Shown here piece after piece: positions 1 through 64,000 of a stretch of 64,000 nt of DNA. The notes beneath the pieces were generated by a model. It did no database searches, was not told the DNA's origin, and saw only the letters and a list, made by a program, of their open reading frames with translations. Numbering within the stretch: position 1 is the first letter of the stretch; every line of letters begins with the position of its first letter. Source of the DNA: Planktothricoides sp. SR001 (GTDB lineage: Bacteria > Cyanobacteriota > Cyanobacteriia > Cyanobacteriales > Laspinemataceae); the NCBI RefSeq assembly GCF_001276715.1, contig NZ_LIUQ01000003.1, forward strand, positions 106,334 through 170,333. Reading direction: 5' to 3'. The translations under genes were made by a program, and so were the position numbers.

Positions 1-475
1 CTCTTCCCCCCACACCCTACACCGATGGCGGCCCTCTCTTCTCCCTACACCCTACACCCCACACCTTTATTTAAGGAAAAAATTTTAAAATAATTTTAGA
101 ATAATTTCAGGCGATCGCGCTCTACCAATTGTCATGGATTAAAATGTTATCAAAAGAAATCATCTTCCTCAAATACAGTAAAAGCGCGATCGCCTAGAAA
201 TCTTTGAAAATCGTAGATTGCGACTTTATTTGTACTAAAATTGTCCTAGAGGCCATCTTGATTCTTCCCTAAACGCAAATACTTAAATAATTAAACCAAG
301 ATCGCGGAATCTTTTTCCCGGCGGATTACGTCCGCATAAAATAGGTGTGGGTCAAACAGTCTGATTGATAATCATTTAGAGAAAAAATTGAGGAGTAGCG
401 GGCAACAGAATATGCGTCTCCCAGAAATCAATTAACCATCAAATCTAAATATAAGAATATTAGGAGCGAGTTTCT
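1..475. other. Non-coding leader region upstream of the COP23 gene
   Basis: I see no convincing gene here. The left end holds a CCCTACACC-type short repeat (about 10-65) and the rest is AT-rich with HIP1-like GCGATCGC sites near 111 and 186. The stretch 440-475 ends in AGGAGCGAG just ahead of the ATG at 476, which is a plausible ribosome binding site for the next gene. Confidence 0.5.
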
Positions 476-1198
476 ATGTCTTCACCAAAGCTAAAACCAC
501 AGAATCATCCAACCATGTTAGCAGTCAAAGCGATGAGTATGTCCCTGGGAGTCGCGCTGCTGCTCGGAGGTGGAATTGCACAATCCCAAATCAGACCGAA
601 CAATGTGCGAATTCCTGACCCCCAACCAGAAGCGGAAGGACCCGCAGAACCGGGACAACAAAACGCTGATGCCCGGTTTACCTGTGAAGTCGTGGATAAC
701 GCCTACACCGTGATGTATCATCCCCAAAGCCAGCCCGATCGCTCTTATGAATGGGCGCAACCAAGAGCAATGGGCGGTGGTTGGTCAGAAGATCGCCGTT
801 GTGGGGAAATTGCCCGTCGCTTAGAATTCTATCGCCCCGATGGTTTACAAGAATTGGCCGTAGGAGTGGAAAATGGCTACAACGTCATTTGTGTCACCAC
901 ACAGAAAAACGCCGATTGTCGGATTGTCCTGACTGTACCCCCAGGAGAAGATCCCACCCTGATGCGCGATCGGGTCTTTGAGAACTTAACCGTCGCCGAC
1001 AGTGGTCAACAAACCGATGCCGTCAATGCCATAGTCGGCAACGAGGACAGCAACGTACTCGGTGAAATCGAAAATATTCTCGGCATCCCCATGCCTGGGC
1101 AACAAAATAATGCTCCCACGCAGACAACTCGCGGTGGCATCAATCTTCAACCATTCTTAGATCCTGCTGATGGTGGCACCGGCAGCCAACTCAATTAA
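476..1198 (+). CDS. COP23-domain exported protein
   Basis: A 240-residue protein with an N-terminal hydrophobic stretch (about residues 20-36, ending near IAQSQ) that looks like a signal peptide, then a Pro/Glu/Gln-rich linker. The core at about 67-195 starts RFTCEVVDNAYTV and carries paired cysteines (FTC, RRC, VIC, DCR), the pattern of the COP23 family. COP23 was first described as a circadian oscillating 23-kDa membrane protein in cyanobacteria; its biochemical role is not known. The C-terminus (205-240) is low-complexity and Gln/Asn/Gly-rich. AGGAGCGAG upstream supports the start. It is a single-gene unit, with a repeat-filled spacer after it. The family call is fairly sure; the function is open. 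Confidence 0.8.
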   Translation: MSSPKLKPQNHPTMLAVKAMSMSLGVALLLGGGIAQSQIRPNNVRIPDPQPEAEGPAEPGQQNADARFTCEVVDNAYTVMYHPQSQPDRSYEWAQPRAMGGGWSEDRRCGEIARRLEFYRPDGLQELAVGVENGYNVICVTTQKNADCRIVLTVPPGEDPTLMRDRVFENLTVADSGQQTDAVNAIVGNEDSNVLGEIENILGIPMPGQQNNAPTQTTRGGINLQPFLDPADGGTGSQLN

Positions 1199-1206
1199 GA
1201 CCATTA

Positions 1207-1292
1207 TGAGAGATAAAAGAGAAGAGAGAAGAGAGAAAAGTGAAAAGTGAAAAGTGAAGAAGTGAAAAGTGAAAAGTGAAGAAGTGAAAAGT
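1207..1292. repeat. Purine-rich tandem repeat (GTGAAAA type)
   Basis: Runs of GAAGAGAGAA and then AGTGAAAAGTGAAAAG with period 7-12 follow directly after the COP23 stop codon. A pyrimidine-rich complementary counterpart (CACTATTCA/CTTTTCA repeats) lies at about 1608-1700. The two could pair over the intervening element. Confidence 0.75.
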
Positions 1293-1294
1293 TA

Positions 1295-1601
1295 TTTACA
1301 GCGGTTTTCTGCTGAGTAAACCACACCCGTCGGGGAATTTATTCCCCGCCTCATAGCGCAAGCCTGCCCCCGCGAAGGCCGCCATCGTCGGTTAAAACCG
1401 ACTAATCATGCTTGGTAGGGGTCAACGGCCGTTGTACGGGTCAACGGCCGTTGACCCGTACAGAATTTTAGTCGGGTTTAACCGACTTGCGCTCTCTAGC
1501 GGCGGGAAGACGATTCCCTGGCGGTTAATTGACAGGCGATTAATTCCCTGGCGGTTAATTGGCGGAAGGCTGTGGTTTATTAATTTAAAAACCGCTGTAA
1601 A
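1295..1601. mobile_element. MITE-like foldback element
   Basis: A 307-bp block bounded by perfect 14-bp inverted termini: TTTACAGCGGTTTT at 1295-1308 and its reverse complement at 1588-1601. Inside are nested palindromes: GTCGGTTAAAACCGAC near 1388, a GTCAACGGCCGTTG repeat near 1429-1455, GTCGGGTTTAACCGAC near 1470-1486, and a direct repeat of ATTCCCTGGCGGTTAATT at about 1511-1560. No transposase-sized open frame is present. The shape fits a non-autonomous foldback element; no target-site duplication is obvious because the flanks are simple repeats. Confidence 0.55.
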
Positions 1602-1607
1602 TGAAAT

Positions 1608-1700
1608 ATCACTATTCACTATTCACTATTCACTATTCACTTTTCACTATTCACTATTAACTTTTCCTTCTTTCCTCTTTTCTCTTTCCTCTTTCCTCTC
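1608..1700. repeat. Pyrimidine-rich tandem repeat (ACTATTC, then CTTTCCT)
   Basis: Tandem CACTATT units (period 7) run into TTTTC/CTTTCCTC tracts. They are roughly complementary to the purine repeat on the other side of the MITE-like element. No gene is present between 1602 and 1761. Confidence 0.7.
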
Positions 1701-1761
1701 TTCTCAGAAATATAAAGGGTTGACCGTGAATTTAACGCCGGTCAACCCTTGATTTTTTTGA

Positions 1762-3201
1762 TCAATTATTCCACGGTTTTTCTTTCTGGAGTTCTTGCGC
1801 TTCTGCCGCTTGAACGTTCAACCAATCCTGACCCAATTGAATCGTAATATCTGATTGCAAAGATCCGGTACTTTCCACCACCACTTCGCCAAAACCCAGG
1901 TCATCCCGAATTGCCTGGGCACTAGCAACATCACCATTTTGAGCAATAATTCGCGTCACCTGTAATGGCACTGTCCAACCTTGAGAGTTATAAACATTCC
2001 CATAACCCTTGCTACCCAAGTTGCTGATGAATTCATCCACCGCACTCTCATCCTCTGTACTGTCTTGGATGGCCACTCTTAAAGCCTTGGGATCAACCTC
2101 TTGATAGTCCTCACTATGCTGATCGTAGTCAAAATGTTGCGCCATCATCGTATCAATAGCTTGATAATTTGGCATCCAATAGCTGGCTTGATACTGTTTC
2201 GGGTCACTAAAATCACCCGGAAGCATTAACATATTGACATCACTATGAGAAATCTGAGCGGCAAATCCAGCCAAAGCACCAATTTCTTCCAGGCTTAAAT
2301 TGGTATCAATGTGATCTTTCACCACTGATAACAGTTTGGGTAAACGGGTAAGAGTATTTAAATTTAGGTTTTGATCGACCAACGCTCGCAGCAAAATTTG
2401 CTGCCGTTGAATCCGACCAATATCCCCTAATTGATCGTTGCGAAACCGGAGGAATTGTAATGCTTGTTCGCCGTTTAGATGCTGCTGCCCTTGCTGGAGA
2501 TTGATATACAAGTGCTGACTATCATCTTGGTATTTCATATCGTGAGGTACATACAGATTCACCCCACCCAAAGCATCTACTAATTTTTCGACGCCGAATA
2601 CATTAATTCTGATATAGCGATCGATCTGAATGTCTCCCAGGAGTTCGCTGACGGTTTTCGCCGCCATAGCAGGGCCGCCATAACGGTTGGCATCGTTAAT
2701 TTTTCGGTATCCATACCCCTCAATTAACGTTCGGGTATCCCTAGGAATGGAAAGGGGAATTAACTGATTTGTGTCTGGGTTAAACCGGAGTAAGAGGATC
2801 ACATCGGAAAGACCTTCAACGGAATTCACCGTTTCCAGATAGGAAGGGTCTGTCGTCCCTTCTTGTTCTTCTTCTAGGTCTGAGGTCAGCACTTTTGTGC
2901 CTAACACTAAGATATTTACGGGTCGGGTTAACTTTGGCAATCTAAGATTACTGTCCGCTAAATTCCCTTCAGAAAATATTGACGCTTCAGCATCGCTAAG
3001 TCGGCTTTGCATTAAAGGGGTTGTAGAAAGGGAAACCGCGAGTAAAGCGCCTGCGGTGGCCGAGAGCAAGGCCACTCCCGATAAGCCAAAACCTAACCAT
3101 AGCAAACGTCCTGGATGCTTGATTTTCTGAGGTTTTTGATATTTCACTTGAGCGGTTGATTTTGGTCGAGATTTTTGTTTGGATAAGTTTTTAGTGGGCA
3201 C
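1762..3201 (-). CDS. LytR-CpsA-Psr (LCP) family protein with LytR C-terminal domain
   Basis: A membrane-anchored LCP protein. The family transfers lipid-linked glycopolymers onto peptidoglycan at the outer face of the cytoplasmic membrane. After a basic N-terminus comes one membrane segment (about residues 33-59). The LCP core (about 90-300) shows ILVLGT, SDVILLLRF, SIPRDTR and the Arg-rich FLRFRNDQLGDIGRIQRQQ motif. A LytR_C domain (about 375-465) follows the core. I place the start at the GTG at 3201 (479 aa) because AGGA lies five bases upstream; an earlier TTG at 3225 would add eight residues encoded mostly by a (TG)7 microsatellite and has no ribosome site. The gene stands alone, converging on the repeat spacer that follows COP23. 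Confidence 0.9.
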   Translation of the reverse strand: MPTKNLSKQKSRPKSTAQVKYQKPQKIKHPGRLLWLGFGLSGVALLSATAGALLAVSLSTTPLMQSRLSDAEASIFSEGNLADSNLRLPKLTRPVNILVLGTKVLTSDLEEEQEGTTDPSYLETVNSVEGLSDVILLLRFNPDTNQLIPLSIPRDTRTLIEGYGYRKINDANRYGGPAMAAKTVSELLGDIQIDRYIRINVFGVEKLVDALGGVNLYVPHDMKYQDDSQHLYINLQQGQQHLNGEQALQFLRFRNDQLGDIGRIQRQQILLRALVDQNLNLNTLTRLPKLLSVVKDHIDTNLSLEEIGALAGFAAQISHSDVNMLMLPGDFSDPKQYQASYWMPNYQAIDTMMAQHFDYDQHSEDYQEVDPKALRVAIQDSTEDESAVDEFISNLGSKGYGNVYNSQGWTVPLQVTRIIAQNGDVASAQAIRDDLGFGEVVVESTGSLQSDITIQLGQDWLNVQAAEAQELQKEKPWNN

Positions 3202-3210
3202 AGATTTCCT

Positions 3211-3224
3211 CACACACACACACA
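3211..3224. repeat. (CA)7 dinucleotide microsatellite at the 5' end of the LCP gene
   Basis: Seven CA units read as TGTGTG on the coding strand of the LCP gene, immediately upstream of its AGGA ribosome site and overlapping an alternative TTG start. Length changes could alter translation. Confidence 0.8.
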
Positions 3225-3252
3225 ATAAACATCGGTATTTGCTTCCCAGTTG

Positions 3253-3400
3253 ACGGTTGGTTGTTGGTTGTTGTTTGTTATTTGTTATTTGTTATTTATT
3301 ATTTGTTATTTGTTATTTGTTATTTGTTATTTTTTATTTTTTCTAGGTTGACTGTTGACCGTTGGCGGTTGACGGTTGTTGACGGTTGATGGTTCTGTCT
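3253..3400. repeat. Tandem TTGTTAT / GTTGACGGTT repeats
   Basis: About a dozen heptamer units (GTTATTT type) at about 3267-3340 are followed by GTTGACGGTTG-type repeats at about 3350-3395. Similar GTTGGTT heptamer arrays occur in other spacers of this window (54.9 kb, 59.4 kb). No gene is seen. Confidence 0.7.
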
Positions 3401-3470
3401 ACGATCGCCAGCGGCGATCGCGACTCGCTCCTCGTCCGATGGTGGGTGATTGCCAAATCAAGATGCTCCC

Positions 3471-3520
3471 ATATATTTGGACATATATTTGGACATATAT
3501 TTGGACATATATTTGGACAT
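3471..3520. repeat. 12-bp tandem repeat ATATATTTGGAC, about four copies
   Basis: Four near-perfect copies of a 12-bp unit, each itself AT-palindromic, end just downstream of the stop of the membrane-protein gene on the minus strand. They may be read through at the 3' end of that transcript. Confidence 0.8.
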
Positions 3521-4051
3521 TTATATATGTCGCCCCACCACTTGCTCGGCAACATGACTAATTCCGGGTATTTTGATTGAGCGACGTTGCCAGAGACGAA
3601 TCATTAACCAAACACTTACCACAAAATAGCTAGAGGTCAACAGGCTACTGATTAATAACAGGGGTAACTTCATCGATTCCGTAGCGTGGACGCCTGTTTC
3701 TAACAACAAGTGTCCCAAGAGCCAAGCTAAAGCGAGAGTGACAGATAAGCGACTAACGGTCATCTGTTCTTTGGTTCCCTGGCGTCGATACAAAGTCCAC
3801 AGGGACGGAAAAAAGCCGAATACGGGAATTAGATAATAAAATAGCACCGAACGATGAAAGTGGTGGGTTGATTCCGAGTCTGGCTCCTCATCAACCTCTG
3901 GTGAAGGGTTGGACAATTCAGGGGGTTGATCCATCCCCCATATGCCATATTTAGAACGGACTCGATGTTCACTGGCACTGAGGGAATTCCGGCGCGATGA
4001 CTCTGAGGCAGTGGGATGTTTGCTAGAGCTAGAATTAGAGTATTGCTTCAT
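3521..4051 (-). CDS. Hypothetical four-helix-type membrane protein
   Basis: I do not recognise a named family. The 176-residue protein has a Ser-rich polar N-terminus (about 1-70, including PSPEVDEEPDSES) and then about three hydrophobic segments: FYYLIPVFGFFPSLW, a TLALAWLLGHLLL region, and LLLISSLLTSSYFVVSVWL. It ends in a basic tail. The start at 4051 is favoured over an upstream ATG because GGAGG lies six bases before it and its ATGA overlaps the stop codon of the upstream protease gene by four bases. The two are therefore probably translationally coupled, and this protein may act with the exported protease. DUF4870-like proteins have a similar look; I cannot confirm that. Confidence 0.7.
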   Translation of the reverse strand: MKQYSNSSSSKHPTASESSRRNSLSASEHRVRSKYGIWGMDQPPELSNPSPEVDEEPDSESTHHFHRSVLFYYLIPVFGFFPSLWTLYRRQGTKEQMTVSRLSVTLALAWLLGHLLLETGVHATESMKLPLLLISSLLTSSYFVVSVWLMIRLWQRRSIKIPGISHVAEQVVGRHI

Positions 4052-5775
4052 TCTGACCTCCGGGAGTTGGCGGGAACAGTCCACCAGGCGATCGCATAAT
4101 CCTGGGTATTTTCATGCACCCGTTGCTTGTAATAAACGCGGATTTTGTAACGACCTGTTTTGGGAATTTGATAAAAAATATGTTCCAAGCTATCCACATC
4201 ACTGACTGAAGACCAAATCGCCTTTCTCGCCACATCTTGCTCAGAAAGACGACTGAGATCCTCATCGGCATTCAACAGATATAGATCGAGATTATTTAAC
4301 CCTTTATCGCTAAAAGTCTCACCGAGATCGTATAGACCATTATTATTCCCATCGTTGAGTTCTACCAAACGGTTCCAGTTGAGGGTAATCGAGACATAAC
4401 TCCCAGCGACTAACTCTTGGTCTAAAACGTAGTCATCAAAAGATTTTTCCGAAATGGTGCGGTAATTCCAACCGATCGCCGGGACTGGGGCATCGGGCTG
4501 CCATTGACCGGCACTAAACTGTTGATAAGCGCGGTAAGCATTGAGTTGACCACTACCCATTTCCCCGTCAAGAGGCAGTTTTTGGTCTCGGTAAGCTGGG
4601 GAACTCAGCCAGTCTTGTTTGCTATTGGCAAAAATAGTGCGGGTCATTCCCAAAGTTTTGCCGTCTCCATTATCTTTAATTTTATCGGTGGAGTTGACCA
4701 AAACCGCCTTCATCACTTGGGGATTACGAGCATCTAAAGTCCAATTGGGGATGTTTTCCTGGACAAGCAACTGGCGGAGTTGGCGATCGCTATATTCTTG
4801 CAACAAAGCCACCGTTGCCGTCACATGAGGCGCCGCAAAACTGGTGCCACTGGTTTGGGTAACTTGCCCATCCATCGTCATAATTTCCAGATTACTTCCT
4901 GGCGCGGCCAGAGTAATTAACCGACGATTATCCACATTTGACTCGAACCCGGTTAAACGACTAAAAACCCCAGTAAAATTCGTGCCTAAATTAGCCAAGT
5001 CAATTTTACTAAACACCCCGTTATACAGGGTCGTAAATGCCACATTCACCCCATTGTAATTATCCGTGGGAATCGGAATGCCGCCCATACCTTGGTTTCC
5101 GGCAATCACATACAGCACATCGTGTACTCGCGAAGACCAGTCCACACACAAAGTCAGCAACGCTTTACCATCGAGCCTCGCATTCGGTCGCGGATCTTCT
5201 TGTAAGGTTTCCCCAAAACTAAAATTAATCGCTCGGACATCGCCGCTATTTTGTAGGGCTAAATGTTGCGCTGCCAAACATTCCTCGGGCTGGGCGCTGC
5301 GCTGAAGCATTCCCACCGCTGTGGCATAGAGATTTGCATCAGGCGCCACCCCCCTCAAACGTTTGTCGGAACTAATCATCACCGACGCCACTTGTTCAGC
5401 GTGTTGCTCCGCTTGTTGTTTATTCGGTTCATTGATCGCATCAGCTTGATCATTGGGCGATTTATCTTGAAAAAACACTCGCGTCACGGGAATTTCCCGA
5501 TGACGGTTCACGGATTTATCAATGCCGAACTGTCGGGGTCTGCCAATATCGACCGCCCCAATGGAAATTTTTCGCCCCGTCAAGTTATAGGGCGGATTGT
5601 GCAGTCTGCGAGCGTCAATCCCCGCTTCTCCCACAGAAGTTTGTAAGGCCAAAGCCGGAATCCCTAATAACGCCAAGGCGATCCCACCCGTAATGAATCC
5701 AATTTTTTTCGATACCAGTGGCTTAGACAACGATTCAACTCCCTCAAATCTCAAACAGTTATGGACTTTCGTCAA
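4048..5775 (-). CDS. S8 family (subtilisin-like) serine peptidase
   Basis: An exported serine protease of 575 residues. A signal/anchor segment lies at about 25-44 (GFITGGIALALLG). The likely catalytic triad is Asp76 (IGAVDIG), His125 (EQHAEQVASVM, a divergent form of the usual HGTHVAG) and Ser312 (GTSFAAPH). The region after about 420 (Trp-rich, NNNGLYDLGE) resembles a pre-peptidase C-terminal or jelly-roll domain. The first ATG is at 5775; a TTG about 15 codons later, just before LSKPLV, has a better GGGAG site and would give a more typical signal peptide. The next gene overlaps its stop by four bases. Family sure; substrate unknown; the altered His motif deserves checking. Confidence 0.85.
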   Translation of the reverse strand: MTKVHNCLRFEGVESLSKPLVSKKIGFITGGIALALLGIPALALQTSVGEAGIDARRLHNPPYNLTGRKISIGAVDIGRPRQFGIDKSVNRHREIPVTRVFFQDKSPNDQADAINEPNKQQAEQHAEQVASVMISSDKRLRGVAPDANLYATAVGMLQRSAQPEECLAAQHLALQNSGDVRAINFSFGETLQEDPRPNARLDGKALLTLCVDWSSRVHDVLYVIAGNQGMGGIPIPTDNYNGVNVAFTTLYNGVFSKIDLANLGTNFTGVFSRLTGFESNVDNRRLITLAAPGSNLEIMTMDGQVTQTSGTSFAAPHVTATVALLQEYSDRQLRQLLVQENIPNWTLDARNPQVMKAVLVNSTDKIKDNGDGKTLGMTRTIFANSKQDWLSSPAYRDQKLPLDGEMGSGQLNAYRAYQQFSAGQWQPDAPVPAIGWNYRTISEKSFDDYVLDQELVAGSYVSITLNWNRLVELNDGNNNGLYDLGETFSDKGLNNLDLYLLNADEDLSRLSEQDVARKAIWSSVSDVDSLEHIFYQIPKTGRYKIRVYYKQRVHENTQDYAIAWWTVPANSRRSE

Positions 5776-5831
5776 TTTTTGTTAATATTTTTAGAATAGA
5801 GGCTTGAGAACACCACTACACTCCTTAAACC

Positions 5832-6539
5832 ATGACCCAGACCAAATCAGAAAAACCAATTGTAATTTCCCCTTCTATTCTATCAGCGGATTTTAGCCGC
5901 TTGGGTGAGGAAATTCGCGCCGTAGATGAGGCGGGCGCTGACTGGATCCATGTTGATGTGATGGACGGTCGGTTTGTCCCGAATATTACCATCGGGCCAT
6001 TAATTGTTGATGCCATTCGCCCGGTGACGAAAAAACCCCTAGATGTCCACTTGATGATTGTGGAACCGGAAAAGTATGTGGCAGATTTTGCCAAAGCTGG
6101 GGCAGATATTATTTCCGTCCATGCCGAACATAATGCTTCTCCCCACCTGCATCGTACCCTTTGCCAGATTAAAGAACTCGGCAAGCAGTCTGGAGTGGTC
6201 CTTAATCCTTCTACTCCCTTAGACTTGATCGAATATGTCCTGGAAGTTTGCGATCTGGTGTTGATTATGAGCGTCAACCCTGGGTTCGGCGGCCAAAGCT
6301 TTATTCCTGAAGTGGTGCCCAAGATCCGCAAGTTGCGGCAAATCTGCGCGGAAAAAGGTCTCGATCCCTGGATTGAGGTTGACGGCGGATTGAAAGCCAA
6401 TAATACCTGGCAAGTTCTGGAAGCTGGTGCTAATGCAATTGTTGCCGGTTCTGCGGTGTTTAACGCTAAAGACTATAAAGCAGCGATTGAAGGTATTCGC
6501 CATAGTAAGCGACCAGAACGGGAATTAGTCACAGCATAA
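5832..6539 (+). CDS. rpe: Ribulose-phosphate 3-epimerase
   Basis: Interconverts ribulose 5-phosphate and xylulose 5-phosphate in the Calvin cycle and the pentose phosphate pathway. The 235-residue length is normal for the family. Signature motifs are intact: SPSILSADF at the N-terminus, [33 protein letters not shown], and EVDGG near the C-terminus, which together hold the metal-binding His/Asp residues and the phosphate-binding loop. It is divergent from the protease gene with a 56-bp spacer, and is followed by an inverted repeat that may end its transcript. Confidence 0.97.
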
Positions 6540-6552
6540 AAAGTAAATAAAA

Positions 6553-6618
6553 AGTAATGGGTCGGGGAAAGTTGGGGATTGGGTATATCCTAAGTCCCCC
6601 GCCCCATTACCCATTACT
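6553..6618. terminator. Inverted repeat between rpe and the DsbA-like gene
   Basis: AGTAATGGGT (6553-6562) and ACCCATTACT (6609-6618) form a 10-bp stem whose interior also pairs GGGG with CCCC. It sits between convergent genes. A clear T-tract is missing, so termination is inferred. Confidence 0.45.
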
Positions 6619-6677
6619 AAGCTGAGATGATAGCTGAGATGATAAGTGAGAATTGCCACTTTTCTCAGATCGCAAGT

Positions 6678-7427
6678 CTAAGATTGTTTCACTTTTGCCA
6701 AGATTTGCTCGATTTCCGGGAGTTCTAAGGCACCGGAAAAGGCTTCTTCATTCAGGAAAAAGAAGGGAGTGCCGTTAATTCCTAGCTGACGGGCTAATTG
6801 AACGTCTTGATTAATGGCGGCTTCCGCTTCTTTGCTCTGGCGATCGCGATTAAATTTATCTAAATCCAGATTTAAATTTTCGGCGATCGCCACATACAAA
6901 TTTTCTCCTAGATCCTTTTGCTGTTCAAACAAAGCATCGTAATATTCCCAGAATTTTCCTTGTTGTTGGGCAGACCAAGCCGCTTTCGCCGCAGGCATTG
7001 CTTGGGGATGAATTGAAGCCAAAGGTAAATGTTTATAAGTTAAAGTCACTTCACCTTTATATTTCTCCATGAACCCTTTGATGGTCTGATGCGCCCGGGC
7101 ACAAAATGGACATTGAAAGTCGGAAAACTCCACTAAGACTATTTTTTGTTCAGCAGCCCCAACGGTGGGAGAATTGCCAATCACTGCCGCCGGATTTGTC
7201 AGCATTTGTTGTAAAAATGCTTGTCGGGCTGCCCGCATCTGATTTTCTTCTTGTTGCTGATAAGCTTGCACGGACTCGATAATCACTTGTGGATTATCAC
7301 GAATAATCTGTAATACCTGTTCTTCTAGTTTTTGATTGTCCGTCGTTCCTGTGGTACACCCGGTCAAAGCGATGCAACCGATTAAAAAACTGGTGACAAG
7401 AAAACTGATTAAGCGAAACCGCTTCAT
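6678..7427 (-). CDS. DsbA-like thioredoxin-fold lipoprotein
   Basis: A 249-residue predicted lipoprotein: basic start MKRFR, hydrophobic segment, and lipobox LTGC with the cysteine near residue 24. The thioredoxin/DsbA fold follows. LVEFSDFQCPFC contains the redox CPFC pair (about residue 107), and GTPFFF supplies the cis-proline loop (about 221). The family makes or isomerises disulphide bonds in the periplasm or lumen (Thioredoxin_4/DSBA type). A helical stretch at 35-80 precedes the fold, as in BdbD-like proteins. It is a single gene, convergent with rpe. No DsbB or VKOR partner is next to it. Confidence 0.88.
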   Translation of the reverse strand: MKRFRLISFLVTSFLIGCIALTGCTTGTTDNQKLEEQVLQIIRDNPQVIIESVQAYQQQEENQMRAARQAFLQQMLTNPAAVIGNSPTVGAAEQKIVLVEFSDFQCPFCARAHQTIKGFMEKYKGEVTLTYKHLPLASIHPQAMPAAKAAWSAQQQGKFWEYYDALFEQQKDLGENLYVAIAENLNLDLDKFNRDRQSKEAEAAINQDVQLARQLGINGTPFFFLNEEAFSGALELPEIEQILAKVKQS

Positions 7428-7560
7428 AGATCACCTCATGGGTTAGATTTCTAATTATTTAGCCATTCTATATTAAGGGTTAGCTCCAGAAAACAACATA
7501 AAACAGGATGAAAAAGCCGATTTTTATAGCAAATCGGCGCGATCGCGAAATGATGAACAA

Positions 7561-10500
7561 TTATGACTGGAGCCAACGATGTTTTCCCCCCAGTTGCTGG
7601 CTGGAATCAGCGGATTTCAAAATTTGCTGAATCTCTTGAAGTAACTCTTCCTTGGATAGTGAATTGGGTAAAACTTTCGTGGCAATTTCTTTGAGAAAAG
7701 ACAAAAATTCCCGCGAAATCAGCTGCTGATGACTGTCCGAATTGCCCCGTAAATCCGATCTATGATGATGCCACAGGGTTTCCCGGTCATACATAATTAA
7801 AATTTGCGGTTTATGAGCCAGATTTGCGATCGCTTTTAAACCATTAACCATTGGCTCGACCAAGTGATCTAGCGGAATATAGATCAACAGTAAATCCACA
7901 CTTTGTTGTTGAATAAGCTGCCACACTTCAGACCAAGAACGACCGAGCGCCGCATTTAAATTTGCCGATTGCAGATCCAAAATTATTTCTAGCAAATTTT
8001 GAATTTGTGATGAAATTTTTTCCCCTTCACTTTCCTCATAATTCCTATCAAAGCTTAAACCGTTAAACCGAGTTTGATAAAATTCTGGTAACGCCGAAAT
8101 ATCGAGCGCTAAAATATTAGGCTTTTTCTGAATTTGCGCCGCCAGATTAAGTACCTGTGATAAGTATTGAGCCGATGGCATCCTCCAATGGGCTGACGCA
8201 TTTTGTCCAGCATCAGAATGACTATCAGAATAATTACCCTGAGCATAATTACCCTGAGCATAATTACTCTGAGCATAATTATTCTGAGCATAATTACTCT
8301 GAGCATAATTACTCTGAGCATAATTACCCTGAGCATAATTACCCTGAGCATAATTACCCTGAGCATAATTACTCTGAGCATAATTACTCTGAGCATAATT
8401 ACTCTGAGCATAATTACTCTGAGCATAATTACCCTGAGCATAATTACTCTGAGCATAATTACCCGCTGAGGTAACCATGTTAACAGAATCTTCAAGGATT
8501 CCCGACTCATAGTCTCCGGTATTTTCTGGGTTGATTGGTGCATCAACTAAACAAGGAAAGACAATCAAGCCCGGAACTTGATTCGCCCCCTCAGTTGTAG
8601 CCAAATCCATTGTCACAATTGGCAATTTACCCAAGAGTCTAGACTGACTTAATTCTTGGAAAAAGACTCTAGGTTCTGGCAGGGCGGCTGCCGCTTCAAT
8701 TAAGATCACTTGCGGCTGCCAAATTTCTGCCAACAGTTCTGCTTGTTCTAAATCATCCGCTTCTAAAATTTGGTAAGCTTTTCCAGACTGAATCTTTAAT
8801 CCTTGAATTAAAGCCGCATTGGTACTATCCACATTCGCCGTTAACCGCAGAATTGTCAGTTTGCTAGTGTGAAGATTTTGGACTTCGGGTAATTCCACTG
8901 GCACTAAATTCCGTAGCTGATCTTGTAATTCTGATGCCGTCAGTGGCAGACTCAAGCAGCCATCAGCGCGATATTTTTTGGCTCGTTTTTTATCCACCAC
9001 CGTAGCGGTTAAAATAACTGGAATATGACCCGTTTGTGGATCGGATTTCAGCAAGGTCAGTAAATCCCAACCGGAAAGTAAAGGCAACAAAGGATTGACA
9101 AAAATAACACAAGGTTGTAAACGGCGAGCTTTTTCCAACGCATCAATCCCACATCGAGAAATTGCCACCCGATAGCCGAGCCGGATCAACTGCTCATGCA
9201 ACTCTTCCACGTATTGAGGTGCGGCCTCAACAATTAAAATTAATAGCTGATCTCGGACGGGAAATTTCTTGATTGTCCCGGATTCTGGGGGAGAAGGTGG
9301 CAGCAAAATGGTAAACTGACTGCCTTTTTCTTCCTTGGAGATAAAGGTGACATCTCCACCGTGCGATCGCGCTAATCCCTGGGTGATCACTAACCCTAAA
9401 CCCGTCCCTTCAAATCGACGAGTCAAGGGATTTTCTAGTTGCTGGAATCTTTGAAAGATTAAATGCTGTTTATCCGCCGGAATGCCAATTCCCGTATCCC
9501 AAACCGTAAAAGCAATCCAACCTTGCCAGCGGTTGACTTTTAAGCCAATTTCTCCTTCTGGAGGGGTAAACTTGAGAGCATTTGACAGCAGATTGTAAAG
9601 CATCTGACGCAGGCGCAAATGATCGGTGAGGATCGTGTTTAAACCTGGTTCAATTTCCAGAGTGAACTTAGGGGAAGACTCAACACTGTGGTGGCCTGCG
9701 GCCAATTCCATTTGCTGAGTTTCCTGGGCTTGTTGCAAGGCGTACTCACACACTTGTGCAATCTGAACTGGTTCCCAATTCAGTTGAAGCTGACCCGTTT
9801 CAATCCGGGTCAAATCCAAAATATCATTGACGACTCTCATTAGATGTTGCCCGCTCTGATAAATCATTTTGGCATAACGAGCTTGACGTTCGTTCAGCGG
9901 ACCGAGGGCTTGATCTTTTAGGAGAGTAGACAATCCTAAGACTGCGGTGAGAGGAGTTTTGAGTTCATGGCTAATACAGGCTAAAAATTCATCTTTGAGT
10001 CGATTTAGTTGGACTAAATCCGCGTTTTTGGCCACGAGTTCTTGGGCCACTTGCTGCTGTTCAGTGACATTTTCCGCCAAAATTAGCCATAAAGAAATGG
10101 GGGATTCTGACGGGCTATCCCGCTCCGGTTCTGGGGATGATATTTGGCTGATGGTGAACTCAGATGCCCGCTCGTCGCTCTCTAGGGTCAATTTTCGGGA
10201 AATCATCCCAGATTTTAGGGGCGCAAAGGCTTGATGTGACGTTGGCGATGATGATTCTCTGGCTTGGACAACCCCTTTGATGGGATGTTCCGGCGGCGAT
10301 CGCAGTTTTTTCGACTGAGATGGTTCACCAGAATCGTTGCTATATTTGGCAGGCCAAAATTCTTGGGAACCGAGGGGCAAGAGGATCTCAAACATTGATA
10401 AATCAATCTCTAGCGGAATTTTGAAAAATTTCCAAGCTTGTTCGGATCCATTGGTCAAAGAACACATTAAAGTCGCTTCTGACTCACTATCGCTGAATAA

Positions 10501-11310
10501 ATGGCTCACACGGGTTGCCAAAGGTTCGGCTAATTCTGTCTCCTGGGGGATGGACTCTGCGGTGGTCGTGGGGAAGACTTGACCGACTGAGAGGTTGCCC
10601 AATTCTTGACGCCAAGCCAAATTTTCCACGATCATCTGACCCTCCTGGGTTTGCACCTTAACCGGAAACGGCAGAGGCGAAATCACTTGTTGAATGGCAG
10701 CGATCTCCAGAGGATCCAGAAAATCCCTGGCCTCAACAGTTTTTTGGCCTGGTTCAACCTCATGTTCAGGTTCATTTCCAGAATAGACGCTGATTCGGCT
10801 GGTATTTTTGGGATTTTCTGGTTGGTGGCGGCGATTATTTTGGCAGATAATTTCTTGTAGCTGGTAGTGATGGGCTAAAAATTGGAGTAAGCCCTTCATA
10901 TCCAGCAACCCCAATAATTTGCCCTCTGGGTTGACCACTCCCCAATCTTCATTATTAATATTACAGGTTGTTAATTTATTTAATTTCATCCAGAATTCTC
11001 TCACGGAGAGGTTTCCTGGTACAATTTTGATGGGCTGGATCAGCTCGTGTACCATTGCTGAATGTGGATGCGGTAGGATAGAAGATTGTCGCTCAGAAAA
11101 TTGTTCGCCAGAATTCAAATAGGGGATTAAACTGTGTAAGTAGAGGACTCCAATAGGTAATTCTTCTGGGTTGACCACGGCAATGCGATCGCCCGTGACC
11201 CAGAGTTCTTGACGACTTAAGCTAGACCACAAATCTCTAGAACAAGTGGTTAAACTACAAGTCGGTACAGGAACAATAAATTCTTGAATCAGACAATTTG
11301 GGCTTAACAT
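7561..11310 (-). CDS. Large hybrid histidine kinase with degenerate receivers, divergent from kaiA
   Basis: A 1249-residue sensor kinase with no membrane segment evident. A CBS-like pair occupies about 1-165 (AVVNPEELPIGVLYL and WGVVNPEGKLLGLLD). The dimerisation/phosphoacceptor helix holds His448 (SHELKTPLTAVLGL). The ATPase domain at about 555-680 has an N box (LLSNALKF), DTGIGIP and GTGLGLVI. Receiver-like modules follow at about 687-805 and 812-930, and a third probable one at about 1040-1190. Their acidic pockets are altered: ILIVEAA replaces the Asp pair, and VIFVNPLLP and VILIEAAAAL lack the phosphoacceptor Asp, so they look like pseudo-receivers. A 15-copy NYAQ pentapeptide array (about 953-1027) links the second and third. 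It is not SasA (no KaiB-like domain). Placement beside kaiA, which also has a pseudo-receiver, suggests but does not prove a clock link. Confidence 0.9.
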   Translation of the reverse strand: MLSPNCLIQEFIVPVPTCSLTTCSRDLWSSLSRQELWVTGDRIAVVNPEELPIGVLYLHSLIPYLNSGEQFSERQSSILPHPHSAMVHELIQPIKIVPGNLSVREFWMKLNKLTTCNINNEDWGVVNPEGKLLGLLDMKGLLQFLAHHYQLQEIICQNNRRHQPENPKNTSRISVYSGNEPEHEVEPGQKTVEARDFLDPLEIAAIQQVISPLPFPVKVQTQEGQMIVENLAWRQELGNLSVGQVFPTTTAESIPQETELAEPLATRVSHLFSDSESEATLMCSLTNGSEQAWKFFKIPLEIDLSMFEILLPLGSQEFWPAKYSNDSGEPSQSKKLRSPPEHPIKGVVQARESSSPTSHQAFAPLKSGMISRKLTLESDERASEFTISQISSPEPERDSPSESPISLWLILAENVTEQQQVAQELVAKNADLVQLNRLKDEFLACISHELKTPLTAVLGLSTLLKDQALGPLNERQARYAKMIYQSGQHLMRVVNDILDLTRIETGQLQLNWEPVQIAQVCEYALQQAQETQQMELAAGHHSVESSPKFTLEIEPGLNTILTDHLRLRQMLYNLLSNALKFTPPEGEIGLKVNRWQGWIAFTVWDTGIGIPADKQHLIFQRFQQLENPLTRRFEGTGLGLVITQGLARSHGGDVTFISKEEKGSQFTILLPPSPPESGTIKKFPVRDQLLILIVEAAPQYVEELHEQLIRLGYRVAISRCGIDALEKARRLQPCVIFVNPLLPLLSGWDLLTLLKSDPQTGHIPVILTATVVDKKRAKKYRADGCLSLPLTASELQDQLRNLVPVELPEVQNLHTSKLTILRLTANVDSTNAALIQGLKIQSGKAYQILEADDLEQAELLAEIWQPQVILIEAAAALPEPRVFFQELSQSRLLGKLPIVTMDLATTEGANQVPGLIVFPCLVDAPINPENTGDYESGILEDSVNMVTSAGNYAQSNYAQGNYAQSNYAQSNYAQSNYAQSNYAQGNYAQGNYAQGNYAQSNYAQSNYAQNNYAQSNYAQGNYAQGNYSDSHSDAGQNASAHWRMPSAQYLSQVLNLAAQIQKKPNILALDISALPEFYQTRFNGLSFDRNYEESEGEKISSQIQNLLEIILDLQSANLNAALGRSWSEVWQLIQQQSVDLLLIYIPLDHLVEPMVNGLKAIANLAHKPQILIMYDRETLWHHHRSDLRGNSDSHQQLISREFLSFLKEIATKVLPNSLSKEELLQEIQQILKSADSSQQLGGKHRWLQS
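8231..8464 (-). repeat. 15-nt in-frame minisatellite, 15 full copies plus a partial
   Basis: Units of 15 nt (taattaccctgagca and one-base variants) run from 8231 to 8455, followed by a partial unit. On the coding strand each encodes Asn-Tyr-Ala-Gln plus Gly, Ser or one Asn. The repeat length is a multiple of three, so copy-number change would lengthen or shorten the linker without breaking the kinase frame. Confidence 0.97.
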
Positions 11311-11706
11311 CGCAAAACTTCGTGAAAAATTACATCAGTGGTTAGTTGAGGGTGTACCATGAGCGCTTTGACTCTCTCCTGGTGACTCAGCCTTCAGCAA
11401 ATCCCAGCTAGTTGATCGTGAAGTTACCGGGGGAAAGATTTGGTGCCGTCAATATGGGCGGGGATCAACTTTCCAGTTCTAGTCAACGAGGAGATAGCAC
11501 CTTGCCAATCCCTGAACAATACTTATGGATCAGGGCTACCACTTAATTATCGATCTAGGAGGGAACTTACAGCATTGCCATTACAATTAGTTACAGTTAT
11601 TCTAAAAAGGTAAAAGTCCCCCACCAACTTGTGATTGGGCAATTCTTTTTTTTTTCTTTTATTTTTGATTGATAGTGAACATAAGGTATTTTGAGGGATT
11701 ACTGTT
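11311..11706. promoter_or_regulatory. Divergent control region between the kinase and kaiA
   Basis: A 396-bp spacer with no gene that I can see. It separates two divergent transcripts and must hold both promoters. The kaiA-proximal 130 bp is AT-rich with a long T tract (about 11647-11665), and GAGGGA lies nine bases before the TTG start of kaiA. I could not pick a confident -35/-10 pair. Confidence 0.5.
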
Positions 11707-12654
11707 TTGCCTCCCCAACTTTCTCTTTGTACGTTTGCCAGTTCTGAATCCCTGTCTAATTCGCTGAAGCAGTCTTTAGGCAGCGGTCGCTATCTGGTGA
11801 ATCACTTCCACTCTGAGTCAACTTTCTTGGAGTTTTTGGATTTGGAAAAACAGCAGATCGACTGTCTGATCTTACAAGCACAATCCTCTCTAGGCAAATT
11901 AAGCAACGAGTTGCATCAGCGATCGACCGTGCTCCCCGCCGTGATCGTCTATGAAACTTTCCCCGAAAAAGCTGATCGGCCACTCACTCCATTGTCCTTC
12001 CCCACCAAGGAGGATCCGCTCCGTGCAGTTCCCGATCGAGAGGAAACAGAAATAGAAACAGGGTATCCCACAGTTTTTTATCATACGGCTGAGGTTCACA
12101 TTTCCTTTCTTCAGGTGCCTGACATCTCTCGCTATATTGAGCAAGCGATTAGTCAATTCCTGAATTTGTCTCCCAGCTTTCGCAAAAGCAATTCTGTTAA
12201 TCCTATTGAGCAAAGTTCCGAGAATTCCGTGCAAAAATTTCTCGTCCAACACCAAAATCGGTTGGCGGAAAAATTGAGGGAACGATTAGGATACTTAGGT
12301 GTGTATTATAAACGAAACCCTCAACGCTTTCTGCGTAACTTACCCTCCGTAGAGCGAAAACAATTTTTAGAAAATCTTAAGTCCGATTATCGTGACATTG
12401 TTCTGAATTACTTTTCCGATCAACCGAGAATCTTAAATCAGCAGATTGATGAATTTGTCAATAATGCTTTCTTTGCTGATGTTTCCGTGACTCAAATTGT
12501 CGAAATTCACATGAATTTGATGGATGAATTTTCTAAGCAGCTAAAATTAGAAGGCCGCAGTGAGGAAATTCTGCTAGACTACCGTTTGACTCTAATTGAT
12601 ATCATTGCACATTTATGTGAAATGTATCGACGTTCTATCCCGCGAGACTCTTAG
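11707..12654 (+). CDS. kaiA: Circadian clock protein KaiA
   Basis: Stimulates KaiC autophosphorylation by binding its C-terminal A-loop. The 315-residue protein has the N-terminal pseudo-receiver (about 1-165, with QIDCLIL in the degenerate receiver core) and the highly conserved four-helix C-terminal dimer/KaiC-binding domain (about 205-315). Its landmarks are RLGYLGVYYKR, FLRNLP, NAFFADV, VEIHMNLMDEF, EGRSEEILLDYRLTLID and the terminal EMYRRSIPR. It is about 30 residues longer than the Synechococcus protein, mostly in the linker around 90-130. The start is a TTG with GAGGGA upstream. First gene of kaiABC; kaiB follows after 86 bp. Confidence 0.97.
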   Translation: MPPQLSLCTFASSESLSNSLKQSLGSGRYLVNHFHSESTFLEFLDLEKQQIDCLILQAQSSLGKLSNELHQRSTVLPAVIVYETFPEKADRPLTPLSFPTKEDPLRAVPDREETEIETGYPTVFYHTAEVHISFLQVPDISRYIEQAISQFLNLSPSFRKSNSVNPIEQSSENSVQKFLVQHQNRLAEKLRERLGYLGVYYKRNPQRFLRNLPSVERKQFLENLKSDYRDIVLNYFSDQPRILNQQIDEFVNNAFFADVSVTQIVEIHMNLMDEFSKQLKLEGRSEEILLDYRLTLIDIIAHLCEMYRRSIPRDS

Positions 12655-12740
12655 AAGAATTTTTCGGGCAGACTCACTCGTGATGCTAAGGCGTCGAGCG
12701 GTCAAAATTCTCAAGAATTAATTATTTCACTTTTCGATCC

Positions 12741-13055
12741 ATGAATAATCCTAAAAAAACTTATGTTCTCAAGCTCTATGTGGCAGGAAACACCCCGAAT
12801 TCAGTTCGGGCTTTAAAAACCCTGAAAAATATTCTGGAAGAGGAATTTCAAGGCGTCTATGCCCTGAAAGTGATTGATGTCCTCAAAAATCCGCAATTAG
12901 CTGAAGAAGACAAAATTTTAGCCACGCCCACTTTATCCAAAATATTGCCACCCCCCGTGAGAAAAATCATTGGGGATCTTTCAGACCGGGAAAAAGTATT
13001 AGTTGGTTTAGATTTACTCTATGAAGAATTGTCTGAAGAAAATTCAGGAATATAG
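12741..13055 (+). CDS. kaiB: Circadian clock protein KaiB
   Basis: A 104-residue thioredoxin-like, fold-switching protein that binds phosphorylated KaiC, sequesters KaiA and helps relay output. Conservation is near complete over [18 protein letters not shown], the helix [31 protein letters not shown] and [12 protein letters not shown]. The C-terminal acidic tail is usual for cyanobacterial KaiB. It lies between kaiA and kaiC; the 130-bp gap to kaiC carries a possible extra promoter. Confidence 0.98.
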
Positions 13056-13110
13056 ATGCAAATGCCTCGGCTCTCTGAATTACCGGGAATCAGGGAGTCA
13101 TTGAGCGGTC

Positions 13111-13137
13111 TTGACTTTTGACGATTTTTTTTATGGT
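13111..13137 (+). promoter_or_regulatory. Possible promoter upstream of kaiC
   Basis: TTGACT at 13111-13116 and TATGGT at 13132-13137 are separated by 15 bp, in the kaiB-kaiC gap. Spacing is short and the -10 is imperfect. Many cyanobacteria transcribe kaiB and kaiC together, so this may be a secondary start or nothing. Confidence 0.25.
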
Positions 13138-13185
13138 AGACTCCAGAGACAGTAAAATTATTGGTTAGGTTAGATAACTAAAGCT

Positions 13186-14751
13186 ATGATTCGTAATCAG
13201 CCAAATCAGGTGGAAGACTTGCCAAAAGGCGTTCAAAAAATTCGCACTGTGATTGAAGGATTTGATGATATCAGTCATGGAGGAATGCCGGCAAGTCGGA
13301 CGACTTTAGTCAGTGGTACTTCCGGCACAGGTAAAACTTTGTTTGCGATTCAGTTTCTCTATAATGGAATTATTAATTTTGATGAACCGGGCGTGTTTGT
13401 CACTTTTGAGGAATCGCCTACAGATATCATTAAAAATGCGTATAGTTTTGGTTGGGATTTAGGCAAACTGGTTAATGAAGGCAAGTTGTTTATTCTCGAT
13501 GCCTCTCCGGATCCCGAAGGACAAGATGTGGTTGGCAGTTTTGATTTATCGGCGCTGATTGAAAGAATCCAATACGCTATTCGTAAGTACAAAGCTAAAC
13601 GGGTTTCTATCGATTCGGTGACGGCGGTTTTTCAACAATATGATGCGGTTTCGGTGGTCAGACGGGAAATCTTTCGCTTGGTGGCTCGACTCAAGCAAAT
13701 GAGTGTGACGACGGTGATGACGACAGAACGGGTGGAAGAGTACGGCCCGGTGGCCCGATTTGGCGTGGAAGAGTTTGTGTCAGATAATGTGGTGATTCTG
13801 CGGAACGTTTTGGAAGGTGAACGCCGTCGCCGCACTTGTGAAATTTTAAAGCTGCGAGGGACAACTCACATGAAAGGGGAGTACCCGTTTACGATTACCA
13901 GTGATGGGATTAATATTTTCCCCTTGGGGGCGATGCGCTTAACCCAGCGTTCGTCTAATGCTCGCGTTTCTTCTGGGGTGAATACCCTGGATGAAATGTG
14001 TGGCGGTGGATTTTTCAAAGATTCGATTATTTTGGCGACTGGGGCAACCGGGACGGGTAAGACTCTGTTGGTGAGTAAGTTTTTGGAAGATGCTTGTACG
14101 AATGGGGAACGAGCGATTTTATTTGCTTATGAGGAGTCCCGCGCTCAACTCTTGAGAAATGCCTATTCTTGGGGGATTGATTTTGAAGAGATGGAGAAAA
14201 AGGGTTTGTTGAAAATCCTTTGTGCTTATCCAGAGTCAGCAGGTTTGGAAGATCATTTGCAGATTATTAAGACTGAGTTGGTGGAGTTTAAGCCTTCTCG
14301 GATGGCGATCGATTCTTTGTCGGCTTTGGAACGTGGGGTGACGAATAATGCTTTCCGCCAGTTTGTGATTGGCGTTACCGGGTATGCGAAGCAGGAAGAA
14401 ATCACGGGTTTCTTTACGAATACTACGGATCAATTTATGGGGGCGCATTCGATTACGGAATCTCATATTTCGACGATTACGGATACGATTTTGATGTTGC
14501 AATATGTGGAAATTCGCGGGGAAATGTCTCGGGCGCTGAATGTGTTTAAGATGCGTGGGTCTTGGCATGATAAGGGGATTCGAGAATATACGATTAGTGA
14601 GAAAGGCCCGGATATTCGCGATTCTTTCCGCAATTATGAACGGATTATTAGTGGTTCTCCGAGTCGAATTTCTGTGGATGAGAAGACTGAGTTATCTCGC
14701 ATTGTTAAGGGGGTGCAAAATAAGTTAACGGATGATTTGAACGATGAATGA
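13186..14751 (+). CDS. kaiC: Circadian clock ATPase/kinase KaiC
   Basis: The core clock protein: two RecA-like domains that form a hexamer, CI hydrolysing ATP slowly and CII carrying autokinase/phosphatase activity. Walker A motifs are at residues 44-51 (GTSGTGKT) and 286-293 (GATGTGKT). Paired catalytic glutamates are seen in FEESP and YEESR. The phosphosites equivalent to Synechococcus Ser431/Thr432 are Ser429 and Thr430 in SHISTITDT. The C-terminal A-loop region (ISGSPSRISVDEK) that KaiA binds is intact. Length 521 is normal. Third gene of the kai cluster, followed by a tandem repeat and a strong hairpin. Confidence 0.98.
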   Translation: MIRNQPNQVEDLPKGVQKIRTVIEGFDDISHGGMPASRTTLVSGTSGTGKTLFAIQFLYNGIINFDEPGVFVTFEESPTDIIKNAYSFGWDLGKLVNEGKLFILDASPDPEGQDVVGSFDLSALIERIQYAIRKYKAKRVSIDSVTAVFQQYDAVSVVRREIFRLVARLKQMSVTTVMTTERVEEYGPVARFGVEEFVSDNVVILRNVLEGERRRRTCEILKLRGTTHMKGEYPFTITSDGINIFPLGAMRLTQRSSNARVSSGVNTLDEMCGGGFFKDSIILATGATGTGKTLLVSKFLEDACTNGERAILFAYEESRAQLLRNAYSWGIDFEEMEKKGLLKILCAYPESAGLEDHLQIIKTELVEFKPSRMAIDSLSALERGVTNNAFRQFVIGVTGYAKQEEITGFFTNTTDQFMGAHSITESHISTITDTILMLQYVEIRGEMSRALNVFKMRGSWHDKGIREYTISEKGPDIRDSFRNYERIISGSPSRISVDEKTELSRIVKGVQNKLTDDLNDE

Positions 14752-14800
14752 TGGGATGAGTGATGGGATGAGTGATGGGATGAATGATGGGATGATTTAG
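14747..14800. repeat. 12-bp tandem repeat ATGGGATGAGTG, about four copies
   Basis: The array begins at the kaiC stop codon itself and would be part of the kaiC 3' untranslated region. Unit variation is one base (AGTG/AATG). Confidence 0.85.
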
Positions 14801-14893
14801 TGGGTTGTTTGCCGAGCCGATCGCATTAAGGGCGATCGCGGCTTTAGGCCAGCATATTTGGCTCTGACATATTGATCTATTGATGACCTTAAT

Positions 14894-14952
14894 CATCCGA
14901 ATCTTAGGGGCAATTGATCGAGGCCCCCTAGGTTTCGGATGAAGTTTTTATT
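14894..14952 (+). terminator. Strong hairpin terminator downstream of kaiC
   Basis: A 17-bp stem (14894-14910 with 14925-14941, 15 of 17 paired, ends CATCCGAA / TTCGGATG) with a 14-nt loop is followed by AAGTTTTTATT. This is the best candidate for ending the kai transcript. Confidence 0.7.
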
Positions 14953-14992
14953 AAATAAATGTGGATTAAATAAATGTGGATTAAATAAATGT
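14946..14992. repeat. 15-bp tandem repeat ATTAAATAAATGTGG, three copies
   Basis: Three exact units follow the kaiC terminator. The rest of the 14953-15455 spacer has no gene I can support; it also contains a T-arm-like fragment near 15150 and a hairpin at 15190-15221. Confidence 0.8.
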
Positions 14993-15189
14993 GCCTGAGT
15001 TCTGTGCTAGAAAATGGTAGCCCTAGCTTTATTGGGCAATTTTGTTAGTACCACCGCAGTGAGTGAAATTTGAGTGAGATGATATTACGGCGATTATTGA
15101 TAAAAAACCCGATCGGCCTTAGCCTATGAGGATCTAAATTAAATCAGGATGATAGGTTCAAATCCGCTTCCTGCCAGCAAATTATCGCA

Positions 15190-15221
15190 AAACCCTGTGA
15201 CCAAAATTGGTTGCAGGGTTT
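15190..15221. other. Long hairpin in the spacer upstream of the DUF697 gene
   Basis: AAACCCTG at 15190-15197 pairs with CAGGGTTT at 15214-15221, and ACCAA pairs with TTGGT inside, giving 13 of 15 pairs. It is followed by GGTTTTGTTT, which would suit a weak plus-strand terminator. Its parent transcript is unknown. Confidence 0.4.
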
Positions 15222-15455
15222 GGTTTTGTTTAGGGGCGAACCATTCTGGCAGATAGTTTTTCCGTGGAGATGGCCGTTTGCGCCGCTGTTGCTTCGCCCA
15301 GCCTGATGACAGAATGGAGATGCTCTCTGTTGTTTTATGTCTGTAGCTCTGAGCATTAGAATAGAGTTGACGCAAGAGTCAAAATTTAGAGGGAATTATT
15401 GGACTCGGTTTGACTCTTCTGTGTCAACATCATTTAAACAAAATTCTTATAGTGG

Positions 15456-16919
15456 GTGGTGACTATGAAGTTACAGCGGCCTATTTTATGGGGCGGAGTT
15501 AGCCTATCTTTGGGTTTGTGGCTGTTTGATAGTTTTTCGCATTCCCTGGAAGGGGTGGGAGAAGTTGGGGTGTTGGGCGCGATCGCCCTGGGGACTGGTT
15601 TGTGGTGGTATAAACAGCGATCGCCTCTACCGGCTAAGGTTTCCGCCCCTGTGGATCGAGAAACCTTGTCCAAGGCTATTGCTGGGGTGAAAGAGGCGAT
15701 CGCTCAGTTGGCAACGGAGGCAGAAAATTGTGAGGCGATCGGTGAACTCCGCTCCCAACAAGAACAGCTATCGGCCCAATTGGATCGCCAAGAGTTGCGA
15801 CTGTTGGTGACAGGTGGCAAAGCGGTGGGCAAAACTAAGTTGATGCAGCTTTTGCAAGCAAGTAGTCAGCAGTTTGGAAAATTAACTTTCACGGAAACCG
15901 AGGCTTTATTTAGCAAAACTGACCGCGATCGACAGGTTAAACCGAACCTGACTCTAGAAGATTTGGTAATTTTTGTCACGACTGGGGATTTAACCAGTTC
16001 TGAACTGAATCATTTACAGCAATTGGCTATAGCTAATGTGCGGATTTTGGTGGTGGTGAACAAACAAGACCAATATCTAGAAACTCAAAAAGCGACGATT
16101 TTACAACAAGTTCGTAATTGCTTAGAAGGCATTTTAAATAAGGATGATGTGGTGGGGGTTTGCGCGGCTCCGGCGCCGGTGAAGGTGCGACAATATCAAG
16201 CGGATGGTTCGGTGCAAGAAAAAATGGAACAACCAATGGCGAATATTACTGGGTTGTGCGATCGCCTTAGTCATATTTTAGCCACGGAAAAATCAGCTTT
16301 GGTTTTTGCTAGTACCTTGCGGGCTGCCAATGGCTTAAAAGCGGAGATCAAAACTTTGCTGAACCAAGTCAGACGCGATCGGGCGATGCCCATGATTGAA
16401 CAATCTCAATGGGTGGCTGCGGCTGCGGCTTTTGCTAACCCCGTCCCCGCTTTGGACTTGCTTTCTACGGGGGCTGTGACCGGGCAATTAGTGGTAGATT
16501 TGGGCAAAATTTATCAACAGAAATTTTCCCTGGAACAAGGACAAGCGATCGCTCGTACTCTAGCGGAACAAATGGTTAAATTAGGGTTAGTAGAACTTTC
16601 TACCCAAGCCATTACCTCAATTCTGAAAAGTAACGCCATCACTTTTGTGGCAGGTGGTGCGGTTCAGGGAATTAGTGCGGCTTATTTAACTCGGTTAGCC
16701 GGTTTAAGTTTGCTGGAATATTTCCAAGCCCAAGAACTAACTAGCGATTTATCTTCTGGGGATAAATTGGCACAATTAAGCCAAACTATTAAGCAGGTTT
16801 TTGAGCAAAATCAGCGGATTGCTTTTCTACAATCTTTTGTCCAAAAAGCGGTGAATTATTTGCCAAATAACAAAGCAATTCCCTCGTTCCCAGGCTCCAG
16901 CCTGGGAATGCCAGTCTAG
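15456..16919 (+). CDS. DUF697 (YcjF-like) P-loop membrane protein
   Basis: A 487-residue protein. Two short hydrophobic stretches (about 8-25 and 35-50) anchor the N-terminus. A P-loop GGKAVGKT is at residues 120-127. The GTPase-like core is degenerate: FVTTGDL stands where the DxxG switch would be, but VVNKQD at about 198 gives a good guanine-specificity NKxD motif. A DUF697 domain (about 315-450: NPVPALDLLSTGA) with amphipathic helices follows. Such proteins are thought to act at membranes as dynamin- or Era-like regulators; the actual role is unknown. A GTG at 15456 or the ATG three codons later could start it. The last dozen residues are encoded by a dispersed palindromic repeat. A better-preserved relative lies at 32567-33988. 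Confidence 0.8.
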   Translation: MVTMKLQRPILWGGVSLSLGLWLFDSFSHSLEGVGEVGVLGAIALGTGLWWYKQRSPLPAKVSAPVDRETLSKAIAGVKEAIAQLATEAENCEAIGELRSQQEQLSAQLDRQELRLLVTGGKAVGKTKLMQLLQASSQQFGKLTFTETEALFSKTDRDRQVKPNLTLEDLVIFVTTGDLTSSELNHLQQLAIANVRILVVVNKQDQYLETQKATILQQVRNCLEGILNKDDVVGVCAAPAPVKVRQYQADGSVQEKMEQPMANITGLCDRLSHILATEKSALVFASTLRAANGLKAEIKTLLNQVRRDRAMPMIEQSQWVAAAAAFANPVPALDLLSTGAVTGQLVVDLGKIYQQKFSLEQGQAIARTLAEQMVKLGLVELSTQAITSILKSNAITFVAGGAVQGISAAYLTRLAGLSLLEYFQAQELTSDLSSGDKLAQLSQTIKQVFEQNQRIAFLQSFVQKAVNYLPNNKAIPSFPGSSLGMPV

Positions 16920-17019
16920 AGGCTCTGCCTCCTGTGTTACTGCCGATCGCGACTGCAAGACAGAAACGCGAGGCAGAGCCTCTAGATAATCGTTCCCAGG
17001 CTCCAGCCTGGGAACGAGG
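16882..17019. repeat. 138-bp palindromic element overlapping the end of the DUF697 gene
   Basis: CCTCGTTCCCAGGCTCCAGC opens it, and the inverted equivalent closes it at about 16993-17019. Inside, CTAGAGGCTCTGCCTC and GAGGCAGAGCCTCTAG form a second inverted pair. Each end is itself a CCAGGCT/AGCCTGG palindrome. The element supplies the final codons and the TAG stop of the upstream gene. Confidence 0.8.
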
Positions 17020-17049
17020 AAATAATACTACTCTTAAAAAGAGAAAACT

Positions 17050-17625
17050 ATGAATCTAACTTTAAATTTACCCCAAACATGGAAAATGAGTCAAGAACAA
17101 TTTGCGGAACTCGCGCAAATTAATCAGGATGTCCGATTAGAACTAACCGCAAAAGGAGAGTTAATTATTATGCCACCAACCGGAGGAGAAACGGGAAATC
17201 GAAACTTTGATTTAACCGGACAGATTTGGTTATGGAATAGCCAAAAACGCCTCGGTAAAGCTTTTGATTCTTCTACGGGATTTGTGTTACCGAATGGGGC
17301 TAATCGTTCTCCTGATGCCAGTTGGATTAGAATGGAACGGTGGGAAGCGTTAACATCAGAACAGCGGAAAAAATTATTACCTTTATGCCCTGATTTTGCC
17401 GTTGAATTAGTTTCGGAAAGCGATCGCCTCTCCAAAACCCAAGAAAAAATGCAAGAATATTTAGAAAATGGCTTACGTTTGGGTTGGTTAATTGACCCAA
17501 AAACTAAAATTGTCGAAATTTATCGGCCAAATCAAGCGGTGGAAGTCTTAGAGTTTCCTTTAACATTATCTGGGGAGGATGTGTTGCCAGATTTTACTTT
17601 AAGTTTAGCAGAAATTTGGGATTAA
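17050..17625 (+). CDS. Uma2 family (DUF820) putative endonuclease
   Basis: A 191-residue member of the Uma2/DUF820 family, which has a PD-(D/E)XK nuclease-like fold and is greatly expanded in cyanobacteria; most members have no proven function. Characteristic segments are ELIIMPPTGGETGNRN, SPDASWI (active-site-type Asp), CPDFAVELVSESDRL and LGWLIDP. It is preceded closely by a palindromic repeat and followed by two hairpins. It belongs to a different subgroup from the tandem pair at 17797-19391. Confidence 0.85.
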   Translation: MNLTLNLPQTWKMSQEQFAELAQINQDVRLELTAKGELIIMPPTGGETGNRNFDLTGQIWLWNSQKRLGKAFDSSTGFVLPNGANRSPDASWIRMERWEALTSEQRKKLLPLCPDFAVELVSESDRLSKTQEKMQEYLENGLRLGWLIDPKTKIVEIYRPNQAVEVLEFPLTLSGEDVLPDFTLSLAEIWD

Positions 17626-17651
17626 TGAATAGACAAGAAAGCAAAATTCGT

Positions 17652-17692
17652 GCAAAGCCCCCCTTTTTAAGGGGGGTTGGGGGGATCGATTG
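17652..17692. repeat. GC-rich dispersed hairpin (CCCCCCTTTTTAAGGGGGG)
   Basis: A perfect palindromic core followed by GTTGGGGGGATCG. An inverted copy occurs at 34056-34086. It is a common cyanobacterial intergenic repeat and may also fold in the transcript of the Uma2 gene. Confidence 0.75.
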
Positions 17693-17745
17693 GAGATTTT
17701 GCACTCTTGTCTAATGCACAAAAAACCCGGTTTCTTGAAGAAAGT

Positions 17746-17782
17746 AAAAACCCCGGTTTCTTGAAGAAACCGGGGTTTTTTT
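17746..17782. terminator. Bidirectional terminator between convergent Uma2 genes
   Basis: A near-perfect 35-nt palindrome (arms AAAAACCCCGGTTTCTT) followed by T7 on the plus strand and preceded by A5. It suits both the plus-strand Uma2 gene and the minus-strand copy that ends at 17797. Confidence 0.8.
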
Positions 17783-17796
17783 CTGGGTCGGTTAAG

Positions 17797-18426
17797 TTAG
17801 TCTTCAGGTTCAATGTCTTCAATTTCCGTATCTTCAATTTCCGAAAAATCTACTTGTTCGTAAAGTTCGCTTAAAGTAAATTGAAACTCAACGGAAGCCA
17901 GGGATATGACATCTTGTTCTGAGTCATATTCGGTAAATTTCCATTGTTTTTCCCCGATTTTTGAATATTGTTCAATATGATAGCGGTTTTGGTCAATTAA
18001 AATATATTCTTGGAATGAGGGAATGGAGCGATAAGCAGCAAATTTATCGGTTTTATCATAACCTTCTGTTGATTTTGATAAAACTTCGACGATGATGGTC
18101 GGGTTAGTGACAGTCGTGGTATTTTTTCCTTGGTAAATAGGTTTTCCTTGGATTACCATTACATCAGGATAAACATAGCGTCTCGTGGCTGGTATCCAGA
18201 GACGAACGTCTCCGATAAATAGCCGATATTTTTGTCCTTTGATGGTCAAAGGGAATTTTTTGTAAAAGTTTCCTGCAATTTGGTTATGGTTGGTGGTGCC
18301 GCCAGTCATGGGTATAATTTCTCCATCGTGATATTCGCTTTTATATTCTGCGGTTTCCTCTAGGGCAAGGTATTCTTCCGGGGTGTAAGTGCGTTTTTGG
18401 GTTTTGTTAGCTTCGAGTAGTTGCAT
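17797..18426 (-). CDS. Uma2 family putative endonuclease, tandem copy 1
   Basis: A 209-residue Uma2/DUF820 protein with RTYTPEEYLALEE at the N-terminus, SEYHDGEIIPMTGG, YPDVMVIQG (active-site-type Asp), TIIVEVLSKST (ExxxK-type position) and EYILIDQ. The start at 18426 is chosen because GAGGT lies eight bases upstream. It is nearly identical to the gene at 18762-19391 except for two short patches: about residues 49-75 (here NFYKKFPLTIKGQ) and a few positions near 125. The Glu/Asp-rich C-terminus is the same in both. A palindromic repeat sits just upstream. Confidence 0.87.
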   Translation of the reverse strand: MQLLEANKTQKRTYTPEEYLALEETAEYKSEYHDGEIIPMTGGTTNHNQIAGNFYKKFPLTIKGQKYRLFIGDVRLWIPATRRYVYPDVMVIQGKPIYQGKNTTTVTNPTIIVEVLSKSTEGYDKTDKFAAYRSIPSFQEYILIDQNRYHIEQYSKIGEKQWKFTEYDSEQDVISLASVEFQFTLSELYEQVDFSEIEDTEIEDIEPED

Positions 18427-18475
18427 GATATATACCTCATTAATGAGTTTATTGTATTGTAAAAATATGGTGATG

Positions 18476-18580
18476 GGTAGGGGCGAAGCATTCGGGCGAC
18501 AATTTATCGATTTAAACCGAAGATTTTTGACCAGAATGCTTCGCCCTCGCATATCTGATGATTATATCCGGGTAGGGGCG
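18476..18580. repeat. Single copy of the GGGGCGAAGCATTC palindromic repeat
   Basis: GGGGCGAAGCATTCGGGCGA and a complementary GAATGCTTCGCCCTCGC close to each other, with TTTATCGATTTAAACCGAAGA between. It is the same unit as in the array at 19440-19820. Confidence 0.85.
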
Positions 18581-18651
18581 ATCGCTTTCTTGGTATTCTT
18601 ACATAAATTTGGGATTAAACAATAGATATTGTCAGAGATAACAACCGGGTT

Positions 18652-18700
18652 TGAATAACACAAAAACCCGGTTTTTTGAACCGGGTTTTTGTGTTATTCA
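18652..18700. terminator. 22-bp perfect hairpin between the two Uma2 copies
   Basis: Arms at 18652-18673 and 18679-18700 are perfectly complementary with a five-base loop, built around the AAACCCGG palindrome. It lies downstream of Uma2 copy 2 on the minus strand and would terminate it. Confidence 0.7.
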
Positions 18701-18761
18701 ATAAACCGGTTTTTTCTGTATGTTTTTGCTCAATTAACCGGATTTTTGCAGGTCGGCTAAG

Positions 18762-19391
18762 TTAGTCTTCAGGTTCAATGTCTTCAATTTCCGTATCTTC
18801 AATTTCCGAAAAATCTACTTGTTCGTAAAGTTCGCTTAAAGTAAATTGAAACTCAACGGAAGCCAGGGATATGACATCTTGTTCTGAGTCATATTCGGTA
18901 AATTTCCATTGTTTTTCCCCGATTTTTGAATATTGTTCAATATGATAGCGGTTTTGGTCAATTAAAATATATTCTTGGAATGAGGGAATGGAGCGATAAG
19001 CAGCAAATTTATCGCTGCGATCGTAAGCGGCGGTTGATTTGGATAAAACCTCTACGATGATGGTCGGGTTAGTGACAGTCGTGGTATTTTTTCCTTGGTA
19101 AATAGGTTTTCCTTGGATTACCATTACATCAGGATAAACATAGCGTCTCGTGGCTGGTATCCAGAGACGAACGTCTGCCGCAAATACTCGATATTTTTGT
19201 TCTTTAATCGTATATGGGAATTTACGGCAAACATTGAGAGTGATTTGGTTATGGTTGGTAGTGCCGCCAGTCATGGGTATAATTTCTCCATCGTGATATT
19301 CGCTTTTATATTCTGCGGTTTCCTCTAGGGCAAGGTATTCTTCCGGGGTGTAAGTGCGTTTTTGGGTTTTGTTAGCTTCGAGTATTTGCAT
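18762..19391 (-). CDS. Uma2 family putative endonuclease, tandem copy 2
   Basis: A 209-residue paralogue of the gene at 17797-18426. The first 48 residues and the last 80 or so are essentially identical between copies, including the DNA of the 5' leader with its GAGGT ribosome site (start at 19391). The middle differs (here NVCRKFPYTIKEQ, VFAADVRL, and TAAYDRSDKF against TEGYDKTDKF). The Uma2 signature YPDVMVIQG and IIVEVLSKST is kept. It arose by tandem duplication; the patchy divergence suggests gene conversion or recombination with another Uma2 gene. Confidence 0.87.
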   Translation of the reverse strand: MQILEANKTQKRTYTPEEYLALEETAEYKSEYHDGEIIPMTGGTTNHNQITLNVCRKFPYTIKEQKYRVFAADVRLWIPATRRYVYPDVMVIQGKPIYQGKNTTTVTNPTIIVEVLSKSTAAYDRSDKFAAYRSIPSFQEYILIDQNRYHIEQYSKIGEKQWKFTEYDSEQDVISLASVEFQFTLSELYEQVDFSEIEDTEIEDIEPED

Positions 19392-19439
19392 GATATATAC
19401 CTCATTAATGAGTTTATTGTATTGTAAAAATATGATGAT

Positions 19440-19820
19440 GGTTAGGGGCAAAGCATTCTGGGAACAATTTATCGACTATAACCGAATATTTTTGACCCGA
19501 ATGCGATCGCGCTTATCTCTGGGATGATGATTATATCCGGGTAGGGGCGAAGCATTCGGGCGACAATTTATCGATTTAAACCGAAGATTTTTGACCCGAA
19601 TGCTTCGCCCTCGCATATCTGATGATTAGATCCGGGTAGGGGCGAAGCATTCGGGCGACAATTTATCGACTATAACCGAAGATTTTTGACCCGAATGCTT
19701 CGCCCTCGCATATCTGATGATTAGATCCGGGTAGGGGCGAAGCATTCGGGCGACAATTTATCGACTATAACCGAATATTTTTGACCCGAATGCTTCGCCC
19801 TTAGTTCTGGGATGATTATA
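19440..19820. repeat. Tandem array of about four 95-bp palindromic repeats
   Basis: Units start at about 19440, 19540, 19635 and 19729. Each contains GGGGCGAAGCATTCGGGCGA, a 30-bp spacer, and the complementary CCCGAATGCTTCGCCC, then CTGATGATTAGATCC. The first unit has decayed. The array lies upstream of Uma2 copy 2 and no coding sequence is present. Confidence 0.9.
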
Positions 19821-19907
19821 TCAGGAATAGGGCGAAGTAAGAGCGGATAAATATCTGGGATACACCGATAGATTTTCTGCGCTCTTGCGAAAGCCCCTAC
19901 TTACACA

Positions 19908-19939
19908 AAAAACCCGGTTTCTTCAAGAAGCCGGGTTTC
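19908..19939. terminator. Hairpin terminator of the 19947-20501 gene
   Basis: The AAACCCGGTTTCTT / AAGAAGCCGGGTTT stem has a two-base loop and, read on the minus strand, ends in a run of T. It lies eight bases after the stop codon of the next gene. Confidence 0.75.
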
Positions 19940-19946
19940 TGCTATT

Positions 19947-20501
19947 CTAGACACCTTCAGAAACGATGCGTTGGAATTGATCGACCAAGCGATTTTGTAA
20001 ATCGCCAAAATCTTCAACGGATTTTTCTAGCTGGTTTTGTCGCACCCGCTTTAAGGTGGGGTTAGCAATTAATTCAGCTTGAGCCATTTGCACTTCCATT
20101 CGGGCGATAAACTCCTCAAAGAGATAATTAATTTTCTTTTCTAGCTCCATTTTTTTATCTAGTAAAAAGGCAGCGGTTTCACTGCGAATTGCAGCCTTTT
20201 CTCGGACTAAGTATTGGTTGCAATGTTCGGTAAGCGATTGGATTTGGGTTTCCCGCACTTTTTCTAGGGCACGTTTACGAAACTCAAACTCATCTTTAAC
20301 TAGGGCTAATTCTCCCCGAATGACCTCACGGGTAGCAGCATCAGGAAAAAATCGCTGTAAAAATCCTTCCCGTTTTGCCATGACATTATCAATAGCAGAT
20401 TGAGCCTGATTTGTCAGGTGAACAATTGGAGCAGCGACTACTTCTAGCTCTTGGGGTTGCCGCACTAAGTCCATCGGTTTTCTTTTTTCAATATTAGACA
20501 T
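19947..20501 (-). CDS. Hypothetical coiled-coil protein
   Basis: I recognise no named domain. The 184-residue protein is soluble and helical. Charged heptad-like stretches run through about 60-165 (DEFEFRKRALEKVRETQ, KMELEKKINYLFEEF), suggesting a coiled coil. The start is supported by GAGG eight bases upstream. It is downstream of the DUF4407 gene on the same strand, with a 290-bp gap holding a CCGG palindrome and the putative broken extension of that gene, so the two may form an operon. It may be a partner of the DUF4407 membrane protein, which itself has a long coiled coil; this is inference. Confidence 0.7.
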   Translation of the reverse strand: MSNIEKRKPMDLVRQPQELEVVAAPIVHLTNQAQSAIDNVMAKREGFLQRFFPDAATREVIRGELALVKDEFEFRKRALEKVRETQIQSLTEHCNQYLVREKAAIRSETAAFLLDKKMELEKKINYLFEEFIARMEVQMAQAELIANPTLKRVRQNQLEKSVEDFGDLQNRLVDQFQRIVSEGV

Positions 20502-20644
20502 TTATTTAGCCTCGAATCAACCTTGATATTTACAGTTTATTTGACGACGCTCGATTTGTCTGTCGAGCAATATCGATTTTTGTGAAAAACCCGGTCTGTT
20601 GAATCCCGTTTTTATCTTCACCAAACCGGGTTTTTGTTTTTTGG

Positions 20645-20803
20645 TCAAATTAGAATTTTCTTGATATAGTCCTTCATGGTTTCAGTTGCATAATTGACAA
20701 ATAAACCAACTTTATTCTGAAACCGGATACTTTTAGCTCTAAGGTGTTCTACTTGTTCTGTAGTTCTTTTGAGCAGATCGGAAACATCCCAGTCTAGCTG
20801 GTG
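20645..20803 (-). pseudogene. Out-of-frame continuation of the DUF4407 gene
   Basis: Right after a run of nine A (20804-20812; T on the coding strand), an open frame of about 52 codons continues in another phase: HQLDWDVSDLLKRTTEQVEH and onward to YIKKILI, stop at 20645-20647. It has no start codon of its own and reads as an amphipathic helix. One extra T in the homopolymer would fuse it to the DUF4407 protein. This is either a real frameshift, a sequencing error, or coincidence. Confidence 0.4.
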
Positions 20804-21948
20804 AAAAAAAAAGGAAAGGGACTGACTTTTTTTCTGGGGATATATTTTTTTCTCGTTCGATTGGTAATTTCCTCAATAAGTTCTTCTTGGACTTTTTTCA
20901 TCGGATCACTCTTATAGGCTTCTCCCAGGGTATCATCGTAAAATTTTCTCTCTTTTTCCTGATCGTTTTTGAGTTGGATAGGAAAATACTTCCGATCTTC
21001 ATCTGCTCTCTGAATTTGTTCATACTCCTTTTGTTGTAACATCGCATCGTAGGAGCCGCGTTTGGCGATTAATTTAGCAAAGATTGGGGCAGTATCCACT
21101 ACAATGAACAACCAGGAAATCGCGTGACTTGCATGGGCGATCGCCGGATTTTTTTGGGCGATTTTCTCCAAAGTATTTAACTGAGTCATAATGTCATCAG
21201 CTTGTTTTCTGGCGGTGGTGACAGTTTTTACCTCCTGATCTTTTTGGGCTTGCAGTTGCATAATCCGTTGCCGGTTTTGCACTAAAATCGGTTCAGTTTT
21301 GGCTTTTAATGTTTCTAATTCTCTCCCCTGTTGTTGACACAGGAGTTGTTTTTCTTCATACACTGGGCCTTTTCCTTCTTTGCCAGTGCCACTGATTCCT
21401 TCAGCTTCTTTCATAGCTCGATCGCACAATAAATCTCGGTTTTTCTCTTTGTCTGACAAATCTTGCTCTAATTTTTGATTCGCTGCTTTTAATTCAGCAA
21501 TTTCTGGCATTCCTTGATTGATTTGTTGTTGTACTGCCAGGGCTATCTGAGCATTTTCTTGGGCAAGTTCAGCTAAAATGGGCTTTTCAAAGATTTTTAA
21601 CTCTAGGGGTTTTGCCACAACCACGGCAATTAAAACCGCCACAATAATCCGCGTGATGGCCATGCCCAATTGTTGCCAGCTAAATTTGTCTTCTTTATGG
21701 GTAGTGATGATAATTAAGCGATCCATATTGAAAACAAATAATCCCCAAAATACCCCTAAAAGCAGAGCATGAATCGGGTTTTTGAAGATGGTATAAAAGG
21801 CATAACCTCCTGACAAAATCGCACAGGCTGTGGTTAGGAGAATTGCCAGCCCGATCGCGTCATATTTATGCTGTTCTTTCTGGGAGCGGCAATTTTGCAG
21901 TAATTCAGCATCAACCCCGGCACACCACCATAATAATTTCAATTTCAT
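20794..21948 (-). CDS. DUF4407 membrane protein
   Basis: A 384-residue member of DUF4407. Diagnostic features are LLWWCAGVD at the N-terminus, KYDAIGLAILLT, and FWGLFVFNMDRLII. Membrane segments lie at about 33-50, 60-77 and 93-112; a fourth at about 270-290 (SHAISWLFIVVDTAPIF) closes a long central coiled coil (about 125-265). The C-terminal 90 residues are charged and cytoplasmic. Function is unknown. The present C-terminus (FPFFFTS) is encoded at a T9 run and may be artificially early. Confidence 0.85.
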   Translation of the reverse strand: MKLKLLWWCAGVDAELLQNCRSQKEQHKYDAIGLAILLTTACAILSGGYAFYTIFKNPIHALLLGVFWGLFVFNMDRLIIITTHKEDKFSWQQLGMAITRIIVAVLIAVVVAKPLELKIFEKPILAELAQENAQIALAVQQQINQGMPEIAELKAANQKLEQDLSDKEKNRDLLCDRAMKEAEGISGTGKEGKGPVYEEKQLLCQQQGRELETLKAKTEPILVQNRQRIMQLQAQKDQEVKTVTTARKQADDIMTQLNTLEKIAQKNPAIAHASHAISWLFIVVDTAPIFAKLIAKRGSYDAMLQQKEYEQIQRADEDRKYFPIQLKNDQEKERKFYDDTLGEAYKSDPMKKVQEELIEEITNRTRKKYIPRKKVSPFPFFFTS

Positions 21949-22136
21949 AAATTCTCCGGTTTATTTCTTAATAGTGATAGGGATCCAAGCGCCCTTATAT
22001 TTAATACCCTAACATTAAAATCATAAAATCCCGCCAATCGTGTGTCGATTTTTAGATGAAATTGTCGATGTCGATTTTTGTCTTTTTTTGTAAACAATGC
22101 TGGTTTTTTGGTAAGTTTGTTGCTATAAATAAATTA

Positions 22137-22640
22137 AGGGGCGAAGCATTTGCGCCAATATCTGTGGGAAAAACCGGCCAATCAACGCCGCAAATCATCG
22201 CCCATATTCTTGTAGGGGCGAAGCATTTGCGCCAATATCTGTGGGAAAAACCGGCCAATCAACGCCGCAAATGCTTCGCCCATATTCGGGATTTATCATC
22301 CCAAATTGGCTGACCCGAATGAGGTCAGGGCGAAGCATTTGCGCCAATATCTTTGGGAAAAACCGGCCAATATTCTTGTAGGGGCGAAGCATTTGCGCCA
22401 ATATCTGTGGGAAAAACCGGCCAATCAACGCCGCAAATGCTTCGCCCATATTCGGGATTTATCATCCCAAATTGGCTGACCCGAATCAGGTCAGGGCGGC
22501 GTTGCATTCGGGCAGGTAAATCATTTGTTATAATCCCAAATTGGCTGACCCGAATCAGGTCAGGGCGAAGCATTCGGGCAGGTAAATCATTTGTTATCAT
22601 CCCAAATTGGCTGACCCGAATGCTTCGCCCCTACAAAGGC
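22137..22640. repeat. Composite array of GGGCGAAGCATTTGCG palindromic repeats
   Basis: At least four starts of GGGCGAAGCATTTGCGCC (about 22138, 22215, 22328, 22381), each with an inverted partner GCAAATGCTTCGCCC or a decayed form, are interleaved with a second unit (CCCAAATTGGCTGACCCGAAT, three copies) and a third (CATTCGGGCAGGTAAATCAT, two copies). Copies are arranged in tandem and inverted. There is no gene between 21949 and 22668. Confidence 0.9.
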
Positions 22641-22668
22641 TATAAATCATCACAAGGAGTTGAAAATT

Positions 22669-23556
22669 ATGAAAACGTTACAGCAATTGTATGATGAGTA
22701 TGAAGGCGATTTTATCGATGCCATGATTAATCGCTTTAATTTTTCGGGAAAAAAAGAATTAGTTTTTCGTAATCGCTTTATTAAAGATAATGATGGCTGT
22801 CTTCATCAAAAACTAGCCCAGCAATCGGCAAAACATTTAATTGATGAGGAAAAAAGCCAAGATGCAGCCCAAATTTATCGCCAACAATTAGCCTCAATTT
22901 GTGCCAAGCTGGAAGAAATGGGATGTCCACCCAGTGAAGGCGCGGATCGGTGGAAAAATTGCCGGGAATGGTTGCGCGAGGAAAGGTTTAAACAATGGGC
23001 TAAAGAACAGGGTTTAATTAAACCGCTCACTATCGAAGAATGTTGGAACGAATTAAAAACAAAAGCTGAAAATTCCCAGCCCACGACAGATAAAGAAATG
23101 CAATCAGAATTAATTGTGGAAAAATGGGAACCGCGACTATCAGATATGGGCGCACGACGGAACATCAAACGTCAACAATTCCCGGCTAATAGCGATTTAA
23201 CTTATCGGGTGATTTCTCCCAAAGTCGGACATTTAATATTATTTGAACGGGAACCTAACGGCACGATCGTTTGTTTATGTCCCTCAGAATTTGCCCCAGA
23301 CTCCTACCATGCAGGGAAAGAGACGGTGTTACCCCATCCTGAGTCAGAATATGAATATTTTGGCTCCGATGAGCTAGGATGGGAACAACTGGTTGCGGTG
23401 ATTACGCCGGAACCGCCGCCGTTTCAGTGGTTGGAAGACAGTCGCAAGGAAGCCTTAGAAGTGAATCAAGAGCATTTAGCGGGACTGTTGGACTATGTGA
23501 ATAGTCAACCTAACGCGGAGGTGTTATATACGGAATATTTGGTTGTTAATGCTTAA
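22669..23556 (+). CDS. DUF4384-like protein upstream of TPR-CHAT
   Basis: A 295-residue soluble protein. The ATG at 22669 has AAGGAG ten bases upstream and is preferred to a TTG three codons earlier. The N-terminal third (1-115) is helical and unrecognised. The segment at about 175-250 (GHLILFEREPNGTIVCLCPSE to LPHPES and EQLVAVITPEP) resembles DUF4384, a beta-rich domain often found with caspase-like and kinase effectors in cyanobacteria. It is followed 118 bp later by the TPR-CHAT gene on the same strand, with only repeat palindromes between, so the two may be co-transcribed and work together. The DUF4384 assignment is moderate. Confidence 0.65.
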   Translation: MKTLQQLYDEYEGDFIDAMINRFNFSGKKELVFRNRFIKDNDGCLHQKLAQQSAKHLIDEEKSQDAAQIYRQQLASICAKLEEMGCPPSEGADRWKNCREWLREERFKQWAKEQGLIKPLTIEECWNELKTKAENSQPTTDKEMQSELIVEKWEPRLSDMGARRNIKRQQFPANSDLTYRVISPKVGHLILFEREPNGTIVCLCPSEFAPDSYHAGKETVLPHPESEYEYFGSDELGWEQLVAVITPEPPPFQWLEDSRKEALEVNQEHLAGLLDYVNSQPNAEVLYTEYLVVNA

Positions 23557-23674
23557 TTTTTTACGCAAAGAAACCGGGTTTCTCTGAAAAATCTAAGATT
23601 CTCAACTAGATATCTAGGAAAAAACCCGGTTTCTCGAAAAACCCCGTTTTAATCAATAATTAAGGAAAAGGGAA
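23557..23674. repeat. Cluster of AAACCCGGTTTCT palindromes
   Basis: Three copies in both orientations (about 23570, 23622 and 23640) between the DUF4384 and TPR-CHAT genes. They could fold into attenuator-like stems. GGAAAAGGGAA just before 23675 is a possible ribosome site. Confidence 0.7.
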
Positions 23675-26600
23675 ATGGATTTTTTTAATCAATTGGCGAA
23701 GGATTTAAGTCAGGGTTGGAATGATTTTACGCAAGAAATGGAGTTAACGCTTAATCAAAAATTTGTTCAACTTTATAATGAATTGGCAAAGGATTTAAGT
23801 CAGGGTTGGAATGATTTTACGCAAGAAATGGAGTTAACGCTTGGTCAACAAGCTGTTCAACTTTATAATGAATTGGCAAAGGATTTAAGTCAGGGTTGGA
23901 ATGATTTTACGCAAGAAATGGAGTTAACGCTTAATCAAAAATTTGTTCAACTTTATAATCAAGGTAATTTTAATGAAGCCATAGCCATTGCTAAACAAGC
24001 ATTAACTTTAGCGAAATCCCTTCACCCAGGCGATCATGCTGATGTGGCACTCAGTCTGAATAACTTGGCAGCAGTCTACAACTCCCAAGAACGCTACGCG
24101 GAAGCTGAACCTCTCTACATACAGGCATTACAGATGATAAAACGCCTATTTAATGGCGACCATCCCTATGTAGCAATCAGTCTGAATAACTTGGCAGGAC
24201 TTTACAGAAACCAAGGACGCTACTCTGAAGCCGAACCTCTCTACATACAGGCATTAGAGATGAGAAAACGTCTGTTTAATGGCGACCATCCTAATGTGGC
24301 AATCAGTCTGAATAGTTTGACATTACTCTACGGTTCCCAAGGACGCTACGCGGATGCTGAACTCCTTTGCCTACAAGCATTAGAGATGAGAAAACGCCTA
24401 TTTACAGGCGACCATGCTGATGTGGCAGAAAGTCTGAATAACTTGGCATATCTCTACAAATCCCAAGCACGCTACGCGGAAGCTGAACCTCTCTACCAAC
24501 AGGCTTTAGAGATGACAAAACGCCTATTTAAAGGCGACCATCCTGATGTAGCACAAAGTCTGAATAACTTGGCAGGACTCTACTACTCCCAAGCACGCTA
24601 CGCGGAAGCTGAACCTCTCCTGCAACAGGCATTAGAGATGACAAAACGCCTATTTAAAGGCGACCATCCTAATGTAGCAGGCAGTCTGAATAACTTGGCA
24701 TATCTCTACTACTCCCAAGCACGCTACGCGGAAGCTGAACCTCTCCTGCAACAGGCATTAGAGATGATAAAACGCCTATTTACAGGCGACCATCCTAATG
24801 TGGCAACCAGTCTGAATAACTTGGCAGGACTCTACTACTCCCAAGGACGCTACGCGGAAGCTGAACTCCTTTGCCTACAAGCATTAGAGATGATAAAACG
24901 CCTATTTACAGGCGACCATCCTAATGTGGCACAAAGTCTGAATAACTTGGCAGGACTCTACTACTCCCAAGGACGCTACGCGGAAGCTGAACCTCTCCTG
25001 CAACAGGCATTAGAGATGAGAAAACGCCTATTTAAAGGCGACCATCCTGATGTAGCACAAAGTCTGAATAACTTGGCAGGACTCTACGATTCCCAAGGAC
25101 GTTACGCCGAAGCTGAACCTCTCTACAAACAGGCATTAGAGATGACAAAACGCCTATTTACAGGCGACCATCCCTATGTGGCAACCAGTCTGAATAACTT
25201 GGCAGGACTCTACAAATCCCAAGGACGCTACGCGGAAGCTGAACCTTTCTACAAACAGGCTTTAGAGATGATAAAACGCCTATTTAAAGGCGATCATCCT
25301 GATGTAGCATCCAGTCTGAATAACTTGGCAGGACTCTACAAATCCCAAGGACGCTACGCGGAAGCTGAACCTCTCTACAAACAGGCTTTAGAGATGATAA
25401 AACGCCTATTTACAGGCGACCATCCTGACGTAGCAACCAGTCTGAATAACTTGGCAGAACTTTACAGAACCCAAGGACGCTACGCGGATGCTGAACCTCT
25501 GCACAAACAGGCGTTAGAGATGAGAAAACGCCTATTTTCTAGCGACCATCCTGATGTGGCAATCAGTCTGAATCACTTGGCATTACTCTTAGTTGCTACA
25601 AACCAGCCCCAGGATGCTTTTGAAAAACGGCAGGAAGCGATCGCAATGGAAACTCGCTTGATTCAACGTAATTTTGCTTTTAGTTCAGAACAAGAACGAC
25701 TGCAATCAATTAAAAATAATCGACCAAGTTTTGATGCTTTCCTCTCCTTAGTTTCTCAATATTTCTCCAACGCTCCCGAACAAGTCCAAAAAGCCTTAGA
25801 TGTCGTTCTCAACCGCAAATCTCTGACCGCAGCAGCGTTAGCAGCCTTTAATTTTGCCATCCATAGTCAACGCTATTCCCACCTCAAACCCCTATTTAAT
25901 GATCTCCAGTCAAAGCAACAACAACTTTATCACCGTCGATATAACCCACCCCTTCCCGAACCGGAACAACCCATAGAACTTTATCGCATTCGTTTGCGAA
26001 ACTATCAAAAAGATATTGCCGAATTAGAACAACAATGTCAACAGTTAGAAAAGCAACTTTCCGCCGAAGTTCCCGAAATTCGACTCGACCATCAAACCCT
26101 CGATCGCCGCGCCGTTGCCTTAGAATTACCCGCTAATACGGTATTAGTAGAATATGTGCGGTTCGATCGCTATGATTTTACTGCCCCCGAAGGTGAAAAC
26201 TGGCAATCTGCCGAATATTGGGCGTTTATTTTACCTGCCCAAAAACCCGATGCGGTGCAGATGATTCCATTAGGACCAGCGCAACCGATTGATAATTTAA
26301 TTGAAAAAGTGCGAAAAGTTTTATCCTTAGAAAATCCACCATCCACAATGGCAAGAGGAGGCGCGAAAAAAGGAAGTCAAACACAATTAAACCCTTATGA
26401 ATACCATCCCCAAGAACCCAACGCCTTACGCGAAAAAATCTTTAGTCCTCTCATTTCTATCCTACAAAATTATCAAAACATTCTGATAGCTCCCGATTCC
26501 GAATTAAGCCTAATTCCCTTTGGGGTTTTGCCAGTGGATGAAACCGGCCAACAATTATTAAGAGACAAATATCAAATCAGTTATCTCAGTAGTGGGCGAG

Positions 26601-27748
26601 ATGTCTTAAGATGGAGACTGGAGACAGACCGTAAAGCCTCGGAATCCTTAATTATTGCCAATCCTAACTTTAACTATCCAGAACCTCCGAGTTTAACCAA
26701 ATCTCCAACGGAAGGTTTAACGAAATCCGGGGTTTCTCACAGCACCAAACCCGTTTTAAAAAGCCTATCTGCCGAGGGATTTGCTCCCCTTCCCGAAACA
26801 GAACCCCTAGCCCAAACCATCGCCAAAAAATTAAACATTCCCAACTTATATTTAGGCGATAAAGCTCTCGAAACCCTGTTTAATCAAACTTCCTGCCCGC
26901 GCTTTTTATTAATCGCGACTCATGGAGATTATGAAGCAGAAGATCCCTATTTTAAATTAACCTATCAATTGCTCAAGTGTCCATCAGAAGAAGAAGCTAA
27001 CAATCAGATATCACAAAATCGGGATTTAGTCAATCCCCAACTGCTGCTAGTGATGGAAACTCAAGCGGAAACTTTTGTCAAACAAGGGAAAGAAAATCTC
27101 GCCCAATGGTTAAGAAAATTTGCCGAAAAAGTCTCAGAAGAATATAAAATATCCCGCGCACCCAATCCTATAGAAAACCCTTTTAATCGCTTTGCCGTTG
27201 CACCTGGTAATAATGCCATGATTCGGGGTTATTTAGCCTTTGCGGGGGCAAATACTTGGCGAAAAGGGCAGTCATTACCCCTCGAAGCAGGCAAAGGCAG
27301 ACTATTAGCTCAGGATATCGCGGGCATTGATTTATGGGAAAATGAATTAACCATTTTAATTGCTTGTCAAACCGGCTTAGGAGATGTGCAATCAGGGGAG
27401 GGAGTTTTCGGGTTACGGCGGGCTTTTGCGGTAGCGGGATGTAAGGCTTTAATTATGAGTTTGTGGTCAGTTCCTACCCGTGTATCGCTGTTATTAATGG
27501 ATGAATTTTTAAATCACGTTCAGCAGGGTTTAGGCAAGCGAGAATCTCTGGTTAAAGCCCAAAATTATATCCGCAATCTCACCATTCACAAGTTACAAGA
27601 GTTAAACTTAACGGGCGATCGCGATATTTTGGGTGAGTTTAAGGATAAAAGAATGCTTTCCCAGGAGTTTATGGACAATAACCCCGATTATAAATTATTA
27701 TCTCATCCCTATTTTTGGGGTGCCTGGATTTCTCAGGGGGAATTGTAA
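23675..27748 (+). CDS. TPR-CHAT caspase-like protein with triplicated N-terminal module
   Basis: A 1357-residue protein. Residues 1-93 are three near-identical 30-residue repeats (NELAKDLSQGWNDFTQEMEL). Then come 13 kinesin-light-chain-type TPR units of 42 residues (about 108-655; consensus GDHPDVAQSLNNLAGLY), a helical linker, and a C-terminal CHAT domain (about 900-1357). The predicted catalytic pair is His1083 (IATHGDYE) and Cys1231 (IACQTGLGD), both intact, so it is probably an active caspase-like peptidase. CHAT proteases act in programmed death and defence, TPRs sensing a partner. The 126-nt TPR repeats and the 90-nt N-terminal repeats are almost identical at DNA level, so this locus should recombine easily. 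It probably shares a transcript with the upstream DUF4384 gene. The substrate is unknown. Confidence 0.92.
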   Translation: MDFFNQLAKDLSQGWNDFTQEMELTLNQKFVQLYNELAKDLSQGWNDFTQEMELTLGQQAVQLYNELAKDLSQGWNDFTQEMELTLNQKFVQLYNQGNFNEAIAIAKQALTLAKSLHPGDHADVALSLNNLAAVYNSQERYAEAEPLYIQALQMIKRLFNGDHPYVAISLNNLAGLYRNQGRYSEAEPLYIQALEMRKRLFNGDHPNVAISLNSLTLLYGSQGRYADAELLCLQALEMRKRLFTGDHADVAESLNNLAYLYKSQARYAEAEPLYQQALEMTKRLFKGDHPDVAQSLNNLAGLYYSQARYAEAEPLLQQALEMTKRLFKGDHPNVAGSLNNLAYLYYSQARYAEAEPLLQQALEMIKRLFTGDHPNVATSLNNLAGLYYSQGRYAEAELLCLQALEMIKRLFTGDHPNVAQSLNNLAGLYYSQGRYAEAEPLLQQALEMRKRLFKGDHPDVAQSLNNLAGLYDSQGRYAEAEPLYKQALEMTKRLFTGDHPYVATSLNNLAGLYKSQGRYAEAEPFYKQALEMIKRLFKGDHPDVASSLNNLAGLYKSQGRYAEAEPLYKQALEMIKRLFTGDHPDVATSLNNLAELYRTQGRYADAEPLHKQALEMRKRLFSSDHPDVAISLNHLALLLVATNQPQDAFEKRQEAIAMETRLIQRNFAFSSEQERLQSIKNNRPSFDAFLSLVSQYFSNAPEQVQKALDVVLNRKSLTAAALAAFNFAIHSQRYSHLKPLFNDLQSKQQQLYHRRYNPPLPEPEQPIELYRIRLRNYQKDIAELEQQCQQLEKQLSAEVPEIRLDHQTLDRRAVALELPANTVLVEYVRFDRYDFTAPEGENWQSAEYWAFILPAQKPDAVQMIPLGPAQPIDNLIEKVRKVLSLENPPSTMARGGAKKGSQTQLNPYEYHPQEPNALREKIFSPLISILQNYQNILIAPDSELSLIPFGVLPVDETGQQLLRDKYQISYLSSGRDVLRWRLETDRKASESLIIANPNFNYPEPPSLTKSPTEGLTKSGVSHSTKPVLKSLSAEGFAPLPETEPLAQTIAKKLNIPNLYLGDKALETLFNQTSCPRFLLIATHGDYEAEDPYFKLTYQLLKCPSEEEANNQISQNRDLVNPQLLLVMETQAETFVKQGKENLAQWLRKFAEKVSEEYKISRAPNPIENPFNRFAVAPGNNAMIRGYLAFAGANTWRKGQSLPLEAGKGRLLAQDIAGIDLWENELTILIACQTGLGDVQSGEGVFGLRRAFAVAGCKALIMSLWSVPTRVSLLLMDEFLNHVQQGLGKRESLVKAQNYIRNLTIHKLQELNLTGDRDILGEFKDKRMLSQEFMDNNPDYKLLSHPYFWGAWISQGEL

Positions 27749-27788
27749 TTAAAAAACCTCAAGGGAGACGATATATTGTGTCTAGGGG

Positions 27789-27862
27789 AATAGAAACCGG
27801 GTTTCTGCATAGATATCTAGTTTGACACCAAAAATTTTGATAATAAACCCGGTTTCTTTTAT
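27789..27862. repeat. AAACCCGGTTTCT palindrome pair after TPR-CHAT
   Basis: GAAACCGGGTTTCTGC at 27791 and AAACCCGGTTTCTTTT at 27845 are complementary and flank about 40 bp. The pair lies between the convergent TPR-CHAT and DUF29 genes and probably serves as a bidirectional terminator. Confidence 0.6.
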
Positions 27863-27868
27863 ATGTCA

Positions 27869-28366
27869 TTACTCCTTATTTTCGCCATTTTCGGCAGTAT
27901 CATTATCAGCCGGTAAAAAGTCAGGGTTAAGCACTTCTTCTTTACTAAAGGGAGACTCTGGGGGAAATATCTGGATGGATAAACCCGTTTCAGCGGCGGC
28001 TAGTTTCCTGGCATATTGATAGGATTCATTAAAAATATCTTCAAAAAACCGATATAAACTCGGACTGGTTTTAAAAGTATCCTCGATGCGAATACGATGT
28101 TCTATAATAGTGTATCGCCAACTATTTGTTCGCTTGTCTGGCTGATATTTATACTTGAGTAAGTGCATGAGAAGTATTCGCAGATTACTTTTTAAAGCAT
28201 TTTTATCGCTTCTACCCATACTTTCCAATTCCTCAAGTAAGTTTTCTAAATCGATTTCGGCAAAATTTCCCTCTTTTAATAAGTTGATATTTGTCTGTAA
28301 CCACAGATAAAAATCCTGTTCATAAAGGGATGTTGTTGCCGTTGTGATTGATTGGATAGCTGTCAT
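27869..28366 (-). CDS. DUF29 family protein, copy 1
   Basis: A 165-residue member of DUF29, a cyanobacteria-rich all-helical family of unknown function. Landmarks are LYEQDFYLWLQTN, EIDLENLLEELESMGRSDKNAL, LLKYKYQP and the conserved PESPFSKEEVL near the end. It is about 85 percent identical by eye to the gene at 31640-32125. The two copies share strand and bracket a 3.3-kb accessory segment, which suggests duplication around an insertion. The start ATG at 28366 has an AAGGGAG-type site upstream. Confidence 0.88.
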   Translation of the reverse strand: MTAIQSITTATTSLYEQDFYLWLQTNINLLKEGNFAEIDLENLLEELESMGRSDKNALKSNLRILLMHLLKYKYQPDKRTNSWRYTIIEHRIRIEDTFKTSPSLYRFFEDIFNESYQYARKLAAAETGLSIQIFPPESPFSKEEVLNPDFLPADNDTAENGENKE

Positions 28367-28552
28367 TTTGTTTGACTCCCTTTCTTTTCTATATATAAGT
28401 CTAACAGATTTTATGATTTATGCATATATCGGTGAAATCAACCGGGTTTCTGTTATAATTAAGGCAGACTCACCCAGCGTTAACTAAGAAACCAGATCGA
28501 TAAATGTAATTTTTTTGATTGGCGATCGCTGTTTGGTAAATATGGTTGTTGT

Positions 28553-28582
28553 ATAATATTGTATATCAGTATATAATATTAT
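28553..28582. promoter_or_regulatory. AT-rich imperfect palindrome upstream of the antitoxin gene
   Basis: ATAATATTGTATATC and its near-inverse (about 13 of 15 positions) are centred near 28568, 54 bp before the antitoxin ATG. Phd/YefM antitoxins repress their own operons by binding such palindromes, so this is a candidate operator overlapping a -10 element. Confidence 0.35.
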
Positions 28583-28635
28583 TGAGCGATCGCCAGTTCA
28601 ATCGATATATAAAATTATTTTATTCCGGTAAAATT

Positions 28636-28872
28636 ATGAAATATCTAAACCTAGAGGAACCCGATATCACCCTAACAGCAATTGTTGATGAAATAGCTGT
28701 TAACCAGTCTGAAGTTATTATTACTCGCAACGGTTTACCAGTTGCTCGGATTGTTCCCTATTCGCTTCCTGATGCAACGGGGAAAAATTATCCCCTGCGA
28801 GGAATGCCAATCAAAATTGCCGCCGATTTTGATGAACCAATGCCTGAAGGGACGCTTTGGGAGAATGAATGA
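28636..28872 (+). CDS. Phd/YefM-type antitoxin
   Basis: A 78-residue protein of the Phd/YefM type II antitoxin family. The N-terminal half has the DNA-binding fold signature (DEIAVNQSEVIITRNGLPVARIV) and the C-terminal half is the toxin-binding tail (PEGTLWENE). The ATG at 28636 is the natural start. It overlaps the following PIN gene by four bases (ATGA), typical of toxin-antitoxin operons. The gene looks intact although its toxin is broken. Confidence 0.85.
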   Translation: MKYLNLEEPDITLTAIVDEIAVNQSEVIITRNGLPVARIVPYSLPDATGKNYPLRGMPIKIAADFDEPMPEGTLWENE

Positions 28873-29072
28873 TTTTACTCGATACTCATGTTTGGTTATG
28901 GCTACTTGACGAGCCGCGTCAATTGTCGGATGCTGCACGCACAGCCAACAGCGCAACAAAAATCAGGTATCGCGTTGGGTTTCGCTCGGCTCAACCCAAT
29001 CGACATGAAAAAAAATTACTACTCAATACTTTGAATGAGTTTAATGTTATTTCTCAGCCATTCATTGACTAA
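28869..29072 (+). pseudogene. Truncated PIN-domain (VapC-like) toxin
   Basis: The first 25 residues (MILLDTHVWLWLLDEPRQLS) are a textbook PIN N-terminus with the first catalytic Asp. After ADAART the frame runs into unrelated DNA, including the palindromic repeat GCGTTGGGTTTCGCTCGGCT. The ORF ends at 67 residues rather than the usual 125-130 and lacks the other acidic residues of the active site, so it should be inactive as an RNase. Disruption was probably by deletion or repeat insertion. Confidence 0.8.
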
Positions 29073-29219
29073 AACTTGCACCTCAATCTTTTTCTGTTCA
29101 GCAATTTTTGTCACAAACTGCTCGACATCGGGATCGAGATAAATGGGATAATGAAGTTTAGCATCAGGATGGTAAAATTTACCTTCTTCTGCTTTGGAAA
29201 AGTCATACTCTGATTTCAT
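29019..29219 (-). CDS. Putative orphan antitoxin (BrnA/CopG-like)
   Basis: A 66-residue protein (MKSEYDFSKAEEGKFYHPDA) ending in a helix pair resembling ribbon-helix-helix proteins (PIYLDPDVEQFVTKIAEQK, LVNEWLRNN). Similar small proteins occur in cyanobacteria next to RelE/BrnT-type toxins. No toxin-like frame lies on either side here. AAGGCA precedes the ATG. It overlaps the tail of the broken PIN ORF on the other strand. Confidence 0.65.
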   Translation of the reverse strand: MKSEYDFSKAEEGKFYHPDAKLHYPIYLDPDVEQFVTKIAEQKKIEVQVLVNEWLRNNIKLIQSIE

Positions 29220-29544
29220 AATTGCCTTTTTCGGGAAATGTTGTAGTTATTTTTGATATCATTTTAGCTTGTCGGTGCTTCCTCTTGTAAAATTTTATAA
29301 AAAAATAAACATTTTTTTGCTATCAAATAATGTGGCTAATCAACAACAATAAAATTAAATAGTAAATATCGATATTTTTTCTATTAAGTTTTTGATAACG
29401 GCTTTCTTCAGACCAGTCTTTGAGCATCAACAATGTATCTAAACTTCTGACTTATTTATTTTTGATTTGCCAGCCTTGACAAATATACTGATTCATGCTA
29501 AAATATTTACTCAAGTAATAAATAAAAATGTGAGGTTATTTAGT
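29220..29544. other. AT-rich spacer before the GHKL ATPase gene
   Basis: I see no gene. The stretch is markedly more AT-rich than its surroundings and must carry the promoter of the downstream gene. GTGAGG at 29530-29535 is the likely ribosome site for the ATG at 29545. Confidence 0.5.
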
Positions 29545-31533
29545 ATGGCAGAAAATAATCGTATAATTTCTTGCCGTGTTAGTTACAAACATATTTTGCG
29601 TGAATTATCTGTTAACAGAAAAGATCCCTGTGAAGTAATTCGCGAACTAATTTCCAACTCTTATGATGCTTTAGCATCTGTTATTGAAATATATCCTTTA
29701 CTTCAATATGATGGGTTTATCTTTATTGATAATGGGACTGGGATAAGCTCTGAAGAAGAAGTTAATGGAGTAACGCCAATGGATGCTTTCTTCTCAATAG
29801 GTCTTTCAACCAAAACTCTTGGGAAATCTATAGGCTACAAATGTCAAGGATCAAAACTTTGCTTTGCTTCACGAAAATTTGCACTTATTACCCGATGCCA
29901 AGAGGACAATGAATCTTGCTGGCGTTCTGTAATTATAGATAATCCAAAAGATACTTTAGATTCTGAACAGCACAACATTACAGATCAAGACGATACAAAA
30001 CCTTGGTTAACATTAAGAAAACTACTACCTCAACCAGATGCTCGAACAGTTGCTATTATTCAACATTTAGATGAGACATATTTTAAATCAAATTTAAAAA
30101 CCGGAACCATAATTATTGTAATAGGTTTAGAAGTAGATAACTTTTCCAGCTATTACGGTACAGATAAAGACTATCCCTATATAAAAAGTTATATTAGATT
30201 TTCTACTAGACATGGGGATGTCAGAATTTTAGATTCTGAGAGAACAGGATTTAGTGAGCAAGAAGCTGAACATTTTAAAAAATCATCTCCTACATATAAT
30301 GATAAATGCCAACTTTTTATTTGGAATTGCAATAAAGAACAATTAGAAGAGATCCCTCCTGGATATCCATACATTGACAAACCGAAATTTCTTCCCGGTA
30401 TGGAAGATTATATCTGGAAAACGCCAGCCGAAATAAAGCAACTCAGGTCAGGTAGATTTTATTATCGTAAAGCTCAGGTGTTTAAATTTAGCGGAACTAT
30501 GTATTCTCTGGTGTTCGCTATTGATGGAAACCGAAGAGCTTTAGACCACTATGAAGAATTAGATCGTCAAGGAAAAAAGAGGTCTGGTATTGGGTTTAGT
30601 TCACAAAGAGGAACGTTTGTTTGTTCTGAAGGACTAAAAATATGTCCTTATAATGAAATTTTTAGTCATAGTTTATTGCAGGATTATCGGGTTTTAAGTG
30701 ATAGTAAAGCTATGACACATTATGTATTTATGATTAATGGTAGCTTCCCGCTAGTCACCGACCGAAATTCCTTAAGTGAATCATCAATTAAAACTCTAAA
30801 AAGTGAACAATTTTTAGAAAATATCAAAAAATTTTTAGATCAAGCTTGGAATGAAAGCAAGGTTTTCAGCGAGTTGATACAAAGCCTAAGAAATAAAATT
30901 AGTGAAGCCAAAATCGACGTTCAAGTCAAACAATTTAATGACGCAAAAAAATTAATCCGTCAAAGAGATAATTTTTATATTTTAGATGTTGAAGTTTTAA
31001 AAGGTAAAAAGTTTTTTGTTCCTAGTGTCGGAGAAGAACATGGAGTAGGTGCATTATATACACTATTAGCTCATTTTGTTCCTGCTCATTCTCCCTACTC
31101 TAAGTTTTGGTTAAGACCTTTAAATTTTTCCGGTCAAGGAATTGACAGTTTAGCAGCAGAATTTAATGATGATGAATTAAAAGAAGAACTTAAAGGCTTG
31201 GAATATAAATATACATTTTCAACCGATGAGTTATTTAACCATCCATTAGTAGTGACCGATCAAATTGTATGTTGGGAACTGGATCAATATGTAGAAGAGA
31301 ATAATAATGTAGTTGCTGATGGAGATTATGTGGGAGAAATTTCATTTTCTGATGAGTTAAAGGATATAGGATGTGAAATTACTAATATACAAAATAAAGC
31401 GGGTTCATGTCATAATTCTAATATTAAAGTCATTTGCTTAAAAAATTTAATAACTAAAACTTTCCAGTGTGAATGGAGAAAAGGTTTTAGCATTTTAGCT
31501 TCACAATCATCATCGAGGAAACGATCCAGATAG
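29545..31533 (+). CDS. GHKL-type ATPase (Hsp90/MORC-like N-terminal domain)
   Basis: A 662-residue protein with a GHKL ATP-binding fold at the N-terminus: N box RELISNSYDA (33-42), G1 box DNGTGI (62-67), a MORC-like FFSIGLSTK stretch, and G2 box GYKCQGSKL (97-105). The rest (about 200-662) is unrecognised and includes a second alpha/beta region. I start it at 29545 because GAGG lies just upstream; an earlier in-frame codon at 29467 has none. Lower GC than neighbours, isolated position between two DUF29 paralogues and the toxin-antitoxin remnants suggest a horizontally acquired gene. GHKL ATPases of this kind occur in several phage-defence systems, but no partner nuclease is adjacent. Histidine-kinase activity is unlikely (no HisKA). 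Confidence 0.75.
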   Translation: MAENNRIISCRVSYKHILRELSVNRKDPCEVIRELISNSYDALASVIEIYPLLQYDGFIFIDNGTGISSEEEVNGVTPMDAFFSIGLSTKTLGKSIGYKCQGSKLCFASRKFALITRCQEDNESCWRSVIIDNPKDTLDSEQHNITDQDDTKPWLTLRKLLPQPDARTVAIIQHLDETYFKSNLKTGTIIIVIGLEVDNFSSYYGTDKDYPYIKSYIRFSTRHGDVRILDSERTGFSEQEAEHFKKSSPTYNDKCQLFIWNCNKEQLEEIPPGYPYIDKPKFLPGMEDYIWKTPAEIKQLRSGRFYYRKAQVFKFSGTMYSLVFAIDGNRRALDHYEELDRQGKKRSGIGFSSQRGTFVCSEGLKICPYNEIFSHSLLQDYRVLSDSKAMTHYVFMINGSFPLVTDRNSLSESSIKTLKSEQFLENIKKFLDQAWNESKVFSELIQSLRNKISEAKIDVQVKQFNDAKKLIRQRDNFYILDVEVLKGKKFFVPSVGEEHGVGALYTLLAHFVPAHSPYSKFWLRPLNFSGQGIDSLAAEFNDDELKEELKGLEYKYTFSTDELFNHPLVVTDQIVCWELDQYVEENNNVVADGDYVGEISFSDELKDIGCEITNIQNKAGSCHNSNIKVICLKNLITKTFQCEWRKGFSILASQSSSRKRSR

Positions 31534-31639
31534 TTATCTATAAATTGAGAATCTAGGTTGGATTGAGGTACAAAAACCAACTCATTTGAACCTTTTATAT
31601 TTCCCTGGGTTTAGCGTAGGGATACGATATATCGTGTCC

Positions 31640-32125
31640 CTACTCATTATTTTTAGGCTCATTATCAGCCGGTAAAAAGTCAGGGTTAAGCACTTCTTCT
31701 CTAGTAAAGGGAGACTCTGGGGGAAATATCTGGATGGATAAACCCGTTTCATCGGCGGCCAGTTCTCTCGCATCTTGATAAGATTCATTAAAAATCTCTT
31801 CAAAAAACCGATATAAACTCGGACTGGTTTTGAAAGTATCTTCGAGGCGAATACGATGTTCTCGAATGGTGTAATTCCAACTATTTGTTAGTTTTTTATG
31901 CTGATATTTATACTTGAGTAATTGCATGATAAGTATCCGCAGATTACTTTTTAAAGCATTTTTATCGTTTTTCCCCATGCTTTCTAATTCCTCAAGTAAG
32001 TTGTCTAAATCGATTTCGGCAAAATTTCCCTCTTTTAATAATTTGATATTCGTCTGTAACCACAGATAAAAATCTTGTTCATAAAGGGATGTTGTTGCCG
32101 TTGTGATTGATTGGATCGCTGTCAT
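31640..32125 (-). CDS. DUF29 family protein, copy 2
   Basis: A 161-residue paralogue of the 27869-28366 gene. It shares MTAIQSITTATTSLYEQDFY and most of the body. Differences cluster at KLTNSWNYTIREHR, YQDARELAADETG and the shortened C-terminus (PADNEPKNNE). Upstream leaders are also nearly identical (TTTGTTTGACTC). The function of DUF29 is unknown. Confidence 0.88.
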   Translation of the reverse strand: MTAIQSITTATTSLYEQDFYLWLQTNIKLLKEGNFAEIDLDNLLEELESMGKNDKNALKSNLRILIMQLLKYKYQHKKLTNSWNYTIREHRIRLEDTFKTSPSLYRFFEEIFNESYQDARELAADETGLSIQIFPPESPFTREEVLNPDFLPADNEPKNNE

Positions 32126-32566
32126 TTTGTTTGACTCTCTTTTTTTTCTCTATATAAGTGTAACAGTATTTATATTGTAGGGTGGGCTATTTTATTTTTG
32201 GATAGTGGTTGGCAGCGGATGGGTTGACTATTTTCTGCATAAGATAATTCTTTTATCCGCTGCCAATATCCGCTGCCAATTAGAGATAATTTCACCACAA
32301 AGACACAAAGGACACAAAGAGAAGAAACCGGGTTTCTTTTATGTCACCCACCGATAACCGTTATTTTCACCACAGAAACCCGGTTTCTCGGTTATCTGCG
32401 AGGACTTAGAAACCGGGTTTCTTTTATGCTGAAAACAGATAACTTTTGATATTCACGACAGAAACCCGGTTTCTGAACCCCCACCAAGGACAGAGAAAAA
32501 TTGCGCCATGTTTGCGTTATGATAAGGTCGATAAAAATCTTTAACCTAAAAAAAAGGTGAAATTCT
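32126..32566. repeat. Repeat-filled spacer between DUF29 and the GTPase
   Basis: No gene. It contains an inverted pair TTGGCAGCGGAT / ATCCGCTGCCAA (about 32208-32279), a CACCACAAAGACACAAAG repeat (32293), and at least four AAACCCGGTTTCT copies in both orientations (about 32325, 32380, 32413 and 32464). AAAAAAAGGTG before 32567 provides the ribosome site for the GTG start. Confidence 0.75.
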
Positions 32567-33988
32567 GTGTCTATTGGATCGAATTCTCAAAGTCGTCATT
32601 TGAATAGTGCGCGGGCGACGATTCGTCGATCGCTTTCTTGGTATTCTTATATTCGTCGCCACCCGCAACCGTTTACGGAAATTGAACATCAAGCGGCAAT
32701 GCAAGCCCAGTTAGATGGCTTAAAAGCAAGTTTAGAAAAGTTAGACCAAGAAATTCTTCGTATCGCTGCTTTTGGTTTAGTCAGTCGAGGAAAATCAGCG
32801 TTATTAAATGCGTTGTTAGGTCAGAAACTTTTGACAACGGGGCCAATTCATGGGGTGACTCAATGGCCGCGATCGCTACAGTGGAAACTTGATGAGATCC
32901 CGATCGCGAACCCTTCCTTAAAAAAGAATAATGATGGGGATCAAAAAATAATTATTGAGTTAATCGATACCCCTGGTTTGGATGAGGTGGAAGGGCAAGC
33001 CCGATCGCAGATGGCGCGAGATGTGGCCCAACAAGCGGATTTAATTTTATTTGTGGTCGCAGGGGATATTACCCGAACTGAATATGATGCTTTGTGCGAT
33101 TTACGGCAAGCAGGAAAGCCCATGATTTTGGTGTTTAACAAGATTGATTTATATCCCGACCAAGACCGAGAAGCGATTTATCAACAGTTGTTATCTTTGG
33201 GGGGAAGTCGTGGGGTGAATCGTTTACTTTCGGCCAATGATATTGTCATGGTTTCCGCCGAACCTGCGCCGTTACAAGTGCGGGTAGAATGGCCCGATGG
33301 TCGGGTGAGTTATGAGTTAGAAACTCCAGGGCCACAAGTTGAAGAATTGAAACAGAAAATTTTTAGCATTGTCCAGAAAGAAGGGCGATCGCTGATTGCT
33401 TTGAATGCCTTAACTCAAGTGCGAGATGCAGAGTCAAAAATGGCTAAAATTGCCTTAGCCGCCAGAACGGAACAAGCAGAAAATTTAATTCAAAAGTTTT
33501 CTCAATATAAAGCTTTGGCAGTAGCTTTAAATCCGATTCCGATTATTGATTTGTTGGGCGGTTCTGTGGCAGATTTATTGTTGATTCGTTCTTTAGCCCG
33601 GTTATATGGTTTGCCCATGACCAGTTATGAAGCCGGGAATTTGTTAAAGCAAATTCTGTTTAGTAGCGGCGGTTTATTATTAAGTGAATTGCTGAGTGGG
33701 GTATTTTTAGGTTTGAGTAAAACTGGCGCGGCAATTGGTGGCGGAATGGGTGATGGTTCTGGGATTACTGCTTATGCGGGGGCAGCGATCGCCCAGGCAA
33801 CTATGGCCGGTTTTGGTACTTATAAAGTGGGACAAGCAGCACAAGTTTATTTAGAACAAGGTTGCACTTGGGGACAAATGGGGCCGAGTACAGTAATTCA
33901 GGAAATTTTAAGTCAGTTAGACCATGATTCGGTGTGCGATCGCCTGCGGGAAGATTTGCAACAACAACTGAAAAAATCGGCAGTCTAA
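32567..33988 (+). CDS. Era/dynamin-like GTPase with DUF697-type C-terminal domain
   Basis: A 473-residue GTPase. G1 is GLVSRGKS (70-77), the G3 DTPGLDE starts at residue 134, G4 is NKID (191-194), and SAEPAP marks G5 (about 228). The C-terminal half (about 300-440) is hydrophobic, with NPIPIIDLLGGSVADL and a Gly-rich GGGMGDGSG segment, like DUF697/YcjF membrane-associating regions. Such proteins are thought to remodel or sense membranes; the role in cyanobacteria is not established. The GTG start has AAGGTG upstream. It shares architecture with the more degenerate protein at 15456-16919. Confidence 0.85.
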   Translation: MSIGSNSQSRHLNSARATIRRSLSWYSYIRRHPQPFTEIEHQAAMQAQLDGLKASLEKLDQEILRIAAFGLVSRGKSALLNALLGQKLLTTGPIHGVTQWPRSLQWKLDEIPIANPSLKKNNDGDQKIIIELIDTPGLDEVEGQARSQMARDVAQQADLILFVVAGDITRTEYDALCDLRQAGKPMILVFNKIDLYPDQDREAIYQQLLSLGGSRGVNRLLSANDIVMVSAEPAPLQVRVEWPDGRVSYELETPGPQVEELKQKIFSIVQKEGRSLIALNALTQVRDAESKMAKIALAARTEQAENLIQKFSQYKALAVALNPIPIIDLLGGSVADLLLIRSLARLYGLPMTSYEAGNLLKQILFSSGGLLLSELLSGVFLGLSKTGAAIGGGMGDGSGITAYAGAAIAQATMAGFGTYKVGQAAQVYLEQGCTWGQMGPSTVIQEILSQLDHDSVCDRLREDLQQQLKKSAV

Positions 33989-33991
33989 ATT

Positions 33992-34086
33992 TTTTTTACC
34001 ACAAAGACACAAAGAACACGAAGAAATTAGACAAGAGTGCTTTCATAAATATTTCGATCCCCCCAACCCCCCTTAAAAAGGGGGGA
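33992..34086. repeat. ACCACAAAGACACAAAGA repeat plus GC-rich hairpin
   Basis: A dispersed ACAAAGACACAAAGAACACG repeat at about 33998, then CCCCCTTAAAAAGGGGGG at 34066-34084 (the inverted copy of the element at 17652). CCTCCCCTGGGAGG at 34154-34167 is a further palindrome just before the next gene. Confidence 0.7.
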
Positions 34087-34168
34087 TGCATAAGAATTTT
34101 GCAAGAGATATATTGATTCAACTGTCTCAAAATGACCTATAATTTTAAAATAACCTCCCCTGGGAGGA

Positions 34169-37100
34169 ATGTTGTTAACCCTGATTTCAGTGATTACAAT
34201 GGTTAATGAATTTAGAGAGGGTGGTAATAATTTAGCCCCAGTCAACTATAGCAGTTTTCTGCAACAAATTCTGAGAAAATTGCCCGATTATCCTCTGTTT
34301 GGATTATCCGGCGATCGCAAACGGTTGGTGATTCAGATTGACCCTTTGGCCAAGGCTTTGGCTACTACTACTGGGGTGGACAATCCCCTGATTTCTACTC
34401 AAGGGGTGCGTACTGCTACCGTTAATTTTGCCAGAGGTTTTAGCGAACAATTTCCTGGGAAAATTCAGCAAATTCGTTCTTTATTACAGGAACAGTTACA
34501 GCAACAGTTAGCCGGGGCGAACGAACAGTCAGAAACTATCCAGGAATTGCGCGATCGCTTAATCCTGAATAGCTTATCAGACTTACCAATAAAAGACGAA
34601 AAAGACAAACAACTTTTAAACTTATGGCAAGATTTTGCCAAACCATATCCCAACCAGCAAACCCAACAACTGCGGATAGAAACCAACCGTCCGGGCAGTG
34701 AATCAGCCTTAAAATTCCACAAACTCACCATCAACGTTCACCACATCAACCAAGTTCAAGACCAACTCAAACAAGGCATCGAAAACTATATTCTCACTGA
34801 GGTAGACAGTGAAGAAAAACAACAAGACCTTTATGACAATCTCCAAGACGAAATAGAGGATGAATTATCAGATTTTCAAGAACTGCAAAGAATTGTGGAC
34901 ACCGAAACCCTCGGTAAACTGAAAAAATACGCCAAAATCGTCTATTTAGAGCATCTATTATATCACATTCAAACCGCAGACTCCGTAGGGCGAATTTATT
35001 TGCAAGATTTAATTCGGCGTCTGAAGTTACTTGAACAATATATCAACGATACCAGTAAAACCAACGCTGATTATGAAGTCAGCTATGCTGGCTACACCAT
35101 TAACTACAGGGATGTTTTTTCCCGCGCCGAAGCTTTTGACCCCCTGCCTATTATTCCCATTGTTGCCGGAAACTTAGGCGAATACACCGATACAAATAAA
35201 GGAGAAACTCAGTTTATCTGTGGTTTCAAAATGAAACTTAATGGCGCAGTTCAAGCCTACGGTGGTCAACCATCTTTTGACTATCATCTGAATCTAATCG
35301 ATCCCGATAATCTCGAACATAAAGAAAATCTGGCTAACCCCGAAAAAGCTAAATCTTTTGCCGAAAAAGTGTTACGACGGGTTTTACTATACTATTTCAT
35401 CTTTGCCTCTCGCTGCAACCCCCTAGACCCTAACTATGACCCTAACTCCGAACTAGAATACCCAGCCCTAGAAATCTTTCAAACCAGAGTTTTGCCTATT
35501 CTCCAAGGGAATAACGAGGAGCAAAAAAAGACTCTATTTTATGGCATGGTTAAAGGATTCAAGGAATTCAATTTCCGGGAAAAAATTAAACGCTTGGGAG
35601 AATTGCTAAAAAACGGTCTGAAACAACAGACAATTTTACCCACAGGCACTTATCCCATTCAAATTACTGTCAGAAAAGGCATCCTCTCGGACACTGACAG
35701 TATGCCAAACGGAGTCTTTTTTAATGAAGACATCATTAATCCCAAAAAATGCCTGAGATATATTTCCGTTGGGGAAGCAAAGGTAGACCCAGAAGCCCTT
35801 TGTCAAATTCCGGGGACGATTAAAATAGAGGATATCCGTTATTTTACCGCTGAAAGCCGGGAAGAGTTTACCTGGAAATATCAGATTTCCGGGATCAAAG
35901 TTCTGCCGGTACTCTGGACACCTAGTGATACTAAATGTCGCGAAGCATATCGTCATCCAGGATTTCCCAATTCTTTGGTAGTCTTTGCTTACAATAAAGA
36001 TATTTTAGGACCGGCAAAGGCAGATCAGAAAGAGAAACCATTAACCGAAAGCCAGGGATTTACTTATCGATTTGTTTGGACATTGTTGTCTTATATCTGC
36101 TTGGATATATTGCTAGAAAATGCGCCCAATAACTTATTTATTCCCCAAATTCGTCTGCACCTAGGAAACCACAACAATCCGTTACACGCGGAAAAGTTCA
36201 TCGCCAATTTGTCTAAAAGCTTATCTCACTTGTTGCGGGAAAAATATCGCTCTAATTCTCAAGGTTTTCGGATTAATAATCTGAGTAAATTTACTATTGA
36301 TAATGGTTTAGCCTCCTTGTACTCGGTATTGCCCAAAAAGTTTCGCTTTAGCCAAAATTCAGCCCCGCCAACTCTAGATAAATTAGCCATTATCGTAGTT
36401 TCTAGTCGGGAAAGCGACGCTAAGTACGATAACAGAAACCGCCAAAGTCGCAAGGCGAATGTAATCGGAGAAGTCATCACCGTACAACGAACACCAAATG
36501 ACATTATTGTTCTCACTCCTCTGCTGACTTTTTCTGAGAATTATTCTCTGAAAGATTTGTATGGTGAACCGCCAATTTTAATTGATACGGTGAGCAATTT
36601 ATATCGCCAAGGATACCGGCACTTTTTATATATTGCCCAAGCCCCTCATACGAGTACCCTGCATATTACTAAGACCGAACAAGATGAGGGACTGTATTTT
36701 ATGTCTCCTAGTATCATTAATGCTTTGGGGAAAAATCATGGGGATATCAAAATATATCCGGTATTTTTCAATAAGTATTATGTGCGAAAAGTGAAAGACA
36801 TGAAGCAGCAGCAATCTTTGTATGTGCAAGAGACTGCTGAACTGACCCGCTTATCCCAAGACCCCCAACAGCAAGCGGTGGTATTTTTTAACTTGTTTAA
36901 TGGCATTTCCGTGAAGGGCAAAGATGCAGACGATCGCTTTTATAATGGGGTAATGTCTTATTCCACTTTACTAGGCAAGTTCTATCCGGGAGTATTGGAT
37001 GACCAAAATATCCGCCAGGATTTAATTTATCAAAGTCCGCTGAAAAATGATATTTTGCAATACCTGACTCTTTTTCACTTTTCCCGCTTTGAGAAAAATC

Positions 37101-37255
37101 AGAATATGTGCATCAAGTTAGACCCTTATGATAATTTAATTGGGGAAGAGTCAGTGGGCGCTTTGTCTATTTTTCCCCAAATGTCCCCTGGAGTTGACTT
37201 TAATTCTTTGGCGTTTTTAACGGAAGTGAAGAAAGTGCTAAATGTGCGGGTTTAG
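34169..37255 (+). CDS. Large unrecognised protein, candidate effector of a helicase-linked module
   Basis: I do not recognise this 1028-residue protein. The N-terminal 290 residues are helical and charged (LQEQLQQQLAG, EEKQQDLYDNLQDEIEDEL). A central beta-rich part (about 300-640) follows. The C-terminal third has alternating strand-like segments: LAIIVVSSRESD, NVIGEVITVQR, IIVLTPLLTF, YRHFLYIAQAPHTS, IKIYPVFFNKYYV. The order hints at a Rossmann- or RNase-H/PIWI-like core, which is speculation. No signal peptide or membrane segment. Starts at 34169 (ATG, with GGAGG too close), TTG 34172 or ATG 34199 are all possible. The 38419-42270 helicase follows 1.16 kb later on the same strand, and an HNH pair lies between on the other strand. 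The size, accessory setting and helicase neighbour suggest a defence-type system. Confidence 0.75.
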   Translation: MLLTLISVITMVNEFREGGNNLAPVNYSSFLQQILRKLPDYPLFGLSGDRKRLVIQIDPLAKALATTTGVDNPLISTQGVRTATVNFARGFSEQFPGKIQQIRSLLQEQLQQQLAGANEQSETIQELRDRLILNSLSDLPIKDEKDKQLLNLWQDFAKPYPNQQTQQLRIETNRPGSESALKFHKLTINVHHINQVQDQLKQGIENYILTEVDSEEKQQDLYDNLQDEIEDELSDFQELQRIVDTETLGKLKKYAKIVYLEHLLYHIQTADSVGRIYLQDLIRRLKLLEQYINDTSKTNADYEVSYAGYTINYRDVFSRAEAFDPLPIIPIVAGNLGEYTDTNKGETQFICGFKMKLNGAVQAYGGQPSFDYHLNLIDPDNLEHKENLANPEKAKSFAEKVLRRVLLYYFIFASRCNPLDPNYDPNSELEYPALEIFQTRVLPILQGNNEEQKKTLFYGMVKGFKEFNFREKIKRLGELLKNGLKQQTILPTGTYPIQITVRKGILSDTDSMPNGVFFNEDIINPKKCLRYISVGEAKVDPEALCQIPGTIKIEDIRYFTAESREEFTWKYQISGIKVLPVLWTPSDTKCREAYRHPGFPNSLVVFAYNKDILGPAKADQKEKPLTESQGFTYRFVWTLLSYICLDILLENAPNNLFIPQIRLHLGNHNNPLHAEKFIANLSKSLSHLLREKYRSNSQGFRINNLSKFTIDNGLASLYSVLPKKFRFSQNSAPPTLDKLAIIVVSSRESDAKYDNRNRQSRKANVIGEVITVQRTPNDIIVLTPLLTFSENYSLKDLYGEPPILIDTVSNLYRQGYRHFLYIAQAPHTSTLHITKTEQDEGLYFMSPSIINALGKNHGDIKIYPVFFNKYYVRKVKDMKQQQSLYVQETAELTRLSQDPQQQAVVFFNLFNGISVKGKDADDRFYNGVMSYSTLLGKFYPGVLDDQNIRQDLIYQSPLKNDILQYLTLFHFSRFEKNQNMCIKLDPYDNLIGEESVGALSIFPQMSPGVDFNSLAFLTEVKKVLNVRV

Positions 37256-37276
37256 CCAATTTTGAAATTTTAGACA

Positions 37277-37300
37277 CTACCCCCGCGAATTCGGGGGTAG
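37277..37300 (+). terminator. Hairpin after the 1028-residue gene
   Basis: CTACCCCCG and CGGGGGTAG (9 bp, six-base loop) start 22 bases after the stop codon. There is only a weak T-tract (TTCTAGG). It lies between convergent genes. Confidence 0.5.
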
Positions 37301-37351
37301 TTCTAGGAAAAGAAAACAAACATTTGCTGGAAAAATATTTAGTTTCTATAA

Positions 37352-37786
37352 TCATTTGGACTCTGATGGAGGATGTTCGCCCATTTTATATAAGATACGT
37401 CGCAAATTTACTAAACCTTCTCGATTTAAACGTAGAGATTCAACGGTGCTGCGTCCGGTGGCTGTTAAACCCAAAATTAAAGTATAATCTTCATTCCAGG
37501 CAAAGTGATCTAACCATCGTTGCTCTCTGGGATTAAACAAGGGAAATATTTTTCCTGTAACAGGATCTAGCGCTTCTGTTTTATTATATTTGTGATTATT
37601 ACAACCTTGGCAAGCTAAAGCCAAGTTATCTAATGTACTTTGACCTTCTTTACTCGTTGGTTGGATATGTTCCACGGAAAATCCTTGGGTAGCAAAACGG
37701 GCTTGACTGCGACAATATTCACAGCAACCTTTAGCGCGTTCTATAACTGCCTGTTTTTGTTGAACTGTAACTTGTTGCTTAGGCAT
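37352..37786 (-). CDS. HNH endonuclease
   Basis: A 144-residue HNH nuclease: zinc-ribbon Cys pairs CCEYCRSQ and CQGCNNHK, the catalytic VEHIQP, and LALACQGCNNHKYNK with the Asn/His of the fold. The C-terminal half (FPLFNPREQRWLDHF, TGRSTVESLRLNREG) is typical of a cyanobacterial HNH subfamily. Its start overlaps the end of the upstream gene by eight bases, so the two are translationally coupled. It may act on its own (nuclease with a small partner) or belong to the flanking helicase module. Confidence 0.9.
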   Translation of the reverse strand: MPKQQVTVQQKQAVIERAKGCCEYCRSQARFATQGFSVEHIQPTSKEGQSTLDNLALACQGCNNHKYNKTEALDPVTGKIFPLFNPREQRWLDHFAWNEDYTLILGLTATGRSTVESLRLNREGLVNLRRILYKMGEHPPSESK

Positions 37787-38180
37787 AATCTTGCGTTTTT
37801 ATCCCTAATTGTTCCATCAAAGCAGTTATGGAAATTTTCCGATGAATTGCTAATTCCGCCAGAGATTCTACTCTTTTTGCTTCTAGAGATTCTACCGTGT
37901 CGGTAAGGCGCAATAATTCGCTATATTCATCACTGGTCAGAGTCTCGCTGCGCCGTTTGACAATTAAGTCTTGATAGCGTTGTTGAATGTCAGGAGGTAA
38001 ACCTTGATTAATTTGTAGTAATAGTTCAGCTTCATTTTTGGACAGCCTTGGCGCTTTTTTTTGGGACTGTACCGCGATCGCCCGCGAGACAAATTGTTCC
38101 AATTCAGGTAAACTTAACTGTTCGATCGCATTGAGTAATTCCTCGAAGGATAACTCGGCGGCTACTTTCACTGTTGACAT
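37779..38180 (-). CDS. Small partner protein coupled to the HNH nuclease
   Basis: A 133-residue helical protein (ELSFEELLNAIEQLSLPELE, LSKNEAELLLQINQGLPPD, ALMEQLGIKTQDYA). Proteins like this, as I recall them, often sit directly upstream of HNH nucleases in cyanobacteria and are likely to be their regulators or antitoxins; no biochemical role is known to me. It overlaps the HNH start by eight bases. It is divergent from the helicase gene, sharing a 238-bp control region. Confidence 0.75.
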   Translation of the reverse strand: MSTVKVAAELSFEELLNAIEQLSLPELEQFVSRAIAVQSQKKAPRLSKNEAELLLQINQGLPPDIQQRYQDLIVKRRSETLTSDEYSELLRLTDTVESLEAKRVESLAELAIHRKISITALMEQLGIKTQDYA

Positions 38181-38356
38181 ATATTGCTAGATTTGAAAAT
38201 TGCTTGGATCTTATTTTAATATTAATACTTATTATAGCATAGCTTTGACTGATTTTTGCTCTGTAGCAGATATTTCTTACAGGAAAAGCATGATTGGCAG
38301 TTAACTTTCGTTTGTTTACCAAATATTTAACCATTTAACCAATTTTTTTATATGCT

Positions 38357-38384
38357 TTGGCTCTATACATTTATGGGATATAAT
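38357..38384 (+). promoter_or_regulatory. Candidate sigma-70-type promoter of the helicase gene
   Basis: TTGGCT (38357-38362) and TATAAT (38379-38384) with a 16-bp spacer end 34 bp before the ATG at 38419. The -10 matches consensus perfectly. It implies the helicase has its own transcript, rather than being read from the 34169 gene. Confidence 0.5.
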
Positions 38385-38418
38385 GAATAAAAATTAACCA
38401 CTAATTTATCATAAAACG

Positions 38419-41400
38419 ATGACGATCGCAGAAAATCTCGGACGATTATTTGAAGTAGGCTTTAATCTGGGGATTCTGGCTTATATAGAACACCAGCAAA
38501 TCCCGCACCATTTTGGCGATTTATATCGCCACGATCTAGAACAGCTTAAGTTACCGAAAATAGTGCAGAAGATGATTGACTCTGATAGTCTGATTAGTGA
38601 CTTGAATATTCAAATTGTGGAAAAATGGAGTCAGTATTTTCTCAAAAAAGGTTTTTTAGGTGGTTTAAATTTTTTCCGGGAATATTTGCAAGCGACGGGA
38701 TGGAGTCCCCAAGGGCGCCGCAAAACCCAAGATTTAGAAATTCTATATTATCAGTGTAGCTTTTGCAATAATAACAGTATGCAAAGCTATGAAAAGAGCG
38801 ATCGCCAAGAATTTACCGATCTATTATCTCAGTTTGGTGAATTAGAAAATATCGATGCTTTAATTAGCCAATATTCCGGGAAAGGAGAATTTTTGCAAGG
38901 GGATACTTTGCTGCTGTTGCGTTATAAAAATCAATACCGGATTCTCTGTGTGGATTTATCTACATTTTCCGTAAAATCTGCCGCTGATTTAGCCCCCCTT
39001 GATGATGTGGAAGTGTTACGGCGAATGTTGATGACCGAAATTAAGTATATTCGCTCAAAAAGTGTGTTTTCTAAGCTGCGAATTGATACGGGAAATTCTG
39101 AATATCTCAGAGGTGATTTTTCTAAAGATTTAGCCCAATATTTTACCGCTTTTAAACGCAAGGATAAGGAAACTGCTAAGTTGATTCAAGCGGGTTCATA
39201 TATCCATAGTTTTTATGGCTTTTTACAGAAACAGGGACAAAAACATCAGATATTGCCCGATGATGCGGATGTGGTGTTTAATGTGGTGGGATACAGCGAT
39301 CGCCACCTAAGTACCCTATCCCTTCGCCCTGAAAATTTGGATATTTTGGCCACCTTTGCCCAGATTTATAAACATGAACCAAAACACCAAGAAATTCAAA
39401 ATGCCCGTCGGAAAGTTTTGCAGTTAATTCAACGCAATGCCGCTAAGAGTTTTATCGATGGCAAACAGTTGATTCAGGAGTTATCCACTAAACCCCTGGA
39501 AGCGTCAATTAATTCTATTACTAAGATAACTCATACAGAAAAAATTGATAATTTTTTTAATTCTTTGGGTATTATACCCGATGAGTTAGCTACTCAGCTA
39601 AATGTCACCCCAGGGGCAACTCTGAGAAATGCCCATGCTGAACTAATTCAACAAGCTTTATTATCTGACAATACTTATATTTTTTTAACCGGAAATCCGG
39701 GGATTGGCAAGACAACCGCGATCGCCAATTTCTTGAAAAGCCGTAAAGACCAAGACGGTGACGATGGTTACTTATTCCTTTATGTCAGTCCCCGGAAACA
39801 AGTTAACCTAGATTTGATTGAAAAGTTTAAAAGCGATCGCCGCGATTCCATTTCCGGATCCGCTGCGCGGAATCGCCCCACAGAAAATCCGGGCAAATTA
39901 TCAGATTCTCGGATATTTGCGATTAACAGTAACTCAGCAATAATCAAGGATAACTTAGGTCGTCCCACGGTGCAATATTATTCTGATGCACGTCAAGATA
40001 ATTTTCGCCTTAAACAAGTTGATTTTATCAACGCTGCGGCTATTTCTTCTGAAGATAGCCGTTTAAGCGATCGCCGTTCTCAGAAACGCTTACACCAAAT
40101 TGCCGATGACCAAATTCGCGATCGCGGGGAAAAGAAAGCCGGAGTTTTGTTTAGTCTTTGCGAAGGCATTCATAGCTTAATCAATGAACAGATATCCAAC
40201 CAAATCGTCGCCACGGTTTCCATTCAATCATTGCGAGTAAATCCCCCAAGAGAACCAGGGCAGCAAAACTTCACTCCAGCGGTGGATACTTTACGCCATT
40301 TGGACAATATTTTTAAAGGGGCATACAACTCACGGGATAAGAAAGTAATTCCCGAAAAGATGCGGGAAATTGCCCAGCGAATTAAGCATATATTTATAAT
40401 GATTGATGAAATCACCGGGGATGATAGCGGGGCTAATTTTCTTAAAGGCATCAGCCAATTTTTAACCAAATTTAAATTAACTGAATATGGGTTTAATGTT
40501 AAAATAATTGTGGCCGATGCGTCGATTGTGGAAAAGGAAGTAATTACCCAACATCTTGCCCAAACTACCCCAGAACCGGATAAGATTTATTTTCGGATGG
40601 CCAAACAAGCAGCAGCCCCTTTATCGGTGCAGAATTTTGTGTTTAATAAGCGACAAGCGAAAGTGCTCCGCACCGCTGACGCGATCGCAATTAATGCCAA
40701 CTCTTACCCCGCTAGTTGCTTAAACATTACTTATCAATTATTTATCCAATGTGTCAAATTCGATCCCAACCCATTAAAAGATAAAACTAATCAACTCGGT
40801 CAAGCCGTCCAAAGTCAGATTAATGCCGACATTCAACGGTTATTAGATGACGCCAACTGCGGCCAAATATTAGTCTATATTCAAGACAAAAAACGCTTAG
40901 AAGAACTGATTACCAAAATTCGCCAAAATCGGGGAGAATTTACCCCGAATACGGATTACCTAGAAATTCACGCTAACCTATCAGAAGCGGATAAGCAGAA
41001 AATTAGCCAATATAAGCAAGATGCCAAGGTTGTTTTTATGACTTCTTCGGCTAGTCGCGGCTTATCTTTTCCCAAGGCAACTCATATCCTGGTAGAAATT
41101 CCTCGGTTTCAAATTGAACGTAATTTAATGGAAGTAATTCAGGTAATTTATCGGGCAAGAGGTGAATATTTAGAAAATGGGGTAAAGCAAACTATTGACA
41201 CTCAAGAAAAACAGCTAATATTTTATTTATCAGAAACAGCAGTTTATTATCCTGATGCTAACGATATTTCCGACTTAATAATACCCATTCAGGAAAGTAT
41301 CTTAAATTTGTTGAATATTTTGATTATTCTCAAGCTATCGATTATGACTCGAATTGTCGGGTCGGGGCAGTTGGGTCGGAAACAGGTAATGATGATTCCC

Positions 41401-42270
41401 ATTGGCGGAAAATCCGTTGCCGCAGCAGGCGCTACTTTTACCAGTCTTATGACTAATTTAATCCGGGAAATGAAGAACGAACACCGTCGCAAACCGAGTC
41501 ATAAAAACCTAGAAGAAGTTTATCAAAGCTTACAACAGATTCTCAGTCGGGCTGAGTTTATCTTGAATGAGGATCTCGATCTGGTTGACCCAGTGAAAAA
41601 CCAGGTATCTTCTTATTTACAATTGCGAGAAAAGTTTAACAGTAATTTTGCTAAGTTATGCCAACGACTAGATAATTTATTGGCCTTGGGTAATATAGAA
41701 CCCGGTATCCTCACGGGTAATTTATTGGTGGTACAAATTAACCAAAAACTTGAAGAAACTTATCAAATTCGTCTGGAAGAACAGATTAGACGATATGCCA
41801 CTAAAGACCTGGTAGAAAAAATGTGGGCAATTAGCAAAAGTAACCAGTATCCCGATAATTTGCGATCGCAGATTCGGGATGGGGCAATGGAGTTAGTAAA
41901 TTTACTGCGCGGGGATATTAATAAAACCCAATGGTTTGAACTGACCAGCCAGAATTCCGATCAATATTATGCCCTGCCCCTGTTTGTGTTCATTAGTGGG
42001 GAAACCCTCCGGGAATATTTTAAAAGTCAGCCAGAAGAGGAAGCAGAACGCGAGTTTCGCAGCCTACTTTCTCGCTACGTCCATTCTCTTTATCCCGCTT
42101 ATAATACTCTACCCATTGGTCGGCAATATGCAGAGTTCCCTTTTTTGATTTTTCGCAGTTATAGTTTAGCGGAAATGCGGGTGAATATGTTCAGCGATCG
42201 CTATTTGTTAAATTCCCATGAATTAAACGCGGTCAATTTAATTTTATCCAAAGATGAGGCCAACAGTTAA
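38419..42270 (+). CDS. Superfamily-2-type helicase/ATPase, 1283 residues
   Basis: A very large ATPase. The N-terminal 400 residues are unrecognised; GDTLLLLRYKNQYRILCVDL followed by a TEIKYI motif might be a degenerate nuclease-like fold (speculative). Walker A GNPGIGKT is at 425-432, a motif-Ia-like FLYVSPRKQV near 452, a 230-residue insertion, and Walker B MIDE at 661-664 (IFIMIDEITG). The second RecA lobe has ASRGLSF at 878-884 (motif V) and QVIYRARG at 908-915 (motif VI arginines). The last 350 residues are helical and unassigned. This is a full SF2-type motor. Together with the 1028-residue gene upstream and the HNH pair between, it looks like a nucleic-acid-processing or defence system. 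I cannot assign a known family. Confidence 0.8.
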   Translation: MTIAENLGRLFEVGFNLGILAYIEHQQIPHHFGDLYRHDLEQLKLPKIVQKMIDSDSLISDLNIQIVEKWSQYFLKKGFLGGLNFFREYLQATGWSPQGRRKTQDLEILYYQCSFCNNNSMQSYEKSDRQEFTDLLSQFGELENIDALISQYSGKGEFLQGDTLLLLRYKNQYRILCVDLSTFSVKSAADLAPLDDVEVLRRMLMTEIKYIRSKSVFSKLRIDTGNSEYLRGDFSKDLAQYFTAFKRKDKETAKLIQAGSYIHSFYGFLQKQGQKHQILPDDADVVFNVVGYSDRHLSTLSLRPENLDILATFAQIYKHEPKHQEIQNARRKVLQLIQRNAAKSFIDGKQLIQELSTKPLEASINSITKITHTEKIDNFFNSLGIIPDELATQLNVTPGATLRNAHAELIQQALLSDNTYIFLTGNPGIGKTTAIANFLKSRKDQDGDDGYLFLYVSPRKQVNLDLIEKFKSDRRDSISGSAARNRPTENPGKLSDSRIFAINSNSAIIKDNLGRPTVQYYSDARQDNFRLKQVDFINAAAISSEDSRLSDRRSQKRLHQIADDQIRDRGEKKAGVLFSLCEGIHSLINEQISNQIVATVSIQSLRVNPPREPGQQNFTPAVDTLRHLDNIFKGAYNSRDKKVIPEKMREIAQRIKHIFIMIDEITGDDSGANFLKGISQFLTKFKLTEYGFNVKIIVADASIVEKEVITQHLAQTTPEPDKIYFRMAKQAAAPLSVQNFVFNKRQAKVLRTADAIAINANSYPASCLNITYQLFIQCVKFDPNPLKDKTNQLGQAVQSQINADIQRLLDDANCGQILVYIQDKKRLEELITKIRQNRGEFTPNTDYLEIHANLSEADKQKISQYKQDAKVVFMTSSASRGLSFPKATHILVEIPRFQIERNLMEVIQVIYRARGEYLENGVKQTIDTQEKQLIFYLSETAVYYPDANDISDLIIPIQESILNLLNILIILKLSIMTRIVGSGQLGRKQVMMIPIGGKSVAAAGATFTSLMTNLIREMKNEHRRKPSHKNLEEVYQSLQQILSRAEFILNEDLDLVDPVKNQVSSYLQLREKFNSNFAKLCQRLDNLLALGNIEPGILTGNLLVVQINQKLEETYQIRLEEQIRRYATKDLVEKMWAISKSNQYPDNLRSQIRDGAMELVNLLRGDINKTQWFELTSQNSDQYYALPLFVFISGETLREYFKSQPEEEAEREFRSLLSRYVHSLYPAYNTLPIGRQYAEFPFLIFRSYSLAEMRVNMFSDRYLLNSHELNAVNLILSKDEANS

Positions 42271-42422
42271 TCAAGCAAATAAACGTCGCCCTTAACCACC
42301 ACAGAACCCTGGTTGCGGTCAATTATTAAAAATGAAAATTCAGCATAAATGGTGAAAAAATCATAAAACCCTGAAAAAATGGCGATCGCGATCGGATATT
42401 ATAAGGTAAAAGTCGAAATTTT

Positions 42423-44130
<1,708 letters not shown>

Positions 44131-44311
44131 AATCCGCATACAAATCCGCATACAAATCCTCAGAAAAATCAGCATAAAACAGAGGATTTGCAGGCAGATA
44201 ATGTCAGCGATCGCCTGCATGAACTAGAGGATTCTTCCGTAGGATTAATTCCTACAACAGGCAGTTATAAAAATCACCCAAATCCAGGGGAAGTGCGAGT
44301 GAGGAGGCTTT

Positions 44312-44737
44312 GTGGCGTACTGGGTCAAAATTATCTACGATCGGGAGACTTATGTGATTGATCTCGATCGGATTGGCGCTTTTTCTGTGTCTTCTAATCA
44401 CAAAATAACTTTTTGGTTACCTGATGGAGGTGTATCGATTTGCATTCATCCCCAAAGTAATGCAGAGTCATATCAAAAGGTATTGAATTACCTAGAAAAA
44501 ATCCACCACAAAACCACTGTAAGTGCCGATTGGATTAAGTTTCATTACGACCGAGAAGAATACTTGCTCGATCTCAACCGGATCAGCGCTTTTTCTCAAG
44601 ACCCAAACACTCACAAAATCTCCTTTTGGTTGCCTGATAATGGCACAAAGATGATTTTACATCCTCATAGCAATGCGGATGCCCACGGCAAAGTCCTAGA
44701 GTATATTGAAAGAAAAACTGGCTACTATTTAAAGTAA
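44312..44737 (+). CDS. Internally duplicated small protein of unknown function
   Basis: A 141-residue protein made of two copies of a roughly 70-residue domain. Each copy has the pattern YDRE.Y..DL.RI.AFS, then I.FWLPD.G, then HP.SNA....KVL.Y, and they are about 45 percent identical to each other. I know no named family. It is predicted soluble and beta-rich with a terminal helix per repeat. The GTG start is supported by GAGGAGG five bases upstream. It is separated from pyrG by about 180 bp, so co-transcription is possible. Confidence 0.7.
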   Translation: MAYWVKIIYDRETYVIDLDRIGAFSVSSNHKITFWLPDGGVSICIHPQSNAESYQKVLNYLEKIHHKTTVSADWIKFHYDREEYLLDLNRISAFSQDPNTHKISFWLPDNGTKMILHPHSNADAHGKVLEYIERKTGYYLK

Positions 44738-44899
44738 AAAATTTCCTATAGGGGCGGGCTTAAAACCCGCCTTTGTGTCCCTCTGTGTCTTTGTGGTGCA
44801 AATCTTCTCCTTTTCTCCCATAAATATGCTTAACCAACTCCTGGCAAATTAACCGCCAAAAGAACCCCCAAATTAGTAACACCAAAATTAGCCAACTAA

Positions 44900-45889
44900 T
44901 CCCGATACCTCACCGGGACTTACACCGTTTACCCTTAGAGGCTTACCCTTAGAGGCATCGTTTCTCAAGTATTGGCAGGAATCTTGGCAGGAATCTTGGC
45001 AGAAAAATATCGCCATGACTCGTTTACCGAGGGCTGCTTTTGGCTGGAAAAATAGCCGGTAAAATAGCCGGTAAAATAGCCGGTAAAATAGCCGGTAAAA
45101 TAGCCGGTAAACTAATCAAATCACTCCGACTAATTTGCTCATAGTGGCTTATGCTGCCCATAGGGTCGAATTAACACCACTGCCATATTCCCAAACCGCA
45201 GCCACGGCGATTAAGTCAATTTGGGGAAAATCCGCGCATAAAGTTAGGAATTTGGTTAGTATTCATGCTACTAAAGCTAAGATTAAAGCTAAGATTAAAG
45301 CTAACATTAATAATCACCTGGTTCAAGGATAAAGTGAAGGCAACAATCTCGAAATATCTCAATCCCAAATATTTCACTTTAGCGGTGATGCTAGTTATAA
45401 CCAAGAAAAGCCCAACTTATCCGGCTTATTTCTAGCCAGATAAGTTAACGGCGGGATAAATCGCCAACTTATGCTTAAATTCCTATTCCCTTGCCTATAT
45501 CAATGCCTGCGAAACTGCCATGACCAAGATGACAGCTATGGAAACCGAATATGTAGGTTTAGCCAGTGCTTTTTTGCAGGCTGGAGTTTCTCAGGTGATT
45601 TCTTCTTTATGGCCAGTCAACGATGAAGCGGCTGGTTTATTGGCGATTAAATTTTATCAAGCTTATCTCGCGGTTGAACCGGCAGTTATTGCCTTAAACC
45701 AAGCAAAAACTTGGCTAAAGACGGCAAGGCAGACATTACTCAGGTTTATGAATAATTATTAAAAAATGCTACCCCCAGTGATGCGAGTATTTTAGAAAAA
45801 GCTAAGTCTAGAAGTGAGAAGGAAAATCCCGAATATATTCCTTTTAGGGATGCTTATTTTTGGGCTGGGGTGGTGATTTCCGGGCAATG
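44900..45889 (+). pseudogene. Degenerate CHAT-domain pseudogene
   Basis: Fragments of a CHAT protease domain can be read in shifting frames: IPHRDLHRLPLEA near 44905, LTPLPYSQTAATAI near 45155, then HFSGDASYN near 45378 (the catalytic His has become Asp), YINACETAM near 45500, FLQAGVSQVISSLWPVNDE near 45575 and FRDAYFWAGVVISGQ ending at 45889. At least two in-frame stops and several frameshifts separate them. Tandem 12-bp repeats interrupt the 5' part. The CHAT relative at 23675-27748 is intact but from a different subgroup. Confidence 0.8.
45051..45112. repeat. 12-bp tandem repeat AATAGCCGGTAA, five copies
   Basis: Five exact copies lie inside the CHAT pseudogene and read as Ala-Gly-Lys-Ile repeats in one frame. 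Shorter duplications (GGCAGGAATCTT, TTACCCTTAGAGGC) lie just before it, pointing to replication slippage in a dead gene. Confidence 0.85.
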
Positions 45890-45899
45890 ATAACTTGTC

Positions 45900-46040
45900 T
45901 ATGTTTCCCTCTGTGTCTTTGTGGTAAAAAAATAATCACCACAGAGACACAGAGAAACACAGAGAAACACAGAGAATAGAGGAAAGCAATATAAAATAGG
46001 CAATATAGGCAATATAGGCAATATAGGCAATACATATAAA
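45900..46040. repeat. CACAGAGAAACA repeats and GCAATATAG tandem array
   Basis: Inverted copies of the CCTCTGTGTCTTTGTGGT family surround 45930. They are followed by ACACAGAGAAACACAGAGAA and four copies of GGCAATATA (about 45997-46034), immediately upstream of the UPF0175 gene. Confidence 0.8.
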
Positions 46041-46044
46041 ATAG

Positions 46045-46335
46045 ATGAGGAAAGCAGTGCAAATCACTTTAGAAATTTCTGATGAGGCGATCGCCCAAGC
46101 AAGTCAATTAAGTGATGCTGACTGGTTCAGAGAAATTGCGATCGCGCAGCGTCTCGGAACGAGAATCGCGCTATTTCAAAAAGAACTGATTACCCTAGGT
46201 CGAGGCAGCAAAATTGCTAGAATGCATCCCATTGAATTCCAGCAGCTTTTAGCGAGTCGAGGCATTTGTATTCATTATGATATGGAAGAATTTGAAGAAG
46301 ATATTCAGCATTTGCGCGATCGAGGTTGGCTATGA
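46045..46335 (+). CDS. UPF0175 family putative antitoxin
   Basis: A 96-residue member of UPF0175, small DNA-binding-like proteins usually paired with DUF3368 PIN-type toxins. It has ITLEISDEAI at the N-terminus, LITLGRGSKIARM with the helix-turn-helix-like segment, and EFQQLLASRGICIHYDMEEFEEDIQHLRDRGW at the end, the diagnostic pattern (I quote only its parts EFQQLLASRG and DMEEF). Its TGA overlaps an ATG (ATGA), where the toxin would start, but the toxin gene is missing. Confidence 0.8.
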   Translation: MRKAVQITLEISDEAIAQASQLSDADWFREIAIAQRLGTRIALFQKELITLGRGSKIARMHPIEFQQLLASRGICIHYDMEEFEEDIQHLRDRGWL

Positions 46336-46505
46336 TTGTCTTTGTGTTGCTTTGTGTCTTTGTGGTGATTATTTTTGAACCACAGAGACACAGAGAAACA
46401 CTAGGAATACGGCATAGCCTTGTCTCTGTGTTTCTTTGTGTCTTTGTGGTAAAAATAATCACCACTTTGGTTGGGCTTACGTGGTGGCGATTAAATCGCA
46501 AATAA
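46332..46505 (+). pseudogene. Vestige of a toxin ORF replaced by dispersed repeats
   Basis: The ATG overlapping the UPF0175 stop opens MIV, as DUF3368 toxins commonly begin, but the frame then reads straight through TTTGTGTCTTTGTGGTGATT-type repeats in both orientations and stops after 57 codons. No PIN-like motif remains. The toxin appears to have been lost by repeat insertion or recombination. Confidence 0.4.
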
Positions 46506-46579
46506 AAATAAGAAAACGAAGTTTTTTAGTTATATTATAAGTTATATTAACTATAACTATTAACCATAAAAAATTAACC

Positions 46580-46612
46580 ATAAAAAAACCCGGTTATTTG
46601 ACTAACCGGGTT
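46580..46612 (-). terminator. Rho-independent terminator of acs
   Basis: A 10-bp perfect stem (46587-46596 with 46603-46612, AACCCGGTTA type) with a six-base loop. On the minus strand it is followed by T7. It lies 46 bases after the acs stop. Confidence 0.85.
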
Positions 46613-46657
46613 GATTTAAGACATCTATTTAATTATCGGTTGCTGAACTTATGCCAC

Positions 46658-48628
46658 TTATGCTTCACTGCGTAATTTATCCAGAACGCCACGGTCTTCC
46701 AGGGTAGAAGTATCCCCAGCGACTTCTTGACCGGCGGCCAAATTCCGTAATAAGCGCCGCATAATTTTCCCAGAACGAGTCTTGGGCAAAGCGTCACAGA
46801 ATTTAATTTCCGACGGACGGGCGAGGGCGCCGATTTCATTCACCACATGGTCTTTGAGTTCTTTTTCCAACTCCTCGCTGGGGTCGTAGCTGCCTTCCAG
46901 GGTGACAAAGGCGACAATTTCTTCTCCTTTGATATCGCTGGGTTTGCCGACTACTGCGGCTTCGGCAACGGATTCGTGAGACACTAGGGCCGATTCGATT
47001 TCCATTGTGCCCAAACGGTGTCCGGCAACACTAATTACATCGTCTACGCGACCCATGACCCAGAAGTAACTATCGGGGTCTTGACGGGCACCATCTCCGG
47101 CAAAGTAAACGGATTGGCCATCGATGGGGGCGATTGGATCCCAGTAGGTACTGCGGAAGCGTTCCGGGTTGCCGTAAACATTACGAATCATGCTGGGCCA
47201 AGGATGCTTGATGACTAAATAGCCGCCTTGGTTGGCACCCACGGAATTGCCGTCTAAATCCACCACGTCAGCGATAATGCCGGGGAAGGGCAGGGTGGCT
47301 GAACCGGGTTTTGTGGGAGTGGCGCCGGGTAAGGGGGTAATCATAATCCCGCCAGTTTCGGTTTGCCACCAGGTATCCACGATCGCACATTTTTCGCCGC
47401 CAATCACCCGGTGATACCACATCCAAGCGGCTGGGTTAATCGGTTCGCCGACGGTGCCGAGTAACCGTAAAGAGGATAAGTCTCGAGCTTTGGGCAGGTG
47501 TTCGCCCATTTTCATAAATAGCCGAATGGCGGTGGGGGCGGTGTAGAAAATGGTGACGCGATATTTTTGCACCACATCCCAAAAACAACCGGGGTTGGAA
47601 GGACGCGGCGCCCCTTCATACATGAGGGTTGTCGCCCCGTTGGACAATGGGCCATAGACAATATAGCTATGTCCGGTAATCCAGCCTACGTCAGCGGTAC
47701 ACCAGTAAATATCGTTTTCTTGCAGGTCAAAGATCCACTTGGTGGTGATATGGGTATAGAGGTTGTAACCGCCCGTGGTATGGACGACCCCTTTGGGTTT
47801 GCCCGTTGTCCCGGAGGTGTAGAGAATGAAGAGCATATCTTCACTATCCATTGGTTCTGCGGGACAATCATCGCTAACCTGGGTTTTCAGTTCATGCCAC
47901 CAATGGTCGCGATCGCCTTCCATGTGGACTTCTTGCCCGGTGCGCTCCACCACCAGGACGTGCTTCAGGGTGGGGACGGCGTTATCAGCGATCGCCTTAT
48001 CCACTTGTTCTTTCAACGGCACAATCAGATCCTTGCGCCAGCCACCATCAGCAGTAATCACCAATTTTGCTTGGGCATCTTCCAGACGACTGTGCAAAGC
48101 TTCGGCGCTGAATCCGCCAAATACCACCGTATGAGGCGCCCCGATTCGCGCACAAGCTAACATGGCGATCGCCGCTTCGGGAATCATCGGCATATAAATG
48201 CCCACACGGTCGCCTTTGCCCACCCCCAAATGTTTCAGGGCATTAGCCATCAGGCAAACTTCCCGATGCAATTCGCGATAAGTAAAAGTGAGAGAATCTC
48301 CCGGTTCTCCTTCCCAAATCAACGCCGGTTTATCAGCCCGTCCATTAGTCAAATGGCGATCGAGACAATTGTAGGAAATATTCAACTTGCCACCCACAAA
48401 CCATTTGGCAAAAGGGGGCTGCCAGTCTAACACCTTGTCCCATTTTTCAAACCAGTGCAACTCTTTTTCTGCTAAATCAGCCCAAAATTTTTCTGGGTCA
48501 GCTTTGGCTTGGTCGTAAATCCGGTGATAGTCTTCCAGGCTTTTAATATGAGCGTTTTTTGAGAGTTCAACCGGGGGATGAAATAAACGCTCTTCGTGTA
48601 GAACCGATTCAATCGCTGTTTCAGTCAT
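46658..48628 (-). CDS. acs: Acetyl-CoA synthetase
   Basis: Activates acetate to acetyl-CoA through acetyl-AMP (AMP-forming ligase superfamily). The 656-residue protein has the core motif [19 protein letters not shown], the adenylate-binding [31 protein letters not shown] and the C-terminal [13 protein letters not shown], whose first Lys after GSG/RSG is the catalytic, acetylation-regulated lysine. Full normal length. It is monocistronic with a strong terminator; an 814-bp spacer separates it from the divergent HlyD gene. Confidence 0.98.
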
Positions 48629-49442
48629 TTTGCTTTATTTAACTAACGTTAACTAACCTTTAAAAACTTAACAGATGGCTCAATTTTTTAATCAAAATCT
48701 TTAGCCAAGATTTTGATGACAATTTTCTCAGCTTATTTCTGAGCTTGTGGAGGCATCATCTATATCTATGAAGAAATTTTGACAAATCAGTGATATGCTG
48801 GCCTAGGTTTTGCGTTTTGCTTGATTTTTGCTCCTCCGTCCTGATTTCCGAGAAAATTTATTGTTCTATTATACTTAACTTGCTCAATTTTGTCGAGTAT
48901 TATGAATTTTTATTAATTTACAAATTAATTTACAAAACTTAATATTATCCCAGAAAACGAGCAGTTTTATGGGCAAAAATCCCCATCGGATCTTAGATAA
49001 ATTTAAATAAAATCTAAAATAGACCTCTGGCAAAATAACGAATCGATCCCTCCCAACCCATCTTAAAAGCGCCACTCGGCTTTTTATAATTTTGCATTTC
49101 TATTAGATAATTGGTGGATTATGGTAAAATAATGGTCGAGATTACCCAATTATTAAATATTTAAATGTTTAAAATGAATTCAGCGGTCAGTCCGGGCTTT
49201 TACCGCGAAAAGCCGATGAACATTGTCTTAACTTATTCTTATCATCAAATAAAATGATGCAAGAATCATCTTTAATTACCTGAATATTATCAGCATATAT
49301 TTGTACCTTATTGTATCTGATTAGCCTGAAAAAAATTAGATTAGCCAATAATTCTCACGCAAAAGAAAAAGACAAAATGTTAAAGATGTTAAAGATGTTA
49401 AAGATGTTAAATTTGAAGAAATTGTGAAATCAGTGTAACTTC
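48629..49442. other. Long AT-rich spacer between acs and the HlyD-type gene
   Basis: I see no gene of normal size in these 814 bases. It contains a GGCTTTT/AAAAGCC hairpin near 49195-49215 within a 27-codon frame (49174-49257) that I do not trust, and a 9-bp tandem repeat TTAAAGATG (about 49378-49412) shortly before the HlyD start. Promoters for both divergent genes must lie here. Confidence 0.5.
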
Positions 49443-51203
49443 ATGGATACTCGTCATTCTTACCTGGCCACAGAGATAACCAACCCGGAGGGAGAGGCGA
49501 TCGCCGAATCCGAACTGCCTGACATTTCGCCATCGGCAGAGAATTCCTCATCACCTGCATCCAATAAAAAGCCTCGGTCTTCGAGAAAAAAATCCCCCAA
49601 GTCACCCTTAAAGGGGATGATTCTAGGAATCATACTGTTGACTGGTGCAGGGGCAGGCGGATGGTATTGGTGGCCGACTCTGACTCAGACTACCCAACCG
49701 GCGCAAGGTCAAGGGGGTGGCGCCCGGGCTATTTCCGTCAGAATTGCCTCAGTAGAATTAACCACTTTGGAAGAAAGCAGTGAAATTGTGGGGAATTTGG
49801 CAGCGGAAGAGGCGGTGAGTATCCAGTCCGAGGTGGATGGTCGGCTGATCGAGATTTATGTCAGACCGGGCGATCGCGTTTCTCCAGGGATGACGATCGC
49901 CCGTTTGGACAGTCGAGAAGCAGAAATTCAGCTACGACAAGGGCAAGCCAACTTAATTAGCGCCCAAGCCCGGTTAGCCGAATTACAAGCAGGCCCGCGC
50001 ATTGAAGAAATTGCCCAAGCCAGGGCGCGTTTGAGTCAATCGACAGCGCGGTTGGCGGAGTTGGAAGCGGGCAACCGTGCGGAAGACATTGCCCAAGCCA
50101 GGGCGCGATTAAAGCAAGCGGAAACCAGACTTCAAGCCTTGAGTGGTGGGGGCAGCCGAAGTCAAGAAATTGCTCAAGCGGAAGCCCAAATTGCTGATGC
50201 AGCAGCGCGGCTGGATCTGAGCGCCCAACGAGTCAGACGTAATGAGGAGTTACTCAATGAAGGTGCCATTTCCCGCGATCGCTTTGATGAAGTGGTGGCC
50301 GAAAACCGTCGCGCCGAAGCTGCCCTGGAAGAAGCCAAACAACGCTTAGAAGAACTCAAAGAAAGTAAAAGGGAAGACCGCCAAGCGGCGGAAGCGGCGG
50401 TAGTTGAAGCCACCCAAGCCTTAGCCAGAGAGGAACGAGGGCCACGGGTTGAAACCATTGCCGCCGCCGAAGCGGAAGTGGAAGAACGATTGCAAGAGCT
50501 CAGACGATTAGAAAATGGCACTCGTCCTGAAGAAATTGCCGCCGCCGAAGCGGAAGTAGCCCAAGTACAAGCCCAAAATAGAGCCTTAGAAGTGGCGATC
50601 GAAGATACGCGAGTGATTGCCCCATTTTCTGGGATAGTTGGGGATGTGCCGGTGAAAATTGGCGACTATTTAAACCGGGGCAGTGTTCTGACTACTTTAA
50701 CCCAAAATGATACTTTAGATTTGCGGATACTTATTTCCATCGATCGCTTATCTGAATTGCGTTTAGGAATGCCCGTGGAGATTTACAATAGTAACAATGA
50801 ATCTTTGGCCCAAGGGCGGATTAGTTTTATTTCTCCTCAAGTGAATGCTGATTCGCAAACGGTGTTAGTAAAAGCAACGTTTGATAATTCTAAGGGTCAG
50901 TTGCTTGATGGCCAATTTGTCCGGGCTAAAATTATTTGGATCCGTCGTCCTGGCGCGATCGTTGTCCCGGCTACCGCTGTGGTTTTCCAAGGAGAAGAAC
51001 GGTTTATGTATGTGGTGGAACAGTCACCCCCCAATGCTGAAGGAGAAGAACCACAAATGAAGGCGAAAAAACAGCCGGTGAAATTGGGATTTGTAGAAGG
51101 CGATCGCATTGAAATTCTGGAGGGATTAGAACCGGGAGATCAAATTATTACCTCTGGTTTACAAAGACTCTCTGATGGGGCAACAATTCGAGTCATGCGT
51201 TAG
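49443..51203 (+). CDS. HlyD/RND-type membrane fusion protein
   Basis: A 586-residue periplasmic adaptor of a tripartite efflux system. It has a polar N-terminal tail, one membrane anchor at about 57-77 (LKGMILGIILLTGAGAGGW), a biotinyl-lipoyl-like half (GRLIEIYVRPGDRV and later IAPFSGIVGDVPVKIGDYL), a very long helical hairpin (about 165-400) with repeats EIAQARARL/DIAQARARL/EEIAAAEAEV, and the beta-barrel region (VLVKATFDN, DGQFVRAKI) to the end. The hairpin is longer than in typical RND adaptors. No RND pump or outer membrane channel follows within the window; the next locus is a pseudogene. Confidence 0.9.
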   Translation: MDTRHSYLATEITNPEGEAIAESELPDISPSAENSSSPASNKKPRSSRKKSPKSPLKGMILGIILLTGAGAGGWYWWPTLTQTTQPAQGQGGGARAISVRIASVELTTLEESSEIVGNLAAEEAVSIQSEVDGRLIEIYVRPGDRVSPGMTIARLDSREAEIQLRQGQANLISAQARLAELQAGPRIEEIAQARARLSQSTARLAELEAGNRAEDIAQARARLKQAETRLQALSGGGSRSQEIAQAEAQIADAAARLDLSAQRVRRNEELLNEGAISRDRFDEVVAENRRAEAALEEAKQRLEELKESKREDRQAAEAAVVEATQALAREERGPRVETIAAAEAEVEERLQELRRLENGTRPEEIAAAEAEVAQVQAQNRALEVAIEDTRVIAPFSGIVGDVPVKIGDYLNRGSVLTTLTQNDTLDLRILISIDRLSELRLGMPVEIYNSNNESLAQGRISFISPQVNADSQTVLVKATFDNSKGQLLDGQFVRAKIIWIRRPGAIVVPATAVVFQGEERFMYVVEQSPPNAEGEEPQMKAKKQPVKLGFVEGDRIEILEGLEPGDQIITSGLQRLSDGATIRVMR

Positions 51204-51204
51204 C

Positions 51205-51370
51205 TCGATTTGAAGTTAAACTACAGGCAGTGAAAGAGTGCTTAATCGAGTTAGACACCGATAGGGCACAGACTTTGCTGCCCGAAATCAGCCAGAGTCT
51301 AGAAAACCAGACAAATCTTAGGAACGGGCTCTCACCAGAGGAAACAAAAATAACGATATGTCCGCAGTGA
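51205..51370 (+). pseudogene. Coding remnant between HlyD and the response regulator
   Basis: An open frame of about 55 codons (FEVKLQAVKECLIELDTDRA and on to PEETKITICPQ) runs from within the HlyD 3' end to a stop overlapping the start of the response regulator. It has no start codon of its own and looks like the tail of a lost upstream gene, perhaps a sensor protein. Confidence 0.35.
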
Positions 51371-52183
51371 CAGATTCTCAACCAATTAAACCGAAAATTT
51401 TGATTGTCGATGATAGTCCAGATAACTTACAAGTGCTGATGCAGCTTTTGAAGGAGGACTATGCGATCGTCGCCGCGACCACCGGGGAAAAGACTCTGCA
51501 ACTGGCAAAGAGAGTCCCTGTGTCAGATTTGATTCTCCTGGATGTAATGATGCCTGAAATAGACGGTATTTCGGTTTGTCGCCAAATTAAAGCTATGTCA
51601 AAATGGCAAGCTATTCCCATTATTATGGTGACAGCATTAGACTCAAAAGCAGACCTAGCCCGTTGCTTGAATGCCGGAGCCGACGATTTTATTAGTAAAC
51701 CCATCAATGCCCTAGAATTGCGATCTTTCACTCCATATTGCGGATTAAGCAACAGTATAACGAACTGCAAACCTTGCTCAAATTGCGGGAAGATATGGTG
51801 CAAATGCTGATTCACGATTTACGCAATTCCCTGACTGGTATGTTCCTGAATTTGGAACTCCTCAGAAGTGAAGATTATCCCAAAGAAAAACGCCTATATA
51901 AAATAGATCAAATGTAAAGTGATAAAATACTAGAGGGATTAGTATATCGTTTATTACAAATTACTTTAATGGAATCTGGGAAAGGATCAAAGTAGATATT
52001 GGCGATTTAATCCAGTCTGCCGTGGTTAAATTTGAGGCGATCGCCACTGAAAGAAAACTGTTTATGATTACTCAATTACCAGAAACATCGCCAATAAAAA
52101 TATCTGTTAATCTCCCTCTGTTAGAGCGATTTATATATCGATTAACTCATCTCCAATACCATCAATTTTTATCCCATAAATAG
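51358..52183 (+). pseudogene. Frameshifted response regulator-histidine kinase
   Basis: An intact receiver domain opens the frame: LIVDDSPDN acidic pair, LLDVMMP phosphoacceptor Asp, MVTAL, and SKPIN with the conserved Lys. Near 51725 the frame breaks; a different frame continues with LREDMVQMLIHDLRNSLTGM, a HisKA phosphoacceptor box, until a stop at about 51917. Another frame then continues DLIQSAVVKFEAIATERKL and LPLLERFIYRLTHL, the remains of an ATPase N box, and ends near 52183 with no G boxes. This was a hybrid receiver-HisKA protein that has decayed; if transcribed, only the receiver (about 120 residues) would be made properly. Confidence 0.8.
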
Positions 52184-52774
52184 CAAAGCAATTTAGCAAA
52201 TAATTAATTTTGAAAAAATTAATTATAACAATAAAAAATACAGGTAATTTAATCCATTAAATTTGTGTATATTAATCAATTAAAAATAAAAAAATATAAA
52301 ACAATAATTTTATTACAAAATCCTGAACATATTAAAAATATAACAAATATTAAAAAACAAGAAATGCTTTAAATTAAACTAAAATATTTCTCAGCAAAAA
52401 AACAAACGAGCAGCGTTTTTTTTTGCAAATTTTATTCACCTGAATAAGGATGTTTAATAATTCATATTTTTGGTTTTTTGCTCAGAAAATAAACCGAGTG
52501 GCTGTGGTGGCGATCGCCACTAACTGTGGCACTAACTGTGGCATTGAGCAAATCAAACCGGACTCTCGTCCGGTTTCTCGGTCGCTTAGGCGATCGCCAC
52601 CACCAACCTTTACCTGAGAAAAAAACTGGGTTTCTTCAGACAACAGTTAACTGTGGCATTGAGAAAAGCAAACTGGTTTCTTCTGTCCCTGTGGCTTTCT
52701 CATTCTACTTTGGTAGAATAGATCGATGCTTAGTCACTGGCTAAAATAGGGCTGGCGAATTCTAAGTAAAAACC
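52184..52774. other. AT-rich spacer before the injection-system genes
   Basis: No gene is visible. The first 250 bases are nearly pure A/T. Later a GGCACTAACTGTGGCATTGAG repeat occurs (about 52517, 52532 and 52652) together with AAACCGGACTCTCGTCCGGTTT, a hairpin at about 52555-52576. The promoter of the injection-system operon probably lies here. Confidence 0.5.
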
Positions 52775-54904
52775 ATGTCTCCAGTACGTTATATAGCTGA
52801 ACCTATTTTAAAAATTGGTGGCAGCAAAGCCTCCGAAAGTTTAATGCAAGATTTGATGGAAATTTCCGTGGAAGAAAGTTTGCATCAACCGGGAATGTTT
52901 ACCCTAATGATTAACAATGATTACTTTCCCGGCAGTGGGGAACCGTGGAAACATGAAAGTCTGTTTTCCATTGGCAAAAAAATCGAAGTCAGTTTTAAAT
53001 CCAGTACCACAGAAGCCTCTGAGTTTTCCACCGAAAACACGGAAAAAGTGATCGAAGGGGAAATTACCGCGATCGAAAGTAATTTTACAGAAAATGCTGA
53101 AGCAACGATGATTATTCGGGGCTATGATGTGGCGCATCGATTGCATCGGGGAAGACATAATCGCTCATTTCAGGATATGACTGATGACGCGATTGTCAAT
53201 AAAATTATTGGCGAAGCGGGCATCTCTGCGGGGACTGTAGATAGTACCAGTCCTTCTCATAAATATGTGTTTCAACAAAATCAAACCAATATGGAATTTT
53301 TGCGGGAAAGGGCAGCCCGCAATGGCTATGAATTATTTGTCCAAGATGGCAAATTAAACTTTAGAAAACCTAAAGCAGATGATACTTTAAGCTTAAAATG
53401 GTTAGAAGATATTCATAGTTTTCGGGTGCGTGTCACCAGTAGTGAACAAATTAGTTCGGTCGAAGTACGCGGCTGGGATTATAAAGAGAAAAAAGCCTTC
53501 GTTTCTAAGGCCAGTTCTGCCAATGTCGTCACCGAAACTGATTTTGGCAAAGGATCAAAAACCAGTTCATCTTTTAGCGGCAAACCTTCTTCCCCCAAAG
53601 TGATTGTCGTGGATAAACCTTTTTTTGTGGCCAAAGAAGGAGATGTGATGGCCCAAGCCCTTTGTAATGAGTTAGGGGGAGAATTTGTCCAAGCAGATGC
53701 TACAGGGGAAGGGAATCCGAAAATCCGTCCTGGACGAGTGGTGAAACTGGCAGATATGGGTAAGTATAGTGGCAAATATTATGTAACAGAAACTCATCAC
53801 CATTATACCGATGGCATTTATACCACAGAGTTTACGGTGCGGGGTTTGCGTGGGGGCGATTTACTGACTACAGTGATGCCAGAACAGCGTCTCGATCCCG
53901 GGCAAACTTTACTGGTAGGAGTGGTGAGTAATAATAAAGATCCGGAAGGTTGGAGCCGAGTGAGAGTGAAATTTCCTACTTTAACCGAAGAACATGAAAG
54001 TAACTGGGCGCGGGTGGTGAGTATTGGGGCTGGACCTAATCGTGGCTTTGATTGTTTACCAGAAATTAATGATGAGGTTTTGGTGGGTTTTGAACATGGG
54101 GATATTCATCGTCCTTATGTGATTGGCGGTGTGTGGAATGGCAAAGAAAAAACTAAAGATCCGGTAGATAATAGTGTTGTGGATGGTAAAGTGCGGCTGC
54201 GAACTTTTACCACTCGCTTAGGACATAAGCTGCAATTTGTAGAAGAGGATAAAGATAGTAGTAAAAAAGGAATTTATCTAGAAACGGTAGATGGGCAAAA
54301 ACATCACCTGTATATGAACGATACGGATAAATTTGTCGAGGTTAAAACCAGTGGCAAACATTATATGTTGTTGGATGATAAGAATAAAAAAATCGAGGTG
54401 AAGACGAATGGGGGGCATACTTGTTTGATGGATGATTCCGGCAAAAAAATTAATGTCACTTCTACGGGAGATATGAATGTTAAAACCGGGACTTCCGGTA
54501 AAAGCAATAAACTTAATGTTGATGCGGGTGAAATTTATATTACCGGGATGACTAAGATTGTTTTGAAAGTCGGGCCGAGTACCATAGAAATGACGAATTC
54601 GGGGATTAAGATTAATAGCCCGAAAGTGGAAGTAACTGGGACTGGGGGAGTGGATATTAAGTCTCCGGCTAAGGTGGCAATTGAGGGAGTCGCCCAAGTG
54701 AATATCCAGTCAGCGGCACAGGTTGCGGTTAAGGCTGGGGCAGCAATGAATATTCAGGCCGGGGGTTCTTTGAGTATGCAGGCAGGAGGTACGGCAGGGC
54801 TGCAAGCGGGCGGTGCGTTGAATCTTCAGACTGGGGCGGCATTTCAGCTTATGGCTGGGGCGACTGCTGGTTTTACGGCACCGTTGATTCGGTTGAATTG
54901 TTAA
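52775..54904 (+). CDS. VgrG-like spike protein of a contractile injection system
   Basis: A 709-residue spike/hub protein. Residues 1-370 resemble the phage late-control D/gp27-like hub (SVEESLHQPGMFTL, RGYDVAHRLHRGRHNRSF, QNQTNMEFLRERAARNGYEL). A gp5-type OB-fold follows (about 385-465: VGVVSNNKDPEGWSRVRVKF, NWARVVSIGAGPNRGF, VLVGFEHGDIHRPYVIGGVWNG). The C-terminus (480-709) is a beta-helix of short repeats, ending AGATAGFTAPLIRLNC, as in VgrG and Afp8-type spikes. The context of PAAR, gp25 and baseplate J after it, without TssB/TssC/ClpV genes, fits an extracellular or thylakoid-anchored CIS rather than type VI secretion. First gene of the operon. Confidence 0.9.
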   Translation: MSPVRYIAEPILKIGGSKASESLMQDLMEISVEESLHQPGMFTLMINNDYFPGSGEPWKHESLFSIGKKIEVSFKSSTTEASEFSTENTEKVIEGEITAIESNFTENAEATMIIRGYDVAHRLHRGRHNRSFQDMTDDAIVNKIIGEAGISAGTVDSTSPSHKYVFQQNQTNMEFLRERAARNGYELFVQDGKLNFRKPKADDTLSLKWLEDIHSFRVRVTSSEQISSVEVRGWDYKEKKAFVSKASSANVVTETDFGKGSKTSSSFSGKPSSPKVIVVDKPFFVAKEGDVMAQALCNELGGEFVQADATGEGNPKIRPGRVVKLADMGKYSGKYYVTETHHHYTDGIYTTEFTVRGLRGGDLLTTVMPEQRLDPGQTLLVGVVSNNKDPEGWSRVRVKFPTLTEEHESNWARVVSIGAGPNRGFDCLPEINDEVLVGFEHGDIHRPYVIGGVWNGKEKTKDPVDNSVVDGKVRLRTFTTRLGHKLQFVEEDKDSSKKGIYLETVDGQKHHLYMNDTDKFVEVKTSGKHYMLLDDKNKKIEVKTNGGHTCLMDDSGKKINVTSTGDMNVKTGTSGKSNKLNVDAGEIYITGMTKIVLKVGPSTIEMTNSGIKINSPKVEVTGTGGVDIKSPAKVAIEGVAQVNIQSAAQVAVKAGAAMNIQAGGSLSMQAGGTAGLQAGGALNLQTGAAFQLMAGATAGFTAPLIRLNC

Positions 54905-54962
54905 TGTTGTTGGTTGTTGGTTGTTGGTTGTTGGTTGTTGGTTGTTGGTTGTTGGTTGTTTG
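54905..54962. repeat. Heptamer tandem repeat GTTGGTT, about eight copies
   Basis: Period-7 TTGGTTG units start right after the spike stop codon, followed by inverted AATAACCAATAACGAACAAC units to about 55005. No gene until the PAAR start. Confidence 0.85.
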
Positions 54963-55099
54963 GAGCGGACAACGAATAACCAATAACGAACAACGAACAA
55001 CAAGATCGACTAATGGCTAATGACTGGTTGGTTGGAGGTGAGGCAGACTGAAATAAAGATTTCTGAAGCGGCGAAAAGCTTTCGAGGAGGATTGGAGAG

Positions 55100-55396
55100 A
55101 TGTTACCAGTAGCAGTGCTTGGAGATGTGGCGGGCGGCAGTCCGATTGTGGGGCCAGGGGCGCCGACGGTGTTGGCAATGGGGCGTCCGATCGCCTGTTT
55201 GGGAGATGCGGTGGCTGGGGCACCGATGGCCACTGGGGTTTTGATGATGCCTTGTTCGGTGACGGTGTTGGCAATGGGGCGTCCCGTGGCCCATTCCCTG
55301 ACAATGGCGGTGGGGATGAGTGTTCCGGCTCCAGTGCCGGTGCCTTTGACTTTGCCGGTGGTGGGAACGGCAGCAACGGTTTTAGTGGCGCCGTGA
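55100..55396 (+). CDS. PAAR-domain spike-tip protein
   Basis: A 98-residue PAAR protein that would cap the VgrG-like spike. Gly/Pro-rich with repeated VLAMGRPIACLGD and VLAMGRPVAHS segments, the hallmark PAAR pattern, and GGSPIVGPG at the start. The ATG has GGAG nine bases upstream. It is placed between the spike and gp25 genes. Metal-binding residues include the Cys and His of these loops; the exact ligand set is not certain. Confidence 0.88.
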   Translation: MLPVAVLGDVAGGSPIVGPGAPTVLAMGRPIACLGDAVAGAPMATGVLMMPCSVTVLAMGRPVAHSLTMAVGMSVPAPVPVPLTLPVVGTAATVLVAP

Positions 55397-55477
55397 TTCG
55401 TCTATGTTCGACTTTTGGCGAATAGAATCGCGGCGATCGCTGCACTAGACTTGCTCAAGGATGTGCGGGGATAAGGT

Positions 55478-55891
55478 ATGCCGGAAATTTCTAAGAACCA
55501 GCATCGGGACTATTTGGGGAGGGGCTTGGTTTTTCCCTTGCAAGTCAATCTCCAAGGCGGTGTGCAACTAAATTCTGATGTGCCGAATGTTGAGGATTGC
55601 ATTCGATTAATTTTAGGCACCAGATTAGGGGAAAGAGTTTATCGCCCAAATTTTGGCTCGCGGCTTTCCGAGTTGGTGTTTGCACCGATGAATACGGAAA
55701 CTTTATTGCTCATGCGCTTGTATGTGCAAGAAGCTCTCGAACAATGGGAACCCCGGATTATTGTGGATGGGATTTATACAGAACCGGATCCGACCAAGGG
55801 TCGAGTAGATATTATCATCCAATATCACCCGAAGGATTCTTATGATTCCCAAAGTATGATTTATCCGTTTTATTTGCTACCACCTTCTTAA
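55478..55891 (+). CDS. gp25-like baseplate wedge protein
   Basis: A 137-residue GPW/gp25 family protein. The core has LGRGLVFPLQVN, CIRLILGTRLGERVYRPNFGSRL (with the conserved GER..RP.FG motif), LRLYVQEALEQWEPRI and VDIIIQY. It links sheath to baseplate in contractile tails. It lies 82 bp after PAAR and 24 bp before the baseplate J gene, with AAGG..GG upstream sites, consistent with one operon. Confidence 0.92.
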   Translation: MPEISKNQHRDYLGRGLVFPLQVNLQGGVQLNSDVPNVEDCIRLILGTRLGERVYRPNFGSRLSELVFAPMNTETLLLMRLYVQEALEQWEPRIIVDGIYTEPDPTKGRVDIIIQYHPKDSYDSQSMIYPFYLLPPS

Positions 55892-55915
55892 GCGCCAGAG
55901 AACTAAAGGGGGATT

Positions 55916-58129
55916 ATGAAGTTTGATTTCTTGCCCAATTTGCCCAAGTCAGATTTGGACGATCGCGCTTTTCAAGACTTAGTAGATGAGTGCTTGTTAA
56001 GGATTCCCCGCTATTGTCCAGAATGGACGAATTATAATCCATCGGATCCAGGAATTACCCTGATTGAATTGTTTGCCTGGATGACCGATCAGATGTTTCA
56101 GCGATTCAATCAGGTGCCTAGGCGAAACTATGTGGCTTTTTTGGAGTTGCTGGGGGTGCGGTTGAAACCGCCGACTCCGGCAAAAGCTTATTTAAGTTTT
56201 TACTTGAGCGCCAGCTTACCACAAACTTATACAATTCCCGCTGGAACGGAGGTGGCTACGGAGGAAACTTCAGAGCAGCCAGCAGTTGTCTTTACCACCG
56301 AACAACCCCTGCGAATTGGTAATCCTAGAATTCGACATTTTTTATCGGCGCCGACCCCTGAAGATCAACCCCAAAGTCTGCGCGATCGCTTTTTGGGTTC
56401 TTGGACAATGGAACGAGATGGGTCTTGGCATGGGCAAGAAGTGCCATGTTTCAACGACGATCCGCAACCGGGGAATTGCTTTTATTTAGTTTTTGATTCC
56501 AGCGCCCCTAGTAAAGGAAATACCCTGGCGATTACCTTTAAAGGTTCAGCGGCAACCACTACCGGGATTAATCCTGACAATCCGCCGCGCCGTTGGGAAG
56601 CTTGGAATGGTAATTTTTGGGAACCGATTCTGTTGCAAGAAATCGACGATCAAACCCAAGGATTTAGTTTTAGTGAGTTAGTTCGCCTGGGGGGTAATCC
56701 GCTTTCAGGGGCGGATGTGATTCTGCATTTGCCCCAGGAATGGCCGGAAACCGTATTTGTCACCTACCAAGGACGCTGGATTCGTTGTTTGTATAGCCAA
56801 CCAAACCTAAGTCAAACGGGGTATAGTAGCTCTCCGCGAATTGTGGGGATAAGTGCGCGATCGATTGGTGGTACGGTTGAAGCTTATCAAAGTGCTTTAA
56901 TTAGAAATGAAGTCCTCGGCGAAAGCGACGGAACCCCCGGACAAAGTTATCAGTTACAAGGCGCTCCTGTGTTGCCCCGTAAATCCGATGAGTATATTTT
57001 AGTGACACCACCGGGAGGGGTGCCACAAATTTGGCAAGAGGTGGCAGATTTTGCGGATTCTAGGCCAGAGGATTTACACTATACGATTGATTCCCTGACG
57101 GGTAGAGTTCAATTTGGCCCGTTGATTCGGGAATCGGCTCATAAGGTTGAACAAATCCAGTTTCGCAGGCGATCGCAGCAACTACCGGGAGAAAGCATTT
57201 ATCTGCCTGATAGTGCTAATGCTAATACCGTTGAGGTTTCCGCCACTTCTGGAGGAGAACGGCAATATGGGGCAGTACCGTCCCGAGGCTCGATGATTCA
57301 AATGGTGGCCTATCGCGTCGGGGGGGGAGACAAAGGTAATGTCCAACGGGAAACGATTACGGTTTTGAAAACGGCGGTGCCTTATGTGGCGAGGGTTGTC
57401 AACCATCAACCAGCTAGAGATGGCAGCAATGCAGAATCCCTGGAACAAGCAGTCGTCCGAACCCCCCGTTTGTTGCGGACTCGGAATCGGGCAGTAACGG
57501 TGGAAGACTTTGAAACCCTGGCATTGGAAGGAGGAGACGGTGCGATCGCCCGGGCTTTATGTATGTCCGCGATGAAAAAAGAAGAAGCAGGACAAGTCCG
57601 CTTGCTGTTAGTGCCTCAAGTCGATACCACGCGCATTGCCACCGAAGGTATCAGCCCAGATAAATTTAACCTATCGGCTAATTTAGAACAGAAAGTTCTG
57701 TCTTATCTTGATGAGCGACGGTTGCTGGGGGTACAAGTCACCTGTGGGCAACCGGAATATGTGGGAGTATCGGTGCAAACCGAAGTGGCTTTAGAACCGG
57801 AATATAATCACACTGCTGCCCAACAGCAAATTCTCTTGGAATTACAATCGGCTTTGTACCAATTTCTCAACCCGATTAATGGTGGCCCGGAAAGAAGAGG
57901 CTGGCCTTTTGGTCGTCCGGTTTATTCCTCCGATATTGTCACATTGTTACAAAAAATTGCTGGCGTGCGTTATTTGGGCGCGGTGCAGCTATTTGAATTA
58001 CGCCGTCAAGAAAATACTTGGGTGCGCTTTCTGCCCCGCGAACCCGTGATTAATCCTGGTCCTTTGGGTCTGATTGTTTCTTGGCGCAATCTGCAACTGA
58101 GATCAGGCCACGCGATTAGTTTACTTTAG
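55916..58129 (+). CDS. Baseplate J/gp6-like assembly protein
   Basis: A 737-residue putative baseplate assembly protein. N-terminus: RAFQDLVDECLLRIPRY, NPSDPGITLIELFAWMTDQM and RVPRRNYVAFLELLGV-like residues typical of this family. The middle is a beta-rich region with insertions (ATTTGINPDNPPRRW). The C-terminal J-like domain has RTPRLLRTRNRAVTVEDFETLA and GVRYLGAVQLFELRR. It forms the wedge ring with gp25. AAGGGGG precedes the ATG by six bases. Confidence 0.9.
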   Translation: MKFDFLPNLPKSDLDDRAFQDLVDECLLRIPRYCPEWTNYNPSDPGITLIELFAWMTDQMFQRFNQVPRRNYVAFLELLGVRLKPPTPAKAYLSFYLSASLPQTYTIPAGTEVATEETSEQPAVVFTTEQPLRIGNPRIRHFLSAPTPEDQPQSLRDRFLGSWTMERDGSWHGQEVPCFNDDPQPGNCFYLVFDSSAPSKGNTLAITFKGSAATTTGINPDNPPRRWEAWNGNFWEPILLQEIDDQTQGFSFSELVRLGGNPLSGADVILHLPQEWPETVFVTYQGRWIRCLYSQPNLSQTGYSSSPRIVGISARSIGGTVEAYQSALIRNEVLGESDGTPGQSYQLQGAPVLPRKSDEYILVTPPGGVPQIWQEVADFADSRPEDLHYTIDSLTGRVQFGPLIRESAHKVEQIQFRRRSQQLPGESIYLPDSANANTVEVSATSGGERQYGAVPSRGSMIQMVAYRVGGGDKGNVQRETITVLKTAVPYVARVVNHQPARDGSNAESLEQAVVRTPRLLRTRNRAVTVEDFETLALEGGDGAIARALCMSAMKKEEAGQVRLLLVPQVDTTRIATEGISPDKFNLSANLEQKVLSYLDERRLLGVQVTCGQPEYVGVSVQTEVALEPEYNHTAAQQQILLELQSALYQFLNPINGGPERRGWPFGRPVYSSDIVTLLQKIAGVRYLGAVQLFELRRQENTWVRFLPREPVINPGPLGLIVSWRNLQLRSGHAISLL

Positions 58130-58207
58130 TGAGTGGTTATTGGTTATTTGCTCCGAATAACCAATAACCAACAACAAACAACAAATAACCTTTTTACCAG
58201 TGATAAA

Positions 58208-59287
58208 ATGACTCAAGCCCGCGACCTTTTACCATTGCGACTAGAACTGGTGCCGATGCAATTGCCATCTGGTCCAATTGAGCCAGTGGGAAGAGCGGCC
58301 CAGAGAAGCGATCGCCCTTTTCAAAACACATTACTACCCAGTGCGCCGAACCATGCTAACAACTATGCTGACAGCTATGTATTGCTTTATCCCGGTGAAA
58401 GCAGCGAACTGTTAGTAAGACTCAAAAACCATAATGCCCAAACCGTGCAGATCAATGCCCAGTTAGAAGGCAATTTTCCGGCTCATTGGTGTCGATTCAG
58501 AATGGAAGGAAATCAGGTGCCTGCCAAAGGTCAGATCGAAGGCGTCCTCTACTTCCAAATCCCCGGCAACTTCTTCGAGTCTAATGATACGCTTGTCACC
58601 CATAAAAATCCCCTAACTCTAGATTTTTATGGCCAAATTCATATTGACTATAGCTTAGACAATGACTTAGAAACTTCTCCGCTAACTATCACCCAGTCAG
58701 CCAGATTTTCCCTCTTTGTTCGCCCTCGGAGCCTTTATCTGAATTTTCTGCCTGAACTTTACCGAGAGGTAGACTTCATTGGTCGATTATTAAAGATTTT
58801 CGAGCAAGGATTTGAACCAGCGGTTAATCAATTAGAATCCCTTTGGGCTTATTTAGATCCTTTGACCGCACCGGAAATGCTGTTGCCGTTCCTCTCCCAT
58901 TGGGTCGGATGGAAAATGGACGCTCGCTTGAGTTTAACTCGGCAGCGTTATTTAATTCGGCAGGCAATTAAACTATTTCATTGGCGCGGCACTCGCAGAG
59001 GCTTACGCCTTTATTTACATTTATATACGGACTTACCTTTAGATGAACATCTGCCCGAAGAGGAAAAACATATCAGTATTCAAGAAATTTTTACTCAAGG
59101 GTTTGTCCTAGGTTTTAGTCGTCTTGGTGATGATGCGATCGTTGGAGGCGGTCGTCCCTATCATTTTTTGGTGAGGCTGCGTCCTGAACCTGGTCAGCCG
59201 ATTGACGAAGGCTTAGTTCGGGAAATTATAGAACAAGAAAAACCCGCATTTTGTACTTACGAACTTTTTATCGATTCGGCTAATTAA
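58208..59287 (+). CDS. Phage tail protein I-like baseplate protein
   Basis: A 359-residue protein. I start it at the ATG at 58208 (MTQARDLLPLRLELVPMQ); an in-frame ATG at 58133 would only add residues encoded by the AATAACCAATAACCAACAAC heptamer repeat. The C-terminal 200 residues match the tail-protein I domain: YLNFLPELYREVDFIGRLLK, LDPLTAPEMLLPFLSHWVGW, RQAIKLFHWRGTRRGLRLYL. Afp12-type baseplate component. The N-terminal 170 residues are a beta domain (SSELLVRLKNHNAQTVQI) resembling an immunoglobulin-like fold. Confidence 0.85.
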   Translation: MTQARDLLPLRLELVPMQLPSGPIEPVGRAAQRSDRPFQNTLLPSAPNHANNYADSYVLLYPGESSELLVRLKNHNAQTVQINAQLEGNFPAHWCRFRMEGNQVPAKGQIEGVLYFQIPGNFFESNDTLVTHKNPLTLDFYGQIHIDYSLDNDLETSPLTITQSARFSLFVRPRSLYLNFLPELYREVDFIGRLLKIFEQGFEPAVNQLESLWAYLDPLTAPEMLLPFLSHWVGWKMDARLSLTRQRYLIRQAIKLFHWRGTRRGLRLYLHLYTDLPLDEHLPEEEKHISIQEIFTQGFVLGFSRLGDDAIVGGGRPYHFLVRLRPEPGQPIDEGLVREIIEQEKPAFCTYELFIDSAN

Positions 59288-59349
59288 TGTTATTATTTGT
59301 GATGAGTTGTTATTATTTATTAGTGATTCGGTATTCGTTATTTGCGGTA

Positions 59350-59460
59350 TTTGATTCAACCACCAACCACCAACCACCAACTAACAACCACCAACCACCA
59401 ACCACCAACCACCAACCACCAACCACCAACTAACAACCAACAACCACTAACCACTAACCA
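59350..59460. repeat. Heptamer tandem array ACCACCAACC
   Basis: More than a dozen ACCACCA/ACCAACC units lie in the spacer before the DUF4159-like gene. In frame they read TTNHQPP, which makes an upstream start at 59342 look open; I do not regard that as coding. Confidence 0.85.
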
Positions 59461-59467
59461 ATTAATT

Positions 59468-60814
59468 ATGAGTAAAGATTGGCCACCTCCGAATATCAAA
59501 CCATTGACGCGGATTCAAGTTAGTGATGGGATGCTAATTAATAGTGCGCGATGGCAAATGGCTCATGAATATCATCGGATCCGCCAAAATATTCACTATC
59601 AATCCCTGAATCAGCCCGGTATTGTTTCCGATTTGGGTGTCTATGCCATTGAACCGCCCCCAGAAGTGACTCAACAATATCGCGATCGCCGTTGGGTGAA
59701 AATTCAACCAGGCATTGCCATTGATTTATTTGGCAATGTAATTGTGGTGAATGAGCCAGTTTCTTTTAGGATTACTTCAGAAGCCAAACAGCAACCGACG
59801 ACCATTTATTTAGTGGTCAGTTATGTAGACCCCAATCAACTTCAAGGAACGGAAACCAATAACGATTTTGTCACCGAAACTTTTAGGATTGATGAACGGA
59901 ATAGTCCACCCACAGATTTGGACGTGGAGATTTGCCGGATTCAGTTGCAACCTGGGGAAGTGCAAATTTCTAATCCTACTGATGTGTTTTACCCTCAACT
60001 CAATGAGTTAGATTTACGCTACCGGCAAAAAGCGCGATCGCGATCGCAGGGGATTGTCCGAGTTGGGGTCGTCACCGACAACAACCCGAACTTAGAAAAA
60101 CAGCTTAGGGATTTTTCCTATCTGCTTCAGTCCCTAGACGCCTTATATCCCGCATTACAAGGGGCTGAAGAAATTGGTCAAGTCAGCTTACAATTAAATC
60201 CAGAAGAAGAAGAACAAAAACAGTTTAACTATGACCTAATTTATTTCAAATATAAAGAATCCCGTCCCCTCAAAGCTGAACAACTAGCCAGCCTGAAAAA
60301 TTATTTAAACTCAGGGAGCGTATTATTCATCGAAGCCGCTATCAAAGACACGAAAATCGAAGACCTGATCGCCGTCAAAAAACAATTACAAGAGGCTTTA
60401 GGTAATCTGGGATCTTTAGATGCCGCAGATTTACAAAAATTCAAACAAGATATCAATAAAGAACTGCAAGCCGTTGACAAAGAACTGGAAAAAGAAGTAA
60501 AACAACTATCAATTGCCTTTGAAGATTTTGCCAAGCAGTTGGGGACTCCTTTAACAGCGATCGATCAATTTCCCCAACCTCATCCCCTGCGAACCCAGCC
60601 CTTCTTATTTTCTCAGCTTCCAGAAATTGACCATAACCCGATTTCCATCATGGTCGGTGGTGGAATTGTGATTGTGATTGGTAATTTATTAGCCGCTTGT
60701 GGACTGGACGATCGCTATTCTGTCTCCAGAGAAACTCTCCGCACCGCTCAAGAAATGGGCATTAATATCTTGCATTATGCATGGCGTCGTCGCCAAATTA
60801 CCTACTTGGAATAA
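59468..60814 (+). CDS. DUF4159-like protein of the injection-system operon
   Basis: A 448-residue protein. The ATG at 59468 (MSKDWPPPNIKPLTRIQVSD) is preferred over an upstream frame made of repeats. N-terminal part (1-180): a tail-fibre-adaptor-like beta domain (QPGIAIDLFGNVIVVNEPVSF). From about 195: VRVGVVTDNNPNLEKQLRDF, then YDLIYFKYKESRPLKAEQLASL and YLNSGSVLFIEAA, a Rossmann-like pattern as in DUF4159. A helical hairpin (290-370) and VMVGGGIVIVIGNLL follow. Position at the end of the baseplate genes suggests a structural or anchoring role; the assignment is moderate. Confidence 0.65.
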   Translation: MSKDWPPPNIKPLTRIQVSDGMLINSARWQMAHEYHRIRQNIHYQSLNQPGIVSDLGVYAIEPPPEVTQQYRDRRWVKIQPGIAIDLFGNVIVVNEPVSFRITSEAKQQPTTIYLVVSYVDPNQLQGTETNNDFVTETFRIDERNSPPTDLDVEICRIQLQPGEVQISNPTDVFYPQLNELDLRYRQKARSRSQGIVRVGVVTDNNPNLEKQLRDFSYLLQSLDALYPALQGAEEIGQVSLQLNPEEEEQKQFNYDLIYFKYKESRPLKAEQLASLKNYLNSGSVLFIEAAIKDTKIEDLIAVKKQLQEALGNLGSLDAADLQKFKQDINKELQAVDKELEKEVKQLSIAFEDFAKQLGTPLTAIDQFPQPHPLRTQPFLFSQLPEIDHNPISIMVGGGIVIVIGNLLAACGLDDRYSVSRETLRTAQEMGINILHYAWRRRQITYLE

Positions 60815-60826
60815 TGGACAACGGGC

Positions 60827-60872
60827 AATTGATAATTATCAATTATCAATTATCAATTATCAATTAATCATT
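60827..60872. repeat. TATCAATTATCAAT tandem repeat
   Basis: Period-10 ATTATCAATT units (about four) in the short spacer between the DUF4159-like and sensor genes. GAGGGAACATCTTT at 60876 gives the ribosome site for the ATG at 60890. Confidence 0.8.
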
Positions 60873-60889
60873 AATGAGGGAACATCTTT

Positions 60890-62905
60890 ATGGCTTCGAT
60901 CCGCAAAGTATTACCAACAATTCTGGTGTTGCAGATTAGCCTATCAATGGGTGCGATCGGTTGGATCTCCTATACTTCCGCCAAAAAAACGGTTTACGAA
61001 CTCATTCGTCAATTGAGTTGGCAAGTCACCGAACATATCCATAATCAGGTAATGGCCTATTTGGATCCCTCACAAATGAGCCATCAACTGAGTCAAATTG
61101 TGGTTGATAATCAAAATTTAAACTTAAATAATTTTGATAATTTAGCGACTTATTTCTGGCGGATTGTTATCCAAGATTCTGTTTTTGAACCAAAAAATGA
61201 TTCAGCCCAGAATACTTTGATAAATATTGCCGAAAATCCCCAGTTATATAACGAAACTGGTAACCTCTTAGCATCCGTTCAATATATCATGTTTGGCAAC
61301 GAGAAAGGCGAGTTTATCGGCGTGGAAAATCAAGATAATGCACAACTTATCTTGAGGCTGAAAACACCGGGTAATTCTCATAGAATTACATATCAATTGA
61401 ACAACCAAGGACAAAAAGTTAGAGAAATAATCCGAGAAGACTACGATCCTCGGCTGCGCCCTTGGTATCAGGCAGCTAAACAGGCGAGAAAATTAACCTG
61501 GAGTCCAATTTATAGCTCTTCTTACGATCAAACCAGTTTAAGAATTAACCCGGTCTTACCTGTCTATGATAACAATGGTTCATTGTTGGGGGTGTTTGGC
61601 ATTGAAATGACCCTCCGACAAATCAGCGATTTTCTCAGTAATTTAGATATTGGTCAGAATGGCAAAGCATTTATTATTGAAAGTTCAGGAAAACTGGTGG
61701 CGACTTCAGCGAATGAAATTCTCTCCATATCGACACCAGAAGGGAACCAACGACTCAATGCGTCGGAGAGTAGCGACCCACTGATCCAGTCCACTATGAA
61801 AAAATTACTGGCAGATAATATGATGGAGGGAGCTACCAAGCAGACGCAATTTGAGTTAAAGATTGACGGGGATTACCAATTTATTCAAGTGAAACCTCTC
61901 GATCATCCGCATTTAGATTGGACTATTATTGTCGTGATTCCTGAAGCTGATTTTATGGGCAATGTCTATGCTAATTTGCGGATGATACTGTTCCTTTATA
62001 TCTTGGTTTTAGGGATTGCGATTTTGTTGGGAATTATCACGTCACAATGGATTTTAAAACCTGTAGGAATTTTAAACCAAGCTGCCGGAGAAATTGAATC
62101 CGATCGCGAAGCGTGCCGGATGGCATTAGGTTTTAATTCCGAAACGTTGGCCGGGGTGAGCCAACGGCAAGATGAGTTAGGAGAACTGGCGCGAGTGTTT
62201 GTCGATATGTCTGACAAGATTTATGCCAGACAACAGCATTTAAAAAAGCAGATGGAGCAACTTAGCCAAGAAAAAAATTTAAAGAAAAAAGCCAATATTT
62301 TAATCAAACTATGTCAAGTTTATTATTTAAAAAAATTACTCAAAGAATCGAATAATATTAGACGGAAAAAAAACGATACATATCAGCAGTTAAACCTGCC
62401 AGACTTGCTTAAGTCAGTGAAGTTTTTTAACAATTTTTCTGCCCACGATATTCAAGAATTAATTAATATTGGTTATAAGACTACTCTAGGTGAAGGAGAA
62501 TATATTTGTCGCGAAGATGAACCCGGTGATGCTTTTTATATTATTTTAGAGGGTTCGGTGGAAATTTATGTAGAAAAAATTAATAAGTTTTTAACCAATT
62601 TGTCTGCGGGGGCGTTTTTTGGAGAACTTTCTTTGCTGCTGGGAATTCCCCGGACAGCTACAGTTAGGACGACGGAAGAAACGATCTTGTTTGTGGTCGA
62701 TCGCCTGGGGTTGCAAAAACTATTGCAAACTTACCAAGAACTCGCTGACCAGATTGCTGCCGAACTCCATAATCATAAGGCTGAATTAGATGAACGAAAA
62801 GAAATGCTGAAAAAATGGGGATTGCTTGATGAAAACGATCGCAGTTTTAGTGAAAATCCTTTAAGTTGGATTCGCCAAGTTATGACCGTTCGCTTTGGGG
62901 TTTAA
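60890..62905 (+). CDS. dCache-HAMP membrane sensor with cyclic-nucleotide-binding domain
   Basis: A 671-residue protein: TM1 at about 8-30, an extracytoplasmic double-Cache domain (about 35-350; YDPRLRPWYQAA and WSPIYSSSYDQ are dCache hallmarks), TM2 at about 363-385, HAMP (about 385-445; QWILKPVGILNQAAGEI, DELGELARVF), a helical linker, and a C-terminal cNMP-binding domain (about 506-635) with phosphate-binding cassette GELSLLLGIPRTATV. There is no kinase, cyclase or methyl-accepting output. It could couple an external ligand to cAMP/cGMP level. It immediately follows the injection-system genes on the same strand, so it may regulate them; this is inference. Confidence 0.88.
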   Translation: MASIRKVLPTILVLQISLSMGAIGWISYTSAKKTVYELIRQLSWQVTEHIHNQVMAYLDPSQMSHQLSQIVVDNQNLNLNNFDNLATYFWRIVIQDSVFEPKNDSAQNTLINIAENPQLYNETGNLLASVQYIMFGNEKGEFIGVENQDNAQLILRLKTPGNSHRITYQLNNQGQKVREIIREDYDPRLRPWYQAAKQARKLTWSPIYSSSYDQTSLRINPVLPVYDNNGSLLGVFGIEMTLRQISDFLSNLDIGQNGKAFIIESSGKLVATSANEILSISTPEGNQRLNASESSDPLIQSTMKKLLADNMMEGATKQTQFELKIDGDYQFIQVKPLDHPHLDWTIIVVIPEADFMGNVYANLRMILFLYILVLGIAILLGIITSQWILKPVGILNQAAGEIESDREACRMALGFNSETLAGVSQRQDELGELARVFVDMSDKIYARQQHLKKQMEQLSQEKNLKKKANILIKLCQVYYLKKLLKESNNIRRKKNDTYQQLNLPDLLKSVKFFNNFSAHDIQELINIGYKTTLGEGEYICREDEPGDAFYIILEGSVEIYVEKINKFLTNLSAGAFFGELSLLLGIPRTATVRTTEETILFVVDRLGLQKLLQTYQELADQIAAELHNHKAELDERKEMLKKWGLLDENDRSFSENPLSWIRQVMTVRFGV

Positions 62906-62961
62906 TTACGAGTAAAATACGAATAACCAATAACCAATAACCACTAACAAAAATTAAAATT

Positions 62962-64000
62962 ATGGCTTCAATCAGAAAATTATTACCCACTCTTGTGGTG
63001 ATCCAAATATTTCTGGCAATGGGGGTGACTTGTTGGCTTTCGTTTATTGCGGCGAGGAAAGAGGTTGAAGATTTAATCCGCAAGATTATTGTTCAAGAGA
63101 GCAACTTGGCTAAGTCTCAAGTGATAAAATACTTGGGAACGCCTCAGTTTTTCCAGAAAATGAATCAGATTGCGATCGCCAATGGCAATTTAGATGTGGA
63201 GAATTTTCCCAATTTAGAGCGCAACTTTTGGCGTCAAGTTCAACTAGGCCAGACCCCCGGATTCGCGGGGGCTGGCTTTGAACCCGATGGTGCCGGGGCG
63301 ATGAAAGAACAAGGCATTTCATATATCTTTTATGGCAATGCCCAAGGAGATTTTGTTGGAGTTGAGCGGCAAAAAGATGGTAAAAGCTTAATGCGAATCA
63401 GAACCCAGGAAACGGCACCCCTGCGGGTATTTTATGAACTGGATGCCCAAGGCAAGCGCAGTCCCGAAATCAGACGACAAGAATACGATCCGCGAACACG
63501 ACCGTGGTATAAAGCGGCTCTTAGGGAGGCTAAGGGCAGCAGAGGATTGATCTGGAGTCCGATTTATGCTTCCGCAAGGGATCAGAGTTTGGGGATTAAT
63601 TCCGTTCTACCCATCTATGATAATAGTGGCGCTTTACGTGGGGTCATGGCGGCTGAGATCACCCTCGCGCAAATTAGTGAATTTTTGAGTGGTTTAAAGA
63701 CCAGTCAGATGGCCAAAGCTTTTATTATTGATGGTTCAGGAAAAATGGTGGGGACTTCCGTGAATCAACCTCTTTCCACCGAAGATGGTCAACAAATTTT
63801 AGCCACGAAAAGTGGCGATCCAATGATTCAAGCGACGGCCAAAAAATTATTGTCTGATTATAAAATTTTGCAAATCCCGCCAAAACCGGAGCCGTTTTCT
63901 TTAGAAATTGATGGCGATCGCCTATTTGTCCACGTCAGTACCCTGCAAGAACTCGATCTGGATTGGCTGATCGTTTTAATGATTCCAGAAGCGGATTTCA
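62962..64000 (+). CDS. dCache membrane sensor, partial (runs off the window)
   Basis: The first 346 residues of a paralogue of the preceding sensor: near-identical start (MASIRKLLPTLVVIQIFLAM against MASIRKVLPTILVLQISLSM), TM1 at about 8-30, and a dCache domain with YDPRTRPWYKAA, WSPIYASARDQ and AKAFIIDGSGKMVGTS. The sequence ends at PEADF, just before where TM2 would come, so output domains are unknown. It is separated by about 55 bp of AATAACCAATAACC repeat from the previous gene. Tandem duplication is likely. Confidence 0.85.
   Translation, partial: MASIRKLLPTLVVIQIFLAMGVTCWLSFIAARKEVEDLIRKIIVQESNLAKSQVIKYLGTPQFFQKMNQIAIANGNLDVENFPNLERNFWRQVQLGQTPGFAGAGFEPDGAGAMKEQGISYIFYGNAQGDFVGVERQKDGKSLMRIRTQETAPLRVFYELDAQGKRSPEIRRQEYDPRTRPWYKAALREAKGSRGLIWSPIYASARDQSLGINSVLPIYDNSGALRGVMAAEITLAQISEFLSGLKTSQMAKAFIIDGSGKMVGTSVNQPLSTEDGQQILATKSGDPMIQATAKKLLSDYKILQIPPKPEPFSLEIDGDRLFVHVSTLQELDLDWLIVLMIPEADF

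Follow-up and report, generated by a model that had tools for sequence, protein, structure and literature searches.

The window analysed here, a 64,000-nt stretch of the Planktothricoides sp. SR001 genome, carries an open reading frame for a hybrid histidine kinase that is divergent from the kaiA gene of a kaiABC group, and the kinase reading frame contains a tandem array of 15-nt units. The genes and the domains of the kinase are as follows.

7561..11310, minus strand: ORF of the hybrid histidine kinase (1249 aa), facing away from kaiA
9793..9996, minus strand: HisKA domain with His448 (Pfam)
9295..9624, minus strand: HATPase_c domain (Pfam)
8914..9240, minus strand: receiver domain 1, with Asn at the expected phospho-acceptor Asp (Pfam PF00072, E 2.1e-11)
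8122..8862, minus strand: putative receiver-like (pseudo-receiver) domain 2, split by the insertion (weak PDB profile matches, low-confidence models)
7564..8121, minus strand: putative receiver-like domain 3, missing from several orthologues (PDB profile matches, best E 0.051)
11707..12654, plus strand: kaiA (Pfam KaiA, 1e-63)
12741..13055, plus strand: kaiB (Pfam KaiB, 4.9e-31)
13186..14751, plus strand: kaiC (Pfam KaiC, 2.4e-123)

A kai-linked kinase and its receiver-like domains

The features that define a hybrid histidine kinase (HisKA with its histidine, HATPase_c, and a receiver) are all found by Pfam, and His448 is invariant across 16 aligned kinase sequences. The attached receiver 1 has no phospho-acceptor Asp: Asn739, which aligns to the Asp position of a solved receiver, is nearly invariant in the orthologues, one of which (L032) has Asp there. 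With Asn at this position, the kinase probably has no functional receiver of its own and is predicted to signal to a different protein.

A receiver fold for domain 2 is weakly suggested by profile comparisons. Searched against the PDB at E values up to 10, the domain 2 profile (A3) returned four sequences, all of them response regulators, led by a weak match to KdpE (E 0.083); the domain 3 profile (A4) returned 12, the best nine of which are response regulators (best E 0.051) and three of which are not. Direct comparison with receiver 1 using hhalign gave weak probabilities of 16% for domain 2 and 2% for domain 3, and the domain 2 profile matched the other domains in three proteins only at noise level (E 0.16 and worse). 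AlphaFold models, built from a two-row alignment of the window's kinase and the L031 orthologue, lend at most slight support, with mean pLDDT of 34.7 and 34.9 and poor modelling even of the true receiver 1. At this low pLDDT the L031 model alternates strands and helices and places a strand at VFPCL, then a loop, then a helix, while the model of the window's kinase has the helix and gives VFPCL no strand.

The linkage to the clock genes extends well beyond this species. Of 40 genomes of the order, the window's own excluded, 38 encode KaiA near the kinase on the opposite strand, and 37 of those 38 have KaiB and KaiC nearby as well. By batch, KaiA was found in 20/20 (L032-L051) and 18/20 (L144-L163) genomes, and KaiB with KaiC in 19/20 and 18/20. 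Two exceptions (L148 and L162) have no Kai protein at E 1e-8 within 19 kb, and a third (L041) has only a partial KaiA match. The 40 genomes were chosen from kinase matches with enough flanking contig and not by their kai genes; six come from one genus, so they are not 40 independent cases. Of 388 genomes from the order, 320 have a match to profile A3 at E 1e-6, nearly all of them a single one. A literature search by title and abstract opening found no name for this kai-linked hybrid kinase.

The array and its place in domain 2

The array occupies a loop of domain 2, whose parts, in coding order, are given below.

8548..8562, minus strand: presumed last strand (beta5) of domain 2, VFPCL, aa 917-921, with the same sequence or a close variant in orthologues
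8176..8547, minus strand: expanded loop, aa 922-1045, placed by alignments; 124 aa up to SAQYL, or 128 aa by the helix-motif measure
8452..8466, minus strand: first, degenerate unit of the array at its 5' (coding) edge, GCGGGTAATTATGCT (AGNYA)
8227..8451, minus (coding) strand: 15 full 15-nt units CAG-RRT-AAT-TAT-GCT, reading Q-S/G/N-N-Y-A, the last unit with NYS
8134..8175, minus strand: presumed last helix (alpha5) of domain 2, SAQYLSQVLNLAAQ, which is ALLQVIQVAAG in many orthologues

Tandem Repeats Finder (TRF) reports the array at 8230-8462 with a period of 15, 15.5 copies, 96% matches, no indels, and a score of 417, and its 15 full in-frame units bear out the original prediction of a fifteen-copy repeat inside the kinase. 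Fourteen of the 15 units are CAG-[AGT/GGT/AAT]-AAT-TAT-GCT, the final one having TCT at its end. The variable second codon is AGT in eight units, GGT in six, and AAT in one; every unit variant alters the amino acid and there are no synonymous differences among the 15 units, as expected of a young array. The order of the variants shows no block structure (8 runs, P 0.32). The 77-aa array core is made up of 17 Asn, 16 Tyr, 15 Ala, 15 Gln, 8 Ser, and 6 Gly, without a charged residue, in keeping with the hydrophilic, Asn/Tyr/Gln-rich stretch that had been predicted; its tyrosines, one per five residues, are 16 of the 35 in the whole kinase.

The repeat is confined to this species in the genomes searched. 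A two-unit pattern with up to three mismatches has 15 matching places in the 7.07 Mb genome, all within the array, and with up to two mismatches it occurs in one of 386 genomes in a sample of the phylum from which the same-species strain G413 was left out, namely its own, and in 0/385 others. A protein search for NYAQ-like sequence gave matches at E 0.001 in 33 of 291 genomes, two of them belonging to the Planktothricoides species of the window; the best match outside the species (E 1.9e-8, 50% identity, in a 71-aa frame) and its like are taken for low-complexity matches. In literature searches on coding minisatellites and tandem repeats in cyanobacteria, sticker repeats, repeat-linker kinases, and period repeats, no listed title or abstract opening concerned the kinase.

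The array had been read as a linker between two receiver-like domains; the alignments place it inside one of them. In a 15-row orthologue alignment, a variable-length loop, which holds the array, separates GLxVFPCL (or a close variant) from ALLQVIQVAAG after it; the third domain begins past this alpha5-like helix, at PxILVVD. Seven orthologues (L151-L155, L157, and L158) have no domain 3 and terminate 0-6 residues from the helix match. This assigns the helix to domain 2 and makes the array an insertion within that domain, between its last strand and last helix. In a receiver the site would be the beta5-alpha5 loop, and the array looks like part of an exposed surface loop. By the 124-aa measure the loop consists of a 29-aa lead, the 77-aa array, and an 18-aa tail.

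Outside the Planktothricoides species of the window, the array was found in none of the 50 other genomes in which the loop was read. In 45 genomes the loop, taken as the stretch between VFPCL and the helix motif, measures 9-19 aa, and in three more in which the motif script failed (G003, G440, and G450) it is of similar size by eye; it is longer in G004 (41 aa), in the sole congener, G001 (52 aa), and in both strains of the window's species (128 aa). The same three Planktothricoides genomes stand apart in the profile search: among the matches listed for domain 2, only the two conspecific genomes (at model position 115) and the congener (at 123) stop before position 130. The congener, which was also the sole return of a related-locus search on named genomes, has a Tyr/Ser-rich, non-repetitive loop. 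This suggests that the loop was already lengthening before the array arose, unless the congener lost the array.

Repeat turnover and selection

A second genome of the species, strain G413, is assembled as one contig of 7.2 Mb. The kinase ORF of G413, with its array, is the same as that of the window, so the predicted variation of linker length among strains was not seen, although only two strains are compared and the 12.3 kb around the array (window positions 3498-15799, with the kinase and kaiABC) shows zero differences between them, making this a weak comparison of copy number. Over 275 kb, in alignments of at least 3 kb, divergence between the strains is 0.54% of sites, and the differences are clustered where their positions were listed. 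The array is present in both conspecific strains, with equal copy number (n=2), and absent from the congener and the 49 other genomes.

Repeats elsewhere in the genome do change in length. TRF finds 200 arrays in 391 kb, of which 143 could be mapped between the strains by their flanks and 57 could not. Of the mapped 143, twenty are longer or shorter in one strain than in the other, not all by clean copy-number changes (one by +1309 nt, and one by -7 in a 9-nt array), and among in-frame arrays with at least five copies three of six differ, the kinase array being one of the unchanged three. Repeats therefore move in this species while the kinase array is unchanged between the two strains, which, in an identical neighbourhood, says little. 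In the window itself, a heptamer array at 3268-3339 is 21 nt longer in G413, and by flank mapping in-frame arrays within 23682-25589, with 90- and 126-nt units, are 177 and 126 nt shorter there; heptanucleotide arrays are frequent in the window (at 1215, 1609, 3268, 54906, and 59357).

In-frame minisatellites are common in the SR001 genome: 58 of the 200 arrays sit in stop-free frames of at least 250 codons, which are open frames and not curated genes, and 48 of these 58 have a period divisible by three. The kinase array has the top score (417) among arrays with units of up to 30 nt in the 391 kb, the runner-up scoring 348.

With the congener as reference, omega is low in HisKA-HATPase (0.09), receiver 1 (0.12), and the domain 2 core (0.13) and higher in domain 3 (0.43), the N-terminal part (0.48), and the loop (0.61, from 48 poorly alignable codons); the kinase as a whole has 0.35. 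These values indicate that the kinase core is under purifying selection and that the loop is nearly relaxed. KaiA, KaiB, and KaiC have omega values of 0.08, 0.008, and 0.015, and the kinase evolves much faster than these neighbours, mostly outside its catalytic core.

Probable origin of the array and comparison with known systems

We think it probable that slippage expanded the array recently, and in this species alone, within a permissive loop of a conserved kinase linked to kaiABC, and that the insert has little effect. Repeated in-frame duplication of a 15-nt unit, by replication slippage or unequal exchange, would have built the minisatellite; the array would persist, as a 77-aa uncharged, Tyr/Asn/Gln-rich, and probably disordered insert, because the loop that leads from the last strand to the last helix of domain 2 tolerates length change; and the kinase would remain functional, the insert most likely having little or no selected function and being close to neutral. 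Everything observed is accounted for by such a recent in-frame expansion, with no further assumption. Two observations could nevertheless be turned against it. The array is the top-scoring one and is identical in two strains while others vary, which could reflect constraint, and the congener's loop is already long and Tyr/Ser-rich, which may mean that expansion was favoured.

The alternatives give the array a function, or deny its reality. An unlikely one is that evenly spaced tyrosines in an uncharged Asn/Gln/Ser/Gly context promote self-association, so that the kinase clusters or the alpha4-beta5-alpha5 face of domain 2 is covered. The regular tyrosines and zero charge of the array would suit such a role, as would its site, which would adjoin the alpha4-beta5-alpha5 face, described as a common receiver surface for dimerisation and partner binding (PMC12632262). 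The pseudo-receivers of CikA and KaiA are likewise described as binding partners or quinones (PMC12632262), so an insertion at this face could matter. Against this reading, the argument from the array itself is one of composition, and the array is conserved in no other species read.

A less probable alternative is that copy number sets the behaviour of the kinase, perhaps as clock input or output, as length does for the Drosophila period Thr-Gly repeat and may do for the Neurospora WC-1 polyQ. The array is in frame, its unit is a multiple of three, and the kinase adjoins kaiABC; in the fly (PMC4709423) and in Neurospora (PMC1949147), the length of a clock-protein repeat is reported to be tied to clock traits. 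Set against this are the same copy number in the only second strain and the lack of the array in the congener and in the 49 further genomes read, and kai linkage by itself is no proof of a clock role for the kinase. Clock tuning by the array is at present unsupported and would require a clock role, length alleles, and a phenotype. The two ideas can be combined, in that a species-specific Tyr-rich sticker on the partner-binding side of a pseudo-receiver might, through copy-number-dependent self-association, set the activity of a clock-adjacent kinase, which we regard as very improbable. If this combined reading were true, the array would be a bacterial counterpart of the eukaryotic clock-protein length repeats.

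There is scarcely more than a slim chance that the repeat acts through mRNA or DNA structure, or in another frame, rather than as a peptide. The coding-strand RNA is better folded than its dinucleotide shuffles (z -6.9), but equal or better folding is seen in 53 of 300 arrays of column-permuted units, so this unit is not exceptional, and RNA structure was rejected as the array's function; the other frames are open across the array because the 15-nt unit is stop-free. Least credible of all is an assembly artefact giving a wrong copy number or a spurious array: the SR001 assembly is in 165 contigs and tandem repeats are described as prone to misassembly (PMC6868369), but the single contig of G413 has the identical array and ORF.

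Taken by itself, the array adds another case to the many in-frame minisatellites of this genome. Its use is to point out where, in a conserved kinase, a loop would tolerate large insertions, which offers a handle on the role of domain 2; if the insert alters the kinase, it would also be a route to studying repeat length in a bacterial clock-linked signalling protein. The wider value lies in the kinase, with three receiver-like domains here and linkage to kaiABC across an order of cyanobacteria.

Like other bacterial in-frame coding minisatellites, the array consists of head-to-tail, near-identical units with a period that is a multiple of three, inside an ORF. Copy-number polymorphism is usual for such loci, whereas none was seen here in one strain pair with identical surroundings. 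The likeness to the period Thr-Gly and WC-1 polyQ repeats is that of an in-frame low-complexity repeat, in this case in a protein whose gene adjoins clock genes, and the period analogy of the original prediction would draw its whole footing from the kinase adjoining kaiABC; the differences are that no length alleles were seen in two strains and that here a pentapeptide is repeated in the putative pseudo-receiver loop of a kai-linked kinase. The best NCBIfam match of the kinase is HrmK (NF038297), over HisKA-HATPase-receiver, but at 279 bits it falls far under the 725-bit cut-off and membership was rejected. CikA, a kinase of circadian input, has a GAF domain ahead of HisKA as well as a pseudo-receiver. 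The kai-linked kinase resembles it as a histidine kinase with one or more receiver-like domains that have no phospho-acceptor Asp; unlike CikA, it has no Pfam match to GAF at E 0.1, and it differs further in having three receiver-like domains and in being encoded beside kaiA.
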